46,909 nt of DNA from Lentisphaerae bacterium GWF2_44_16. Its GTDB lineage: Bacteria > Verrucomicrobiota > Lentisphaeria > Victivallales > GWF2-45-14. The stretch covers positions 1 to 46,909 of the forward strand of contig MHBF01000068.1 in NCBI GenBank assembly GCA_001803225.1, in the 5' to 3' direction. Position numbers and translations under genes: made by a program. Of this stretch, positions 1 through 46,909 are shown one piece after another; positions within the stretch are counted from its first letter, which is position 1; every line of letters begins with the position of its first letter. The notes beneath the pieces are model-generated. The model was not told the origin of the DNA. It ran no database searches and saw nothing but the letters and a program-made list of their open reading frames with translations.

Positions 1-2
1 TG

Positions 3-383
3 AGACTCCTTTTTTTGATTATTTTCGCAAATATCAATTTAGTCTCGGATGCACTTTTATTAAAATCATTATTTCAGAACAACTTTTGCGACATTAACGA
101 AATATTTTATGAATTTATCGGTGTAAAAACAATAAGAACTGAAAACTATAAACTCAGTTACGGCTATGACGGAGAAAAAGAAACAGGGGAGTTATTCGAC
201 TTGAAAACTGATCCCCATGAATACAATAATCTTTTTGGCAAAAAAGATTATTCAGAGATAAGAGAAAAACTGCTCCGCAAAATTATTAACTGGTTCATTT
301 ATACGGAACAACCCAAACACTTCAGTCCTTCAAATGAAAAGTTACCTCCGTCAAGATGGTTCAAGGGGCATTCGTGCTTTTAA
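3..383 (+). CDS. sulfatase, C-terminal fragment (cut by window edge)
   Basis: The reading frame is open to the left edge, so this is the tail of a longer gene and the N-terminal catalytic part (the CxPxR formylglycine motif) is outside the window. The visible part has the usual end of a type I sulfatase: a segment reading KTIRTENYKLSYGY, then ELFDLKTDPHEYNNLF, the 'RTxxYKL...ELYDLxxDPxExxNL' block that closes the alkaline-phosphatase-like fold. Sulfatases of this type remove sulfate esters from polysaccharides and are usually exported. The next gene, an FAD oxidoreductase of a kind often found in such catabolic loci, starts 110 bases downstream but has its own promoter-like site. The family is fairly secure; the substrate cannot be told. 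Confidence 0.75.
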   Translation, partial: RLLFLIIFANINLVSDALLLKSLFQNNFCDINEIFYEFIGVKTIRTENYKLSYGYDGEKETGELFDLKTDPHEYNNLFGKKDYSEIREKLLRKIINWFIYTEQPKHFSPSNEKLPPSRWFKGHSCF

Positions 384-462
384 GCATCCCGCCTTGCATT
401 CAACTTTTATATAAAAATACATAAAATTTGCATAAGTCTCCATAAAAATACCCCAATTTCAG

Positions 463-471
463 TGATATAAT
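463..471 (+). promoter_or_regulatory. extended -10 promoter candidate for the FAD oxidoreductase
   Basis: TGATATAAT (TGN plus a perfect TATAAT) ends 22 bases before the ATG at 494. No convincing -35 hexamer lies at the right distance, which fits an extended -10 promoter. It would give a leader of only about 15 bases, just covering the ribosome site AAGGGG. Confidence 0.4.
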
Positions 472-493
472 ATTACCAAAACAAGGGGATTTT

Positions 494-3268
494 ATGAAGA
501 CATCTAAACAGGATACAGTGTATGACGTTATAATATTAGGCGGAGGTTTCGAAGGGCTCGGGGCCGCTTTCACTCTTGCAGAAAAAGGGAAAAAAGTACT
601 CGTGGCGGAAAGCCGTCCATCACTGGGATGGGAAGCGACGTGGACTTACAATCTTGAGCTTCAGAAAGGCATTTCAAAATATGCCGATATACTCGCGGAT
701 GAAATATCATCTTCAGGCGGCACGAAGGGCAACCGCATTGATCCAGTACTTACGGAATTATCCCTTCTGAAGATGGCAAAAAATATTGAAATACTGCACT
801 ACTGCTGTCCCTCCGGTTTCGAGATTGAAAATAATAAAGTCAAAGCCCTCATCATGGCCGGAAAATCCGGTTCCTTTTATCTTCAGGCAAAATCATATAT
901 CGACGCGACTGAAAATAGAATCACAACAGGATTTACCGGAGAAAAAGATTCTGAACAACCATCAAAACACATCTACAGCTTTTTCATGAACGCTGTTGAA
1001 AACACTGAAAACCTTCCTGAAAAAGTCAATTACGGAAACGGCGTTCTCCTGATTAAAAACACCCCGTGGAAAGGCGAAGCGGCGATTGAATTTGAGACAT
1101 CGCGTTCCATGTACCAGGCCAGGCTTGAAATACCGGAGATATTGAAATTTATCAGGGCAAAAGTCAGCGGCATGGAAAAAGCGATAATGACCCATTCAGC
1201 AAACATCGGATTGCCTATATATGCTAAAAACACAACTAACTTTCAGAGCAAAACAGAAAATATCTTTTACCCGTCACGCCGTAATGCGACATCAGCTCAG
1301 GGACGCGAAGCACTCCTGTCTGAAAGAATGAAAAGCGGTGAGGAAGCCGCCGCACTGCTTATGAAAAAACTTGACACCCTGTCCGCACCTGCAAAACTTG
1401 ATCGCGCCTGCCCTCCGTCCGTTATACCTGAAGACGCAGAACACACTGACATCATAGTTTGCGGCGGCGGCACAGCCGGAGCTGTCGCGGCAATAGCTGC
1501 TGGAAAACAGGGACAAAAAACAAAACTTATCGAAGCATCTGTCTGTCTCGGCGGCATCGGAACAGCAGGCGCGATACACGTTTATTATCATGGAGTGACA
1601 GGCGGCATTCAGGATGAAATCGACCGGAGAGTCTCAGAACTGGACGCTCTTTACGCGCCAGATAAAATGAAGAGAGGCTTTCATCCCGAAGTGAAGAAAA
1701 CAGTCCTCCTCGAAATGGCCCTCGAAGCCGGAGTTTCAATAGAGTTTGAAAGCATGCTGACCGGAACGGAAACGGATTCAGTCGAACAGCATCTGCCTGC
1801 CGGAAAATCGGAAAGAGCAGACAGAAAAATAAAATCGGTAATCACAAACAATCTATCAGGTGTCAATCGACATACGGCAGAGGTATTTATAGACAGCACC
1901 GGTGACGCGGACCTCGCTGCCCTGGCGGGATGCCGTTATTCACTGGGCAGAGATACAGACGCGGTACCTCATTCTTATTCACAGCCGTCAGATTCCATCA
2001 TTGAAGACAAAAGCATCAAAGAAAATAATTTTGACATGGGTTATTGCGACCCGACCGATCCGTGGGATATGACTCGCGCCAGAATAATAGGATTGAGACA
2101 TTATCAGAACGCCTCTTTTGCGGATGAAAAAAGAGCGTTTGCCCTGGCGCCTCTGTTGGGACTTCGCAACAGCAGGCTGATTTACGGGAAATATCGTATG
2201 ACATTGGCCGATCAGATAAAGGCTTCGGAATTCCCGGATGTGATAGGATACAGTTACTGTCATTACGACAATCACGCGCTCGACTACGAAAACGAAAGCG
2301 ATGAAGCCATGATATGGGTATGGTGTCTCGGCAACTGGCACGCGCGCATAGGATGCGAAATACCCTACAGAAGCCTGCTCCCCGAGAACATCGTAAACCT
2401 GCTTGTGGCATGCCGCGCGATGTCTCTGGAATTCGACGCGCACAATCAGTTGAGAATGCAGCGCGACATGCAGAGAATTGGCGAAGCCGCAGGCATTGCC
2501 GCGGCTATTTCATGTCGGGATAAAAAATATCCGACAGAAATAGATGTAAAAAAAATACAGGAGAAACTCTTCGAATCAGGCGCTTTGAAAAATAAAGAAA
2601 ATAATTATCACTGGGACGGATGGAAACCGGAAAATCTTTTTGCGCTTCAAATGAAAAACAATCTGCTTGCGTCCGGCGAAAATATGACTGACATTGTAAA
2701 ATCAGCTTACGATCTGAAAACACTGAAAAACAAACTGGACTCCGATAAAGCGGAGGAAAAATACAATGCCGCGTTGAAGCTTGCTCTCGCAAATGACGAA
2801 AAGGCGCGAAAAGTATTACTTGACTGCATAAAGGAGCGTTGTCCCATAAAAACCGAAGGCTATAAAACCGCTGAAATGTGGAAACCGGCAATGATGCTTG
2901 CGGGAATGCTTAAAATCAAAGAAGCCATCCCTCTTCTCAATGAAGTAATTAACGATGAAACGTCAGACCAGGCCGCCTTAATCGCGGCAATGAAGGCGCT
3001 TGCGCGACTCGGCGAAAAAGCTTCCGCGCCACTCATTGAAAAAATGCTTAAACGCGATAATCTCCCATCCATTCAGACTTTCCAGAGAAGCTCAGGCCAC
3101 ATGCCGGTAGTGGAAGAAAATTCTCTCTGGAAACTGGAACTCGCGGCGGTTGAATGTCTTTCCGGATTAGGGGTAAAAAGACCGGATATCATAGAAAGAT
3201 ATATTGACAATGAAAGCGCCGTAATAAGACGTTCCGCATTGAGAATAAAAGAAAAAACAGGCGTATAA
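494..3268 (+). CDS. FAD-dependent oxidoreductase with two FAD modules and HEAT-like C-terminus
   Basis: The 924-residue protein holds two Rossmann dinucleotide-binding starts: GGGFEGLGAA near residue 15 followed by an acidic strand end (VAES), and GGGTAGAVAA near residue 325. The second module continues through CLGGIGTAGA and DSTGDADLAALAG, typical of the FAD_oxidored family seen in polysaccharide-catabolism loci of PVC and Bacteroidetes bacteria. Residues from about 730 to the end are short helical repeats (ALKLALANDEKARKVLL, AALIAAMKALARLGEKA) resembling HEAT/PBS-lyase repeats. No signal peptide is visible, so it is probably cytoplasmic. AAGGGG lies 7 bases before the ATG. The substrate is unknown; the upstream sulfatase suggests oxidation of a sugar released from a sulfated polymer, which is inference. 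Confidence 0.8.
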   Translation: MKTSKQDTVYDVIILGGGFEGLGAAFTLAEKGKKVLVAESRPSLGWEATWTYNLELQKGISKYADILADEISSSGGTKGNRIDPVLTELSLLKMAKNIEILHYCCPSGFEIENNKVKALIMAGKSGSFYLQAKSYIDATENRITTGFTGEKDSEQPSKHIYSFFMNAVENTENLPEKVNYGNGVLLIKNTPWKGEAAIEFETSRSMYQARLEIPEILKFIRAKVSGMEKAIMTHSANIGLPIYAKNTTNFQSKTENIFYPSRRNATSAQGREALLSERMKSGEEAAALLMKKLDTLSAPAKLDRACPPSVIPEDAEHTDIIVCGGGTAGAVAAIAAGKQGQKTKLIEASVCLGGIGTAGAIHVYYHGVTGGIQDEIDRRVSELDALYAPDKMKRGFHPEVKKTVLLEMALEAGVSIEFESMLTGTETDSVEQHLPAGKSERADRKIKSVITNNLSGVNRHTAEVFIDSTGDADLAALAGCRYSLGRDTDAVPHSYSQPSDSIIEDKSIKENNFDMGYCDPTDPWDMTRARIIGLRHYQNASFADEKRAFALAPLLGLRNSRLIYGKYRMTLADQIKASEFPDVIGYSYCHYDNHALDYENESDEAMIWVWCLGNWHARIGCEIPYRSLLPENIVNLLVACRAMSLEFDAHNQLRMQRDMQRIGEAAGIAAAISCRDKKYPTEIDVKKIQEKLFESGALKNKENNYHWDGWKPENLFALQMKNNLLASGENMTDIVKSAYDLKTLKNKLDSDKAEEKYNAALKLALANDEKARKVLLDCIKERCPIKTEGYKTAEMWKPAMMLAGMLKIKEAIPLLNEVINDETSDQAALIAAMKALARLGEKASAPLIEKMLKRDNLPSIQTFQRSSGHMPVVEENSLWKLELAAVECLSGLGVKRPDIIERYIDNESAVIRRSALRIKEKTGV

Positions 3269-3333
3269 ACTGTGATGAACAAGAAAGTCATCATAGCAGG
3301 AGGCATCCCCTTCCTCCAACCCTCTATTTAGCG

Positions 3334-3356
3334 TCTAAAAAAATAGTTTTTTTAGA
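3334..3356. repeat. perfect A/T-rich inverted repeat before the histidine kinase gene
   Basis: Two perfectly complementary 10-base arms (TCTAAAAAAA and TTTTTTTAGA) are separated by TAG. It lies 66 bases after the FAD oxidoreductase stop and just upstream of the kinase promoter candidate. It could be a weak terminator, an operator or a promoter-upstream element. The stem is nearly all A-T, so a stable RNA hairpin is doubtful. Confidence 0.4.
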
Positions 3357-3369
3357 AAAATGTGTTATA

Positions 3370-3398
3370 TTGACACGTTGGGATTTTTCACATTTATT
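3370..3398 (+). promoter_or_regulatory. sigma-70 promoter candidate for the PAS histidine kinase
   Basis: A perfect TTGACA at 3370-3375 is followed after 17 bases by TTTATT (four of six matches) at 3393-3398. The ATG at 3413 and its GGGGAG ribosome site follow directly, leaving a very short leader. Confidence 0.4.
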
Positions 3399-3412
3399 GC
3401 GATGGGGAGTTT

Positions 3413-4549
3413 ATGGATGAAACAAAATTCGCGCCGTCAGAGAAAGTGTCACCTGAGGAAATAGAAAAACTCAGGATACGGTTTCAGGAGAGGAATCCTT
3501 TCTGGAATGCTTTTGATGTTATCCCTGATATTATTCTTGTATTAAACAGAACACGACAAATAATCTACGCCAATAAAGCTTTTCTGAAGTTTCTGGATAT
3601 CAGTTCTGCTGATAAAATTTACGGAAAACGGCCTGGGGAAGTCCTCTTGTGTGCTAATTCCAGCGAAGACGGCACTGAGTGTGGAGCGGCTGAATCCTGT
3701 TCCCTTTGCGGAGGAATGGAAGCCATAATGAATGGGCTCAGCGGTATTAATGATGTCAGGGAATACAGGATATACAGGAAAGGCAATCTGGGAGCCCTGG
3801 ACTTTAGAGTATGGACATATCCCATGAAAATAGAAGGGGATAACGAGAATTATGTCATAGCGGCTATAGCCGATATCAGCAATGAAAAAAGGCGAAAGAT
3901 ACTGGAACGGATATTTTTTCACGACATAATGAACACCGCCGGCGGAATTTCAGGAATGATATCACTTATCAGGGGAAAATTGCCGAAGGAATTCCATACT
4001 TTTATTGATGCCATGAAAATAGCGTCAAATTCGCTGCTGAATGAAATCAATGAGCAGAAACAGCTTGTAGCCGCCGAAAATAATGAACTCAAGCCGGCAT
4101 ATAATCCCCTGAATTCGCTTGATATCCTTAATGAGGTCATGAAAATATATAAGGGCCATGAAGTTGCCCGGGAAAAAAATATTGAAGTTGTTCCCGATGC
4201 TCCCGGAATATTTTTCAAAAGCGATTTGGCCATACTGAGAAGAGTAGTCGGCAATATGACTAAAAATGCTCTCGAAGGATCAAAAAGAGGCGGTATCGTC
4301 ACTTTAAACTGCAAACTCATAGATAACGGCAAACGCATTCAGTTCAGCGTTCACAACAACGGTTTCATCCCCAGAAAAGTCCAGCTTCAGATTTTCCAGC
4401 GCTCCTTCTCTACAAAAGGCCTCGACAGAGGCATTGGAACTTACAGCATAAAATTTCTTTCGGAAAAATACCTGAAAGGAAATGTCTATTTTGAGAGTTC
4501 CGAAGAAAAAGGCACGACCTTTTATGCCGAATACCCTCTTGAGTTCTGA
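3413..4549 (+). CDS. soluble PAS-domain sensor histidine kinase (HDxxN type)
   Basis: A PAS domain spans about residues 30-155 (DVIPDIILVLNRTRQIIYAN). The phosphoacceptor helix has H170 in FFHDIMN, followed by an ATPase domain with an N-box (NMTKNALEGS, N285), an F-like stretch (IFQRSFSTKG) and a G-box (RGIGTYSIKFL). The usual DxGxG is replaced by HNNGFIP, which I believe is normal for this kinase subfamily. There is no membrane segment, so it should sense a cytoplasmic signal. Four cysteines inside the PAS domain (C80, C90, C96, C99) could bind a metal or be redox active. No response regulator is encoded in the window, so its partner is unknown. GGGGAG lies just upstream of the ATG. Confidence 0.85.
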   Translation: MDETKFAPSEKVSPEEIEKLRIRFQERNPFWNAFDVIPDIILVLNRTRQIIYANKAFLKFLDISSADKIYGKRPGEVLLCANSSEDGTECGAAESCSLCGGMEAIMNGLSGINDVREYRIYRKGNLGALDFRVWTYPMKIEGDNENYVIAAIADISNEKRRKILERIFFHDIMNTAGGISGMISLIRGKLPKEFHTFIDAMKIASNSLLNEINEQKQLVAAENNELKPAYNPLNSLDILNEVMKIYKGHEVAREKNIEVVPDAPGIFFKSDLAILRRVVGNMTKNALEGSKRGGIVTLNCKLIDNGKRIQFSVHNNGFIPRKVQLQIFQRSFSTKGLDRGIGTYSIKFLSEKYLKGNVYFESSEEKGTTFYAEYPLEF

Positions 4550-4678
4550 AACTCTTAATTAATAAACCGCATATATAAACGTATTTATTTAAAATAAGCG
4601 TTAATCCGGTATGGAATAATTCAGGAGAAAGGCTATTGTTACGTCTGATATTTAAAAGTTAAATCAGGAGCCCTTAAA

Positions 4679-5566
4679 TTGGCGGAAGAATCTGAAATAA
4701 TATATGACGTGCAGTTGGACAGCGGCGCAAAATATAAAGCGCGCGCGGCGGATTCGCTTACACTCAAATCCAATGACTGGTGCGTAATCAGAAAGGATTT
4801 TTATCTGGATTACGGCAAAGTGCTCCAGAAAAAAGGCCCGTTTCCAGCAACAGCGAACAAGGCTGATTATCCGAAAGTACAGCGCAAAGCCACAGTACTC
4901 GACCAGAGCAAAGCCAACGAAAACCTCATGCGCGCCAAGTCTGCCATGCGCACCTCATTGCAATTCGTCGAACGCCTCAAGCTGCCCATGAAACTCCTGA
5001 ACGCGCATTATTCATTTGACGGTAAACTTATAACCATCCAGTTCACAGCCGAAGGCCGCGTGGATTTCCGCGAACTCGTGAAAGAACTTTCCCATGCGCT
5101 TAATACCCGTATCGAACTGCGCCAGATCGGCGTAAGGGACGAAACGGCAATATACGGCGGCATCGCCATCTGCGGACGCCAGCTCTGCTGCTGTTCCTTT
5201 CTCAAGGAATTCTCTTCGATAAACGTGCGAATGGCCAAAGAACAGGACCTTTCACTTACTCCCAGCACTATTTCCGGAATGTGCGGACGACTGAAATGCT
5301 GCCTCAAATACGAACATGCCGGCTATCTGGAACTCGAAAAAACCATGCCGCGCAGAGGCGACATGTGCGAATGCAAGGAAGGCCGCGGTAAAATCGTGGA
5401 CAGAAATCTCTTGACCCAGCATGTTGCCGTCCAAATGGAGGATACGGGGAATACTTTTACCTGCTCAAAAGATGAAGTAAGGGTCGTTTATCCTGAAAAG
5501 TACAAGCTTCAGAAAAGAGAAGAAGAAGAACTCATCGACGAGGAAATTAAAAAGCTCGAAGATTAG
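4679..5566 (+). CDS. PSP1 domain protein, RicT/YaaT-like
   Basis: The 295-residue protein has the PSP1 core: a basic N-terminal region, then the cysteine-rich CGRQLCCCSFLKEF (C165, C170-C172) and SGMCGRLKCCLKYE (C202, C207, C208) blocks. In Bacillus subtilis RicT (YaaT) works with RicA and RicF in a complex that carries iron-sulfur clusters and assists RNase Y-dependent mRNA maturation. The cysteines make a metal site likely here too. The start is TTG, chosen because AGGAG sits 8 bases upstream and the protein then begins MAEESEIIYDVQL; there is no nearby ATG. It is flanked by unrelated genes and ends in a glutamate-rich tail. The molecular role in this organism is inferred. Confidence 0.85.
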   Translation: MAEESEIIYDVQLDSGAKYKARAADSLTLKSNDWCVIRKDFYLDYGKVLQKKGPFPATANKADYPKVQRKATVLDQSKANENLMRAKSAMRTSLQFVERLKLPMKLLNAHYSFDGKLITIQFTAEGRVDFRELVKELSHALNTRIELRQIGVRDETAIYGGIAICGRQLCCCSFLKEFSSINVRMAKEQDLSLTPSTISGMCGRLKCCLKYEHAGYLELEKTMPRRGDMCECKEGRGKIVDRNLLTQHVAVQMEDTGNTFTCSKDEVRVVYPEKYKLQKREEEELIDEEIKKLED

Positions 5567-5572
5567 AACTCT

Positions 5573-5593
5573 GAAAACTTGCTCAAAGTTTTT
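5573..5593 (+). terminator. possible weak terminator after the PSP1 gene
   Basis: AAAACTT and AAGTTTT form a 7-base stem around a 5-base loop, and the following DNA is rich in T (TTTCTTTCTCTTGTTTTT). The stem is A-T rich, so efficiency is uncertain. Confidence 0.3.
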
Positions 5594-5674
5594 CTTTCTC
5601 TTGTTTTTCCCACACTAAAAAGCATGATTGATGCGTTTATTTTACAGATTAAATAAATCCGGACGCCGTAATTT

Positions 5675-6838
5675 ATGCATGAAAATAGTTCAAAAGCTTA
5701 CAGAGTATATACCCGGCGGGAAATGCTGGAACTGATGGCCAGGACCGGCGCGGGAACTGCGGCAGCGCTTATTGGCTTGAAAGCGCTTGAGTTCTTTATG
5801 CCTTCTGCCTCGGCACAGGATGGCGGGAAAGCCGTTCGATCCAGAAAAGCGATGTATTACACGCAATTGCCAGGTAAGCGGGTAAAATGCCTTCTCTGTC
5901 CCAGAGGAGTGAGCCTGGCAAACGGCCAATCCTGTTACTGCCGCACACGCCGAAATATAGACGGCAATCTTTATGCCATAGGATACCGCAAGCCATGCAT
6001 CGTCAATTTTGAACCCGTGGAAAGAGCTCCTCTTTATCACTTTCATCCAGGAACTGAGACCATGTCCCTCGGCGCGGCCGGATGCAACATGACATGTCTC
6101 TACTGCCAGAATTACGAACTGGCCCAATCATCTCCGGAAAATACCAGAAACCTTGATGTCAATGAGGAAAACGCCCTGAGAAAAGGCCCGGCTTCATCAC
6201 TTACCCTTACTTACACGGACGCCGCGTGCCAGCCTGAATATTTGCTGTACCTCTCGGAAATTGCCGAAAAACTCAAGTTCCCTCTAATCCTCTGTACCGG
6301 GGCATATATAAATTCCCTCCCTCTTCAGGACATTATCCCGCACACTGACGCTTTCGCTATAACTCTCAAGGCCGCCACTGATGAAATGTACATGAAACTG
6401 ACCGGCGTTCATCTTAAACCGGTGCTTAACTCGATAAAGCAAGTTGCCGGGTCCGGAAAATGGATCGAGATTACAACCCTTATCGTCCCAGACTACAATG
6501 ACGACGCGGCGGGAATTCAATACATCGCCAAGTGGATAAGGGATAACGCCGGGGAAAACGTTCCCTGGCATCTCTCGAGATTCACTCCTAATTACCGCCT
6601 TGACAAACTGCCGCCCACTCCAAGAAGAACACTGGAGGAAGCCAGAGAAATCGGTCTGAACGCAGGCTTGAAGTATGTTTATATAACAAATCTGGCGCCG
6701 CATGATGGAAATAACACTTACTGTCCTTCATGTCATAAGAAAATCATAGAAAGGCTCGGCTTCAAAACCAGAAAAAATTACATTATTTCCGGCAAATGCC
6801 CTTTCTGCCGGACTGTCATACCGGGCAAATGGACATAA
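5675..6838 (+). CDS. amrS: AmmeMemoRadiSam-type radical SAM protein (AmrS-like) with Tat signal
   Basis: The core radical SAM motif is CNMTCLYC (C137, C141, C144), preceded by a cysteine-rich N-terminal domain (KCLLCPRGV, SCYCRTR) and followed by a zinc-ribbon-like end (CPSCHKK ... GKCPFCRTVIPG). This order is that of AmrS, related to pyruvate-formate-lyase activating enzymes, which cleaves S-adenosylmethionine reductively; its target is not established. AmrS is named for co-occurrence with AMMECR1 and Memo proteins, neither of which is in this window. Residues 13-18 (TRREML), a hydrophobic stretch and ASA before Q48 make a convincing twin-arginine export signal, which is odd for an oxygen-sensitive enzyme. 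The start at 5675 is the only one that keeps this signal whole; no clear ribosome site is visible. Confidence 0.85.
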   Translation: MHENSSKAYRVYTRREMLELMARTGAGTAAALIGLKALEFFMPSASAQDGGKAVRSRKAMYYTQLPGKRVKCLLCPRGVSLANGQSCYCRTRRNIDGNLYAIGYRKPCIVNFEPVERAPLYHFHPGTETMSLGAAGCNMTCLYCQNYELAQSSPENTRNLDVNEENALRKGPASSLTLTYTDAACQPEYLLYLSEIAEKLKFPLILCTGAYINSLPLQDIIPHTDAFAITLKAATDEMYMKLTGVHLKPVLNSIKQVAGSGKWIEITTLIVPDYNDDAAGIQYIAKWIRDNAGENVPWHLSRFTPNYRLDKLPPTPRRTLEEAREIGLNAGLKYVYITNLAPHDGNNTYCPSCHKKIIERLGFKTRKNYIISGKCPFCRTVIPGKWT

Positions 6839-6914
6839 GATAGCATATTCTGATTTGAAATAATATGGATTAGGTTTTATCTTTTGTTATTCAGAGAAAG
6901 GTTTTATCCTTATA

Positions 6915-7124
6915 ATGAGTGCCACTAAAAAAACTGAACCTCCGCTCGCGGAACTGCGCGCTAAAAAACAGCTGTGGCTGTTGTTCATAATTATTTTCAT
7001 CATGCTGATAGTCGGACTCCTTGCCTTTAACAGGCAAGTGCAGAAAGTCGGCAGAGAAGCCGAGGAGTTGAAAAGTGAAGGACGGCTCCCCTCCGGGGCA
7101 AGCCCCAACGCAAAACCCTTATAA
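6915..7124 (+). CDS. small single-pass membrane protein
   Basis: This is a 69-residue protein with a basic N-terminus (LRAKKQ), one strong transmembrane helix at about residues 19-38 (LWLLFIIIFIMLIVGLLAF) and a short charged tail with coiled-coil character (QVQKVGREAEELKSEG). I do not recognise a family. It ends 15 bases before the next gene, another single-pass membrane protein, and the pair is probably co-transcribed. The ribosome site is poor (GAAAGG, about 13 bases from the ATG). The intact TM helix, flanking basic residues and the tight spacing argue that it is real. Confidence 0.6.
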   Translation: MSATKKTEPPLAELRAKKQLWLLFIIIFIMLIVGLLAFNRQVQKVGREAEELKSEGRLPSGASPNAKPL

Positions 7125-7139
7125 AAAAGGAGCGTAATC

Positions 7140-7949
7140 ATGACAGAAGAGAAAAAACAACCTGAAGATGTTCAGGAGCAAAATCCCGAAACCCCTCAGG
7201 AAATGCTCGCAAAAGCCGAAGCCGCAGCAATGGCGCTGAAAATAAAAAAGAAAAAAACAATGATGATATATTCTCTGGCAGGGGCACTTCTTCTTCTGTT
7301 TGCCGCCGCCTTCGGAGCTTATATGTTCTATTCCGCGCAACAGGAAAAAATCAGGCTCGAAAAAGAAGCCGAAGCAAAAGCTGAACTCGCCCAAAAAGCG
7401 GAACTGGCAAAAAAAGAAGCCGCTAAAAAAGCGGAGGAAGAAAAGAAAAAAGCTGAACTCGCCCAAAAAGCGGAACTGGCAAAAAAAGAAGCCGCTAAAA
7501 AAGCGGAGGAAGAAAAGAAAAAAGCAGCTTTAAAAGCCGAAGAAGAGAAAAAGAAAGCTGAAGAAGCCGCCAAGAAAGCGGAAGAGGAAAAGAAGAAACT
7601 GGATGGACCGGCACTGGCCGCCGCAAAAGCTGAAGAAGAGAAAAAACTGGCAGAAGAAAAGGCCCGCCAGGAAAAGGAAGAAGCCCTTAAGATTGAAGAA
7701 GAAAGAAAGGTCGCGCTGAAATTCAGGGCAACTTTCAATGGCACAATAACAACACTTTCAGGTGAAGCCTATGAAAACGCCAAAATAACAGGGATTGACG
7801 CGAACGGTATCGATATAGCGTATTCTGCCGGAGCTAAATTCATTCCCTTTAAAAATCTCCCGGCGGATCTCAGAAAAAAAGTAGGCGGCGATCTTCCCGT
7901 GCTTGTAAAAAAAGTGCCTCAGGTTCACAAGCCCACGCCAGCCAAATAG
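7140..7949 (+). CDS. TolA-like coiled-coil membrane protein with SHD1-like C-terminus
   Basis: Residues 1-40 are cytoplasmic and charged. A transmembrane helix follows at about 41-64 (MMIYSLAGALLLLFAAAFGAYMF), then roughly 120 residues made almost only of Lys, Glu and Ala, a long helical coiled coil like the stalk of TolA. The C-terminal ~60 residues (SGEAYENAKITGIDANGIDI ... FIPFKNLPADLRKK) match a small SHD1-like beta domain that I associate with PVC bacteria. The stalk contains an exact 72-base tandem duplication. AAAGGAG lies 7 bases before the ATG. An ExbB/ExbD set is encoded at 24-26 kb; whether this protein is its periplasm-spanning partner is speculation. Confidence 0.75.
   Translation: MTEEKKQPEDVQEQNPETPQEMLAKAEAAAMALKIKKKKTMMIYSLAGALLLLFAAAFGAYMFYSAQQEKIRLEKEAEAKAELAQKAELAKKEAAKKAEEEKKKAELAQKAELAKKEAAKKAEEEKKKAALKAEEEKKKAEEAAKKAEEEKKKLDGPALAAAKAEEEKKLAEEKARQEKEEALKIEEERKVALKFRATFNGTITTLSGEAYENAKITGIDANGIDIAYSAGAKFIPFKNLPADLRKKVGGDLPVLVKKVPQVHKPTPAK
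7376..7519 (+). repeat. exact 72-bp tandem duplication inside the coiled-coil gene
   Basis: Bases 7376-7447 and 7448-7519 are identical. The unit encodes 24 residues of the stalk (centred on ELAQKAELAKKEAAKKAEEE), so the frame is kept. Identity at synonymous positions indicates a recent duplication or ongoing repeat-length change. Confidence 0.9.
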
Positions 7950-7968
7950 GGCAGATAAAATATACGCT

Positions 7969-8661
7969 TCACCAGCTGGCATCGTGCCAGAAGCCGTCCG
8001 CTCCGCCGGAATAGCTTCCTGTCAGCACTGCTTCTTTCTGTAATGGTTTCCAGCTCTCGACGTGGCTGTCAACAAAAACAATGTTATCAGAACTGTTTCC
8101 GTGTCTTCCTGAAAAATAATTATTTGAGAACATTGATGTAGCATGGCATGTGGCATCAGAACAATAAAGCCGTCTTGAAGGCTTTTTAACATTAGTAACT
8201 TTAGAAGCCCTGTCATAATGACTGTTCAAAGATGTTCCGTCTCCTGAACACAGAAAAGTATTAAACGAATAACTGAAATTCGGATTTCCGCCGCTTACCG
8301 CCCTATCCCCCGTTCCGTCCCGCCTTCCCGAAGGACACATGGATACCGGGGCCGGAGGGCCGACTGACGTTGATACTTTAACGGGAAAGTTGATATAAGC
8401 ACATAATGTTTGATCATATATACTTTCTGTAGCAGGACCATATAAAAAATTGCCTACAGACGAACCGCATGTACCCCAGCCATTATAATCAGAGGCGTAG
8501 TTGTCCATTGCGCTTGCCAATTGCCGCAGATTGCTCCGGCATACGCTTGACCTTGCGGCATCCCTGGCCTTGCTCAGGGACGGAAGTAAAAGACTGGCTA
8601 AAATCGCTATTATCGAAATCACTATGAGCAATTCGATGAGCGTAAATCTCCTAATCCTCAT
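7969..8661 (-). CDS. type II secretion/type IV pilin-like pseudopilin (cassette A)
   Basis: The 230-residue protein begins MRIRR and then [17 protein letters not shown], the hydrophobic N-terminal helix of type IV pilins and pseudopilins with the conserved Glu at position 5 of the mature part. The residue before the cleavage site is Arg rather than the usual Gly. A globular domain with several cysteines follows, ending in [19 protein letters not shown], a relaxed form of the H-X9-DG motif. I chose the start at 8661 because AAGGAGA lies 7 bases upstream; an earlier in-frame ATG at 8700 would overlap the end of the preceding gene. It is the last gene of a four-gene minus-strand cassette, 16 bases after the beta-helix gene, and converges on the coiled-coil gene with only a 19-base gap. 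Confidence 0.85.
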
Positions 8662-8677
8662 GATGCGTCTCCTTTCA

Positions 8678-11104
8678 TCAATAGACAAGCTTATAATCAT
8701 CCGTTATCAACAACATGTCAACGGAAAGCGTTTCACGAGGAAAAAGTCTTATATTGTGTTTCCCTTTTTTCAGGTTAAAAGGTTTGGCGGTAGTGCCAAG
8801 CGACGTGGTAGCTCCACAGCCGGACCACTTCCACTCTATGTCGCTACGGAGATGGGCCTGCCTGTTTTTTTCTTCGTCAAGAGAGATAAATACGGAATCA
8901 TGTGAGCCGAGCGGCTCCTCCGATTTGACACGGACGAATATCTGATAATCCCCGTCTTTCGGAACAGCGAAATCATAGGATAGAGACATTCCTTTTATCG
9001 CGCTGTCAAGGTAAACGCACTTTCTTTCAGAAGCCTTCTTATCTTCCATAACCTTGAAAATGTGCGGCACGGAACTCTTTTCCGCTTCAATATATAATGC
9101 GAAACCTTCACTTTTCTTCTTAATCTCCTCTTTGCCTTCCGCCTTCGCGTAAACAGTAACCGGTCTGGAATATCCGTTTTCCAGCTTTATAAGGAAAAGT
9201 CCTTTGTACAAGCCGGGCTTCTTTATTTTATCTTTGTTAATGGATATCTTGAACTGGACGTTGCTGTTTTCTTTGAATACTCCCGTTGAAGGCTCGACAG
9301 TTAACCAGTCGAAAACATTATTTTTCCTGACTTCAAAATTCCCGGAGAATCTCTCAACACCTTTCACATTCGCATTAAGGGCCTGAGAAAGAATATCCGT
9401 TCCGATATCGAACTTGAAATTGACCTGATATTTGTCGAGATAAACAGGTATCGGACGGTACGGCAGCGGCTGATTGTCTCCTGTCTGGAACGCTCCTCTG
9501 TCTGGATTTTCAGCGTTATATTTTCCAATAAAATTGTCAACGGGCTCCCCATTTTTAAGAGCGGGACTTTTTTCACTCAGTGCAAAATTTCCGTTCTCAA
9601 TACTGGCGAATTCCGGGTTCTTTCCGAAAATACCGTGAGCTTCCCAGCCTTTCTCTTTCAACTTTTCTTCCGTAGATTTAAGCAGCTCGGAACTTTTGCT
9701 GTAAATAAGGTCATAATCGAAATCATTGCCCCTCTTGAATACGCTGCCGTTAAAAAGCTCCCTTGATGAATAAAAGATATTATTTCTGGTAATGCCCCTG
9801 AGTTCTTTTCCATATTTCGCTATTCCATCCTTGTTTCCGTTGTAATGCCCATATCCGCCGAAGGCATAAACGGTATTATTGAAAACATAGCATCTGCCTC
9901 TGTCATAAAGCCCGTGACCGTTTTTGAAAGCGGAATATCCAGAGCCATCCTCATCCGCGAGATTGACGATAAGGTTCCTGAAAAGATACGAAGGCCCGAG
10001 CAGGCACGGCCCGGTGCTTATCCCGCACAATGAGCCTTCAAACTTGTTCTGAAAAACCCTGATATTCATCTGGCCTCCGTCAAGTTCTATACCGTCATCA
10101 TTTGAATAAATGAAGATATTTCCATAGATTTCGGCATCACGGAAAAAACCTCCGTTCGGCGAACCGTTCCCAATTCCCTCTACCGTGTCGTTCCATCTGT
10201 GCGCGTCACTTCCGATAAAATCATTGTACCGCAAAACTGTCCCTCCAGTGGAATGTACGGCCACGGCGTTAGGCCCGGCCGGATGCGAATACTTCCATGA
10301 ATTGGCATGTCCCCTCGGATCATGCATATAGCATCTTTCAACAACGACATTGCCGCTCTTGGAAATATTTACCCCGGCGTCATTATTAATAGAATTTCCC
10401 CCCACGTAATATTTCCCGTCTTTTGCAACATCCTGCTTGCCTATTCTTCCATAACCTGAAATATCACAGTTAAGCACCCTTATATTCTGTGCGTCTTCCA
10501 GGGAAATACCATGTCTTGCGCCGCCTTCTATTTTGAGGTTTTCAAAAATTATGTATTCTCCACCCTTCACGGTTATAACGGCGTTTTTTTTATCATCGCC
10601 CTTAAGGGTGAAACCTTTATCCGATGTATATTTTATCCAGCCGTCCTTTGTTCCTTTTTCGGTAATTAGCAGTTCATTATCAAATTTAAGGTCTTTTACA
10701 TTTATAGTTTTAGCTACCGGAAGAACAGATGTCCATGTTTTGAAATTAGCGGTAAAAGTATTTTTGCCCTGATTGATTTTCAACTCGTATTCAGTATTTT
10801 CCTTGAGGTTTACAATGCAGCCGCGGAACATGGCCTTATCGGTATAAATAGTTTTTCCTGTTGTTCTGTTCCCCAGATATTCACCAAGTTCTTTTTCAGG
10901 TATCGGCACGAGCTCAAAAGCCTTATTCCATTTGTCGCTTCCTTTTTCTCTGAATTCAGTAACGCATGGCGTTTGCGTGTCAGCGGCTTCAAAATATATC
11001 CCGCAGGACTGGAAGAGCGGAACGGCCGTAAGCTTGTTATCCCCGGCCATAATAATTCCAGACATACAGAAAATCCCGATCAGCAACATTGATAATTTTC
11101 TCAT
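8678..11104 (-). CDS. secreted right-handed parallel beta-helix protein, probable polysaccharide lyase-like
   Basis: The 808-residue protein has a signal peptide ([20 protein letters not shown]), an N-terminal domain of fibronectin type III character ([21 protein letters not shown]), and a long run of beta-helix rungs from about residue 140 to 480 ([40 protein letters not shown]). A region near 575-660 ([13 protein letters not shown] ... [11 protein letters not shown]) looks like a BACON-type domain, and the last ~140 residues (YIEAEKSS ... GDYQIFVRV ... KGKHNIRLF) resemble a carbohydrate-binding module. It is probably a pectin-type lyase or hydrolase, given the upstream rhamnogalacturonan-esterase-like gene, but catalytic residues could not be assigned. 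AGGAG lies 9 bases before the ATG; the esterase gene ends 23 bases upstream. Confidence 0.8.
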
Positions 11105-11127
11105 GCGTTTTTACTCCTGTGATTAAA

Positions 11128-11820
11128 TTATTTCAAATATTTTTTCAATTCCGAGTCTGTTTTTTTCAAGTCTTCGATTATCAACTGGGCCATTTTATCG
11201 GCGCCTTCCGGAGAGAAGTGCGTTCTATCTCCGGGTTTGTTTGCCATGTATTTGGATTTCTCCTCGCCCAGTTCCTGCACTAGTTTTCCGCTGGACGCAT
11301 GAAGGTCTATAATGAGAATACCTTTTTCCTTAGCGACTTCTTTCATGGCGTTAGCGTAAGGAAGCAGGTTGTCCGCGAGTTTTCCATCTTTAAAGGTTCT
11401 CCTGTACATGGGGGTTATGAAAATTATTTTTGCTCCTGTTTTCTTTGCGTCATCCGCGAATTTTCTCAGATTGTCCTTGTAATCAGTGGCGGCGTCAGTG
11501 GCTTCCGGTCTGTCCTTCGCATGCGAATCATTATGCCCGAACTGCACAAGTATATAGCCGGGTTTCGAATCCAGAAGCTTCTGCCAGTCGCCCTTTTCCT
11601 GAAAGGTTTTCGTGCTTCTTCCGCTGATGGCGAAATTTTCAATACTTACATTGTCTTTAAAATATTTCCCTATAAGCTGTCCCCATCCGGCAATTTCCGG
11701 TTTCGTATAGGACGCTACCGTAGAATCACCGGCAATAGATATCTTTATTTTTTTCATATCCGCCTGACAAAGCTCCGTTGTCATGCACAAGGCACACAGC
11801 ATAAAAATCTTTCCGCCCAT
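11128..11820 (-). CDS. secreted SGNH/GDSL esterase, rhamnogalacturonan acetylesterase-like (CE12)
   Basis: The four SGNH blocks are visible: nucleophile in IAGDSTVASY (S33), oxyanion Gly in ISGRSTKTF (G67), Asn in QFGHNDSH (N97), and the Asp-x-x-His pair in GDRTHFSPEG (D198, H201). The order and the text around each block match carbohydrate esterase family 12, which removes acetyl groups from pectin-type backbones. A signal peptide precedes (residues 1-20, ending ELCQA). At 230 residues it is a single-domain enzyme. It lies between the regulator gene (21 bases upstream) and the beta-helix gene (23 bases downstream), so deacetylation before backbone cleavage is a reasonable reading. AAAGGTG lies 5 bases before the ATG. 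Confidence 0.88.
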   Translation of the reverse strand: MGGKIFMLCALCMTTELCQADMKKIKISIAGDSTVASYTKPEIAGWGQLIGKYFKDNVSIENFAISGRSTKTFQEKGDWQKLLDSKPGYILVQFGHNDSHAKDRPEATDAATDYKDNLRKFADDAKKTGAKIIFITPMYRRTFKDGKLADNLLPYANAMKEVAKEKGILIIDLHASSGKLVQELGEEKSKYMANKPGDRTHFSPEGADKMAQLIIEDLKKTDSELKKYLK

Positions 11821-11841
11821 AAAACACCTTTTCTTTTCAAA

Positions 11842-13185
11842 TTATAATTTTTCAGTATTATTATGTTTTTTTATATTTAAGAATATTCTTACGGCATCCG
11901 CCAGTTCTCGAGTGGCTTTTTTAATATTTTCGCTATTATTGAGGATTTGTCTTATTCCGTCATTAATCATAGCGCAAAGTTCAGGGGAATCGATATTGTA
12001 TTGGGCCGATGTCTTTGAAGCTTCAGTTAGAAACAGGGCGTCTCTCGGATCTTCAATATCTATGCTTTTGAAAGCTGATGATTTCCTTATCGGTATGCCG
12101 TAGGCTTCAGCTCCTATAAAATCCTGCACCTCTTCTGAAAGCATGAGCCTCACAAATTCCTCCGCCGTCTGATAATCAGTACAGGTGTTGCGAATACATA
12201 TAAGGTCCGTCGCCTGTGCGGAAATATCCCTGCCGCCTTCTATAAAAGGAATAGGGACAGTCGCCCAGTTTTTGAATTTTGACCGCTTTATGAACGGCAT
12301 TATCTCTCTCGGCTCTATGAAAAACGCCAGTTCGCCCTTGCAGAACTCTCTGACATAATCAGGATAAGGTCTGTTTCCGTCATAATTCAGCTCCTTTTTC
12401 AAGCATGATAAGAGTTCCAAGGCGTATTGAGTACGCGGGTGATCTATCATGACCATGTCTTCGCGTTCCGGGTCCATCAGGCAGGCACCTGCTCTGAAAA
12501 TGATATTTATCCAAAGACTGGGCGCGGAATGCCAATCAAAAATTTTTTCAGAGGGTAACGTCTTTTTAAGCTTTCTTACAATTACAAGAAAGTCATCCCA
12601 TGTCCAGCCGGGGCGAGGAAAAGAAACCCCTGCTTTTTTAAGCAGTTCGGGATTATAAAACATCACTCTCGGAGAAAAAATAAAAGGTATGCCGGGAAGC
12701 CTGCCGTTAATGTAGAACGTCTTGAACGGATGTGTGAAGAAGACTGACTTGTCCGGATAACACTTGTCAAAAATAGGAGCAAGATCAAGATAATCCCTGC
12801 TTTCGCTCTGCACAGTAACCGTAGTCCGAAGTTCAAATATGCTTCTCCTGAATTTTTCCCGTACCCTGAGCTGGGGGAGTTTTTCGGCGAATATCTTTTC
12901 AAGCCCGGAAAGCCAAGGAAGGCCGAAATACGTTTTGAATGCCGTAAAATTTGACTGAAGTATCCTGTTCTGCCATTCGTGCTGAACAAAGGTACCGCGT
13001 CTGGGAACAGCCTCCAGAATGCCGTCGCGCACCAGTTGTTCCAGTGCCTGCTGAACTTTCATGAAAGAGATTTTCAAAGTGCCGGAAATTTCACGGGCCC
13101 CCGGAAGTTTTTGGCCCGGCTTCAGTTCTCCGCCTTCCAGCCGGTCAAGTATATAATTTCTTACTTTGAGAGCTTTGTCTTCCAT
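11842..13185 (-). CDS. GntR-type wHTH fused to an extracellular solute-binding-like domain (regulator)
   Basis: Residues 1-70 are a GntR winged helix-turn-helix (LKVRNYILDRLEGGELKPGQ, AREISGTLKISFMKVQQALE, DGILEAVPRRGTFV). The remaining ~370 residues look like a family 1/8 ABC sugar-binding protein (LPGIPFIFSPRVMFYNPELLKKAGV, GWTWDDFLVIVRKLKKT, ELAFFIEPREIMPFI, AEEFVRLMLSEEVQDFIG). There is no signal peptide, so the sugar-binding fold sits in the cytoplasm as the ligand sensor of a one-component regulator, in place of the more usual UTRA, FCD or LacI-type domain. It is the first gene of the cassette, 21 bases before the esterase, and its own promoter has a consensus core overlapped by a short palindrome. 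Ligand unknown, probably an oligosaccharide. Confidence 0.85.
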   Translation of the reverse strand: MEDKALKVRNYILDRLEGGELKPGQKLPGAREISGTLKISFMKVQQALEQLVRDGILEAVPRRGTFVQHEWQNRILQSNFTAFKTYFGLPWLSGLEKIFAEKLPQLRVREKFRRSIFELRTTVTVQSESRDYLDLAPIFDKCYPDKSVFFTHPFKTFYINGRLPGIPFIFSPRVMFYNPELLKKAGVSFPRPGWTWDDFLVIVRKLKKTLPSEKIFDWHSAPSLWINIIFRAGACLMDPEREDMVMIDHPRTQYALELLSCLKKELNYDGNRPYPDYVREFCKGELAFFIEPREIMPFIKRSKFKNWATVPIPFIEGGRDISAQATDLICIRNTCTDYQTAEEFVRLMLSEEVQDFIGAEAYGIPIRKSSAFKSIDIEDPRDALFLTEASKTSAQYNIDSPELCAMINDGIRQILNNSENIKKATRELADAVRIFLNIKKHNNTEKL

Positions 13186-13205
13186 TAATTCCCCGCGTTT
13201 GCCTC

Positions 13206-13234
13206 ATTATAACACAAAGCCATGACCATGTCAA
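13206..13234 (-). promoter_or_regulatory. consensus sigma-70 promoter of cassette A
   Basis: Read on the minus strand, TTGACA (13229-13234) and TATAAT (13206-13211) are both perfect and 17 bases apart. The predicted transcript starts about 14 bases before the regulator ATG at 13185, with GGGGA as ribosome site. Confidence 0.75.
13223..13233. promoter_or_regulatory. candidate operator, copy 1 (TGACCATGTCA)
   Basis: This hyphenated palindrome (TGAC-CAT-GTCA) overlaps the -35 hexamer of the cassette A promoter. A near-identical copy lies 54 bases away, about five helical turns, as expected for paired operators. Confidence 0.45.
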
Positions 13235-13276
13235 GACCCTAGCTTAATATATTTAATTTTTTCAATATACCAGCTG

Positions 13277-13287
13277 TAACCATGTCA
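13277..13287. promoter_or_regulatory. candidate operator, copy 2 (TAACCATGTCA)
   Basis: It matches copy 1 at 10 of 11 positions and sits upstream of the cassette A promoter and of the hisC promoter candidate. Confidence 0.4.
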
Positions 13288-13341
13288 TATACTCAGAAAA
13301 ACTTCCGAGACGCATAAGTACCCGATTATAATGCAGAAAAT

Positions 13342-13370
13342 TTGTGATTTTCCTATATATATGGTATATT
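13342..13370 (+). promoter_or_regulatory. promoter candidate for hisC-tyrA
   Basis: TTGTGA (13342-13347, four of six matches) and TATATT (13365-13370, five of six) are 17 bases apart. The ATG of hisC follows at 13427, giving a leader of about 50 bases. Confidence 0.45.
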
Positions 13371-13426
13371 GGTATGTTAAGAAAAAATGCTTGGATTAAT
13401 ATTCAACAACTAATCCGGAGATAAAA

Positions 13427-14527
13427 ATGTCTGTAGTCAAATATCTGAATCCACATCTTACGAAAATAACCCCTTACCAGCCGGGCAGACCGATAGAGGA
13501 TGTCGCGAGGGAATTGAACATGAATCCCGGCGATATCGTCAAAATAGCGTCCAATGAATGCCCTCTCGGGCCGTCCCCAAAAGCGGCGAAAGCCATGAAA
13601 AACGCAATCAAAGAAATGCATCTCTACCCTGACGGAGGAGCATATTATCTGAGAAAAAAAATATCGGAATACTATGAATTGCCCCCGGAAAATTTTATTT
13701 TCGGCAACGGCTCAAATGAACTGCTGATTTTCATAGCTCAGTGTTTCCTGCATCCCGGAGTTTCCGCCGTCATGAGCGCGCACGCCTTCGCCATCTACAA
13801 AATAGCCGCCAAGATGTTCGGCGCGGACGCCATCGAATTCCCGATGTGCGGACTTACCCACGACCTCAATGCCATATCCAAGGGAATACCCGAGAACACC
13901 AGGGTAATATTCATCTGCAACCCCAACAATCCTACCGGGTCAATGGTCAATGAAAGACAGATCGACGCGTTCATGAAAAAAGTTCCGGATGACGTGCTTG
14001 TGGTTTTCGATGAAGCATACGCGGAAGTCTGTCTGAAAAAAATGCCCGACACAATCAGATATGTAAAGGAAGGCCGCGACGTCATAGTACTGCGTTCGTT
14101 TTCAAAGGCATACGGACTTGCCGGATTGCGAATAGGTTACGGCATCGCTAAACCCGAAATAATACAGGCCATTGAAAAACCGAGGCAGCCCTTCAACGTC
14201 AACAGGATGGCCCAGATAGCGGCGGCGGCGGCCCTTGACGACAAGGCTTTCGTTAAGAAATCACTGAGGAATTATAAGAAAGGCGCGGAGCTTGTATGCG
14301 ATTTCTGCAAGGCGATGGGCCTGACGTTTGAGCCGCCTACCGCCAACTTCATGCTCATCAAGGTCGGCAATGGCGCAAAAGCTTTTCAGGAACTGGAAAA
14401 ACGCGGCGTCATAGTAAGGCCCATGGCCCCTTACATGCTCCCGGAATGGATAAGGGTCACCTTCGGAACAGAAGCTGAAAATGGAAAGTTCATCCGCGAA
14501 ATGACCGAGGTATTGGCATGCCTTTGA
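13427..14527 (+). CDS. hisC: histidinol-phosphate / aromatic aminotransferase
   Basis: This is a fold-type I PLP aminotransferase of standard HisC length (366 residues). Seen are the substrate-side segment ASNECPLGPSPKA, the cofactor segment CNPNNPTGS, the Asp-Tyr pair in FDEAYAE, and the Schiff-base lysine in SFSKAYGLAGLRIGYG (K227). HisC converts imidazole-acetol phosphate to histidinol phosphate with glutamate. Its 10-base overlap with a prephenate dehydrogenase gene suggests that this copy instead, or also, transaminates 4-hydroxyphenylpyruvate or phenylpyruvate in tyrosine/phenylalanine synthesis, as reported for HisC homologues elsewhere. CGGAG lies 8-9 bases before the ATG. No other histidine genes are in the window. 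Confidence 0.9.
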   Translation: MSVVKYLNPHLTKITPYQPGRPIEDVARELNMNPGDIVKIASNECPLGPSPKAAKAMKNAIKEMHLYPDGGAYYLRKKISEYYELPPENFIFGNGSNELLIFIAQCFLHPGVSAVMSAHAFAIYKIAAKMFGADAIEFPMCGLTHDLNAISKGIPENTRVIFICNPNNPTGSMVNERQIDAFMKKVPDDVLVVFDEAYAEVCLKKMPDTIRYVKEGRDVIVLRSFSKAYGLAGLRIGYGIAKPEIIQAIEKPRQPFNVNRMAQIAAAAALDDKAFVKKSLRNYKKGAELVCDFCKAMGLTFEPPTANFMLIKVGNGAKAFQELEKRGVIVRPMAPYMLPEWIRVTFGTEAENGKFIREMTEVLACL

Positions 14528-15408
14528 AAAACCGGAAAAAATGCGCCTCAGTCGCCATCGTCGGACTGGGGCTGCTCGGTTCTTCACTGGGTAAAGCACT
14601 GAAAAACAAAGGATACAGACGGCTGGGATGGACGAGAAAAAAAGCGCTCAGGAAAAAAGCCGTCTCTGAAGATATTGTCGATGAATGCCCGGACAGTCTC
14701 AATGATATACTTGCCCGTTCCGATATAACGGTATTATGCCTGCCCATACCCCAGATAATAGCATACGCCATCAGCCGCGCTGCTTTTTTCAAAAAAGGTT
14801 CCGTCGTTACGGATATCGGAAGCGTCAAGGAAATTATCTGCCGGACACTTGTTCCTGAACTGAAGAAATACGGCGTCGAATTCATCGGCAGCCATCCCAT
14901 GGCCGGCACGGAAAAAAGCGGCATGGACGCGGCTTTCAGGGAACTCTACGATAGCGCTTCTGTTTTTATAACTCCCGATGATAACGCTCCGCCGAAAGCT
15001 GTCGCCGCAATAAAAAAATTATGGGAAAGCATTAACACCAGAACAGTCAGGATATCCCCGAAAGAACACGACCTGCTTGTGGCAAGCTCAAGCCATCTGC
15101 CCCACATAGTCTCCATGGCGCTCACTCATGCGGTGCTGGGCTGTGAAGACAAGACCAGAAAAATGAGATACGCCGCCTGCGCCGGAGGCTTCAAGGACAC
15201 TTCTCGCATAAGCTCATCATCCCCTCTGATGTGGCGCGAAATAATACAGCACAACCGCCGGCCGGTATTGAACGCCATGAGAGATTTTGAAAAACGCCTG
15301 AAAAACATAAGAGAACATATAGAAGCTGAAAATTACGATGCCCTTCAGCAAAAATTCGCTCTCGGAAAAAAACTGAGAGACGACTGGATAAAATCCGGAA
15401 AAGCATAA
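14518..15408 (+). CDS. tyrA: prephenate dehydrogenase
   Basis: A Rossmann start (SVAIVGLGLLGSSLGKAL, residues 11-28) is followed by the arogenate/prephenate dehydrogenase signature GSHPMAGTEKSGMDAA, whose histidine takes part in substrate binding, and by a helical dimerisation domain with SSHLPHIVSMAL. The enzyme oxidatively decarboxylates prephenate (or arogenate) with NAD(P), giving the precursor of tyrosine. At 296 residues it is a stand-alone dehydrogenase without chorismate mutase or ACT domain. The ATG overlaps the end of hisC by 10 bases, so translation is probably coupled. Cofactor preference is not assigned. Confidence 0.92.
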   Translation: MPLKNRKKCASVAIVGLGLLGSSLGKALKNKGYRRLGWTRKKALRKKAVSEDIVDECPDSLNDILARSDITVLCLPIPQIIAYAISRAAFFKKGSVVTDIGSVKEIICRTLVPELKKYGVEFIGSHPMAGTEKSGMDAAFRELYDSASVFITPDDNAPPKAVAAIKKLWESINTRTVRISPKEHDLLVASSSHLPHIVSMALTHAVLGCEDKTRKMRYAACAGGFKDTSRISSSSPLMWREIIQHNRRPVLNAMRDFEKRLKNIREHIEAENYDALQQKFALGKKLRDDWIKSGKA

Positions 15409-15425
15409 GTGAAAGTAAAAAAACT

Positions 15426-16220
15426 GTGGACAGTGAACATATACTGAAAATTAAAAACGCCAACGTATTTCTTGAAGGAACAAAAATACTTTCGGATATA
15501 AACTGGGAACTCAAAAAAGGAGAAAACTGCTTTATTCTCGGTTCCAACGGCGCCGGAAAAACCACACTGGTAAAACTTATCATGGGCCTCGTATGGCCGG
15601 TTTACGGGGCCGAAGTCTCCGTCCTCGGCAATACCTATGGCAGATGCAACCTCTCCGAAATCAGGAAAAAAATCGCGTGGGTCAGCCCCTTTCTCCAAAG
15701 CTGGACAGGCCCGAGGTGGACGGCCCTGGAAGTGGTAATATCGGGAATAGACGGCACCATCGGACTCTTCAGAAAGCCGGGTGAAAAGGAAATTGAAAAG
15801 GCCCTTTCCGTCATGCGCCAGCTTGACTGTGAAACACTCTCCAAACATTTTTTTGACAAGGTATCCTCAGGAGAACAGGTAAAAATCCTCATCGCCAGAG
15901 CACTGATGACTTCACCCGAGCTTATAATACTCGACGAGGCATGTGTACACCTTGATCTGAAAAGCAGAGAGTTCCTGCTTGACACGATAGAAGATTTTGC
16001 TTCGAAAAAAAATTCCCCCACTATAATTTTCATAACTCAGCGCATTGAGGATATCAGTCCTGTTTTCAATTACGGACTGATACTGAAAAACGGCAGAATC
16101 ATACTTTCAGGAAAAAGGGACGCCGTACTGACGGAGGAAAACCTCTTCACCGCTTTCGACATGAACATAAAACTCCACAGAACAGAAGACGGACGCTACT
16201 GGTCGGTCCTTCATAAGTAA
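15426..16220 (+). CDS. ABC transporter-type ATPase, stand-alone
   Basis: Walker A is GSNGAGKT (residues 39-46), the signature is SSGEQVKIL (147-155) and Walker B is LIILDEA (166-172), followed by a D-loop-like HLDLKS and a switch region around FITQR. The glutamine at the end replaces the usual switch histidine (FxTHR in relatives). There is one nucleotide-binding domain and no membrane gene beside it. It starts with GTG 17 bases after tyrA, with a poor ribosome site, so it may be read through from hisC-tyrA. The family resembles the YlmA/ModF-like stand-alone ATPases; the substrate or role is unknown. Confidence 0.8.
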   Translation: MDSEHILKIKNANVFLEGTKILSDINWELKKGENCFILGSNGAGKTTLVKLIMGLVWPVYGAEVSVLGNTYGRCNLSEIRKKIAWVSPFLQSWTGPRWTALEVVISGIDGTIGLFRKPGEKEIEKALSVMRQLDCETLSKHFFDKVSSGEQVKILIARALMTSPELIILDEACVHLDLKSREFLLDTIEDFASKKNSPTIIFITQRIEDISPVFNYGLILKNGRIILSGKRDAVLTEENLFTAFDMNIKLHRTEDGRYWSVLHK

Positions 16221-16323
16221 GTCATCAGCCCGCCTTCGGCGTAAAGTACTTTTTCATGTATTGAATAAAACGTTTCTATTGCGTTTCCGTTTCCGGTAAA
16301 TTTAAAAATTCCAGAGAAAACTA

Positions 16324-16352
16324 TTGACAACAAGCAAAACATGTTATATAAT
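16324..16352 (+). promoter_or_regulatory. perfect sigma-70 promoter of cassette B
   Basis: TTGACA (16324-16329) and TATAAT (16347-16352) are both exact with a 17-base spacer. The ATG at 16381 and AAAGGA ribosome site follow. Confidence 0.8.
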
Positions 16353-16357
16353 ATGTT
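16338..16357. promoter_or_regulatory. 20-bp palindrome over the -10 box, candidate operator
   Basis: AACATGTTAT and ATAATATGTT form an inverted repeat with 9 of 10 positions complementary, centred on the -10 hexamer. A dimeric repressor bound here would block polymerase, so autoregulation by the gene at 16381 is likely. Confidence 0.55.
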
Positions 16358-16380
16358 CTTGAGAAACAAAGGATTATTCT

Positions 16381-17502
16381 ATGGACGAGACTTTTCAGAA
16401 TGTACACCGATACCAAAAAATAACGGAAAAGATAAAATCGCTCATCAATTCCGGCAAGCTTAAACCCGGCGAAAGGGTGCCGTCCGTAGAAGAAATAAAA
16501 GATACTTACAACGTCAGTCATATCACAGCGATGAGAGTTTTCAAAGACCTCTCATGCGAAGGGCTCATTCATCTGATAAGAGGAAAAGGCTACTTCGTTT
16601 CCGACTCGAAAAGGTCTTCAGTCAATAAGAAGTGTATTGGCGCCATGTTAAGAACATCGCGCATGTACACCTACTTTGATAATTTCCTTAACGATATGAA
16701 CGCCGGCATCCATAGGGAATGCCTTTGCAACGGCTACGACATACTTTATCCACATGCCGTAATATCAATATCAGAAAGCGAACTTTTCATGGATAAAAAC
16801 GCTTCTGAGGAAATAATCAGGGCCGCTGTAAACACTGAAGAAAAAGTTGACGGCTTTATCTTTGACGGCTGCGTACCGGATGACGTCATTGAAAAAATCC
16901 TGGAAAAAGTCAGCAAACCAATTGTAATCGTTGACAGAAAATCAAAACTCCCCGTTGACTCCGTTTATTCCGATAATACAAAGGTTACCAAAGCGACAGC
17001 GGAAATGACAATAAAAATGGGTTATGAACATTTCATAGTCCTGAGAAGCTGTAATCATAAGGCGTCCATCAAAGAACGCGTTTCCGCTTTTCTTGAAACT
17101 CTGAATTCAGCAAAAATATCAAAGTCCAATATACATATAATAGAAGGCTCCAATATAAAGCACTGGGACATTATTTTTCAGGAGTTAATAGAAATCAGAA
17201 AATCACTGCCGGAAAAAGCCAGAATACTGTTGTTTGCCCCGACAGAGTCAACCGCAAGATATTTCTGCGATAAATTTCCTGAATATAATATTACTCCAGG
17301 CAAAGATTTAGGCATCTTGAGCTACGAGGGAAAAAGTTTTGCCTATTACAAGGAGCCTGAGCTGACTACAATAAAAATCGACCCTGACAAAATGGGACGA
17401 AAAGCGGTGAATGTGCTTATAGACAGAATTAGCGGCAAAAACCAGGGAAAAGTTTCAGAACACGTTGTCGAAGTCAACTTATCAATGGGAAAGACAATAT
17501 GA
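16381..17502 (+). CDS. GntR wHTH with LacI-type sugar-binding domain (transcriptional regulator)
   Basis: Residues 1-75 form a GntR winged helix-turn-helix (YQKITEKIKSLINSGKLKPG, SVEEIKDTYNVSHITAMRVF, LIRGKGYFVSD). From about residue 82 the protein has a LacI/GalR-like periplasmic-binding fold: IGAMLRTSRMYTYFDNFLND, KVDGFIFDGCVPDDVIEKIL, PIVIVDRKSKLPVDSVYSDN, and the late KIDPDKMGRKAVNVLIDRI block. It should bind a sugar and control the genes that follow, a pseudopilin (overlapping by 4 bases) and a large beta-helix protein. AAAGGA lies 7 bases before the ATG. This arrangement matches the AraR-like GntR/LacI chimeras known in Firmicutes. Confidence 0.9.
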   Translation: MDETFQNVHRYQKITEKIKSLINSGKLKPGERVPSVEEIKDTYNVSHITAMRVFKDLSCEGLIHLIRGKGYFVSDSKRSSVNKKCIGAMLRTSRMYTYFDNFLNDMNAGIHRECLCNGYDILYPHAVISISESELFMDKNASEEIIRAAVNTEEKVDGFIFDGCVPDDVIEKILEKVSKPIVIVDRKSKLPVDSVYSDNTKVTKATAEMTIKMGYEHFIVLRSCNHKASIKERVSAFLETLNSAKISKSNIHIIEGSNIKHWDIIFQELIEIRKSLPEKARILLFAPTESTARYFCDKFPEYNITPGKDLGILSYEGKSFAYYKEPELTTIKIDPDKMGRKAVNVLIDRISGKNQGKVSEHVVEVNLSMGKTI

Positions 17503-18134
17503 AAAAAAGATATTGGCCCAAATTCACACTGATAGAGTTACTAATTGTTATTTCCATAATAGCTATTCTCGCGGCAATGCTCCTGCCCGCGCTTTCAAGA
17601 GCAAAAAAAGTAACATATAAAAGTTCATGCATGAGCAAACTGAAACAGATCGGCACCGCGTCTTTCTCCTATGCCGATGATTTCAACGGACAGTTTCCCA
17701 TGTATTGGTCCTGTCTCGGGGAAGGCGGATATCTTCCCTACAGCAACTATACGATATCCACAAACGCAGGAGAAGACGCAATTCAGGCTTTTAAGAAAAA
17801 AGCGGCAATTCTTCATTGCCCGGAAGATACTGTTTTCGGGTATATTTCAGGAAACTGGTGGTACTGCACAAGCTATGCCAATAACCACTATCTAAGCCAA
17901 GACCCTGAAGCCCCGAAAATCAGCCGGGGCAAAAATCCGTCCGGCATCATATGGGTAATCGACAGCACATCCAAAAAATTCTCTTCCGCCACCTCATTCT
18001 GTCCATTAAATCTCGGAGGGAACAGGCATTTCAACGGCTGGAATGCCCTATTCGTTGATGGGCATGTAGAATGGGGCACAAGCTCAAAATTTGAGATAGG
18101 TCCCGGTGGAACTAATATTTACCCGGTACAATAG
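17499..18134 (+). CDS. type II secretion/type IV pilin-like pseudopilin (cassette B)
   Basis: The ATG overlaps the TGA of the regulator (ATGA), so translation is coupled. MKKRYWPK precedes [19 protein letters not shown], the pilin-type N-terminal helix; the residue at -1 is Lys, not Gly. The 211-residue product has a globular domain with SYADDFNGQFPMYWSCLG and ends with an exact H-X9-DG motif, RHFNGWNALFVDGHVEW, typical of the numerous Lentisphaerae/Planctomycetes pseudopilins. Its N-terminal helix is almost identical to that of the cassette A pseudopilin, whereas the globular parts differ. It lies between a sugar-responsive regulator and a giant secreted beta-helix protein, suggesting a role in display or export of that protein. 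Confidence 0.88.
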   Translation: MKKRYWPKFTLIELLIVISIIAILAAMLLPALSRAKKVTYKSSCMSKLKQIGTASFSYADDFNGQFPMYWSCLGEGGYLPYSNYTISTNAGEDAIQAFKKKAAILHCPEDTVFGYISGNWWYCTSYANNHYLSQDPEAPKISRGKNPSGIIWVIDSTSKKFSSATSFCPLNLGGNRHFNGWNALFVDGHVEWGTSSKFEIGPGGTNIYPVQ

Positions 18135-18236
18135 AGAAAATATTAAAATCGCAAATGAATGAACCAAAAGAGTTAAAAGACGGTAATATAAGAAATACAG
18201 ATATTTGAAATAAGATACAAAAGGAGAATGAGAAAA

Positions 18237-21200
18237 ATGAAACTGCTGAAAACACTTTTCGCCGGAATTACCCTCTTCGCGCTGAACTGTTACTGCAATG
18301 AGGAAAAGAATCCCGGCCTTGCTGAATTTTCCAAGCCCGCTCAAATAGATGAAAGCAAATACGGCGCAGGTACTCTGAAGGAAACGGGAAAGACTTTTTA
18401 TGTTTCACTTAACGGAGATGATAAAAACGACGGGCTTTCCGAAAATACATCATGGCGGACTGTGCGTTACGCATGTCCTCTGTTAAAAGCGGGAGACACT
18501 CTGATAATATCGGAGGGCGAATACAACGAAAATGAAATGGATATAAACGTCAAAGAAGGCAGCACAGATTTTATGGGAAATTCAGGCCTTCCGGGAAAAC
18601 CGATACGCATTATGGCCGCTCCAAATGCCCGTGTAATAATAAGAGGCGCTAAAAAATTTGTTCTGAACAAAAAATCGGAAGCTGCTCAATTCACTTATGA
18701 AATCTCCTGCAAAGAAAAAACCATCCCTTGCATATGGGAAGCCGGAACCCAGATAAAATTGCAGAATTCCGGTTCCATTGAAAAAACTGAAGAATTGCCT
18801 GGCACGTATTATTACGACACGGAAAAACATAAACTCTATGTTCATTTTACTGACAGCAACTTCTTTCCGGGACGTTCAATATATATTGAAAAATCCAGAG
18901 TGGGACTGCGTATTCACGGCAGTTATGTAGAAGTGAAAGGAATATGGTTCATGAACTACGGCAGCGCCATACTCATGCGCCCTAATTACGTAAATGAACC
19001 CAAAACTAAAGAAGAAAGAGACATAGGAAACAATAAAGCTGAACATATCACCATCGAAGACTGCGGTTTCTTCGCGAATTCTACAGTAGGTATTGAAGCA
19101 TATCAGGTTCAGTGGTGTCTCTTCAAAAATAATATCGGAGAGAAAAACGGCGACAGAGGAACAATAATTACGCACACCGATAAATTTCAGGACAATCTGA
19201 TAAAAGGAAATATATTCGGTTCCTCCGATGAGACCATGCGCCTGATAGGAAGCAACAATGTCAATTACGCAATCAGTCACTATGGCGGCGGAATGGGCGA
19301 AAGAAACCACATAATAGAAAATATTATAGATGACAAACTATCCTTCCGCTGGAAACCGATTTGCAAAGAAAGCATCATGGAAGACAATGTCCTTACCGGC
19401 ATCCTATATATAGAGGGCATTACTCATGACAGAATAACGGTTCCCAAAGAAAGGATAATCATTCGCAATAACGTAATACTTGGAAAAATACACTGGCCCG
19501 GGAACGAATTTGAGAAAAATAATCCTTTCGCAAACAGGCTTGATACGGATAAAATTTTCATCAACAACTTCATGCCGTTCAGCAATGAAAAAACAATAAA
19601 TGAAGCCCTTTTCGCAGATACAGCATACTATGATTACCGCTTACAGGAAGACAGCCCTTTAAAAGGAAAAAGCATGGGCGGCGGTGACGTTGGCAGGCAT
19701 CGTTATCCGCAGGGTAAGGTTCTTTTTGTCGGCGCAAACGGCAACGATACAGCATCAGGACTTAGCATTAAAGGCGCATGGAAATCCCTGAAAAAAGCAG
19801 CGGAGAGCCTTTGTCCCGGCGACACACTTTATATCATGCCCGGAAAATATGATGAAACACTTTCAATATCCGCAAATGGGACAAAGGACGCCCCTGTATT
19901 TATACGTGCGCACAGCAAAGGAAAAGTCCTTCTCAAAGGCGTTAAAATCAATGTACCTGCTATTGTTGAAGGAATAACAGTGTCAGGGGGAACAAACGCT
20001 TTTGACATTAAAGCCCCTGGCGTAACATTGAAACGCTGTACGGCATGCAATGCTCCGGAAAATGGAATATCGGCACAGAACGCAAAAGATTTATCCATCA
20101 GCAACTGCACCATCACCGGAAACAAAACTGGTATTACACTTAAAAATTCAAAAGAAGCTTCAATCAGGGATTCCATAATAGCGTTTAATAAAAACGAACT
20201 GGAAATATCGGAAGATTCAAAGCAGGGCTATCATGCGGGCCACAACATATATTATGGCGACAACATTGATAAAAATAAATTTGCCGGAGAATTCGGAAGC
20301 ATTGTCGCCGATCCGCTTTTCGTCAATGCTAAAAACAGCGACTACCGCATTGCGTGGAACAGTCCCGCGGCATCCGTTGATGCCTTCAACTCTCCCGCGG
20401 GAGCGGCAACTGTCTCAGGGAAACCTCTGCAAATTTCGGATATCAGCGCAAACTTCATAAATGCGGATTCCGCCGTAATAAAATGGAAAACACCCGTTGA
20501 TGATACCACCGCTTATGTTGAATACTGGAAGAAAGGCAAAACAAAAAAACAGCGTTCCAATGACCCTGAACAAGGGACAAAACATATTGCCGGCCTTTCG
20601 GAACTTGAAAAAGACAGCGTTTACGAATTCCGAATACACGCGGCAGGGCGCAGAGGCGGACACGCTGTCAGCGAGGTGAAGGAATTCAGGACGAAAAAGG
20701 AGATAAGACTCCCCGCGACATATTATCTCTCTCCTGACGGCAATGACAATGCGGATGGAAAAAGCTTGAAGACCGCATGGAAAACAATAAGCAACGCGTG
20801 TGAAGCCGCCAATCCAGGCGACACCATTCTGATAAATCCGGGAAAATATACAAATGCCATAATACCACTGAAAACAGGGCTCCCCGGAAAACCGATAACC
20901 TTCAAAAAGAACGGAAAAGGACAGGCAATACTGGACGGCAATGGCGTGTTGTCCCCGATTGTATATCTGGAAAAGAAAAACCATATCGTGATTGACGGCC
21001 TTACTTTCGATAATCTGGAAGCCAAGAACAGAAACGGTGTAATAAAACTCTCCCATTGTAAGGATATAAAGATACTGAATTGCAGGGCCGGAAATCAGAA
21101 AGCGGTCAGCTGGCTGAGCGGTCCATTCTTTCGCGCAAATGGATCACGTGATTTGACTGTAGAAAGAAATGTATGCTGGGGCTCAGATTATCCGATAGCC

Positions 21201-21635
21201 ATCGGTGAAAGCGAAAATGTGCTGATTAAAAATAACACTATAGTCGATGGAACTATGTGGGCTTGCAGTATATGGGGAGGAAACAATATCAGCATTATCA
21301 ACAATCTCTGGTACAGGCCGTGCATACCCATAAAATCAAACCAGGCAATATCTTTCACTGGAATATCAAAAACAAAAATCATCTGTGATTACAACCTTTT
21401 CTATTCCCCATGTCCCAACCACAAAGTCGGCTGGATAAGAAACACTTTAGGCGAAACACTCATTACAGGAGACAGTCTCAAACAATGGCAGGAACAGACG
21501 GAATACGACAAGCACAGTATTCAGGCTGACCCGCTTTTCGTTGACTATGAAAAAGGAGATTTCCGTCTGAAAGAAAACAGCCCGGCCATCGGCAAGGGAA
21601 AAGACGGCGAAACAATTGGGGCGTCTTGCAAATAA
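18237..21635 (+). CDS. giant secreted protein with three parallel beta-helix modules and one FN3 domain
   Basis: A signal peptide (MKLLKTLFAGITLFALNCYC) is followed by three copies of the same plan: a DUF1565-like start of type 'YVSxxGxDxxxGxxxxxxWRTxxxA ... GDTLxIxxGxY', then right-handed beta-helix rungs. The starts lie near residues 53, 492 and 826. A fibronectin type III domain (SDISANFINADSAVIKWKT ... SVYEFRIHAAG) separates modules 2 and 3. Such proteins bind or cleave pectin, alginate or similar polymers outside the cell. An in-frame ATG at 18228 lies only 1 base from the AAGGAG site; the ATG at 18237, 10 bases away, is better and gives a cleaner signal peptide. It is the third gene of the regulator-pseudopilin cassette, about 100 bases after the pseudopilin. 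Confidence 0.82.
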   Translation: MKLLKTLFAGITLFALNCYCNEEKNPGLAEFSKPAQIDESKYGAGTLKETGKTFYVSLNGDDKNDGLSENTSWRTVRYACPLLKAGDTLIISEGEYNENEMDINVKEGSTDFMGNSGLPGKPIRIMAAPNARVIIRGAKKFVLNKKSEAAQFTYEISCKEKTIPCIWEAGTQIKLQNSGSIEKTEELPGTYYYDTEKHKLYVHFTDSNFFPGRSIYIEKSRVGLRIHGSYVEVKGIWFMNYGSAILMRPNYVNEPKTKEERDIGNNKAEHITIEDCGFFANSTVGIEAYQVQWCLFKNNIGEKNGDRGTIITHTDKFQDNLIKGNIFGSSDETMRLIGSNNVNYAISHYGGGMGERNHIIENIIDDKLSFRWKPICKESIMEDNVLTGILYIEGITHDRITVPKERIIIRNNVILGKIHWPGNEFEKNNPFANRLDTDKIFINNFMPFSNEKTINEALFADTAYYDYRLQEDSPLKGKSMGGGDVGRHRYPQGKVLFVGANGNDTASGLSIKGAWKSLKKAAESLCPGDTLYIMPGKYDETLSISANGTKDAPVFIRAHSKGKVLLKGVKINVPAIVEGITVSGGTNAFDIKAPGVTLKRCTACNAPENGISAQNAKDLSISNCTITGNKTGITLKNSKEASIRDSIIAFNKNELEISEDSKQGYHAGHNIYYGDNIDKNKFAGEFGSIVADPLFVNAKNSDYRIAWNSPAASVDAFNSPAGAATVSGKPLQISDISANFINADSAVIKWKTPVDDTTAYVEYWKKGKTKKQRSNDPEQGTKHIAGLSELEKDSVYEFRIHAAGRRGGHAVSEVKEFRTKKEIRLPATYYLSPDGNDNADGKSLKTAWKTISNACEAANPGDTILINPGKYTNAIIPLKTGLPGKPITFKKNGKGQAILDGNGVLSPIVYLEKKNHIVIDGLTFDNLEAKNRNGVIKLSHCKDIKILNCRAGNQKAVSWLSGPFFRANGSRDLTVERNVCWGSDYPIAIGESENVLIKNNTIVDGTMWACSIWGGNNISIINNLWYRPCIPIKSNQAISFTGISKTKIICDYNLFYSPCPNHKVGWIRNTLGETLITGDSLKQWQEQTEYDKHSIQADPLFVDYEKGDFRLKENSPAIGKGKDGETIGASCK

Positions 21636-21675
21636 GAAAAAGCAAGTCTTTGAAACTGCGAAAAGAAAACGAAAT

Positions 21676-21708
21676 AAGAGGTGGATTGTTTTATCCAATC
21701 CGCCTCTT
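21676..21708. terminator. bidirectional terminator between convergent genes
   Basis: A 13-base-pair stem with one G-U pair and a 7-base loop lies in the 77-base gap between the beta-helix gene (+) and priA (-). On the minus strand it is followed by a T-containing tract (ATTTCGTTTTC); on the plus strand no T-run follows, so it may serve priA better. Confidence 0.6.
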
Positions 21709-21712
21709 GTGA

Positions 21713-23932
21713 TTACATCAGGCTGAGGGCATCGACGTCAACATACATTTCCACGCCTTTCGGCTTCTGTTCATGAAGGACTTTTTCACGGAGATATTCG
21801 CGGAATTTTTTAAGGGAAGCACCCCTGAATATCATGATATATCTGTATTTTTTACTGATGCGTTCAATTGGCGCCGGCACAGGATCGGAAACTATTATAT
21901 CCTTATTCAGGGCGGGCTTCAGAGATTCCATAAAACGCTTCGAGAATTCAGCTACGGCGTTTGCGTCTTCGCCACGAAAATGCACGGCTATAAGGTGAGA
22001 CGACGGCGGATAAAGAAGCTCGTTCCTCACTTCGATTTCCTCCTCGTAAAAGTTTCTGAAATCATGATTGACCGCGTACTGTATGGACGGATTCATCGGG
22101 TTAAGGGTCTGGATCAGCACCTCCCCTTTTATTTCACCGCGCCCTGCCCTGCCCGCGACTTGTGTCAGAAGCTGAAATGTCCGTTCCTCCGCTCTGAAGT
22201 CGGGAATGAAAAGACTGAGGTCGGCGTTAATTATTCCCACCAATGTAACATTGGGAAAATGAAGCCCTTTGGCAATCATCTGCGTGCCGATGAGTATATC
22301 TATATTGCCCTTGTGAAAATCATCAAAAACTTTCTCGTAAGACGCCGGATTTCTCATGGTATCCGAATCCATTCTGCTGACGCGCGCGCCCTTGAAAAAC
22401 TCGACGGCGTAAGTTTCAATTTTTTCAGTGCCAATTCCAGTATAGCGGATATCGGCGGCATCACATTGAGGGCATGCGCTGAATGCCTGTATTGCCGCTC
22501 CGCAGAGATGACATGAAAGGCTCTCTGTTTTGCGGTGATATGTATAAGCCACAGAACAATCAGGACATTGCGCCACATAACCGCAGCGCATGCATATCAT
22601 CTGCCTGGCAAAACCTCTTTTATTGAGGAAAAGTATTGTCTGTTCACCCGATGAAAGCCTATTGCGAACGGCACTTATCAATTCCTTTGAGAAAAAACGG
22701 AACATTTTCCCGTCCGAATTTTCCTTTCGCAAATCGACTATCCGCATGGACGGGAGTATACAGTTGTCGGCCCGTCGCGTAAGTTCAGCAAGAGCATATT
22801 TTCCGGACAACGCGTTATGATAAGATTCGAAAGACGGAGTGGCAGAACCCAGTACCACCACCGCTTTTTCCATATACCCGCGCATTACGGCGACGTCGCG
22901 GGCGTGATAACGAGGGGCCTCGCTCTGTTTATAGGAATTTTCGTGTTCCTCATCCACTATTATAAGACCGAGGTCTCTGAACGGAGCGAAAAGAGCAGAG
23001 CGCGCCCCTACAACAATTTTCACTTTCCCCTCAAATACCCTCATCCACGCATCAAAGCGTTCCCCCTCGCTCAACATGCTGTGCATTACACAGACATCTT
23101 CTCCAAAACGCGCGCGGAAGCGGCTCACGGTCTGAGGGGTGAGGGATATTTCAGGCACAAGCACGATAGAGGATTTCCCCATTTCCAACGCTCTCTGAAT
23201 GGCTTGAAGATAAACTTCCGTTTTGCCGCTTCCCGTAACACCGTGAAGCAGTACGGTATGCTGTTTTTGATGTTTCCGCATAAGGCCGTAAATAAGCTTG
23301 AGGGCGGCGGCCTGTTCGTCTGTAGGTATCGCAGGCCGCGAAGGAAGTATCTCAACATTTTCGTAGGGGTCTCTCTGGATTGTTCTTTTTTCTACCGCGA
23401 CGAGCCCGGATTTCACGAGGGCCTTCAGCACGGATTTTCCGGCACCGGCCTCCCTCAGAAGCTGGTCCGCGCCAAGAGACGTATGCTGAAAAAGGATTTT
23501 TATTATATTAACCTGGGCTTTGCGTCTGCTTGAATTTTCGATCAGAAATTTCTGGGCCTTTTCGGGTTCGGCAAGAGAATAGATTGACAAAGATTTGTGT
23601 TTGATTTTGCCGCTTCTGACGGCGCATGGAAGAAGCGCGCTGACTGCTTTTTCCCTTGAACAACAGTAATATTCGGAAATCCATTTCCCCAGAGCAATGA
23701 GGTTTTCCGGTATTTCAGGATGTGAAGCGCATACGGAGCTTAGTTCCTTAAGTTCCGAAAAAGCAAATTTTGAAGAGTCCGTGACTGAAACAACATATCC
23801 GCGCCTGGAACTTCTACCAAAAGGGACATTCACCTGCACACCGGCGCGGACAGTGGAAAGAAGTTCCTTGGGAATAATATAATCAAAAACTCTGTCCAAG
23901 GATAAATTTACTATGACTTTGGCAATTCGCAT
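21713..23932 (-). CDS. priA: primosomal replication restart helicase PriA
   Basis: The 739-residue protein has full PriA architecture: an N-terminal 3'-DNA-binding domain (NLSLDRVFDYIIPKEL, GVQVNVPFGRSSRRGYVV), a helicase domain with Walker A GVTGSGKTEVYLQ and Walker B VDEEHENSYKQ, the paired zinc-binding cysteines (CMRCGYVAQCPDCS ... CHLCGAA ... CPQCD), motifs V-VI (GTQMIAKGLHFPNVTLVG, QVAGRAGRG) and the C-terminal domain. PriA reloads the replisome at stalled forks. It starts 68 bases after the second exbD and has no strong ribosome site of its own, so it may ride on the upstream envelope operon. Confidence 0.96.
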   Translation of the reverse strand: MRIAKVIVNLSLDRVFDYIIPKELLSTVRAGVQVNVPFGRSSRRGYVVSVTDSSKFAFSELKELSSVCASHPEIPENLIALGKWISEYYCCSREKAVSALLPCAVRSGKIKHKSLSIYSLAEPEKAQKFLIENSSRRKAQVNIIKILFQHTSLGADQLLREAGAGKSVLKALVKSGLVAVEKRTIQRDPYENVEILPSRPAIPTDEQAAALKLIYGLMRKHQKQHTVLLHGVTGSGKTEVYLQAIQRALEMGKSSIVLVPEISLTPQTVSRFRARFGEDVCVMHSMLSEGERFDAWMRVFEGKVKIVVGARSALFAPFRDLGLIIVDEEHENSYKQSEAPRYHARDVAVMRGYMEKAVVVLGSATPSFESYHNALSGKYALAELTRRADNCILPSMRIVDLRKENSDGKMFRFFSKELISAVRNRLSSGEQTILFLNKRGFARQMICMRCGYVAQCPDCSVAYTYHRKTESLSCHLCGAAIQAFSACPQCDAADIRYTGIGTEKIETYAVEFFKGARVSRMDSDTMRNPASYEKVFDDFHKGNIDILIGTQMIAKGLHFPNVTLVGIINADLSLFIPDFRAEERTFQLLTQVAGRAGRGEIKGEVLIQTLNPMNPSIQYAVNHDFRNFYEEEIEVRNELLYPPSSHLIAVHFRGEDANAVAEFSKRFMESLKPALNKDIIVSDPVPAPIERISKKYRYIMIFRGASLKKFREYLREKVLHEQKPKGVEMYVDVDALSLM

Positions 23933-24000
23933 AAAGAGACACCGGCACTAAATATGAATGGAGCAATGAAATGTCTCCCTGATTTTGCTTTCCCCGGCAA

Positions 24001-24453
24001 TCAGTTGTTATTCTTGACGAATCTTACAGTCGGGTCATTCAGCAAATTCAGCTTTGAAAGACCGGCCTCATTACAGGCGTCAAGTATGCGTATCAGCTTT
24101 TTATGCCGCGCATTCGGATCACAGTTAATGATAACCGTGATATCGGGGTCTGTTTTTGCCGTTTCGATCAAAGTCTCCTTGAGGTCACTGAAATACCATG
24201 GGCGTCCGTTCAGATAATAGACATTATCTCCTTCGGCCCCGTTTACTTTAAACACGTCAATAGTAAAAAGCTGTACGGGCTTATCTGATTTTGAAGAACC
24301 CGGCGCAGGCAAATTCACTCCAAGAAGCGTATCTTCAATAATAGGCTTCTGGGTTGCGATGAAGTAAATCAGAAGGAGGAATACGACGTCCATCATGGCG
24401 GAAAGCGGTACATTTGCCTCTTCAATTTTCCTCTTCATTCTTTTTCTTGCCAT
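24001..24453 (-). CDS. exbD: ExbD/TolR-family protein (second copy)
   Basis: This 150-residue protein has the ExbD/TolR layout: a short charged cytoplasmic start (MARKRMKRKIEEANVPLSAM), one transmembrane helix with the conserved proton-path Asp (MMDVVFLLLIYFIAT, D22), and a periplasmic domain (DPDITVIINCDPNARHKKLI). Paired with ExbB it converts proton flow into work on the outer membrane. It lies 17 bases after the first exbD and is clearly a paralogue of it, with a longer insert after the helix. TTGGAG lies 7 bases before the ATG. Confidence 0.92.
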   Translation of the reverse strand: MARKRMKRKIEEANVPLSAMMDVVFLLLIYFIATQKPIIEDTLLGVNLPAPGSSKSDKPVQLFTIDVFKVNGAEGDNVYYLNGRPWYFSDLKETLIETAKTDPDITVIINCDPNARHKKLIRILDACNEAGLSKLNLLNDPTVRFVKNNN

Positions 24454-24470
24454 TTTTCAACTCCAATAAC

Positions 24471-24902
24471 TTATTTTTCTTTATCCATTATTACCGCATT
24501 GAATTTGACGCGATAGAGCCTGGTTTCGGTAATTGCCTGCATGACATTTTTGATATATTCATGCTGGACATTTCTGTCGCCGCGGATGATAATGGGGATG
24601 TCATTGCCCCATTTCGAGGCGGCTGAATTCAACTGCGCGGTTATCTGTTTCAAATTCGCGGGCATCATTCCAACGTTTATCGTACCGTCATTTCTGACGT
24701 TTATGGTAAAGCTGCGCGGGTCTTTTTTGGTCAGAGGTTTGCCGTGAGGCGCGTTTGCCAGTGATACCTGTTCATCCTCGATTTCCTTGTCTATCGCCGC
24801 TGTAACAACAAAGAATATAATCAGAAGAAATACGATATCCATCATGGCAGAAAGAGGCACCGAAGCCTCTTCACCTTCTTTTCTTTTCGATTTGCGGGCC
24901 AT
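24471..24902 (-). CDS. exbD: ExbD/TolR-family protein (first copy)
   Basis: It starts MARKSKRKEGEEASVPLSAM, then the transmembrane helix MMDIVFLLIIFFVVTA with the conserved Asp, then a periplasmic domain ending with the RGDRNVQHEYIKNVM block common to ExbD proteins. Length 143 residues. It follows exbB by 21 bases with AGGA 9 bases before the ATG and precedes a second exbD. Two different ExbD subunits with one ExbB is common in Gram-negative bacteria that run accessory envelope motors. Confidence 0.93.
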   Translation of the reverse strand: MARKSKRKEGEEASVPLSAMMDIVFLLIIFFVVTAAIDKEIEDEQVSLANAPHGKPLTKKDPRSFTINVRNDGTINVGMMPANLKQITAQLNSAASKWGNDIPIIIRGDRNVQHEYIKNVMQAITETRLYRVKFNAVIMDKEK

Positions 24903-24923
24903 AATTAGAATCCTATTTTAGGT

Positions 24924-25790
24924 TCAACCTTCTTCAACCTCTTCGCCTTCGTCAACAATTTCGGCGCCACGAAGCACTTTTATAAGATCGTAAGTAAGGC
25001 TTTCCATTCTCAATATGATCTGGGAAGCGTTATTGCGGATAAAAGTGAAACCGAGAATGGCAGGGACCGAAACGAGAAGACCAACGGCTGTGGTGTAAAG
25101 GGCCTGAGATATGGCAAGCGCCAACAACTGCGCTTTTTCGGCGCCTGTGGCGGAAGCCAAGCCGGCGAACGCGTCCACCATACCGGTAACGGTACCCATA
25201 AGACCGAGCATCGGGGCCAGTGCGCCCTGAAGGTTCAGATAATTTACTCTCTGCATGAGTTTTTCACTTTCGATATCGGCGGCAGTGGACACAGAATCCA
25301 TAATGACGTCGAAACCTTCGGAAACGTTGTTAAAGCCGGCCATAAGAATATTGGAAAGAGGTCCGGGACTGGCTTCACATGCCTGAATAGCAGCACCGAG
25401 ATCGCCCTGTTCAAGGGCGGCTTTTACGGCATCAATGAGAGCGGGAGGCATGATTTTATTCTGTTTTATAGTCAGTACACCGTCTATTATAAGACCGAGA
25501 GTTGCTATGGATGTGGCGAAAAGACCTATCCATATGATTATGCCGATAAAACCGCTGTTTATGACAATGTCCCAGAAAGACTGCCCCGGAGGAGCGGCTT
25601 TGGCATCGGCTGGAGCTCCGGCTGCTGGAGCGGCTGCTGGAGCGGCTGCTGGAGCAGTTGCTGGAGCGGCGGCTGGAGCAGTTGCTGGAGCGGCGGCCTT
25701 ATCCTGAGAATACACATTCTGAACCCAAAGACCTGAGAGCACAAGTCCGAACGTAACAAGGATTAATCCCCATAATCTCTGACACTTCAT
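24924..25790 (-). CDS. exbB: ExbB/TolQ/MotA-family proton channel with signal peptide and Ala-Pro linker
   Basis: A hydrophobic signal-like N-terminus (LWGLILVTFGLVLSGLWVQN) is followed by about 35 residues of Ala/Pro repeats, then the ExbB core of three transmembrane helices: one near residues 75-105 (IIIWIGLFATSIATLGLII), the conserved APMLGLMGTVTGMVDAF pore helix and ALYTTAVGLLVSVPAILGF. The family forms the proton-conducting pentamer that drives TonB- or Tol-type complexes. The added signal peptide and Ala-Pro spacer resemble ExbB proteins of several marine and PVC bacteria. AAGGAG lies 6 bases before the ATG. The upstream TPR genes and downstream exbD pair fit one envelope-motor operon. 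Confidence 0.93.
   Translation of the reverse strand: MKCQRLWGLILVTFGLVLSGLWVQNVYSQDKAAAPATAPAAAPATAPAAAPAAAPAAGAPADAKAAPPGQSFWDIVINSGFIGIIIWIGLFATSIATLGLIIDGVLTIKQNKIMPPALIDAVKAALEQGDLGAAIQACEASPGPLSNILMAGFNNVSEGFDVIMDSVSTAADIESEKLMQRVNYLNLQGALAPMLGLMGTVTGMVDAFAGLASATGAEKAQLLALAISQALYTTAVGLLVSVPAILGFTFIRNNASQIILRMESLTYDLIKVLRGAEIVDEGEEVEEG
25618..25698 (-). repeat. short in-frame tandem repeats coding the Ala-Pro linker of ExbB
   Basis: A roughly 12-base unit (GCTGCTGGAGCG and variants on the plus strand) is repeated about six times, coding the AAPA-type linker. Such repeats are prone to length change; it is a coding repeat rather than a separate element. Confidence 0.7.
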
Positions 25791-25822
25791 TTTTTTCTCC
25801 TTCTTTTTCTTTTTTATTTAAA

Positions 25823-26614
25823 TTATTTGAGTTCTTTAACGTATGGGCTGCTGGAATATTCTTTTCTGAGCATATCCGCATATTTGGCGGCCTGAGGATG
25901 ATTTATTTCCTTAAGCGCGTTTGCCGCCTTGCAAAGGGCCAGAGGCCTTTCCTTGTTGGTCGCAGGAAAAAGCAGAACTGCCTGAAGATACATTAAAGCC
26001 GCGTCTTTTTTATTTCCCTGCTTCATAGCGATATCCCCGCCCGCGATTGAAGCATAAGCGGCCATATCCTCATTTTTCGCTTTTTCGAGTTCCTTGAGAA
26101 CAAGTTCAGCTTCTTTGTATTTGGCTGTGTCGATATATGCGGAAGCAAGCGTTCTGTAGGCTTCCATGAGAGGCGTCTCTTCTTTATCGTCCTTCACGTC
26201 ATAGCCATTAAGAACAGAGAGGGCCTTTATAGCTTCATCTTTTTTGCCGAGTTCAAAAAGCGTCTTGCCGTACATGTCTATGGAATACACATACCATCCC
26301 AGATATTTATAGTCCTCAGAGGCTTTCAGATATGCTTTTGAGGCGGCGTCATAGTCTTTCTTTTTCATTGCCGCGTCAGCGGTTTTCAACACGGAAGGCT
26401 CGGGAATCCAGGCAAAAATATAATCTTTTTTCTTTATAATGGATTTTACTTTTACCGCGCCCATCTCATAAGTCAGGTCGCCTGCCGCATTTGAGGTGAT
26501 ACTATTGGCTGATATCGTTGAACCGTCTTTTTTCTTTATATAACATCCCTCTTTGTGCTGGCCCATGGCACAGAAGGCCGCAAAGGCGATTAAGAGTGAA
26601 AAGAACTTTTTCAT
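25823..26614 (-). CDS. secreted TPR-repeat protein
   Basis: A signal peptide (MKKFFSLLIAFAAFCAMGQ) is followed by a short beta region (YIKKKDGSTISANSIT) and then several tetratricopeptide-like helix pairs (AAMKKKDYDAASKAYLKASEDY, DMYGKTLFELGKKDEAIKAL, IDTAKYKEAELVLKELEKA, AAKYADMLRKEY). At 263 residues it is probably a periplasmic or outer-membrane-associated adaptor. It sits between the 1026-residue TPR gene and exbB, 32 bases before exbB, so it probably works with the ExbB-ExbD motor. I know of no named family; YbgF/CpoB of the Tol system is a functional analogue at best. Confidence 0.78.
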   Translation of the reverse strand: MKKFFSLLIAFAAFCAMGQHKEGCYIKKKDGSTISANSITSNAAGDLTYEMGAVKVKSIIKKKDYIFAWIPEPSVLKTADAAMKKKDYDAASKAYLKASEDYKYLGWYVYSIDMYGKTLFELGKKDEAIKALSVLNGYDVKDDKEETPLMEAYRTLASAYIDTAKYKEAELVLKELEKAKNEDMAAYASIAGGDIAMKQGNKKDAALMYLQAVLLFPATNKERPLALCKAANALKEINHPQAAKYADMLRKEYSSSPYVKELK

Positions 26615-26664
26615 TTTTCAGACAATCCTTTCTTTTATTTCTTTTATTTCTTCTAAATTATTAA

Positions 26665-29600
26665 CTATTTATTGGCGGCTTCAGGGGCCGGAAGCTTTCC
26701 TATTTCACTGGAAAACTTACCTTTCGGGAAAAACTTTTTATATTGTGCTACAAGGCGTTTTTTATCATCCTCTCTGCCCAGTTTGGCCGCACAGAAAGCA
26801 CCTTTGTAAACGGCGAATTCAACCCATTCTTTTTCAGCGGCCCGCTCTTCTTCCTGAATTTTTCTCTCGTCTTCACTCATCTCGCGCTGAATGTCTTTAA
26901 ACGCGCTTTCATCGCGGAGGGATTTTGCTATCAGGTCGAAAGAGGCGAAAGCCTTCGCGTAATTTTTCTCAAGCATATAAGTTTCACCGATAAGACATTT
27001 GGCTTTTGAGGAAAGGGCATCCCTTCTTGAAGCCATGGCGGACATGGAAATATCCCCGAGGTCTCTGCGGGCTTTCTCATAATCTTTAGTGCCTATACAG
27101 AAATCAGCTCTCGCAAACTTGGCTTTATAAAAATACGGGGTATCCTTGCGGGAGAGCAGATCATCAAAATATATCATTGAAGCTTTAATGTCGCCTGTCC
27201 AGTACGCGGCATTGGCGGCGTCAAAAAGAATTTTCTGTTTCAATGTATCTATAGTCTTAGTGCGTTCGGCGGCGTTGTTTTTAAGTTCAGCGGCCATTTG
27301 CTGTCCGACCCAGTCAACAAGATTTGGGGTTTCGATCATTTTAAGAAGCATCGCGGCGGATTTCAGAGCAAGCTTGGCACCTTCTTTTGGATGCTCCTGC
27401 TTGCAGTTTGCCAGGTTGGAAGCCATCCAGCGGAGGTTTGCCGGTGAAATATCCGTTTTCTGAGCGAAAAGCTTGTTGAATACTTCAAAGGCCTTGCTGA
27501 AGTTATCCACTTCATACATATTTCGGCCCAGATTGAAGTATGCGTTCTTGGCCTCGGGAGTATTGGGATATTTTGACGCGAGGGTTTCCAATATCTTGGT
27601 TGAGGCGTTATAATCATTCAGCTCATAATACAAAGCGCCCAGACGTGACATACACAGGGGCACCTTATCAGAGGATGGGTATTTTTCAATAAACTTCTGG
27701 AATGCGATACTGGCCTTTTTCTTGTCACCACATGAGTCATAAGCCCAACCCAGAAGGAGCTGCGCGCTCTGAAGGACTTTCTGTACTTTCGCGTCACTTG
27801 AATTTGCAATCACGCCGCCGGAAGCGGTCCATTTTCCAAGAAGTTCCTCTAAATTAGAGACCGCGTTTTTATATGAATCCTTCGCCGTTTTTTCCACCTG
27901 TTCGGCTTCGGCAAGTTTTTTAGTCTTGAGCTCGGACTTCATGGTGTAGGCTTCTTCTCTGATTTCAGAGGCATTTTTCTCAGCGAACTGACCACCCTGG
28001 TAGAAACTGTCGGCAGCGCCCAGTTTGGCATTTACGAGTTTTACCGGGTCATCTTGCTGGTTTTTACAGAAATCAAGGTATGTGTCAGCGGCTTCCTTAT
28101 ACATATTGGCGGAATTATAAGCGTTTGCCAACATAAAATAAGAAGAAACAGCGAGCTCTTTTCTGTTGGAATATTTATCGAAAACCCTTTTTATGCGGGG
28201 AGCGGACCTTATAAAAGCGTTTTTGGCTATTTTAGTTTTTCTGACTTTGTCATCGCCTGTGGATTTATTGGCATCCTTCGCCAAAGCAACGGCCCTGTCA
28301 TAATATTCCTTGGCTATGAGGGCTGAAATATCTCCCGCATACTGGTTGGCCGGGGCTGTAGCAAGAAAAAGTTCATAAACTTCAATGGCATCATCCATCA
28401 TCTTATTTTCTCTAAACAGCTGACCTATCTGCAGGAGGGCAAAAGCGGCTTCCTGAGTTGACGGAAAACGTCCGGCGAGATATTTCGCGACAGATACAGC
28501 CTCAATATGATTCTTAGTATAAGCATAAGAGAGCGAAAGCTTGTAAAGGGGCGCGGCAAGGGCCTCCGAACCTCTGTTCTTTAACACAATATCTATGTAC
28601 ATGGGAACGGTTTTATCATATTTCTTGTCTTTGAACAGCTGATCGGCCTCCGCCGTATTAATAGGAGCGGCCTCAACCTTAGTGAGGGTTGCTTTCTGAG
28701 GCGGCTTGAATTTGTCCGGAAGCTTGATTTTACCGCCAAGTTTCTCAAAGTTTTCCTTACATAGAAGGAGGGATGAATATGCTTTGTCCTCATGGGCATA
28801 ACCCGGATTCTTCATCAACAGATAAAGAAATTTTTTAATGGCTTCCCCGTATTCTTTCTTTTTTTCGTTGTTATCTTTTGCGGCGGTCGCCTTGGCAAGA
28901 TAATTTTTTCCTTCCCAGTATTTTTTGGCGGCCATAGGTGACGCTCCGGCTTTGTCTTCTTTCCTGAACGCGTCATCAAAAACTTTGAGAAGCTCCGGGG
29001 GGCCTTCCAGTTCCTTTAAGGATTCATCATACTTTCCGAGCATATAAAGGGCCCTGCCCCTTTCCACATAGGAAAAGAGAGAGATGGCATCCTGTCCGCC
29101 CCAGCGCAAATCCTCAAACGGCTGAAGGGTTGAGGTAACAATGGCTTCCCAGCCTTTCTTTTTTTCTTCTTTCTGTGTTTCAGCGGAATCAAGTTTTGAA
29201 ATAAGTTCGTAGAGGATGGTTTCACGTTTATCAGCCTTGATTATGTCAAGCATTTTTATAACTCTCGAAGAATTCACCGCATCGCCTTTTTCCTTGTAAG
29301 CCCACACCAGGTAATTCACGGCTTCACGAAATTCAGCCTTGCCCGCATCATCCTCAGGGGCCTTATCCTTGAACAGCGCAAGGTAGTTATTCAGATACTT
29401 TATGCCGTCGTCAACTTTACGTCTTTTGCATGAGGCTATACCCAGCGCCAGCTGACCCGAAGGATAATATTTGCTGGAAGATGAGATTTTAGAGAGTATC
29501 GCGTTCGCCTTGTCAGGGACACCCATTGTAAGATATGTTTCAGCGAGCTGCACCTTGAGCCTGTCAACGTCTGCCGGGGAAGCGGCTATGGCTTTGGTAA

Positions 29601-29745
29601 GCAGGTACTCGGAAAAATCAAAAAGTTTCTCTTCGTTCAGTTTATCTGAAAAGCGTATGATTTTCTCGGACTGCGCTGAAAGAAGCACTGGAAAGAGCAG
29701 ACATAATGATAAGAAAGCAAAAGCAATCCTCTTCGACTTGAGCAT
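26665..29745 (-). CDS. large secreted TPR-repeat protein
   Basis: A signal peptide (MLKSKRIAFAFLSLCLLFPVLLSAQ) is followed by about 1000 residues of tetratricopeptide-type helix pairs, for example YTKNHIEAVSVAKYLAGRFP, ENKMMDDAIEVYELFLATAP, CGDKKKASIAFQKFIEKYPS, YNASTKILETLASKYPNTPE and VDNFSKAFEVFNKLF. I took the ATG at 29745 rather than an in-frame one 57 bases upstream, because GGGAGA lies 7 bases before it and it begins the signal peptide. The product is probably a periplasmic scaffold or an outer-membrane-linked protein. It leads the TPR-TPR-ExbB-ExbD-ExbD group and may carry the force-transmitting role that TonB or TolA plays elsewhere; that is inference. Confidence 0.82.
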   Translation of the reverse strand: MLKSKRIAFAFLSLCLLFPVLLSAQSEKIIRFSDKLNEEKLFDFSEYLLTKAIAASPADVDRLKVQLAETYLTMGVPDKANAILSKISSSSKYYPSGQLALGIASCKRRKVDDGIKYLNNYLALFKDKAPEDDAGKAEFREAVNYLVWAYKEKGDAVNSSRVIKMLDIIKADKRETILYELISKLDSAETQKEEKKKGWEAIVTSTLQPFEDLRWGGQDAISLFSYVERGRALYMLGKYDESLKELEGPPELLKVFDDAFRKEDKAGASPMAAKKYWEGKNYLAKATAAKDNNEKKKEYGEAIKKFLYLLMKNPGYAHEDKAYSSLLLCKENFEKLGGKIKLPDKFKPPQKATLTKVEAAPINTAEADQLFKDKKYDKTVPMYIDIVLKNRGSEALAAPLYKLSLSYAYTKNHIEAVSVAKYLAGRFPSTQEAAFALLQIGQLFRENKMMDDAIEVYELFLATAPANQYAGDISALIAKEYYDRAVALAKDANKSTGDDKVRKTKIAKNAFIRSAPRIKRVFDKYSNRKELAVSSYFMLANAYNSANMYKEAADTYLDFCKNQQDDPVKLVNAKLGAADSFYQGGQFAEKNASEIREEAYTMKSELKTKKLAEAEQVEKTAKDSYKNAVSNLEELLGKWTASGGVIANSSDAKVQKVLQSAQLLLGWAYDSCGDKKKASIAFQKFIEKYPSSDKVPLCMSRLGALYYELNDYNASTKILETLASKYPNTPEAKNAYFNLGRNMYEVDNFSKAFEVFNKLFAQKTDISPANLRWMASNLANCKQEHPKEGAKLALKSAAMLLKMIETPNLVDWVGQQMAAELKNNAAERTKTIDTLKQKILFDAANAAYWTGDIKASMIYFDDLLSRKDTPYFYKAKFARADFCIGTKDYEKARRDLGDISMSAMASRRDALSSKAKCLIGETYMLEKNYAKAFASFDLIAKSLRDESAFKDIQREMSEDERKIQEEERAAEKEWVEFAVYKGAFCAAKLGREDDKKRLVAQYKKFFPKGKFSSEIGKLPAPEAANK

Positions 29746-29807
29746 TTTATTCTCCCGGGTTTTCTTATTTAAACTGACGCATTGCGGAAACCTGAAAGCC
29801 ATCGGGA

Positions 29808-30215
29808 CTAAACAGGTTCCATGCCTTTTACAAACTGTACAACAAGCGTTCTGTTCCTCGGTCCGTCGAATTCACAAAAATACAATCCCTGCCATGTGCC
29901 GAGTACCAGTTTTCCGTCTTTTACCGGCAAAGTCTGGAAAAGGCCCATCAGAGACGCTTTAATATGAGCGGCACTGTTCCCTTCGCCATGCCTGTAATTA
30001 CTATTGCACCAGGGTACCGATGTTTCAAGGAAAGAAAGCATATCCTTTCTGACATCAGGGTCCGCGTTTTCATTTACTGTAAGGCCCGCCGTAGTATGTG
30101 TGCTGAAAATATGGCATACACCACAAGTCAAATCATGCGGCACAAGCTTCGCCACATCGTCGGTAATGTCTATCATTTCCGATTTTTTCCCAGTATTTAT
30201 TTTCAGTGTCGGCAT
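29808..30215 (-). CDS. yjbQ: YjbQ family protein (UPF0047)
   Basis: The 135-residue protein carries the UPF0047 hallmarks: GVCHIFSTHTTAGLTVNENADPDVRKD, YRHGEGNSAAHIKASLMG, GTWQGLYFCEFDGPR and RTLVVQFVKG, with the histidines and acids that line the family's metal-binding pocket. Members have been linked to thiamine-phosphate synthase side activity in E. coli, but their true role is unsettled. The start is ambiguous: an ATG at 30230 lies directly on the GGGAG sequence and adds MFFWT; the ATG at 30215 gives the usual family N-terminus (MPTLKINT). It is the first gene of the minus-strand run leading into the TPR-ExbBD genes, 62 bases before the large TPR gene. Confidence 0.9.
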   Translation of the reverse strand: MPTLKINTGKKSEMIDITDDVAKLVPHDLTCGVCHIFSTHTTAGLTVNENADPDVRKDMLSFLETSVPWCNSNYRHGEGNSAAHIKASLMGLFQTLPVKDGKLVLGTWQGLYFCEFDGPRNRTLVVQFVKGMEPV

Positions 30216-30258
30216 TGTCCAGAAAAACATCTCCCGATTAGGTGAACTTATTCAATAC

Positions 30259-30287
30259 ACTTTAATTGCCTCTTAAGGAAATGTAAA
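30259..30287 (-). promoter_or_regulatory. promoter candidate for the yjbQ-TPR-exb run
   Basis: On the minus strand TTTACA (30282-30287, five of six) and TAAAGT (30259-30264, four of six) are 17 bases apart, in the gap between murC and yjbQ. Confidence 0.4.
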
Positions 30288-30296
30288 GGTTTTTTT

Positions 30297-31721
30297 TTAA
30301 ATTTTTATACTTTTTGCCCAATCCGACAATGAGTTATCGCGCGCGCCCATTATCAGAAGCAGATCATCGGCCCCGGCATTTTTCCTTATATACTCCACTG
30401 CCGACGCCCTGTCGGGAAAATAGAGATATTCCTTTTTCCCTTTTAAAGCAAATTCGGATATGACATCCTCAGAACTCGGCTTGAATGATGAAGTCCCACC
30501 GGCATAATAAACAGGCAGAAGCGCGAAAACGTCGTTTTCCCTCATGTTTTTTTCAAGCGCCGGAAGAAGTTCGTCTTTCATGAACCCCAACGGGCCATAT
30601 CCGTGCGGCTGGAATACCGCGAATATCCTGCCATAAGCTATTTCACGGGCCGCGGAAACGCAGGAACATATTTTTTCAACATTATGAGCGTAATCATCAT
30701 AAATCCGCAAGCCATTGCTCATTGTTCCGGCAAAGTCAAAACGCCTCCATACGCCGTTGAAACGGGAGACCGCCTCAAGAGCTTTTACCATGTCAAAAGC
30801 GATTAAATCAAGCAATGCAAGTATTGCCAGGGCGTTGGCGGCGGTATGTATGCCGGGGGCCGGAAGTTTCAGTTCATATTTATCGTTTATAGAGGCGATA
30901 ACCCCTGCCCTGCCCGCATGATAGCCGCTGAGACGCCAGTCAACTTTTTCAACGGAACTTCTGAAACCGGTGTTCGCCGAAAAAATCCTGAGCTCAAGGC
31001 CAGAAAAGGCATCTTTGCCCAATGCCTCATATACACTGTCCTCAACGACAACGCCCTTTTTGACTTTTTTCAGGAATTCCCTGAAGACCGCGGCCAGTTC
31101 CTCTTTAGGATAATGGTCTGTCCCGATATTAAGTATCACGGCATAATCCGGTGAATAGGCAAGAAGGCTCTTATCGCTTTCGTCAGCCTCAAAAACCATA
31201 AACTCGCCCTTGCCCGGATAAAAATTGCCCGCATATACGGGAGAACAAAAGCTCTTGACCAGCCCGCCGCTGATGAATGACGGCGAAAAACCTGAATTGT
31301 GCAGCACCTCCGCAAGCCATGATGTAACCGTTGTCTTGCCGCAAGTCCCGGTAACAGCGATCATACGCTGTTCTGAAAGCATCATCGCGCCGGAAAGCGC
31401 TTCTGACCTGTGTATCCTTTTTATATCTGGAACACACGCAAAATCGGGGTTTTCATTTTCTATAGCCGTGGAATATATCAGCGCGTCCGGCTTTCCGTCC
31501 TGGATATATGAACCGTTCTGTTCATAAAGTTTTATTCCCTGTGCCTTCAGAGCGTCAAATATCCTTTTGTTTTCGGGAAGCGCCATCCCCCTGTCGCTTC
31601 CTGAAACCCGGCATCCCAGTGAAACAAGAAGCTGCGCGAGCCCGCTCATGCCTATTCCGCCGATTCCCACAAGATGATATGACGCGTCCCTTTTTATTAT
31701 TTCGTCTTCTTTATTATTCAT
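30297..31721 (-). CDS. murC: UDP-N-acetylmuramate ligase family protein, MurC-like
   Basis: The N-terminal domain has HLVGIGGIGMSGLAQLL and SGSDR, as in MurC. The ATP site is VTGTCGKTTVTSWLAEVL, followed by EADESDKSLL, NIGTDHYPKEE and the C-terminal DDYAHNVEKI block. MurC adds L-alanine to UDP-MurNAc in the cytoplasm at the start of peptidoglycan peptide synthesis. The segment FQPHGYGPLGFMKDEL differs from the FQPHRYxRT text of standard MurC, so it belongs to a divergent branch; a recycling ligase of the Mpl type or another Mur-family role cannot be excluded. It stands alone, outside any dcw-type cluster. Length 474 residues, normal for the family. Confidence 0.82.
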   Translation of the reverse strand: MNNKEDEIIKRDASYHLVGIGGIGMSGLAQLLVSLGCRVSGSDRGMALPENKRIFDALKAQGIKLYEQNGSYIQDGKPDALIYSTAIENENPDFACVPDIKRIHRSEALSGAMMLSEQRMIAVTGTCGKTTVTSWLAEVLHNSGFSPSFISGGLVKSFCSPVYAGNFYPGKGEFMVFEADESDKSLLAYSPDYAVILNIGTDHYPKEELAAVFREFLKKVKKGVVVEDSVYEALGKDAFSGLELRIFSANTGFRSSVEKVDWRLSGYHAGRAGVIASINDKYELKLPAPGIHTAANALAILALLDLIAFDMVKALEAVSRFNGVWRRFDFAGTMSNGLRIYDDYAHNVEKICSCVSAAREIAYGRIFAVFQPHGYGPLGFMKDELLPALEKNMRENDVFALLPVYYAGGTSSFKPSSEDVISEFALKGKKEYLYFPDRASAVEYIRKNAGADDLLLIMGARDNSLSDWAKSIKI

Positions 31722-31823
31722 TGTTTATCTTTTTGATTAAATTGATATTATATAAAAATAAGCAATATTTTTCCCCTTTTCAACGTTATATAGTCAGAAA
31801 TAGCTAAATCACAGGAGGCTATT

Positions 31824-32789
31824 ATGAATAATCCATACAGACTTATAAGCGGACTGACTTTTTTCTGTATCCTTTGTGCAGGTATAAACGCTTTATCCGC
31901 CCCGGGGATTTATGAAAGTGAAACGGAACGGAAACTGGATGAATACCACTCGGCTGTAAGCCTTATGAATCTGCTGAACGGACTTCATCTGACAGAGGAG
32001 CAGCAGAAAAAACTCCTCGCGCTGAATTATAAAATATCAAAAACTAAGAAAGCGGAAGTATCCGATTCGAAGTACACGGAACTGCGCCTTGCCGCGGAAT
32101 CTTCCATGAAAGAACTTCAGGAATATCTCCTGAAACATCCGGAAGAAGAAAATAACAACATTCAGGAAAAGGCCGCGGATGCCTATCGCAATTTCAGAGA
32201 TTACACAATACAGCGGGGAGAAAAGCTGAAAGCCGAATTTGATAAAATCCAGAATGAAGCCTCTCAAATCTTAACAGATGAACAGAAGGAAATAATAGAA
32301 AATTTCAAACCCTGCATCATTCCTCCGAAAGATCTTCGTGACCCGGTCAGGGCCGGACAGGCAAAGCAGAATTCCCCTGTTCTGAACGGCATGAATAAAA
32401 TCAGACAGATAAAAAACAACAAGGAACTTTTTGAAGCCGCGCTGAATACCGGGGCCGATAGAATAATAAATTATACGACAAAACGTGTTTATAAGATGAC
32501 CGATGCCGAAAAAGCCGCGAAGAAAACGGAAGTAATCAAACTCCTACGGGAAGCCTCCGCATTGAGCGATACTGATTACGAACTCAGAAAAAACGAAATA
32601 GCAGCGAAAATCGCGCCGGAAGATAAAATGGAACAACTCCGCAGTGAATTCGAAAAAAGAAACCCTCACAGGAACCCCGCGAAAGGCATCAAAAGCAACA
32701 GGCTGGCCAAATTTCTCCTCGACAGTGAAATAGTAATACCAGTTCTGGAAAAACGTTTACAGGCCAGCCCCTCCGGCGGCCTCCGCTGA
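31824..32789 (+). CDS. secreted helical protein with two LTxxQ motifs (Spy/CpxP-like)
   Basis: A signal peptide (residues 1-26, ending NALSAP) precedes a highly charged, almost entirely helical protein of 321 residues. It holds two LTxxQ motifs, LTEEQ (residues 56-60) and LTDEQ (150-154), the hallmark of Spy/CpxP-type periplasmic chaperones and sensors. A segment FKPCIIPPKDLRDPVRAGQA after the second motif looks conserved. It is more than twice the length of Spy, so the assignment is to the motif class only. AGGAGG lies 6 bases before the ATG. It diverges from the MurC-like gene; a link to envelope stress is inference. Confidence 0.7.
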   Translation: MNNPYRLISGLTFFCILCAGINALSAPGIYESETERKLDEYHSAVSLMNLLNGLHLTEEQQKKLLALNYKISKTKKAEVSDSKYTELRLAAESSMKELQEYLLKHPEEENNNIQEKAADAYRNFRDYTIQRGEKLKAEFDKIQNEASQILTDEQKEIIENFKPCIIPPKDLRDPVRAGQAKQNSPVLNGMNKIRQIKNNKELFEAALNTGADRIINYTTKRVYKMTDAEKAAKKTEVIKLLREASALSDTDYELRKNEIAAKIAPEDKMEQLRSEFEKRNPHRNPAKGIKSNRLAKFLLDSEIVIPVLEKRLQASPSGGLR

Positions 32790-32870
32790 AACCTGATATG
32801 ATGAACGGGGACTTTGAACAAACTGAATACAAAAAAAAACTAAAAGAAAATCAAAAAAAATTCTTTCCTT

Positions 32871-32900
32871 TTCCGTGTATTCAGTGTGTTCTGTGGTTAA
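32871..32900 (-). repeat. dispersed 9-base-period repeat, copy A
   Basis: Three degenerate 9-mers (TCCGTGTAT, TCAGTGTGT, TCTGTGGTT on the plus strand) end in TTAA, just downstream of queA. It matches copy B at 36544-36573 in 25 of 30 positions and in the same orientation, with a pyrimidine-rich flank on the same side. Confidence 0.7.
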
Positions 32901-32903
32901 ACT

Positions 32904-33953
32904 TCATTTCAGGAGCATGCAGTCGCCGTAGCTGTAGAACATGAATTTTTCTTTTATCGCGAACTGATACGCGGCGAGGACTTTTTCTCTGTCGGCAAAG
33001 GTGCATACCAGCATCAGGAGAGTACTTTGAGGAAGATGAAAATTTGTAAGGAGCATGTCAACGCTTTTAGGCTTATAAGGCGGATAGAGGAATATATTTG
33101 TTTCGGAGGAGGACGCTTTGACAAGGCCGTTTTCATCGGCGCAACTCTCAAGAACTCTGACGCTGGTAGTGCCGACTGCAATGATTTTGCCGCCTTTCCT
33201 GCGCGTATCATTAATCAGGGAAGCGCTTTTTTCTGAAAGGCTGTAGGATTCGCTGTGCATTTTATGTTCGGTGATGTTTTCAACGGATACAGGTTTGAAT
33301 GTCCCGGGGCCGACATGAAGCGTAACATTTGTTGTAAGTATGCCTTTTGTTTTCAGCTCGTCAAGTATATCCCGCGTGAAATGCAGTCCCGCCGTGGGAG
33401 CGGCCACAGCGCCGGGCTTCTCCGCGAAAAGCGTCTGGTAATTCTGAATATCCGAAAACTCGTCTTTCCTTTTTATATAAGGCGGCAGAGGGACGTGTCC
33501 GTATTCACGAAGCAGATAGTCTGTGTCGGGATTTGAAAATTCGATTATGAACTCACCCTCTCCGGTCCGGTCTTTCACTGTGAAAACATCTTTATCAGAA
33601 ACCGTTCCGTCCAGTGCGCGCATTCCGATAACAGTACCTTGCTTTACCCTTCTTCCCGGCTTAAGCAGGCATTTCCATTCGGTGGCGGCAAGCTTTGAGA
33701 TGAGCAGTATTTCTATAACGGCATGTCCGGAAGATAATTTGACGCCGTAGATTCTGGCGTTTATGACTTTCGTATCGTTGAATACCATGCAGGCATCCGC
33801 GGGAAGGAAGGAAGGAAATTCGGAAAAAGAATGTATTTCGCAGTTTCCGCTTTTCCTGTCCATGACGAGCATTCGGGAATTGCCCCGTCGAGGTTTGGGG
33901 TACTGGGCTATCAGCTCATCAGGCAGTGTGTAATCAAACAGTTCTGTGCGCAT
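32904..33953 (-). CDS. queA: tRNA preQ1(34) S-adenosylmethionine ribosyltransferase-isomerase
   Basis: The start MRTELFDYTLPDELIAQYP and the blocks MLVMDRKSG, GKIIAVGTTSVRVLES, TNIFLYPPYKPKSVDMLLTNFHLPQSTLLMLV and FYSYGDCMLL are diagnostic of QueA. The enzyme transfers the ribosyl part of S-adenosylmethionine to 7-aminomethyl-7-deazaguanine in tRNA, making epoxyqueuosine, a late step of queuosine synthesis. Length 349 residues is normal. Its start lies 20 bases inside the end of glgA, so it is probably translated by coupling; no ribosome site stands out. A 9-base-period repeat lies directly after its stop codon. Confidence 0.96.
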   Translation of the reverse strand: MRTELFDYTLPDELIAQYPKPRRGNSRMLVMDRKSGNCEIHSFSEFPSFLPADACMVFNDTKVINARIYGVKLSSGHAVIEILLISKLAATEWKCLLKPGRRVKQGTVIGMRALDGTVSDKDVFTVKDRTGEGEFIIEFSNPDTDYLLREYGHVPLPPYIKRKDEFSDIQNYQTLFAEKPGAVAAPTAGLHFTRDILDELKTKGILTTNVTLHVGPGTFKPVSVENITEHKMHSESYSLSEKSASLINDTRRKGGKIIAVGTTSVRVLESCADENGLVKASSSETNIFLYPPYKPKSVDMLLTNFHLPQSTLLMLVCTFADREKVLAAYQFAIKEKFMFYSYGDCMLLK

Positions 33954-35406
33954 CTTCGTAGAGCTGTTCGTAATGTGACGCCGTCTGACTCCAGGAGAAA
34001 TCTCTGGACATGCCGTTTATCTGCATGTGCTTGAAGCCTATTTTATCGTGATTATAAACGGAAGCCGCCCATCTGACGGTGTCCACAAGAGACTGGGGGT
34101 AAAGGTCCCAGAACTTGAAACCGGTGGATTTCATTTTTGACGGATCATAGCTGTCGATAGTATCGTCCAGACCGCCGGTGGCCCTTACGATAGGGACTGT
34201 ACCGTAACGCATGCTGTACATCTGGTTAAGCCCGCACGGCTCATACCTTGACGGCATTACAAACATATCGCATCCGGCTTCTACAAGATGGGCCAGCTCA
34301 TCGCTGCAATAGCCGATGTAAACACCTACTTTAGTGGCGTTGTGATATGCCAGGTCGTTCAACTTTTCCTGGAGCCATTTTTCCCCGGAGCCCACAATCA
34401 CGAACTGAACATCATCGTGCAAAAGAATATCTTTCAGCGCCTCAATCAGAACGTCGACCCCTTTTTGGTAAGCAAGCCTTGAGAGTACTCCGAAAAGCGG
34501 CACATCAGGACGCAGAGGCAGGGAAAATTTTTTCTGAAGCTCGGCTTTGCATATTATTTTTCCGGTAAAATCGGCCTTGGAATATTTTTCCGGCAGATAA
34601 GGGTCTCTTTCGGGGTCCCACTGAACGGTATTAATGCCGTTAAGTATGCCGCGCAGTTTTCCGCGGGATGCGCAGTTCGCGAGAGAATGATGAAGATTGA
34701 AACTGAATTCGGGCAAAAGTATTTCCCTGGCGTATGTTGGGCTTACCGTGCTGACAATGTCCGCCGTCATGATACCGCTCTTCATCAAATTCAACTGGTC
34801 GTAGAATTCCAGACAGTATATGTTGAAAAAATCCCAGGGCAAACCTGTCCACATAAGGTTTGATTTATTGAAAACGCCCTGATATCCGATGTTGTGAATA
34901 GTCATAACCGATTTGCAGTGTTTGAATGCCGGTTCGCTCCAGTACAGCAGACTATGCAGATAAACGTTGCAGAGCGCGGTATGCCAGTCGTTGGTATGCA
35001 GTATGTAGGGCTCCAGTTTCAGTTTCACAATCGCCTGCATAGCAGCCCTGGAGAAAAAAATGAACCGTTCACCGTTGTCGGGATATTCCGTGCCGTCCCA
35101 GTCATAAAGCGCGGGCCTGTCGAAAAAGAGATTGAATTCGATGAAGTAAAAAGTCAAATTCTCATCAAGACGGTGTTCAAGTATCTGCGCGAATTCCCTG
35201 CGTTCCCCGAAAGGTACGGAAAGAAGATCATGCGTTGAATGAATTTTCAGATTCAATTTCCGCATCTGCTGTTTATAGTAAGGCATTATCACTGATACTT
35301 TATGCCCGCGTTGGGCCAATGCGGCCGGAAGAGCGAAAGAGACATCCGCAAGCCCGCCTGTTTTAGCGTAAGGATGGGCTTCGCTTGTCAGAAAAACTAT
35401 ATTCAT
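33934..35406 (-). CDS. glgA: glycogen synthase (ADP-glucose type, GT5)
   Basis: The 490-residue protein begins MNIVFLTSEAHPYAKTGGLADV, with the KTGGL motif that binds ADP-glucose, and carries the C-terminal GT-B block MPSRYEPCGLNQMYSMRYGTVPIVRATGGLDDTI. It elongates alpha-1,4-glucan chains in the cytoplasm. No other glycogen gene (glgB, glgC, glgP) is in the window. The gene ends 20 bases into queA on the same strand and starts 48 bases after the rhomboid gene ends. Full length with no visible damage. Confidence 0.96.
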   Translation of the reverse strand: MNIVFLTSEAHPYAKTGGLADVSFALPAALAQRGHKVSVIMPYYKQQMRKLNLKIHSTHDLLSVPFGERREFAQILEHRLDENLTFYFIEFNLFFDRPALYDWDGTEYPDNGERFIFFSRAAMQAIVKLKLEPYILHTNDWHTALCNVYLHSLLYWSEPAFKHCKSVMTIHNIGYQGVFNKSNLMWTGLPWDFFNIYCLEFYDQLNLMKSGIMTADIVSTVSPTYAREILLPEFSFNLHHSLANCASRGKLRGILNGINTVQWDPERDPYLPEKYSKADFTGKIICKAELQKKFSLPLRPDVPLFGVLSRLAYQKGVDVLIEALKDILLHDDVQFVIVGSGEKWLQEKLNDLAYHNATKVGVYIGYCSDELAHLVEAGCDMFVMPSRYEPCGLNQMYSMRYGTVPIVRATGGLDDTIDSYDPSKMKSTGFKFWDLYPQSLVDTVRWAASVYNHDKIGFKHMQINGMSRDFSWSQTASHYEQLYEDAHRTV

Positions 35407-35454
35407 AAAACCTTTCGTTGATTTTCAGATTGCTTATTCAGAAGAAGCGCAAAC

Positions 35455-36318
35455 TCAGCCATGCTTGCTTTTCATCTGTTCCCTTGCTCTTTTCAATGCC
35501 TCTGTTTCTTCATTAGTCAGGCTGTTTATGCCGTGTTCTGAAATTTTGTCGAGTATCCTGTCGAGCTCTTCCTGTGTTATATGCTGTCCATCTTTTGGCG
35601 CGTTGCGATGATACTCAAAGGGATCATAGGTATTGACTTTCCATCCCTTGCTTTTTGAGGCCCCGCCATTCTTAAATAAGCCTGAAAGAATATCCCACGG
35701 GATATTTCCTTTATAAACGTGCCTGATATAGAAATAAGCCCCGATAAAGCCGCCGAGGTGCGCCAGATGCGCTATGTTGTCGCTCACTCCGAGCTCGCTG
35801 AATATCTCAATGACAGCGTAAACAACTACAAGCGTTTTGGTTTTCAGAGGCATCGGAAAGAGCAGCAGGATGAATTCTCTCTCGGGATGGAGCATTGCCG
35901 TCGCCATCATGACCCCGAAAAGCGCGCCGCTGGCGCCGATAATGGACGCGGGATGCCCCCAGTTGAATATCAGCCAGAAGATGGCGCCTGTTATTCCGCT
36001 TATAAAGTAGAGGTTGAGAAAACGTATTGCCCCCAGGTCCGGCGCGATTATCGTTCCGAAAAGGTATAAGCCCCACATGTTCAGAAGCAGATGCGCGAAG
36101 CCGCCGTGAAAAAACATATAAGAGAAAAACTGCCAGAGCTCAAGCTGCCGGATGCCATAAGTTGAAAGCGCCCCCGCTTCAAGTATTTCCCTGTACATGG
36201 GCGCTCCTGGGAGAATTATAAAAACTAATACATTTATAAGTATAAGCACAAAAACGCATTTTATGCCGGAAGTATATTTACCTCCTCCGTTTACATACAT
36301 GTAACTTCTGCCAGACAT
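35455..36318 (-). CDS. rhomboid-family intramembrane serine protease
   Basis: Six or so hydrophobic helices span residues 18-200. The catalytic Ser lies in IIGASGALFG (S130) and the catalytic His in AHLAHLGGFIGAYFY (H187). The FFHGGFAHLLLNMWGLYLFG block supplies the H-x4-H-x3-N helix typical of active rhomboids. A hydrophilic C-terminal tail of about 85 residues contains DPFEYHRNAPKDGQHITQEELDRILDKI, a short helical segment common in bacterial rhomboids of this type. The substrate is unknown. No strong ribosome site precedes the ATG; an alternative start at residue 7 is possible. Confidence 0.93.
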   Translation of the reverse strand: MSGRSYMYVNGGGKYTSGIKCVFVLILINVLVFIILPGAPMYREILEAGALSTYGIRQLELWQFFSYMFFHGGFAHLLLNMWGLYLFGTIIAPDLGAIRFLNLYFISGITGAIFWLIFNWGHPASIIGASGALFGVMMATAMLHPEREFILLLFPMPLKTKTLVVVYAVIEIFSELGVSDNIAHLAHLGGFIGAYFYIRHVYKGNIPWDILSGLFKNGGASKSKGWKVNTYDPFEYHRNAPKDGQHITQEELDRILDKISEHGINSLTNEETEALKRAREQMKSKHG

Positions 36319-36538
36319 TGTAAATCCAAATCTTTTCTGTTTGAAATCCGTATAAAATCGTCAATATGACACAAACAATATAATAAGGTTTAAAATGAAA
36401 ACTTCAAAAGCTTTTATGAATTTAAGCCTAAAAGAGCCTCATTTTGTGGAGTATATCACTTAACAAAAATAGGTTCATTGCAGGAAAATGGTTTTTCTTC
36501 CAACGGAATCAGGATGATGTCTTTAAATTTCTTTTTCC

Positions 36539-37225
36539 CTAATTTCCGTGTTGTCCGTGTATTCCGTGGTTAAGAATATTCTTCTTTCGCCAGCAGGCGT
36601 GATGTACTTTGCGGCCTATGTCGTTCCATCGTTTTTCGAAGTCTGTTTTTATATCCGATATATCGTTGAGAGCATCATCGTCCCTTACTAAAAGACCGGA
36701 GAGTTCAATCAGGTTCACTGTGCTTTTGAAATACTTCACATCATCCGTTGAAAAGTGAAAAACTCCGGAGCTTTTAAGAACACGGTATATGTGAAAAATA
36801 AAATCCGAACACAGAAGCCTGTTATGTCTATGCCTGTGCTTGGGCCACGGGTCCGGGCAGAGTATATGCAGGCGGTCAAGCGACGCGTCCGGCAGTACCA
36901 GTGCCGTGAAATGCCGAGCTTCAACCCGGAAAAGCGATATATTGGCAAGGCCTCTTCTGCGTATCCGCGAGTCGAGTTTTCTCATGCGGCCAATCATTAT
37001 GTCCGCCGAGAGTATGAGACTGTCAGGAAATCTCTCAGCAAGCGCGAGCGAAAAGCCTCCCTTCCCGCATCCGAGGTCGAGTTCCACTGTCTTTCCCGCA
37101 GGAATATCCACATAGGACTCGATACAGGAATAAACATTATTCAATATATGAATTAAGCCGTTTTCTTTTAACTTTTTCATTGCATCCGCGCTCAGAATAT
37201 TTATATTAATCCTTTTACCATACAT
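36539..37225 (-). CDS. trmB: tRNA (guanine-N7)-methyltransferase
   Basis: The S-adenosylmethionine site is VELDLGCGKGGFSLALAERFP (GxGxG at about residue 52), and the TrmB signature CPDPWPKHRHRHNRL is intact, as is the later FHFSTDD block. The enzyme methylates G46 of tRNA. The start is uncertain: ATG at 37225, or residue 16 (37180), both with weak ribosome sites. The last ten residues (NHGIHGQHGN) are coded by a dispersed 9-base-period repeat, so the natural end was probably a little earlier and the repeat has been absorbed into the reading frame. It diverges from the phosphatase gene with a 38-base gap. Confidence 0.93.
   Translation of the reverse strand: MYGKRININILSADAMKKLKENGLIHILNNVYSCIESYVDIPAGKTVELDLGCGKGGFSLALAERFPDSLILSADIMIGRMRKLDSRIRRRGLANISLFRVEARHFTALVLPDASLDRLHILCPDPWPKHRHRHNRLLCSDFIFHIYRVLKSSGVFHFSTDDVKYFKSTVNLIELSGLLVRDDDALNDISDIKTDFEKRWNDIGRKVHHACWRKKNILNHGIHGQHGN
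36544..36573 (-). repeat. dispersed 9-base-period repeat, copy B
   Basis: Three 9-mers (TCCGTGTTG, TCCGTGTAT, TCCGTGGTT on the plus strand) end in TTAA. On the minus strand it reads as ACCACGGAA-type units and codes the C-terminus of TrmB. It is better preserved than copy A. Confidence 0.75.
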
Positions 37226-37263
37226 TGATTGAATCTGATTGACAATTTACAAAAGGCATTTTA

Positions 37264-37731
37264 ATGAAAGTACTTTTTGTCTGTACCGGAAACACATGCA
37301 GGAGCCCAATGTGCGAGGCGTATTTCAGGCGCCTCTGCGAAAAAGCAGGGAGAAACGACATAAGCGTGTCTTCCGCCGGTACTTTCGCCGGAGAGGGCCA
37401 GCCGGCGTCTTCAGGTTCGCTGGAAATTATGAAAAGGCATGGTATCGATATTTCCGGGCATCGGAGCAGGCCTTTGGATATTGAAGAAATCAGAAATGCT
37501 GATATCATAATAGCGTTGACCTCCGCGCACAGGATGCAGGTCGGCAGGATGCTGCCATCCGCTCTCGCCAGGACTCATCTGCTTCTGGAATATATTTTCA
37601 GGAAAGAAGCCGATGTCAATGACCCGGCCGGTGGAGATACATGTGTTTACGATGATTGTTTTGAGGAAATGAAACCGGCGCTGGAAAACCTCCTGCTGGA
37701 CATAATGAAAAATAACAACAATTTAAGTTAA
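37264..37731 (+). CDS. low-molecular-weight protein-tyrosine phosphatase family
   Basis: The P-loop CTGNTCRS (C7 to R13, C-X5-R) lies at the N-terminus and the general acid is in the DP pair VNDPAGG (D120). At 155 residues it is a full single-domain LMW phosphatase. In Bacillus subtilis the homologue YwlE, a protein-arginine phosphatase, is coded next to rpiB (ywlF) and near glyA; here the next gene is an RpiB-GlyA fusion, so the neighbourhood is the same. T11 follows the pattern CTGNTCRSP reported for the arginine-phosphatase type, so protein-arginine phosphatase is a possible activity. AAAGG lies about 7-8 bases before the ATG. Confidence 0.9.
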   Translation: MKVLFVCTGNTCRSPMCEAYFRRLCEKAGRNDISVSSAGTFAGEGQPASSGSLEIMKRHGIDISGHRSRPLDIEEIRNADIIIALTSAHRMQVGRMLPSALARTHLLLEYIFRKEADVNDPAGGDTCVYDDCFEEMKPALENLLLDIMKNNNNLS

Positions 37732-37743
37732 GGAAACCATAAA

Positions 37744-39462
37744 ATGAGTATTAAAGACTGGTACGGAAAAAAACCTTCTCTGGCCATAGCCTCAGACCAC
37801 GGCGGCTATGAAATGAAAAATTCAATCCTCGCGGCAATATCAGCCAAAGGCATCAACGCCGTAGATTACGGCCCCTGCTCTTTCGACGCCGAAGACGATT
37901 ATTCGGACTTCGCCGGAAAACTCGGCCTTGCCGTTTCAAAAGGCGAAATAGACTGCGGCATACTGATATGCCGTTCCGGCATCGGCATGTGCATAAACGC
38001 AAACCGCTTTCACAATGTCCGCGCCGCCCTCGTTTATGAAGAAAAAACAGCCAGGTTGAGCCGCGAACACAACGCTTCCAATATTCTCGTTCTGAACGCG
38101 ACCTACACAGACCAGAAAAAAGCCGAAGCCATCATCGATACATGGCTGAATACCCCATACAGCAACGCCGAACGCCACACAAGGCGCCTTGAAAAAATCG
38201 AAGTGAACTCCTATGACGATATCGCGGCAGTACGCAATGTAGATCCGGAAATAGCCGGGTTCCTTGACAAGGAAGCCTCCCGTCAGGATGAGGGCATTGA
38301 ACTTATCGCATCCGAAAACTTCACCAGCGCCGCCATCCGTGCCGCTCAGGGTTCGGTACTTACAAACAAGTACGCCGAAGGCTATCCCGGAAAACGCTAC
38401 TACAACGGCTGTGAATTTGTTGACGAAGTCGAAAAAATCGCCATTGAACGCGCCTGCAAGCTCTTCGGAGCGGAAGCCGCAAACGTTCAGGCGCATTCAG
38501 GCAGTCAGGCAAATATGGCCGCTTACTTCGCCATCATCAAACCCGGCGATACTGTGCTGGCAATGGACCTCGCGCACGGCGGGCATCTCACTCACGGGCA
38601 TCCCATGAACTTCAGCGGCATGCTCTACAAAATCGTCGGCTACGGCGTTGACCCAAAAACCGAAATGATAAATTACGACGAAGTCGAAAGGCTCGCGAAA
38701 GAGCATAATCCCAAAGTTATAGTCGCCGGGGCCAGCGCATACCCCAGAACAATTGATTTCCCGCGCCTCCGCGCCATCGCGGATAAAGTCGGAACTAAAC
38801 TTTTCGTCGATATGGCGCATATAGCAGGGCTCGTCGCCACAGGCGAACACCCCAGCCCCGTCCCTTACGCAGACATAGTTACGACGACCACACACAAAAC
38901 CCTCAGAGGCCCCCGTTCAGGGCTCATCCTCTGCAAAGAACAGTATATAAAGGATATAAACTCAAAGCTTTTCCCCGGACTTCAGGGCGGCCCGATGATG
39001 CATACCATCGCGGCAAAGGCAATATGCTTCCATGAAGCGATGTCCCCGGAATTCAAGCTCTACCAGAAACAGGTAAGACTTAACGCAGTGAAGCTGGCGC
39101 AGGCACTTACTGAAAGAGGTTTCAGGATAGTTTCCGGCGGCACGGACAACCATCTCATGCTCGTCGATCTCCGTCCGAAAAAAGCCACAGGCAAGGAAGT
39201 AGCGACCATCCTCGATGTCGCCGCCATCACGGTTAACAAAAACATGATACCTTTCGATCCTGAAAAACCCTTCGTCACAAGCGGCATCAGGATAGGCACT
39301 CCGGCCGTTACCACGCGCGGCATGAAAGAGGACGCAATGGTTAAAATAGCCGATTTCATAAACAGGGCCGTTGACAACAGACAGAATGAAACAGCGCTGA
39401 AGGAAATAGCCGCCGAAGTAAAGGCATTCACAAGAAAATATCCGATGCCCCGTTTCATCTGA
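37744..39462 (+). CDS. RpiB-GlyA fusion: ribose-5-phosphate isomerase B + serine hydroxymethyltransferase
   Basis: Residues 1-155 are Rpi[11 protein letters not shown] (D18, H19), [19 protein letters not shown] (C76 as candidate general base), [13 protein letters not shown], and the basic helix [10 protein letters not shown] that binds phosphate. Residues from about 164 to 572 are complete Gly[51 protein letters not shown], the PLP lysine in [12 protein letters not shown] (K385), [15 protein letters not shown] and [17 protein letters not shown]. One chain would interconvert ribose-5-P and ribulose-5-P and make methylene-tetrahydrofolate from serine. There is no stop or start at the junction. 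RpiB has CRSG where most relatives have CGTG or CGSG. It follows the phosphatase by 12 bases and precedes serS by 22. Confidence 0.93.
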
Positions 39463-39484
39463 AAATTAAAGAGGAACTGATTTT

Positions 39485-40738
39485 ATGATAGATATTAAAC
39501 TGCTCAGGGAAAACCCGGAATTTGTCAAACAAAACTGCCTCCGGCGCGGAAGCGACGCCGACGTCGATAAGCTTATAGCAGTGGAAAAGGAACAGCGCGA
39601 ACTCAATTTCCGCGCCGAAGCCCTCCGCGCCGACAGGAACCGCCTCAGCAAAGAATGCAAAGACAATCCCGATGCCAGAGTTAAAGTCAAGGAAATAAAG
39701 GAAGAGCTCGCGTCAATTGAAACAAAACTCGTGGAGATTGAAAAAGAACTCCATGAAAGAATGAGCTGGCTTCCCAATATACTCGCTCCTGAAACACCCG
39801 ATGGAAAAGACGACACTGAAAATAAGGAACTCCGCAAAGAAGGAACAGTCCCTCAGTTTTCCTTCAAGCCCAGAGACCACCAGGAACTTGCCGAACTTCT
39901 TGACATCATCGACACACAAAGAGGCGCAAAAGTCGCGCAGTCAGGTTTCTATTACTGGAAAGGCAAAGGCGCGCAGCTTTGCAACGCCATGTTTTTCTGG
40001 GTACAGCAGCAGCTTGTCAAAAAGGGTTTCACATCATTTTTCAGTCCATGTTTAGCCAAAGAACAGACCCTCTTCGGAACAGGTTATCTGCCGTTTTTCG
40101 CGGAGCAGACATACAAGCTTGAGAATGAAGACTTGGCCCTTATCGGGACATCAGAGCAGACGCTTGTGGGATATCATGCCGACGAGACGCTCGATGCCGC
40201 GAAACTCCCTCTTTGCTATACGTCTTTCACTCCGTGTTTCAGGACAGAGGCCGGAAGCTACGGCAAGGCCGGCAGAGGCATTTTCCGCGTCCATCAGTTC
40301 CACAAAGTCGAACAGATTGTCTTCTGCCTCCCCGATGAATCAGTGAAATATCATGATTTCTGCCTGGAAAACGAGGAATTCATACTGAAACAGCTCGGCA
40401 TCCCCTATCGTCTGGTAGATGTCTGCGTCGGAGACATGGGCGCGCCCGGATACAGAAAATACGACCTTGAGGCCTATTTCGCCGGCTTCGGCGGATACCG
40501 CGAGGTTACGTCAAACACCAATCTCACCGATTTCCAGTCCAGAAGACTGAACATCAGATACAAGGACAAGGACGGCAACAAAGGCTTCGTCCATACCATA
40601 AGCGCGACAGCCGTTACCGACAGAGTGGCAATAGCGATTATCGAAAACAATCAGCAGGAGGACGGTTCCATAATCATCCCCGAAGTGTTGAGGCCCTTCA
40701 CAGGCTTTGACAGGATTGAAGCCCCAAGCGGAAAATGA
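39485..40738 (+). CDS. serS: seryl-tRNA synthetase
   Basis: An N-terminal helical arm (MIDIKLLRENPEFVKQNC, then a long coiled coil to about residue 100) binds the long variable arm of tRNA-Ser. The class II core has IGTSEQTLVGYH, motif 2 FRTEAGSYGKAGRGIFRVHQF and the C-terminal motif 3 region near AVTDRVAIAIIENNQ. The usual motif 3 text GxGxxxxR is read here as ATAVTDRVAIAIIE, with Arg in the expected place. Length 417 residues is normal. GAGGA lies 9 bases before the ATG. Its stop overlaps the next start (ATGA). Confidence 0.95.
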   Translation: MIDIKLLRENPEFVKQNCLRRGSDADVDKLIAVEKEQRELNFRAEALRADRNRLSKECKDNPDARVKVKEIKEELASIETKLVEIEKELHERMSWLPNILAPETPDGKDDTENKELRKEGTVPQFSFKPRDHQELAELLDIIDTQRGAKVAQSGFYYWKGKGAQLCNAMFFWVQQQLVKKGFTSFFSPCLAKEQTLFGTGYLPFFAEQTYKLENEDLALIGTSEQTLVGYHADETLDAAKLPLCYTSFTPCFRTEAGSYGKAGRGIFRVHQFHKVEQIVFCLPDESVKYHDFCLENEEFILKQLGIPYRLVDVCVGDMGAPGYRKYDLEAYFAGFGGYREVTSNTNLTDFQSRRLNIRYKDKDGNKGFVHTISATAVTDRVAIAIIENNQQEDGSIIIPEVLRPFTGFDRIEAPSGK

Positions 40739-41238
40739 ATCAGCTAAACAGTGAAACAGACATTCAGAAAAAAAACGTTTCAGGCGCGAAACGAAAAACA
40801 GCCATGCTGGTCGCGGTTTTTGTTTTCGTAGGCGTCATAACAGTACTGGCGCTGGCACTGGCTTATCCGTCCATGCGCAATCTGGCAAATCCTGAAAACG
40901 CCCTTTCCCCGTCCATGCAGAAAATGTACCGCATCGGACAGTATATCGTCCTTTACGCGGTCAGAAACAACGAGGCTTTCCCTGAACGCCTCTCAATGAT
41001 ATACGGGAAAAATTATATCAGTGATATTAATATGTTTTCTTCATACGCCACGCTTAAAACCCCGGCTGACATCGATAAAAATATTGATTTCACATACATC
41101 TATAATCCTAAAATCTCTGATACGCCCGCCCCTGTCCTCCGGGAAAATTCGAAAGACGGCGTTACCATGATGCTCTCTAAAAAAGGCATCAGCTGGAAAT
41201 ACCCGGAGAAAGAAAACCCGCCCGCCGCAAATAAATAA
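40735..41238 (+). CDS. single-pass membrane protein with pseudopilin-like periplasmic domain
   Basis: The 167-residue protein has a charged cytoplasmic start, one transmembrane helix (residues 22-44, MLVAVFVFVGVITVLALALA) and a periplasmic part. That part (MYRIGQYIVLYAVRNNEAFPERLSMIYGKNYISDIN ... IDFTYIYNP ... MMLSKKGISWKYP) follows the order of a pseudopilin globular domain, where 'IGxAxxxYAxDNxxxFP' and a final 'xxxxDGxVxW' are usual, but the FTLIE prepilin start is missing. I know no named family. It overlaps serS by 4 bases and precedes the O-antigen-ligase-like gene by 14, so it is probably co-transcribed with both. Confidence 0.7.
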   Translation: MNQLNSETDIQKKNVSGAKRKTAMLVAVFVFVGVITVLALALAYPSMRNLANPENALSPSMQKMYRIGQYIVLYAVRNNEAFPERLSMIYGKNYISDINMFSSYATLKTPADIDKNIDFTYIYNPKISDTPAPVLRENSKDGVTMMLSKKGISWKYPEKENPPAANK

Positions 41239-41252
41239 AAGCATCGGATATT

Positions 41253-43061
41253 ATGGGCAAAAATAAAAAGAAAAATCTAAACGTTACAGAAAAAAAACTT
41301 CCCCTTTTTCTATATACGCTTCTTCTGACAGAGTTGTTCATTGTATTTATACTCCCCATGAAATTCGCGTCGATTTCATGCCTGCCCGAAGTGGCGATGC
41401 TCTATCCTGACACAGTTTTCGAGTGGATACTCATATCCTGGTCTCCCGCTCTCTTTCCCGTTGTTTCAGGTGTACTGCTTCTCATCACGGCGCTGGTACT
41501 GCCTCCGCCGGAATTTCATCACAGAAGCGCATTTATCATCGTTCTCATCTGGGCGGCGCTGGCCTTTTCGTCCTTCATCGGCATCATCAACGCGAGCTGT
41601 TACGATTACGCGATTTACGAGATAGTGCATCTTTTCGGGATAGCCGCTTTTCTCCTGAGCGCATTCGTCCTTCTCGACAGATATCCCGACTTCAAATATC
41701 TCTTTGTCATCGCGATAATAGCCGGAACTCTCTGCTCCTGTTTTGAAGGTATTTATCAGCTGACGGCAGGCTTTGAGGAAACCAAACGTTTCGCGTATCA
41801 GCAGGAGATAAGTTCCGGGATCAAATTTGTTACGGGAAACTTTCAGTCACGCCTCTATGAGCGAAGGGTTTTCGCGGGGTTTTCACTCTGTAACAGCTTT
41901 GCGGCACACATCATCCTGACATTGCCGCTCTGTATATGGGGAATTTGGAAATTCGCCGGAAACGTCGAGCCTCCGCGTCTCTCAAAAGCTGTTTTCACTC
42001 CTCCCGTCTTAATTCTGCTCCTCATAATGCTCTACTTCACGGGAAGCAGGGCCGCGGTACTTTCGCTCTTTCTTGTGATATTCCTGCTTTTCATCATCAT
42101 GCCCATGCCGAAAAAATTGCGCATAGGGATTATCGCCGTTATCCCTCTGCTGGTCTGCGCGGGGCTTGCCGCCGTTTACTTTGGGCGCGGCATTTCCTCC
42201 ATGAGCGTCCGTCTGGACTACTCGCTCGCCGCGATTAAAATGTTTTTACAACATCCTTTCGCCGGTACCGGATGGGGTGACTTTTTTCACGACTACATGC
42301 GGATAAAACTCACTCCTACCGACGAAGCCCCCCATGACACACACAACATGATACTGACATTTGCCTCCCAAGTCGGTTTTGCGGGACTGCTTTTATCGGC
42401 GGCGGCACTTCTCTTTCCAATCTGGCTCGGATTGAAGAAAACTATCGCGCGCATACGGGAAAAAGATTATCTCAGTCTTGACACTGCCATATTCGCGGGC
42501 TGGACAGCCTGGGCGCTGCATTCCCTGAGCGATATAAATATACAGATCCCGGCGACTGTCGCCACCGCACTAGTCATGCTGATGATAATGACTGTCGGCG
42601 ATACCAGGCAGCAGACCTCCACTGAATTCAAAAAAATCAGACTTGCCTCATGGTATATTTTAATATTATCAACGCTCCTTGTAACTCTATGGCAGGGCGG
42701 CAGACTCATAAAAACAGAACACGCGTTTTCCGCGCTGAACAACCTTTGCGACTTCCGTTTCAAAACAAAAGAAGAAGCGGTGACAATAACGCCGGAACAG
42801 GTGAATTCCGCTTTGAAAAAATGTACAGATCTTTCCCCGTACTCACCTTTTCCTTGGGCGACGGCAGCGGACTTCATGATATCGCACGGACTTCCGTTCC
42901 AGGCGGAGGCATATTATAAGGAAGCAGTAAAACGTTCCCCTGAAAGGCCCAGCTTCTATTACAGGCTTTACCTCATACAATTTAATCAGGGCAATTTCAA
43001 GGACGCGGGAGAAAATCTAAAAAAGGCACGGGAACGTTTTCCCCTCAACAAAAAATACTAG
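41253..43061 (+). CDS. O-antigen ligase/polymerase-like membrane protein with TPR tail
   Basis: About ten transmembrane helices lie in residues 15-480. The characteristic Wzy_C/WaaL block is present: FTGSRAAVLSLFLVIFLLF, then VRLDYSLAAIKMFLQHPFAGTGWGDFFHDYM, and HDTHNMILTFASQVGFAGLLL after a long periplasmic loop. Residues 520-602 form TPR-like helices (FPWATAADFMISHGLPFQAEAYYKEAV, LIQFNQGNFKDAGENLKKA). The family transfers or polymerises glycans on the periplasmic face of the inner membrane, or, in PilO-type relatives, glycosylates pilins; which applies here cannot be decided, though the upstream pseudopilin-like protein makes pilin modification worth considering. No other polysaccharide genes are adjacent. 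Confidence 0.82.
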   Translation: MGKNKKKNLNVTEKKLPLFLYTLLLTELFIVFILPMKFASISCLPEVAMLYPDTVFEWILISWSPALFPVVSGVLLLITALVLPPPEFHHRSAFIIVLIWAALAFSSFIGIINASCYDYAIYEIVHLFGIAAFLLSAFVLLDRYPDFKYLFVIAIIAGTLCSCFEGIYQLTAGFEETKRFAYQQEISSGIKFVTGNFQSRLYERRVFAGFSLCNSFAAHIILTLPLCIWGIWKFAGNVEPPRLSKAVFTPPVLILLLIMLYFTGSRAAVLSLFLVIFLLFIIMPMPKKLRIGIIAVIPLLVCAGLAAVYFGRGISSMSVRLDYSLAAIKMFLQHPFAGTGWGDFFHDYMRIKLTPTDEAPHDTHNMILTFASQVGFAGLLLSAAALLFPIWLGLKKTIARIREKDYLSLDTAIFAGWTAWALHSLSDINIQIPATVATALVMLMIMTVGDTRQQTSTEFKKIRLASWYILILSTLLVTLWQGGRLIKTEHAFSALNNLCDFRFKTKEEAVTITPEQVNSALKKCTDLSPYSPFPWATAADFMISHGLPFQAEAYYKEAVKRSPERPSFYYRLYLIQFNQGNFKDAGENLKKARERFPLNKKY

Positions 43062-43097
43062 CGGCGTTAAAGACCGCTTTAAAGAAAAGGATTCAAG

Positions 43098-44252
43098 ATG
43101 CAAGACGACACAAATGTAATTGAAGGCAAAAACTGGAAAACATCTTTTGAGCTTTCAGATACAGAGGCGATGCGTTTCGATTATTCGGGAAAACATATCT
43201 TCTCCGTAATGCCCGTATCCTTCGGTACCATCGGAGAAGAAACAGGCATAAGCAGGAAATGCCGCCAACATCATTCGCTGGACGGCCTCTCTTCCCGTAT
43301 AGACATGGAAAATCTAATACCCTTCGGCCCCGAACCCTCCATAAAAAGAACAATTGAATTCGCCTATAACCGCGCCTCTGTCACATGCGATGTAAATATA
43401 CCCAAAGGCATATCGGGCGACAGGCTTTCAATTGACAGCATTTTATTGCCGGGCAAATGGAAAAAAATCGGCATAATAGAAAACAACGGCACATCCTTCA
43501 ATCCGCCCGAAATACGCTGGCATGACATTAAAGATGAAGATTGTGAATTCTTTTCCTCTGAAAAAACTTTTCTTTCCTGTGTCCTCGAAGACGCAAACGG
43601 CTTTCTCTTTGAAACAGGCGCGGGAAACGACCTCTGGCGCTGGAACAGCGCCTCAATACTCAACACCGCGTCATCTTTCAGAATAGAAAAAAATTCTCAT
43701 GGCATACTCATTTCCAGAAATGTCTTCAAATGGGAACAGGAGTGCGAACTGCCCAAAAGGAACTGGCGCTTCAACTGGTATTTCGCCTGGTCTGCCAGAA
43801 AAAATCCCCCTGCCCCCGTTTCTTCCGATATTATAAAGGGCGATATCTTCAACGCCGTAAATAAAGAAAACAAACTGCTTTTCTATGATTTTCTCTCATC
43901 CGCCTTTCCTCCGTCCGGCAGAACCCGGAGAAAAGAACAGAATTCAGCTTCCCCCTGTATGCAATCCCATGCCGTTCAAAACCATTTCAGAAAAATAATA
44001 CGTTCTCTCTCAAACAGAATTGACGGGCACGATATCCGATTTATCAATATCGCTCCTCACATCTGCGATACGGCATCGCACCTGGAACGCAAGTCCGCTT
44101 CCGGTATCGAGCACTGGGATATGATAAGCATCCTCGACCTGCGCCTGTGGGCAGACCATCAGTTCCAAAGCTCCGGCTCACGCTTTTCAATTATCTCCCA
44201 GGCGGACTCTCCTTTCTCGTCCATGCCGTCACTCATGAGCGATTTTGCATAG
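43098..44252 (+). CDS. unrecognised soluble protein
   Basis: The 384-residue protein has no signal peptide or transmembrane segment. It has many Trp and Cys residues, strand-rich blocks (WKTSFELSDTEAMRFDYSGKHI, RASVTCDVNIPKGISGDRL, GFLFETGAGNDLWRWNSA, RNWRFNWYFAWSARKNPP) and a more helical, Ser-rich C-terminal quarter. The middle, with repeated aromatic strands, suggests a beta-sandwich, perhaps carbohydrate-related, but this is only an impression. AAAGGA lies 6 bases before the ATG, and the upstream membrane gene ends 36 bases earlier, so it is probably the last gene of the serS run. Function unknown. Confidence 0.7.
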   Translation: MQDDTNVIEGKNWKTSFELSDTEAMRFDYSGKHIFSVMPVSFGTIGEETGISRKCRQHHSLDGLSSRIDMENLIPFGPEPSIKRTIEFAYNRASVTCDVNIPKGISGDRLSIDSILLPGKWKKIGIIENNGTSFNPPEIRWHDIKDEDCEFFSSEKTFLSCVLEDANGFLFETGAGNDLWRWNSASILNTASSFRIEKNSHGILISRNVFKWEQECELPKRNWRFNWYFAWSARKNPPAPVSSDIIKGDIFNAVNKENKLLFYDFLSSAFPPSGRTRRKEQNSASPCMQSHAVQNHFRKIIRSLSNRIDGHDIRFINIAPHICDTASHLERKSASGIEHWDMISILDLRLWADHQFQSSGSRFSIISQADSPFSSMPSLMSDFA

Positions 44253-44329
44253 TTTTATGATTATTTTGAGAGAGACTTTTTAATAAATTTCAGCTATACT
44301 ATACATGAACAACACCTGAAAGGTTTATT

Positions 44330-45322
44330 ATGGGAAAAGTCAAAATCGGTCTCATAGGCTGTGGAAAAATAGCGTCATGTTCTCACACTCCGGCATTCAA
44401 AGCCATACCGGGGAAAGCCGTGATAACGGCGGTATTTGATCTCAAGAGGGAAAACGCGGAGAAAATCATAAAAGACAATTCCCTGAAAGCAAAAATATAC
44501 ACTTCAGTGGATGAACTTCTTAAATCAGGCATTGACGGAGTGGCGATAAACACCCCCAACAGCAGCCATCACGAACTGACGATAAAAGCCCTGAACGCCG
44601 GAGTAAACGTCCTCGTTGAAAAACCCATGGCCGTAACCCTGAAACAGGCCGATGAAATGATAGCGTTGGCGGAAAAGAAGAAACTCCACCTTCAGGTAAA
44701 CCAGTCCCTGCGCTTCGCTCCCGCTTACGTAAAAATCAAGGAGATGATAGAAGCAGGCAAAATCGGCGACCCGATACATATCCGCTGTCTTAGAGCGTCA
44801 GGCTCATCCCCCGACAAAGGCTGGTCACCCGGCGCAAAGTGGTTTGTACAGAAAAAATTCGCCGGCGGCCTCATCATGGACATAGCGGTGCACATGGCCG
44901 ATATGATGGGCTGGTATTTCGGCAAGGCAAGCAAGGTCTACTCAATGAGTTCCATAAAGATAAAAGGCAACGATGTACCGGACAATGTAACCACGCTCTT
45001 TGATTTCGCAAACGGCGCGACAGGCGTACTCGAACTGAGCTGGACAATTCCCGTCGGCGGCGGCCTGCTGGAAATCTACGGCAGCAAGGGGACGATAAGA
45101 CTAGGCTTCAACCCGGACGGAATAGAATTCGCCACTAAACCCGGTAAATATAAAATCGTCAAGCCGGGCAAATTCAAGACATCACAGGAATGGTTCGCGG
45201 ACGCAATCAACGGCAAGAAGGGTTGTCCCGTTCCCGGCAAAACAGGCAGACACGCTCTCGCGTATTCACTGGCAATAGCTGAATCCGGCGAAAAATCAAA
45301 AGCGGTAACACCCTCAATTTAA
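44330..45322 (+). CDS. Gfo/Idh/MocA-family NAD(P)-dependent oxidoreductase
   Basis: An N-terminal Rossmann fold starts KIGLIGCGKIASCSHTPAF, followed by the family block GVAINTPNSSHHELTIKALNAGVNVLVEKPMA, whose EKP lysine is catalytic, and the C-terminal beta-sheet domain with GGLIMDIAVHMADMMGWYFG (the conserved Asp-x3-His). These enzymes oxidise or epimerise sugars and inositols. At 330 residues it is of normal length. GAAAGG lies 6-7 bases before the ATG. A TATACT sequence at 44295-44300 may be its -10 box but lacks a good -35. The next gene is a TIM-barrel isomerase, a common partner in inositol or keto-sugar catabolism. Confidence 0.92.
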   Translation: MGKVKIGLIGCGKIASCSHTPAFKAIPGKAVITAVFDLKRENAEKIIKDNSLKAKIYTSVDELLKSGIDGVAINTPNSSHHELTIKALNAGVNVLVEKPMAVTLKQADEMIALAEKKKLHLQVNQSLRFAPAYVKIKEMIEAGKIGDPIHIRCLRASGSSPDKGWSPGAKWFVQKKFAGGLIMDIAVHMADMMGWYFGKASKVYSMSSIKIKGNDVPDNVTTLFDFANGATGVLELSWTIPVGGGLLEIYGSKGTIRLGFNPDGIEFATKPGKYKIVKPGKFKTSQEWFADAINGKKGCPVPGKTGRHALAYSLAIAESGEKSKAVTPSI

Positions 45323-45349
45323 CACAATAATAAAGACAAAGGTTTTCTT

Positions 45350-46219
45350 ATGAAAATAGGATTGAGCACATACAGTTTATCAAAGGCAATCAAAGCAGGC
45401 GAAATGGACGTGATTGAAGCTATCCAGTGGATAGCGGACAACGGCGGCAAGCATGTGGAAATAGTGCCATCACCGTTCACGGTTACCGGAGACGACAAGC
45501 TGGTTTCAGCGATAGTCAAAAAGGCAAAAGATACAGGACTGGACATTTCAAGTTATACCATCGGCGGAAACTTGGTATGCGCTTCCGAGGAGGATTTCAA
45601 AAAAGAAGTCGAACGCCTCAAAAAAGAAGTCGATACGGCCCATGCCCTCGGCGTAAAACTCATGCGCCACGACGTAGCATATCGCACAATTGAAGAATCA
45701 ACTCTCGAAAATCTCGAAAAAGATCTTCCAGCCCTCGCAAAAGGTTGCAGAGAAATAGCCGATTACGCTAAAAAATTCGGCATAACAACGAGCGTTGAAA
45801 ACCATGGGCGCCATATACAGGGCAGCGAAAGAGTACAGCGCCTCCTGAGAGCGGTAGGGCGGGATAATTACAAAACCACCGTTGATATTGGCAATTTCCT
45901 CTGCGTTGACGAAAACCCCGTCTGCGCGGTAAAGAATAACATCAAATACGCGTCAATGGTCCACCTGAAAGATTTCTATTACCGTCCGGCGAGTGAAAAC
46001 CCCGGCGAAGGCTGGTTTCCTTCTTCCGGCGGCAATTACCTGCGCGGCGCGATTTTCGGACACGGCGACATAGACGTGAGGGCCGCTCTCAAAATCATTT
46101 GCGAATCCGGCTACAACGGCTATCTCTCGCTGGAATTCGAAGGCATGGAAGACTGCAAACTGGGGTCCCGTCTGGGCATGGCAAACGCCACGCGCATTCT
46201 GGAAGAACTTAAAAAGTAA
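45350..46219 (+). CDS. sugar phosphate isomerase/epimerase, xylose-isomerase-like TIM barrel
   Basis: Single-domain TIM barrel of the AP-endonuclease-2 family, 289 residues. Seen are IGLSTYSLSKAIKAGEMDVI at the start, the metal-binding Glu in TTSVENHGRH (ENHG), TVDIGNFLC, the HLKDFY strand and GHGDIDVRAALKIICESGYNGYLSLEFEG at the end, the usual acidic and histidine ligands of the divalent-metal centre. Members include IolE and hydroxypyruvate or sugar-keto isomerases; the substrate is not decidable here. It follows the dehydrogenase by 27 bases and shares its operon. AAAGG lies 7 bases before the ATG. Confidence 0.9.
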   Translation: MKIGLSTYSLSKAIKAGEMDVIEAIQWIADNGGKHVEIVPSPFTVTGDDKLVSAIVKKAKDTGLDISSYTIGGNLVCASEEDFKKEVERLKKEVDTAHALGVKLMRHDVAYRTIEESTLENLEKDLPALAKGCREIADYAKKFGITTSVENHGRHIQGSERVQRLLRAVGRDNYKTTVDIGNFLCVDENPVCAVKNNIKYASMVHLKDFYYRPASENPGEGWFPSSGGNYLRGAIFGHGDIDVRAALKIICESGYNGYLSLEFEGMEDCKLGSRLGMANATRILEELKK

Positions 46220-46269
46220 ATCTTTGCGGAAAACCCTGTTTTTTGCAAGTGAAAATTCGATGAAATACC

Positions 46270-46312
46270 AATCCCGACTAATTTAAGATCGCACCTTGAA
46301 TCAGTCGGGATT
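46270..46312. terminator. bidirectional terminator-like hairpin between convergent genes
   Basis: Perfect 10-base arms AATCCCGACT and AGTCGGGATT enclose a 23-base loop whose ends (ATTTAAG, CTTGAAT) can extend the stem. On the plus strand a TTTT run overlaps its end. It lies between the isomerase gene (+) and the AraC gene (-). Confidence 0.65.
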
Positions 46313-46331
46313 TTAGAGCAATCGAAAAAAG

Positions 46332-46909
46332 TTACTGCATCTCCTCGGGAATATATCCGGTAATCCGTAAATCCTGAGGGGATATTTTTATCTCGTTTTT
46401 GAAAGCCCTGCTGAAACTGGCAGGGTCGTCATATCCTATCCTCGCGGCTATTTCCTTGCATGTAAGATTCGTGTCCCTTAGAAGGTAACAGGCATATCTC
46501 ATTTTCCTCCGCGTCAGGTATTCGTGCGGCGAAAGGCCGGTCTGCTCCCTGAAAACTCTTGAGAGGTGCTCACGGGACACATTCAGTTCATTCGCGATTC
46601 TTTCCATGCCCAGATTTTCATCAAGTTTTTCAAGCATCAGCTCCTGAGCGTTTTTTATAAGATTGCTCTGAGGATCAAGGGTCTGTTCCTTTTCAAATTT
46701 TTCTCCCAGCGAGGCAAGCACTTCCATAACCAGTTTTGCGCCGGCAAGCGGTGTCATCGTATGTATTACACCCCGGTAATTCCTGTAGGCTTCCAGTTTC
46801 TTGATTATCCCCCTGCTCCGCGGCAAAGTGTAGATATAACCGTAACGCGTCACAATATCATTTATCATCTTTTCCAGAGTCTCGCCGAAAAAACTTATCC
46901 AGAGAAATT
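46332..46909 (-). CDS. AraC-family transcriptional regulator (5' end cut by window edge)
   Basis: The C-terminal ~100 residues are a double helix-turn-helix of the AraC/XylS type: LGMERIANELNVSREHLSRVF, TGLSPHEYLTRRKMRYACYLL and KEIAARIGYDDPASFSRAFKNEIKISPQDLR. The frame stays open through the right edge; the residues beyond the first in-window ATG at 46868 (WISFFGETLEKM) match the sensor domain of such regulators, so the real start is outside the window. It converges on the dehydrogenase-isomerase pair and may control it, or a divergent gene outside the window. Ligand unknown, probably a sugar. Confidence 0.9.
   Translation of the reverse strand, partial: FLWISFFGETLEKMINDIVTRYGYIYTLPRSRGIIKKLEAYRNYRGVIHTMTPLAGAKLVMEVLASLGEKFEKEQTLDPQSNLIKNAQELMLEKLDENLGMERIANELNVSREHLSRVFREQTGLSPHEYLTRRKMRYACYLLRDTNLTCKEIAARIGYDDPASFSRAFKNEIKISPQDLRITGYIPEEMQ

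Follow-up and report, generated by a model that had tools for sequence, protein, structure and literature searches.

Cassettes that combine a sugar-responsive regulator, exported enzymes and a pseudopilin, like the one at positions 7969-13185 of the DNA analyzed here, are far commoner in the genome of Lentisphaerae bacterium GWF2_44_16 than a single four-gene case. Judged from gene content and arrangement, this cassette is probably one of many (well over 50) candidate substrate-inducible units in the genome. No description of regulator-pilin cassettes was found in the open-access literature. The window, by which we mean the whole stretch of 46,909 nucleotides that was analyzed, contains two of them.

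Architecture of the two cassettes in the window

All four minus-strand genes claimed by the first-pass annotation are present as open reading frames (ORFs) at the coordinates given, and their families are as it described them. The regulator gene (11842-13185, minus strand) encodes a 447-aa protein without a signal peptide, in which a GntR winged helix (PF00392, E = 6.6e-15) is joined to a solute-binding domain of the sugar ABC type (SBP_bac_8, 2.2e-11, and SBP_bac_1, 7e-11, in Pfam). Its PDB relatives are the HTH domain of YvoA and the arabino-oligosaccharide-binding protein 6rjy, and by its predicted domains the fusion protein is a cytoplasmic one-component sugar-responsive regulator. The next gene (11128-11820, minus strand) encodes a 230-aa SGNH/GDSL esterase (PF13472, E = 2.2e-19) with the motifs GDST, GHND and DRTHF and a signal peptide recognized by a heuristic. 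Among characterized proteins of the PDB it comes closest to a rhamnogalacturonan acetylesterase (1deo; E = 1e-11 across 75 residues), and it also matches YxiM (2o14, E = 4e-18); together with the SGNH catalytic motifs, the resemblance to 1deo marks it as a CE12-like enzyme of predicted activity. The third gene (8678-11104, minus strand) encodes an exported right-handed beta-helix protein of 808 aa with extra C-terminal domains, which matched no defined PL, GH28 or CE8 family but only the generic beta-helix family PF13229 (E = 2.6e-9), and for which a sequence search of the PDB returned no relative. Homologs occur in 25 of 120 genomes of the order, and the ortholog in genome G007 is 78% identical. 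Because the esterase is CE12-like and the closest paralogs of the cassette regulator (L068 and L094) lie in operons with rhamnogalacturonan-lyase-like genes, rhamnogalacturonan-type pectin is the likely substrate.

The pseudopilin gene (7969-8661, minus strand; 230 aa) probably starts at the ATG at 8661, behind AGGAG, rather than at the ORF start at 8700; with this start the intergenic gaps in the cassette are 21, 23 and 16 bp, in agreement with the 16 to 23 bp given earlier. The protein has the short basic leader, F-T/S-x-x-E5 sequence and long hydrophobic N-terminal helix of the type IV pilin/pseudopilin superfamily (TIGR02532, 20.9 bits, cut-off 16.3), and an AlphaFold2 model (mean pLDDT 75) places the helix at residues 8-58. 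An FTLIELL N terminus, a conserved Cys-Cys pair, a C-terminal H-X10-D motif and a DUF1559 match (PF07596, E = 9.4e-7, 29.6 bits versus a gathering score of 23.3) assign it to the DUF1559/H-X9-DG family, with a motif spacing of 10 and with H187 and D198 conserved in A3. A full-length match to the GspG model TIGR01710 was not reached (37 bits versus a cut-off of 88.85), and in a PDB profile search pilin N termini were the sole matches. Foldseek of the C-terminal domain against the PDB gave nothing significant, the best match being a pilin at E = 0.44. Neither search returned a known carbohydrate-binding fold, and that candidate for the C-terminal domain was rejected.

One sigma-70-type promoter is predicted in front of the cassette, upstream of the regulator gene (13206-13234, minus strand; TTGACA-17-TATAAT with TG before the -10 element, 12/12 consensus match), and is likely the cassette promoter. 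The pilin gene is the last of the four, as opposed to the order regulator, pilin, enzyme that is usual in this genome. In line with the first-pass annotation, no secretion gene was found among the annotated ORFs of the window. Measured against the definition of a polysaccharide utilization locus (PUL), the cassette unites a regulator and exported enzymes in one operon-like unit, while the surface location of the pilin is only putative. With the Bacteroidetes PULs (SusC/SusD) it shares a sensor/regulator, exported enzymes, a putative surface component and their arrangement as a candidate inducible unit that is repeated for each substrate. It differs from them in its recurrent extra part, a pseudopilin, and in its regulator, which is of the cytoplasmic GntR/LacI type; no SusC or SusD gene was seen within the cassette.

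The second cassette (16381-21635) lies on the plus strand. It consists of a 373-aa regulator with GntR and LacI-type sugar-binding domains (16381-17502; PF00392, 8.8e-15, and PF13377, 3.2e-13), a 211-aa pseudopilin (17499-18134) whose gene overlaps the regulator gene by 4 bp, and an exported beta-helix/chondroitinase-B-like protein of 1135 aa (18228-21635; PF13229, 5.7e-16, and PF14592, 5.1e-13).

Regulator-pilin pairing in the genome and its relatives

The genome contains at least 159 prepilin-like genes. Their random placement, which the first-pass annotation had named as the outcome that would overturn its proposal, is decisively contradicted by the genome-wide counts. A GntR, LacI, PBP or SBP regulator stands at position -1 of 59 of the 159 pilins, against 45 of 1368 other genes taken from those loci (p = 4e-35, odds ratio 17). 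For about 60% of pilins, the gene directly upstream is not a recognized regulator. Seen from the regulators, the next same-strand gene is a pilin for 49 of 119 with the LacI-type sugar-binding domain PF13377 (expected 1.3), none of which has an opposite-strand pilin (0/119), and for 36 of 100 GntR genes (expected 1.9). Each of the 12 GntR-SBP fusions sampled stands at the head of an operon that includes a pilin. The same adjacency is found with three regulator families (GntR-PBP, GntR-SBP and LacI), the commonest spacing is a 4-bp overlap, and two or even three pilins occur in some cassettes. AraC genes, used as a control, are followed by a pilin in about 1 of 81 cases, which rules out that every regulator type leads a pilin, and the genome-wide adjacency counts rule out a coincidence in one operon.

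Gene neighborhoods in relatives were compared by coordinates. Two related genomes and Victivallis vadensis show the pattern as well: a pilin is next to 19 of 50 regulators in G007 (expected 0.8) and to 36 of 67 in G103, which belongs to a different family (expected 1.0), and the cultured V. vadensis has GntR-PBP-pilin pairs at L237 and L243. An orthologous cassette in a sister genus retains regulator, beta-helix protein and pilin; in G007 the order is GntR ORF, pilin, 78%-identical beta-helix protein, pilin, pilin. The pairing holds for Lentisphaeria relatives and V. vadensis but is nearly absent from the sampled Planctomycetes and Verrucomicrobia, with a directly upstream sugar regulator at 7 of 24 sampled Lentisphaeria loci versus 1 of 28 and 0 of 14, respectively.

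Numerous DUF1559 paralogs are known from Planctomycetes, with 74 in Rhodopirellula baltica (PMC2754498) and 68 in Planctopirus limnophila (PMC10632474), and pili-like fibers of Planctomycetes bind gold-labeled dextran (PMC5394234). The DUF1559/H-X9-DG prepilins of the PVC group (PF07596, TIGR04294) have in common with the pilins studied here the N-terminal helix, the Cys pair, the H-X9-D motif and many paralogs, but a directly upstream sugar regulator marks the Lentisphaeria loci, and the pilins of this genome have lost the glycine at -1. Verrucomicrobia carry a repeated cassette with pseudopilin genes, Verru_Chthon (TIGR02596 and sister models), which to our knowledge is not built around a sugar regulator; the cassette pilin matches it at the N terminus only (18.8 bits, cut-off 70).

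Pilin leader sequences, secretion and pilus machines, and exported enzymes

As surmised earlier, secretion machines are encoded apart from the pilin cassettes. A type II secretion system (T2SS) is found at C84 (GspG above cut-off, a clear GspD and weaker H, I and K), and a type IV pilus (T4P) system at C4 (PilT above cut-off, PilC and two PilB-like ATPases). Pilin P0001 matches GspG over the first 60 residues, in keeping with the superfamily that the cassette pilins share with the T2SS pseudopilins GspG/H/I/J/K; unlike those, the cassette pilin gene lies outside any gsp operon, and a full GspG is encoded separately.

At position -1 of the cleavage site the cassette pilin has Arg in place of Gly or Ala. 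Unexpectedly, the usual glycine is missing from nearly all pilins of the genome, with 5 Gly and 16 Ala among the 159. Since the bona fide GspG likewise lacks Gly(-1), this suggests an altered specificity of the prepilin peptidase rather than a loss of processing. A motif scan of the 43% of the genome that was read identified no prepilin peptidase; given this and the residue at -1, pilin processing and assembly are assumed here.

The proteins encoded after a regulator-pilin pair are large and Sec-exported, and many are polysaccharide active; a Sec signal is present in 64% of large proteins at +1/+2, compared with 22% of the remaining large genes of these loci (p = 7e-20). The first-pass annotation had associated the pilins with CE12, PL and beta-helix enzymes, but the conserved partner proved to be the sugar-sensing regulator, and in a Pfam control carbohydrate families were equally common far from pilins (DUF4838, 5/60 versus 6/60). 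In Mantel tests, co-diversification of pilins was absent with regulators (r = 0.02, p = 0.24) and weak with adjacent enzymes (r = 0.09, p = 0.004). L068 and L094 combine related RG-lyase-like enzymes with unrelated pilins. The Pfam control, the Mantel tests and beta-helix homologs in G103, which have no pilin nearby, weaken the enzyme-pilin pair as a conserved unit. Because the C-terminal domains do not track regulators and track enzymes weakly, a strict one-pilin-one-substrate code would go beyond these results. Very many pilins do belong to sugar-regulated cassettes that lie far from secretion genes, but there is little to support calling them "dedicated" in the sense of being matched to an enzyme.

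A model of substrate-induced pilins

In the model that we favor, the regulator would repress its cassette until its sugar binds, upon which enzymes and pilin would be produced together. By means of its N-terminal helix the pilin would insert into the inner membrane, where a common T2SS or T4P engine, encoded at another locus, would polymerize it, and the filament would then display the substrate-induced C-terminal domain. The likeliest job of this domain would be polymer handling or enzyme docking at the cell surface, like that of a surface glycan-binding protein of Bacteroidetes PULs, with a role as export adaptor as the second choice. The gene arrangement gives good support to the prediction that a substrate set induces its own pilin. 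That the pilin would tune secretion is conjectural, and a pilus that captures glycans accounts for the observations no less well. The dextran binding of pili-like fibers in Planctomycetes also speaks for the favored model. Taken as a whole, the model of substrate-inducible regulator-pilin-enzyme units served by a shared engine appears more plausible than not. It resembles the archaeal bindosome, in which sugar-binding proteins carry pilin-type signals, in proposing a pilus-type machine for sugar handling. It differs from the bindosome in that it is the regulator that carries the sugar-binding domain, and homology is limited to the ATPase superfamily, the genome having a weak ATPase match to NF053672, the model for the bindosome ATPase.

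In the reading that corresponds to the first-pass annotation, the pilin would be a dedicated export adaptor, an alternative pseudopilin that, once induced, is built into the T2SS pseudopilus and selects or drives out the enzymes encoded alongside it in the operon. A classical T2SS elsewhere in the genome, the location of pilins and enzymes in the same operons and the more frequent Sec export of cassette enzymes are in its favor, yet the T2SS has G, H, I and K-like pseudopilins of its own, the C-terminal domains show weak covariation (r = 0.09) with the enzyme that follows, the related lyase-like enzymes of L068 and L094 have unrelated pilins, and the number of pilins ranges from two or three in some cassettes to none beside the enzyme in others (G103); we regard this reading as rather unlikely. 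Weak co-diversification of pilins and enzymes, together with carbohydrate families being as common away from pilins, would also suit the spread of an amplified or mobile regulator-pilin pair to which enzymes became attached without a functional link. Copying of such a unit predicts covarying regulator and pilin trees, however, and r is 0.02; the presence of the adjacency in three regulator families, its recurrence in another bacterial family (G103) and the enrichment of exported proteins downstream argue for repeated selection rather than copying, and we judge such hitchhiking improbable. Equally improbable is a pilin that does not polymerize and serves as a sensor or chaperone in the periplasm or inner membrane, for example one that is anchored in the membrane and partners the regulator or the enzymes: the scarcity of Gly(-1) (5/159) makes peptidase processing uncertain and the regulator has its sugar-binding module in the cytoplasm, but residues F, T and E5 are strongly conserved together with the hydrophobic helix, as in polymerizing pilins, and the bona fide GspG also lacks the glycine.

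Extending the model of substrate-induced pilins to the class, it is tempting to suppose, although we hold this only tentatively and with some doubt, that Lentisphaeria possess an inducible pilin repertoire of well over 100 variants, many of them controlled by a sugar-responsive repressor of their own, with which one shared pilus or T2SS engine would re-dress its filament for each polysaccharide. Such pilins would be the counterpart of SusD-like capture proteins, and their peptidase would no longer need the glycine at -1. The DUF1559/pseudopilin families are among the biggest paralog groups of the PVC bacteria and are without an assigned function; the coupling to sugar-sensing regulators in Lentisphaeria, which is tight and replicated, offers a testable handle on them, as each regulator names the condition for its pilin. 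If the supposition is true, this class uses substrate-induced pilins for polysaccharide uptake instead of the SusCD logic, which would have consequences for glycan degradation in gut and marine environments and for how pilus machines choose their subunits.

Organization of the reported cassette and its surroundings

The four closely spaced minus-strand genes at positions 7969-13185 of the window are real, with intergenic gaps of 21, 23, and 16 bp given a pilin start at ATG 8661, which is preceded by AGGAG. A perfect TTGACA-17-TATAAT promoter is predicted 5' of the regulator gene (11842-13185), whose product joins a GntR winged helix to a sugar ABC-type solute-binding domain; it has no signal peptide and hence should act in the cytoplasm. 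The esterase (11128-11820) carries the SGNH motifs GDST, GHND, and DRTHF; its best match overall is YxiM, while the closest of the characterized solved structures is rhamnogalacturonan acetylesterase 1deo. The 808-amino-acid protein (8678-11104) is a right-handed beta-helix that matched no enzyme family in Pfam profile and PDB sequence searches. The only other gene of this type in the fetched DNA (L142:4151-7332) is directly followed by a pilin gene with a 4-bp overlap and has a LacI regulator two genes upstream. The cassette pilin (7969-8661) combines a prepilin-type N terminus with a DUF1559/H-X9-DG C terminus. In its AlphaFold2 model (pLDDT 75, pTM 0.76), the long helix of a pilin is followed by a C-terminal domain predicted with modest confidence; no significant neighbor was found among solved structures (best, pilin FimA, E = 0.44).

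As the first-pass annotation had stated, no secretion machinery adjoins the cassette: the other annotated ORFs of the window, including prephenate dehydrogenase, PriA, SHMT, seryl-tRNA synthetase, and ExbB/ExbD, contain no secretion operon. One ORF (37744-39462, plus strand) encodes serine hydroxymethyltransferase fused with a ribose/galactose isomerase domain of the RpiB type. Just 3 kb from the reported cassette lies a second one (16381-21635, plus strand), encoding a GntR regulator with a LacI-type sugar-binding domain, a pilin whose gene shares 4 bp with that of the regulator, and a beta-helix/chondroitinase-B-like protein.

Regulator-pilin adjacency in the genome and the class

The pattern noticed in this one cassette proved true and far larger. 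The genome encodes at least 150 pilins (N_methyl search), and 159 were found in the 2.2 Mb read. Fetched loci display a stereotyped order of regulator (340 to 465 amino acids), pilin (~230 amino acids), and large protein, a 4-bp overlap being the most frequent regulator-pilin spacing. Among 95 regulator-size genes directly 5' of pilins, Pfam identified 47 Peripla_BP_3, 38 GntR, 17 LacI, 5 solute-binding, and 3 ROK domains, some of which co-occur in the same protein. Within these loci a sugar regulator immediately precedes 59/159 pilins versus 45/1,368 other genes. Because the loci had been selected for pilins, counts were redone from whole-genome coordinates. Peripla_BP_3 regulators are followed within 700 bp by a pilin in 49 of 119 cases (expected, 1.3), and GntR-domain genes have a same-strand pilin starting 0.3 to 1.6 kb downstream in 36 of 100 (expected, 1.9); the opposite strand gave 0 in both counts. 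The AraC control gave 0/81 among the pilins listed by the N_methyl search, or ~1/81 once a case on contig C1, whose pilin is absent from that list, is added. Each of the 12 GntR-solute-binding fusions seen heads an operon that also encodes a pilin, located one to three genes farther along. Of 13 SBP_bac-type sugar-binding proteins seen, 12 are fused to GntR (e.g., L068:5622-6974 and L094:13859-15223); judged by domain content, the fused proteins are regulators, not transporter subunits.

The adjacency is also found in two related genomes, one of the same family but another genus (19/50 GntR genes with a pilin next) and one of another family (36/67), ~1 being expected in each. The orthologous cassette of the former encodes a 464-amino-acid GntR ORF, a pilin, a beta-helix protein (78% identical), and two further pilins; the pilin 3' of the beta-helix gene is thus retained, and an extra pilin stands at the esterase's place. 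In 80 named PVC loci, retrieved by pilin similarity alone and subjected to crude ORF calling, a regulator lies directly 5' of the pilin in 7/24 Lentisphaeria, 0/14 Verrucomicrobia, and 1/28 Planctomycetes loci; both Victivallis vadensis loci are among the seven. Among 99 genomes from this class, 98 carry the pilin family, with few copies in some lineages and, on first-look rather than confirmed counts, apparently >100 in many.

Pilin processing and the pilus machinery

The residue preceding F-T-x-x-E is glycine in nearly all known prepilins. Among the 159 pilins it is Gly in 5 and Ala in 16, the remainder being spread over 17 residue types; the cassette pilin (at 8661-8640) and L074:7087-7548 exemplify the loss, and the true GspG has Ile. 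In the named loci, Gly occupies this position in 1/28 Lentisphaeria versus 33/47 Verrucomicrobia and Planctomycetes pilins (P = 6e-9). Lentisphaeria may have either a prepilin peptidase of relaxed specificity or different processing.

Profile searches identified a type II secretion operon on contig C84 (GspG above cutoff, secretin GspD, and weaker GspH, I, and K) and a type IV pilus set on contig C4 (PilT above cutoff, PilC, and two PilB-like ATPases). With both engines encoded, the cassette pilins would be additional subunits of shared machinery. A separate cluster (L039:3487-10763, contig C19) of ~5 pilin-like genes lacking the H-X9-D motif and a gene for a 920-amino-acid protein is possibly another minor-pilin system.

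Partners and probable role of the cassette pilins

The first-pass annotation had linked pseudopilins to both regulators and carbohydrate genes. The regulator link is borne out by the whole-genome counts, but carbohydrate families are as frequent far from pilins as adjoining them (DUF4838, 5/60 versus 6/60); in a genome rich in such genes everywhere, their nearness is no evidence. Large proteins near pilins carry a heuristically predicted Sec-like signal in 64% of cases, versus 22% of others. The two closest paralogs of the cassette regulator, in L068 and L094, lie in operons with rhamnogalacturonan-exolyase-like proteins, which resemble each other while the adjacent pilins do not. This supports pectin/RG-I as the predicted cassette substrate and disfavors a pilin "dedicated" to its enzyme by rigid matching. 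Pilins covary only weakly in sequence with the next protein (Mantel r = 0.09, P = 0.004). Pilin-regulator covariation was not detected (r = 0.02, P = 0.24).

The open-access literature searched yielded no description of regulator-pilin cassettes. An expansion of pilin paralogs without established function has been noted in Planctomycetes (PMC2754498, PMC10632474), whose pili-like fibers bind dextran (PMC5394234). Given this dextran binding, we put glycan-handling surface display first as a candidate role of the pilins and that of an export adaptor second. The best-supported conclusion is that the pseudopilins of this lineage are members of sugar-regulated, exported-enzyme cassettes, in which they are positioned after the regulator.

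Follow-up and report, generated by a model that had tools for sequence, protein, structure and literature searches.

The regulator gene and its operon

The window, by which we mean the whole stretch of DNA that was analysed, comprises 46,909 nucleotides of contig MHBF01000068.1 from Lentisphaerae bacterium GWF2_44_16. It contains an apparent operon whose first gene encodes a one-component regulator with an N-terminal GntR winged helix (wHTH) and a C-terminal solute-binding protein (SBP) fold. The features of the locus are as follows.

7969 to 8700, minus strand: pseudopilin-like protein with a TLIELL motif, closing the apparent operon
8678 to 11104, minus strand: secreted right-handed beta-helix protein of 808 residues, beginning 23 bp after the esterase gene
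11128 to 11820, minus strand: secreted SGNH/GDSL esterase-like protein, beginning 21 bp after the regulator gene
11842 to 13185, minus strand: GntR-SBP one-component regulator of 447 residues (open reading frame with ATG start, Pfam, AlphaFold2, Foldseek)
11854 to 12936, minus strand: MBP-like solute-binding fold, approximately residues 84-444, putative cytoplasmic sensor domain (Pfam, AlphaFold2, Foldseek against the PDB)
12985 to 13170, minus strand: wHTH DNA-binding domain, residues 6-67, PF00392 (Pfam)
13206 to 13211, minus strand: -10 box TATAAT, preceded by TG (sigma-70 consensus)
13223 to 13233, no strand assigned: predicted operator O1, TGACCATGTCA, a perfect TGAC-N3-GTCA palindrome
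13229 to 13234, minus strand: -35 box TTGACA, overlapped by O1 (sigma-70 consensus)
13277 to 13287, no strand assigned: predicted operator O2, TAACCATGTCA, matching at 7/8 positions, 54 bp upstream of O1

Successive genes of the operon are separated by 21, 23 and -23 bp; the pseudopilin start either overlaps the beta-helix gene by 23 bp or, given a later start, follows it after a short gap. The gene on the other side of the regulator is hisC-like, and there is no ABC permease gene within the operon or adjoining it.

A GntR winged helix joined to an MBP-like fold

Residues 6-67 of the regulator match GntR PF00392 (E 6.6e-15; 55 bits, the cut-off being 27), and the remainder of the chain matches, above the curated Pfam cut-offs, both SBP_bac_8 PF13416 (residues 151-371, E 2.2e-11) and SBP_bac_1 PF01547 (residues 164-354, E 7e-11). 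A sequence search of the PDB returned the YvoA wHTH together with arabino-oligosaccharide-binding and other sugar-binding proteins. AlphaFold2 produced a confident solute-binding fold, with pLDDT mostly 80-95 over residues 130-444; over the wHTH the model cannot be relied on (pLDDT < 50), because the alignment consisted of free SBPs only and zero rows spanned the wHTH. Compared with the PDB by Foldseek, the model gave more than 1000 matches at E <= 0.001, the top ones, with a probability of 1.00, being T. maritima MalE3, the Listeria cycloalternan- and beta-1,2-glucooligosaccharide-binding proteins, and E. coli MBP (best E ~1e-18, TM-score up to 0.77). By Pfam, AlphaFold2, and Foldseek alike, the regulator thus has the two-lobed MBP-like fold of the SBP_bac_1 and SBP_bac_8 proteins. 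It carries neither a signal peptide nor a lipobox, since the chain begins with the wHTH.

These results confirm the pairing, in one protein, of a GntR winged helix with an MBP-like solute-binding fold. The earlier note on this DNA had read the C-terminal part as resembling an extracellular sugar-binding protein, attached to a DNA-binding domain and lacking an export signal, and had named a fold unrelated to solute-binding proteins as the prediction that would speak against it; each element of that reading was borne out, and the predicted fold is that of a solute-binding protein. Its placement of the fold in cluster B/D survives in part. Cluster B is the RbsB/LacI-like fold and does not apply; cluster D, to which the MBP/MalE-type fold belongs, does.

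The architecture is stable across relatives. In a family alignment of 22 rows, spanning 27-54% identity to the window regulator, Pfam finds GntR in 22 of 22 and SBP_bac_1 scoring in 18 of 22, and the same architecture in 49 full-length relatives rules out a gene-call artefact or a chance fusion of two genes. Within the wHTH, Arg31 corresponds to the first recognition arginine in FadR numbering (R35) and is invariant across the family; Phe41 and Gln45 presumably occupy the positions of FadR R45 and R49.

Abundance and spread of GntR-SBP genes

How common is this architecture? The 5.16-Mb genome contains approximately 100 GntR domains or wHTH genes, an unusually large set in which most frames are 335-430 residues long, as for GntR-LacI chimeras. 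GntR-SBP fusions number approximately 13 (at least ten, plus three recognised by homology; 447-481 residues). The earlier note's statement that an SBP sensor is rarer than a LacI-type one holds in proportion, in that these ~13 genes compare with ~78 GntR genes whose frame length of 335-430 residues fits the GntR-LacI type, the gene at 16381 being the one checked as that type with Pfam. Transport-type sugar SBPs in the genome amount to only two SBP-permease proteins and one 690-residue SBP-containing protein; two further SBP_bac_1 matches resemble the phosphate-binding PstS. Free sugar SBPs thus seem nearly absent from the genome, while GntR regulators account for ~13 SBP folds. The sugar-type ABC SBPs that are fused with a permease in one chain have 832 and 926 residues (e.g., L167 1180-3678 and L168 2882-5662). 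We also observed, on contig C81 of this genome, two GntR-SBP regulators arranged divergently and back to back (L089 5650-6993, minus strand, and 7085-8479, plus strand), each preceding its own pseudopilin and secreted-protein genes.

The 49 full-length relatives are distributed across several classes of the phylum. Of the 198 genomes from the class, 35 have relatives of the subfamily at 27-56% identity, nearly all from the same order, as do five genomes from other classes; outside the phylum, the architecture was found in two Bacillota genomes (6.8-7.3 Mb) and one Chloroflexi genome. GntR-SBP is a recurrent family rather than an isolated oddity. The tree built from the SBP part places the fused domains of the phylum on one branch with those of the Bacillota (ultrafast bootstrap 81; bootstrap 100 for a subset that includes the Bacillota), leaving the free SBPs and the transporter SBPs of this genome outside it. 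A single origin of these fused domains is suggested rather than proven by this topology, because the tree sampled a small number of free SBPs (21), and the Chloroflexi fusion looks independent. Derivation of the SBP part from a transporter SBP of the same genome is ruled out by the position of the two SBP-permease proteins outside the fused branch.

A conserved palindrome at the promoter

The regulator gene is preceded by the promoter TTGACA-17-TATAAT (13234-13206), a 12/12 match to the sigma-70 consensus with a spacer of 17 nt, and the stretch 13206-13287, at which the earlier note had proposed to look for DNA binding, contains a predicted operator pair that is common to the family. The same layout of promoter and palindrome is found ahead of relatives. 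The pattern TTGACNNNGTCAN{9,12}TATAAT has exactly two matches in the 5.16-Mb genome, one at the window regulator and one at a 48%-identical paralogue, and a third subfamily paralogue has the pattern with one mismatch. TTGAC-N16..19-TATAAT occurs at 131 places in the genome, and in only two of them is a GTCA arm positioned. Over 48 genomes the operator-promoter pattern gave 28 matches versus 0 for the reversed control; within the order, 19 of the 21 matches in subfamily-carrying genomes, their places judged by reading, immediately precede a family gene, including one that points at the divergent gene for an 836-residue protein beside the regulator.

The palindrome itself follows the family. It is perfect within 150 bp upstream of 29 of the 49 members, versus 0.08 expected in shuffles, and at 24 of 588 other open reading frames of the same loci; at 7/8 positions or better it is found within 150 bp of 37 of 49 members versus 2 expected, leaving 12 without such a site, and since the members are kin these counts are not independent and the associated p-values are indicative only. 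Among members with a TTGAC/-10 promoter, 22 of 33 have the full GTCA arm, versus 1 of 27 control promoters in the same loci. Could the operator be merely the -35 box? The second copies, the control promoters, and the members from other classes rule this out. All seven of the latter lack the TTGAC/TATAAT promoter form yet have a 7/8 or 8/8 palindrome, so TGAC-N3-GTCA is more than a -35 box. On the strength of this distribution, both genome-wide and within the family, we consider it very likely that the site is bound by the GntR-SBP regulator. Looping at a fixed helical phase is unsupported, because the O1-O2 spacing differs from locus to locus.

The usual GntR operator is NyGTNxACNy, i.e., GT-Nx-AC, with described exceptions (PMC4494728). 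The order of the operator predicted here is instead AC..GT. Phe and Gln in place of the FadR recognition arginines would fit this inverted order. Rfam contains no known RNA element that matches the leader. In the window, one-mismatch matches to TGAC-N3-GTCA number 35 on both strands together, versus 10.9 in shuffles, and just ahead of the gene for the GntR-LacI regulator at 16381 there is likewise a perfect TTGACA/TATAAT promoter (16324-16352, plus strand), though without TGAC-N3-GTCA.

Secreted partners of the regulator

The window locus combines the features of the subfamily, namely a GntR wHTH and an SBP in one frame, TGAC-N3-GTCA upstream, and a co-directional gene for a secreted enzyme. 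The SGNH protein resembles B. subtilis YxiM and rhamnogalacturonan acetylesterase, and because of this second likeness a pectic polymer is suggested as the substrate at this locus. For the same reason, oligogalacturonides and related sugars, the compounds with which the earlier note would have screened the sensor domain, are a plausible ligand class.

Across the family, the regulator gene has a pseudopilin gene as its immediate downstream neighbour at 24 of 49 loci, usually with a large secreted protein next, and relatives of the beta-helix protein lie near the regulator in approximately 20 loci, other classes included. Among regulator-carrying genomes, 22 of 26 have the beta-helix family, versus 1 of 19 regulator-free ones (Fisher p ~7e-8), a comparison that is partly circular because the search profile was built from regulator-linked loci. 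The beta-helix family is absent from four genomes with the regulator, and in one genome (G028) none of the 14 copies stands beside a regulator. Beyond Beta_helix itself, searches of the PDB and Pfam, including one with a 19-row profile, gave at most weak matches and no convincing one to a solved or curated enzyme. Strictly conserved in the family are HDPRG, GSD-HRWND, and one further stretch of 11 residues. We regard this secreted family as a candidate new polysaccharide-active family.

Proposed mechanism

How might such a protein control its locus? Directly legible in the DNA are the two domains, the missing export signal, the gene order and its gaps, the promoter, the operator pair, and the conservation of both the operator and the enzyme pairing. 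We propose, as the probable reading, that the regulator is an autoregulated, substrate-inducible repressor of its own operon that uses an MBP-type SBP fold as its sensor. A dimer of the regulator would bind TGAC-N3-GTCA both at O1, which overlaps the -35 box, and at O2, which lies 54 bp farther upstream, and would thereby shut the single strong promoter of the regulator, SGNH esterase, beta-helix, and pseudopilin operon. The secreted enzymes would free oligosaccharides from a polysaccharide that is probably pectic and acetylated, or acidic in some other way; after their import, the SBP domain would close its cleft around them. Cleft closure would part the two winged helices, the repressor would leave the DNA, and the operon, the regulator included, would be induced. 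Dimerisation, repression, the ligand, and domain closure as the switch are what we infer in this scheme; repression is favoured over activation because the promoter is perfect and the operator lies on its -35 box.

The same protein and DNA site could also serve a ligand-dependent activator or a dual regulator, with O2 activating and O1 only tuning the promoter, a reading that we consider unlikely. It would give a role to the second palindrome site, which is present here and in 18 of the 29 promoter-bearing members, and there is a precedent in E. coli SgrR, an HTH protein with an SBP_bac_5 domain that controls other genes beyond its own negatively regulated promoter (PMC13060122). However, a promoter that matches the consensus at 12 of 12 positions should need no help, O1 lies directly on the -35 box, and the second site is in some loci not upstream but downstream (+35 to +60) of the -35 site.

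A different and rather doubtful proposal is that an imported sugar is no longer what the SBP domain senses: the domain would serve as a scaffold for dimerisation, or would bind some cytoplasmic metabolite that has nothing to do with the polysaccharide. Glu118, Tyr132, Asp134, Arg293, and Arg332 are invariant in the 10 subfamily members compared, Gln324 is found in nine and Arg173 in seven, and these residues are mostly unlike those of free SBPs; similarly, the aromatic residue that closes the GxW motif, Trp in 13 of 21 free SBPs, is Gln, Glu, or His in the subfamily. Such departures, the operon's want of an ABC permease, and the report of glutamate as the ligand of SgrR (PMC13060122) would all suit a sensor of something other than sugar. 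Yet the sensor fold is complete at high confidence in the AlphaFold2 model, the linked enzyme family is conserved, and the charged residues peculiar to the subfamily look like specialised ligand contacts and not like decay. For the substrate-inducible repressor, we infer a sensor pocket that has been retained but specialised, possibly for an acidic ligand.

Finally, we think it improbable that TGAC-N3-GTCA is another regulator's site or an extended -35 element while the GntR-SBP protein binds elsewhere: the motif order is unusual for GntR proteins (PMC4494728) and 22 family-free genomes contain 7 promoter-operator matches, but nearly all matches in subfamily-carrying genomes lie at family genes, members from other classes keep the palindrome outside any -35/-10 context, and the recognition-helix residues differ from those of FadR, fitting an altered motif.

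Relation to known regulators

An SBP fold also serves as the sensor of a cytoplasmic regulator in B. subtilis Btr, which pairs an AraC DNA-binding domain with an SBP of the metal/siderophore type. E. coli SgrR and V. cholerae DsvR resemble the present regulator in having an N-terminal HTH and a C-terminal cytoplasmic solute-binding domain, and negative autoregulation has been reported for SgrR (PMC13060122). On this comparison we would name E. coli SgrR as the nearest working analogue. The likeness is functional only: SgrR has another type of HTH and an oligopeptide-type SBP_bac_5 domain and responds to sugar-phosphate stress, whereas the present regulator combines a GntR wHTH with an MBP-type SBP_bac_1/8 domain in an operon with secreted degradative proteins and gives no Pfam match at E <= 1 to the SgrR-type HTH or to SBP_bac_5. 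ABC-importer SBPs such as MalE3, Lmo0181, CbpB, and YesO share the sensor fold, including the PGWTWDDF and GIP...YN stretches. Compared with MBP/MalE-type importer SBPs, the regulator differs in that it lacks a signal peptide, a lipobox, and a neighbouring permease, is fused to a DNA-binding domain, and falls on a branch of its own.

Where does the regulator belong among GntR proteins? A 2015 comparative study lists six subfamilies, FadR, HutC, MocR, YtrA, AraR, and PlmA, with C-terminal domains that are, by subfamily, alpha-helical FCD, UTRA, aminotransferase, short helical, or PlmA (PMC4494728). FadR, HutC, MocR, YtrA, and PlmA proteins share the N-terminal GntR wHTH with the regulator, in which Pfam and NCBIfam matches to these subfamilies cover only the wHTH and FCD, UTRA, and aminotransferase domains are absent. 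AraR-type regulators, for example that at 16381, come closer in that they too join a GntR wHTH to a sugar-sensing fold of the periplasmic-binding type in local sugar regulation; their sensor, however, is RbsB/LacI-like (Peripla_BP_1/3) rather than SBP_bac_1/8, and Pfam finds no Peripla_BP match in the present regulator. The regulator is thus a member of the GntR superfamily by its wHTH and fits none of the six listed subfamilies, none of which has an MBP-type sensor. We found no description of a GntR-SBP regulator in the open literature (InterPro and subscription journals lay outside the search); the domain pair is probably already visible in InterPro.

We lean, if only somewhat, towards the view that these proteins form a seventh, undescribed GntR subfamily with an intracellular MBP-type sensor, which would have arisen mainly by one fusion and expanded in the phylum until most sugar-type SBP folds of the genome were the sensors of gene switches, each governing a cassette of secreted enzymes through its own operator, here a non-canonical AC..GT palindrome. 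GntR regulators are classed by their sensor domain. Because the predicted operator is specific and the partner conserved, the DNA target, the ligand, and the enzyme substrate are testable together. The family is also relevant to glycan sensing in these polysaccharide-degrading bacteria. The GntR-SBP family could furthermore be a source of sensor domains akin to well-studied, engineerable sugar-binding proteins, and its loci point to an uncharacterised family of secreted beta-helix proteins.

As a separate observation on the window, a plus-strand frame of 572 residues at 37744-39462 resembles, by eye, ribose-5-phosphate isomerase B fused to serine hydroxymethyltransferase.
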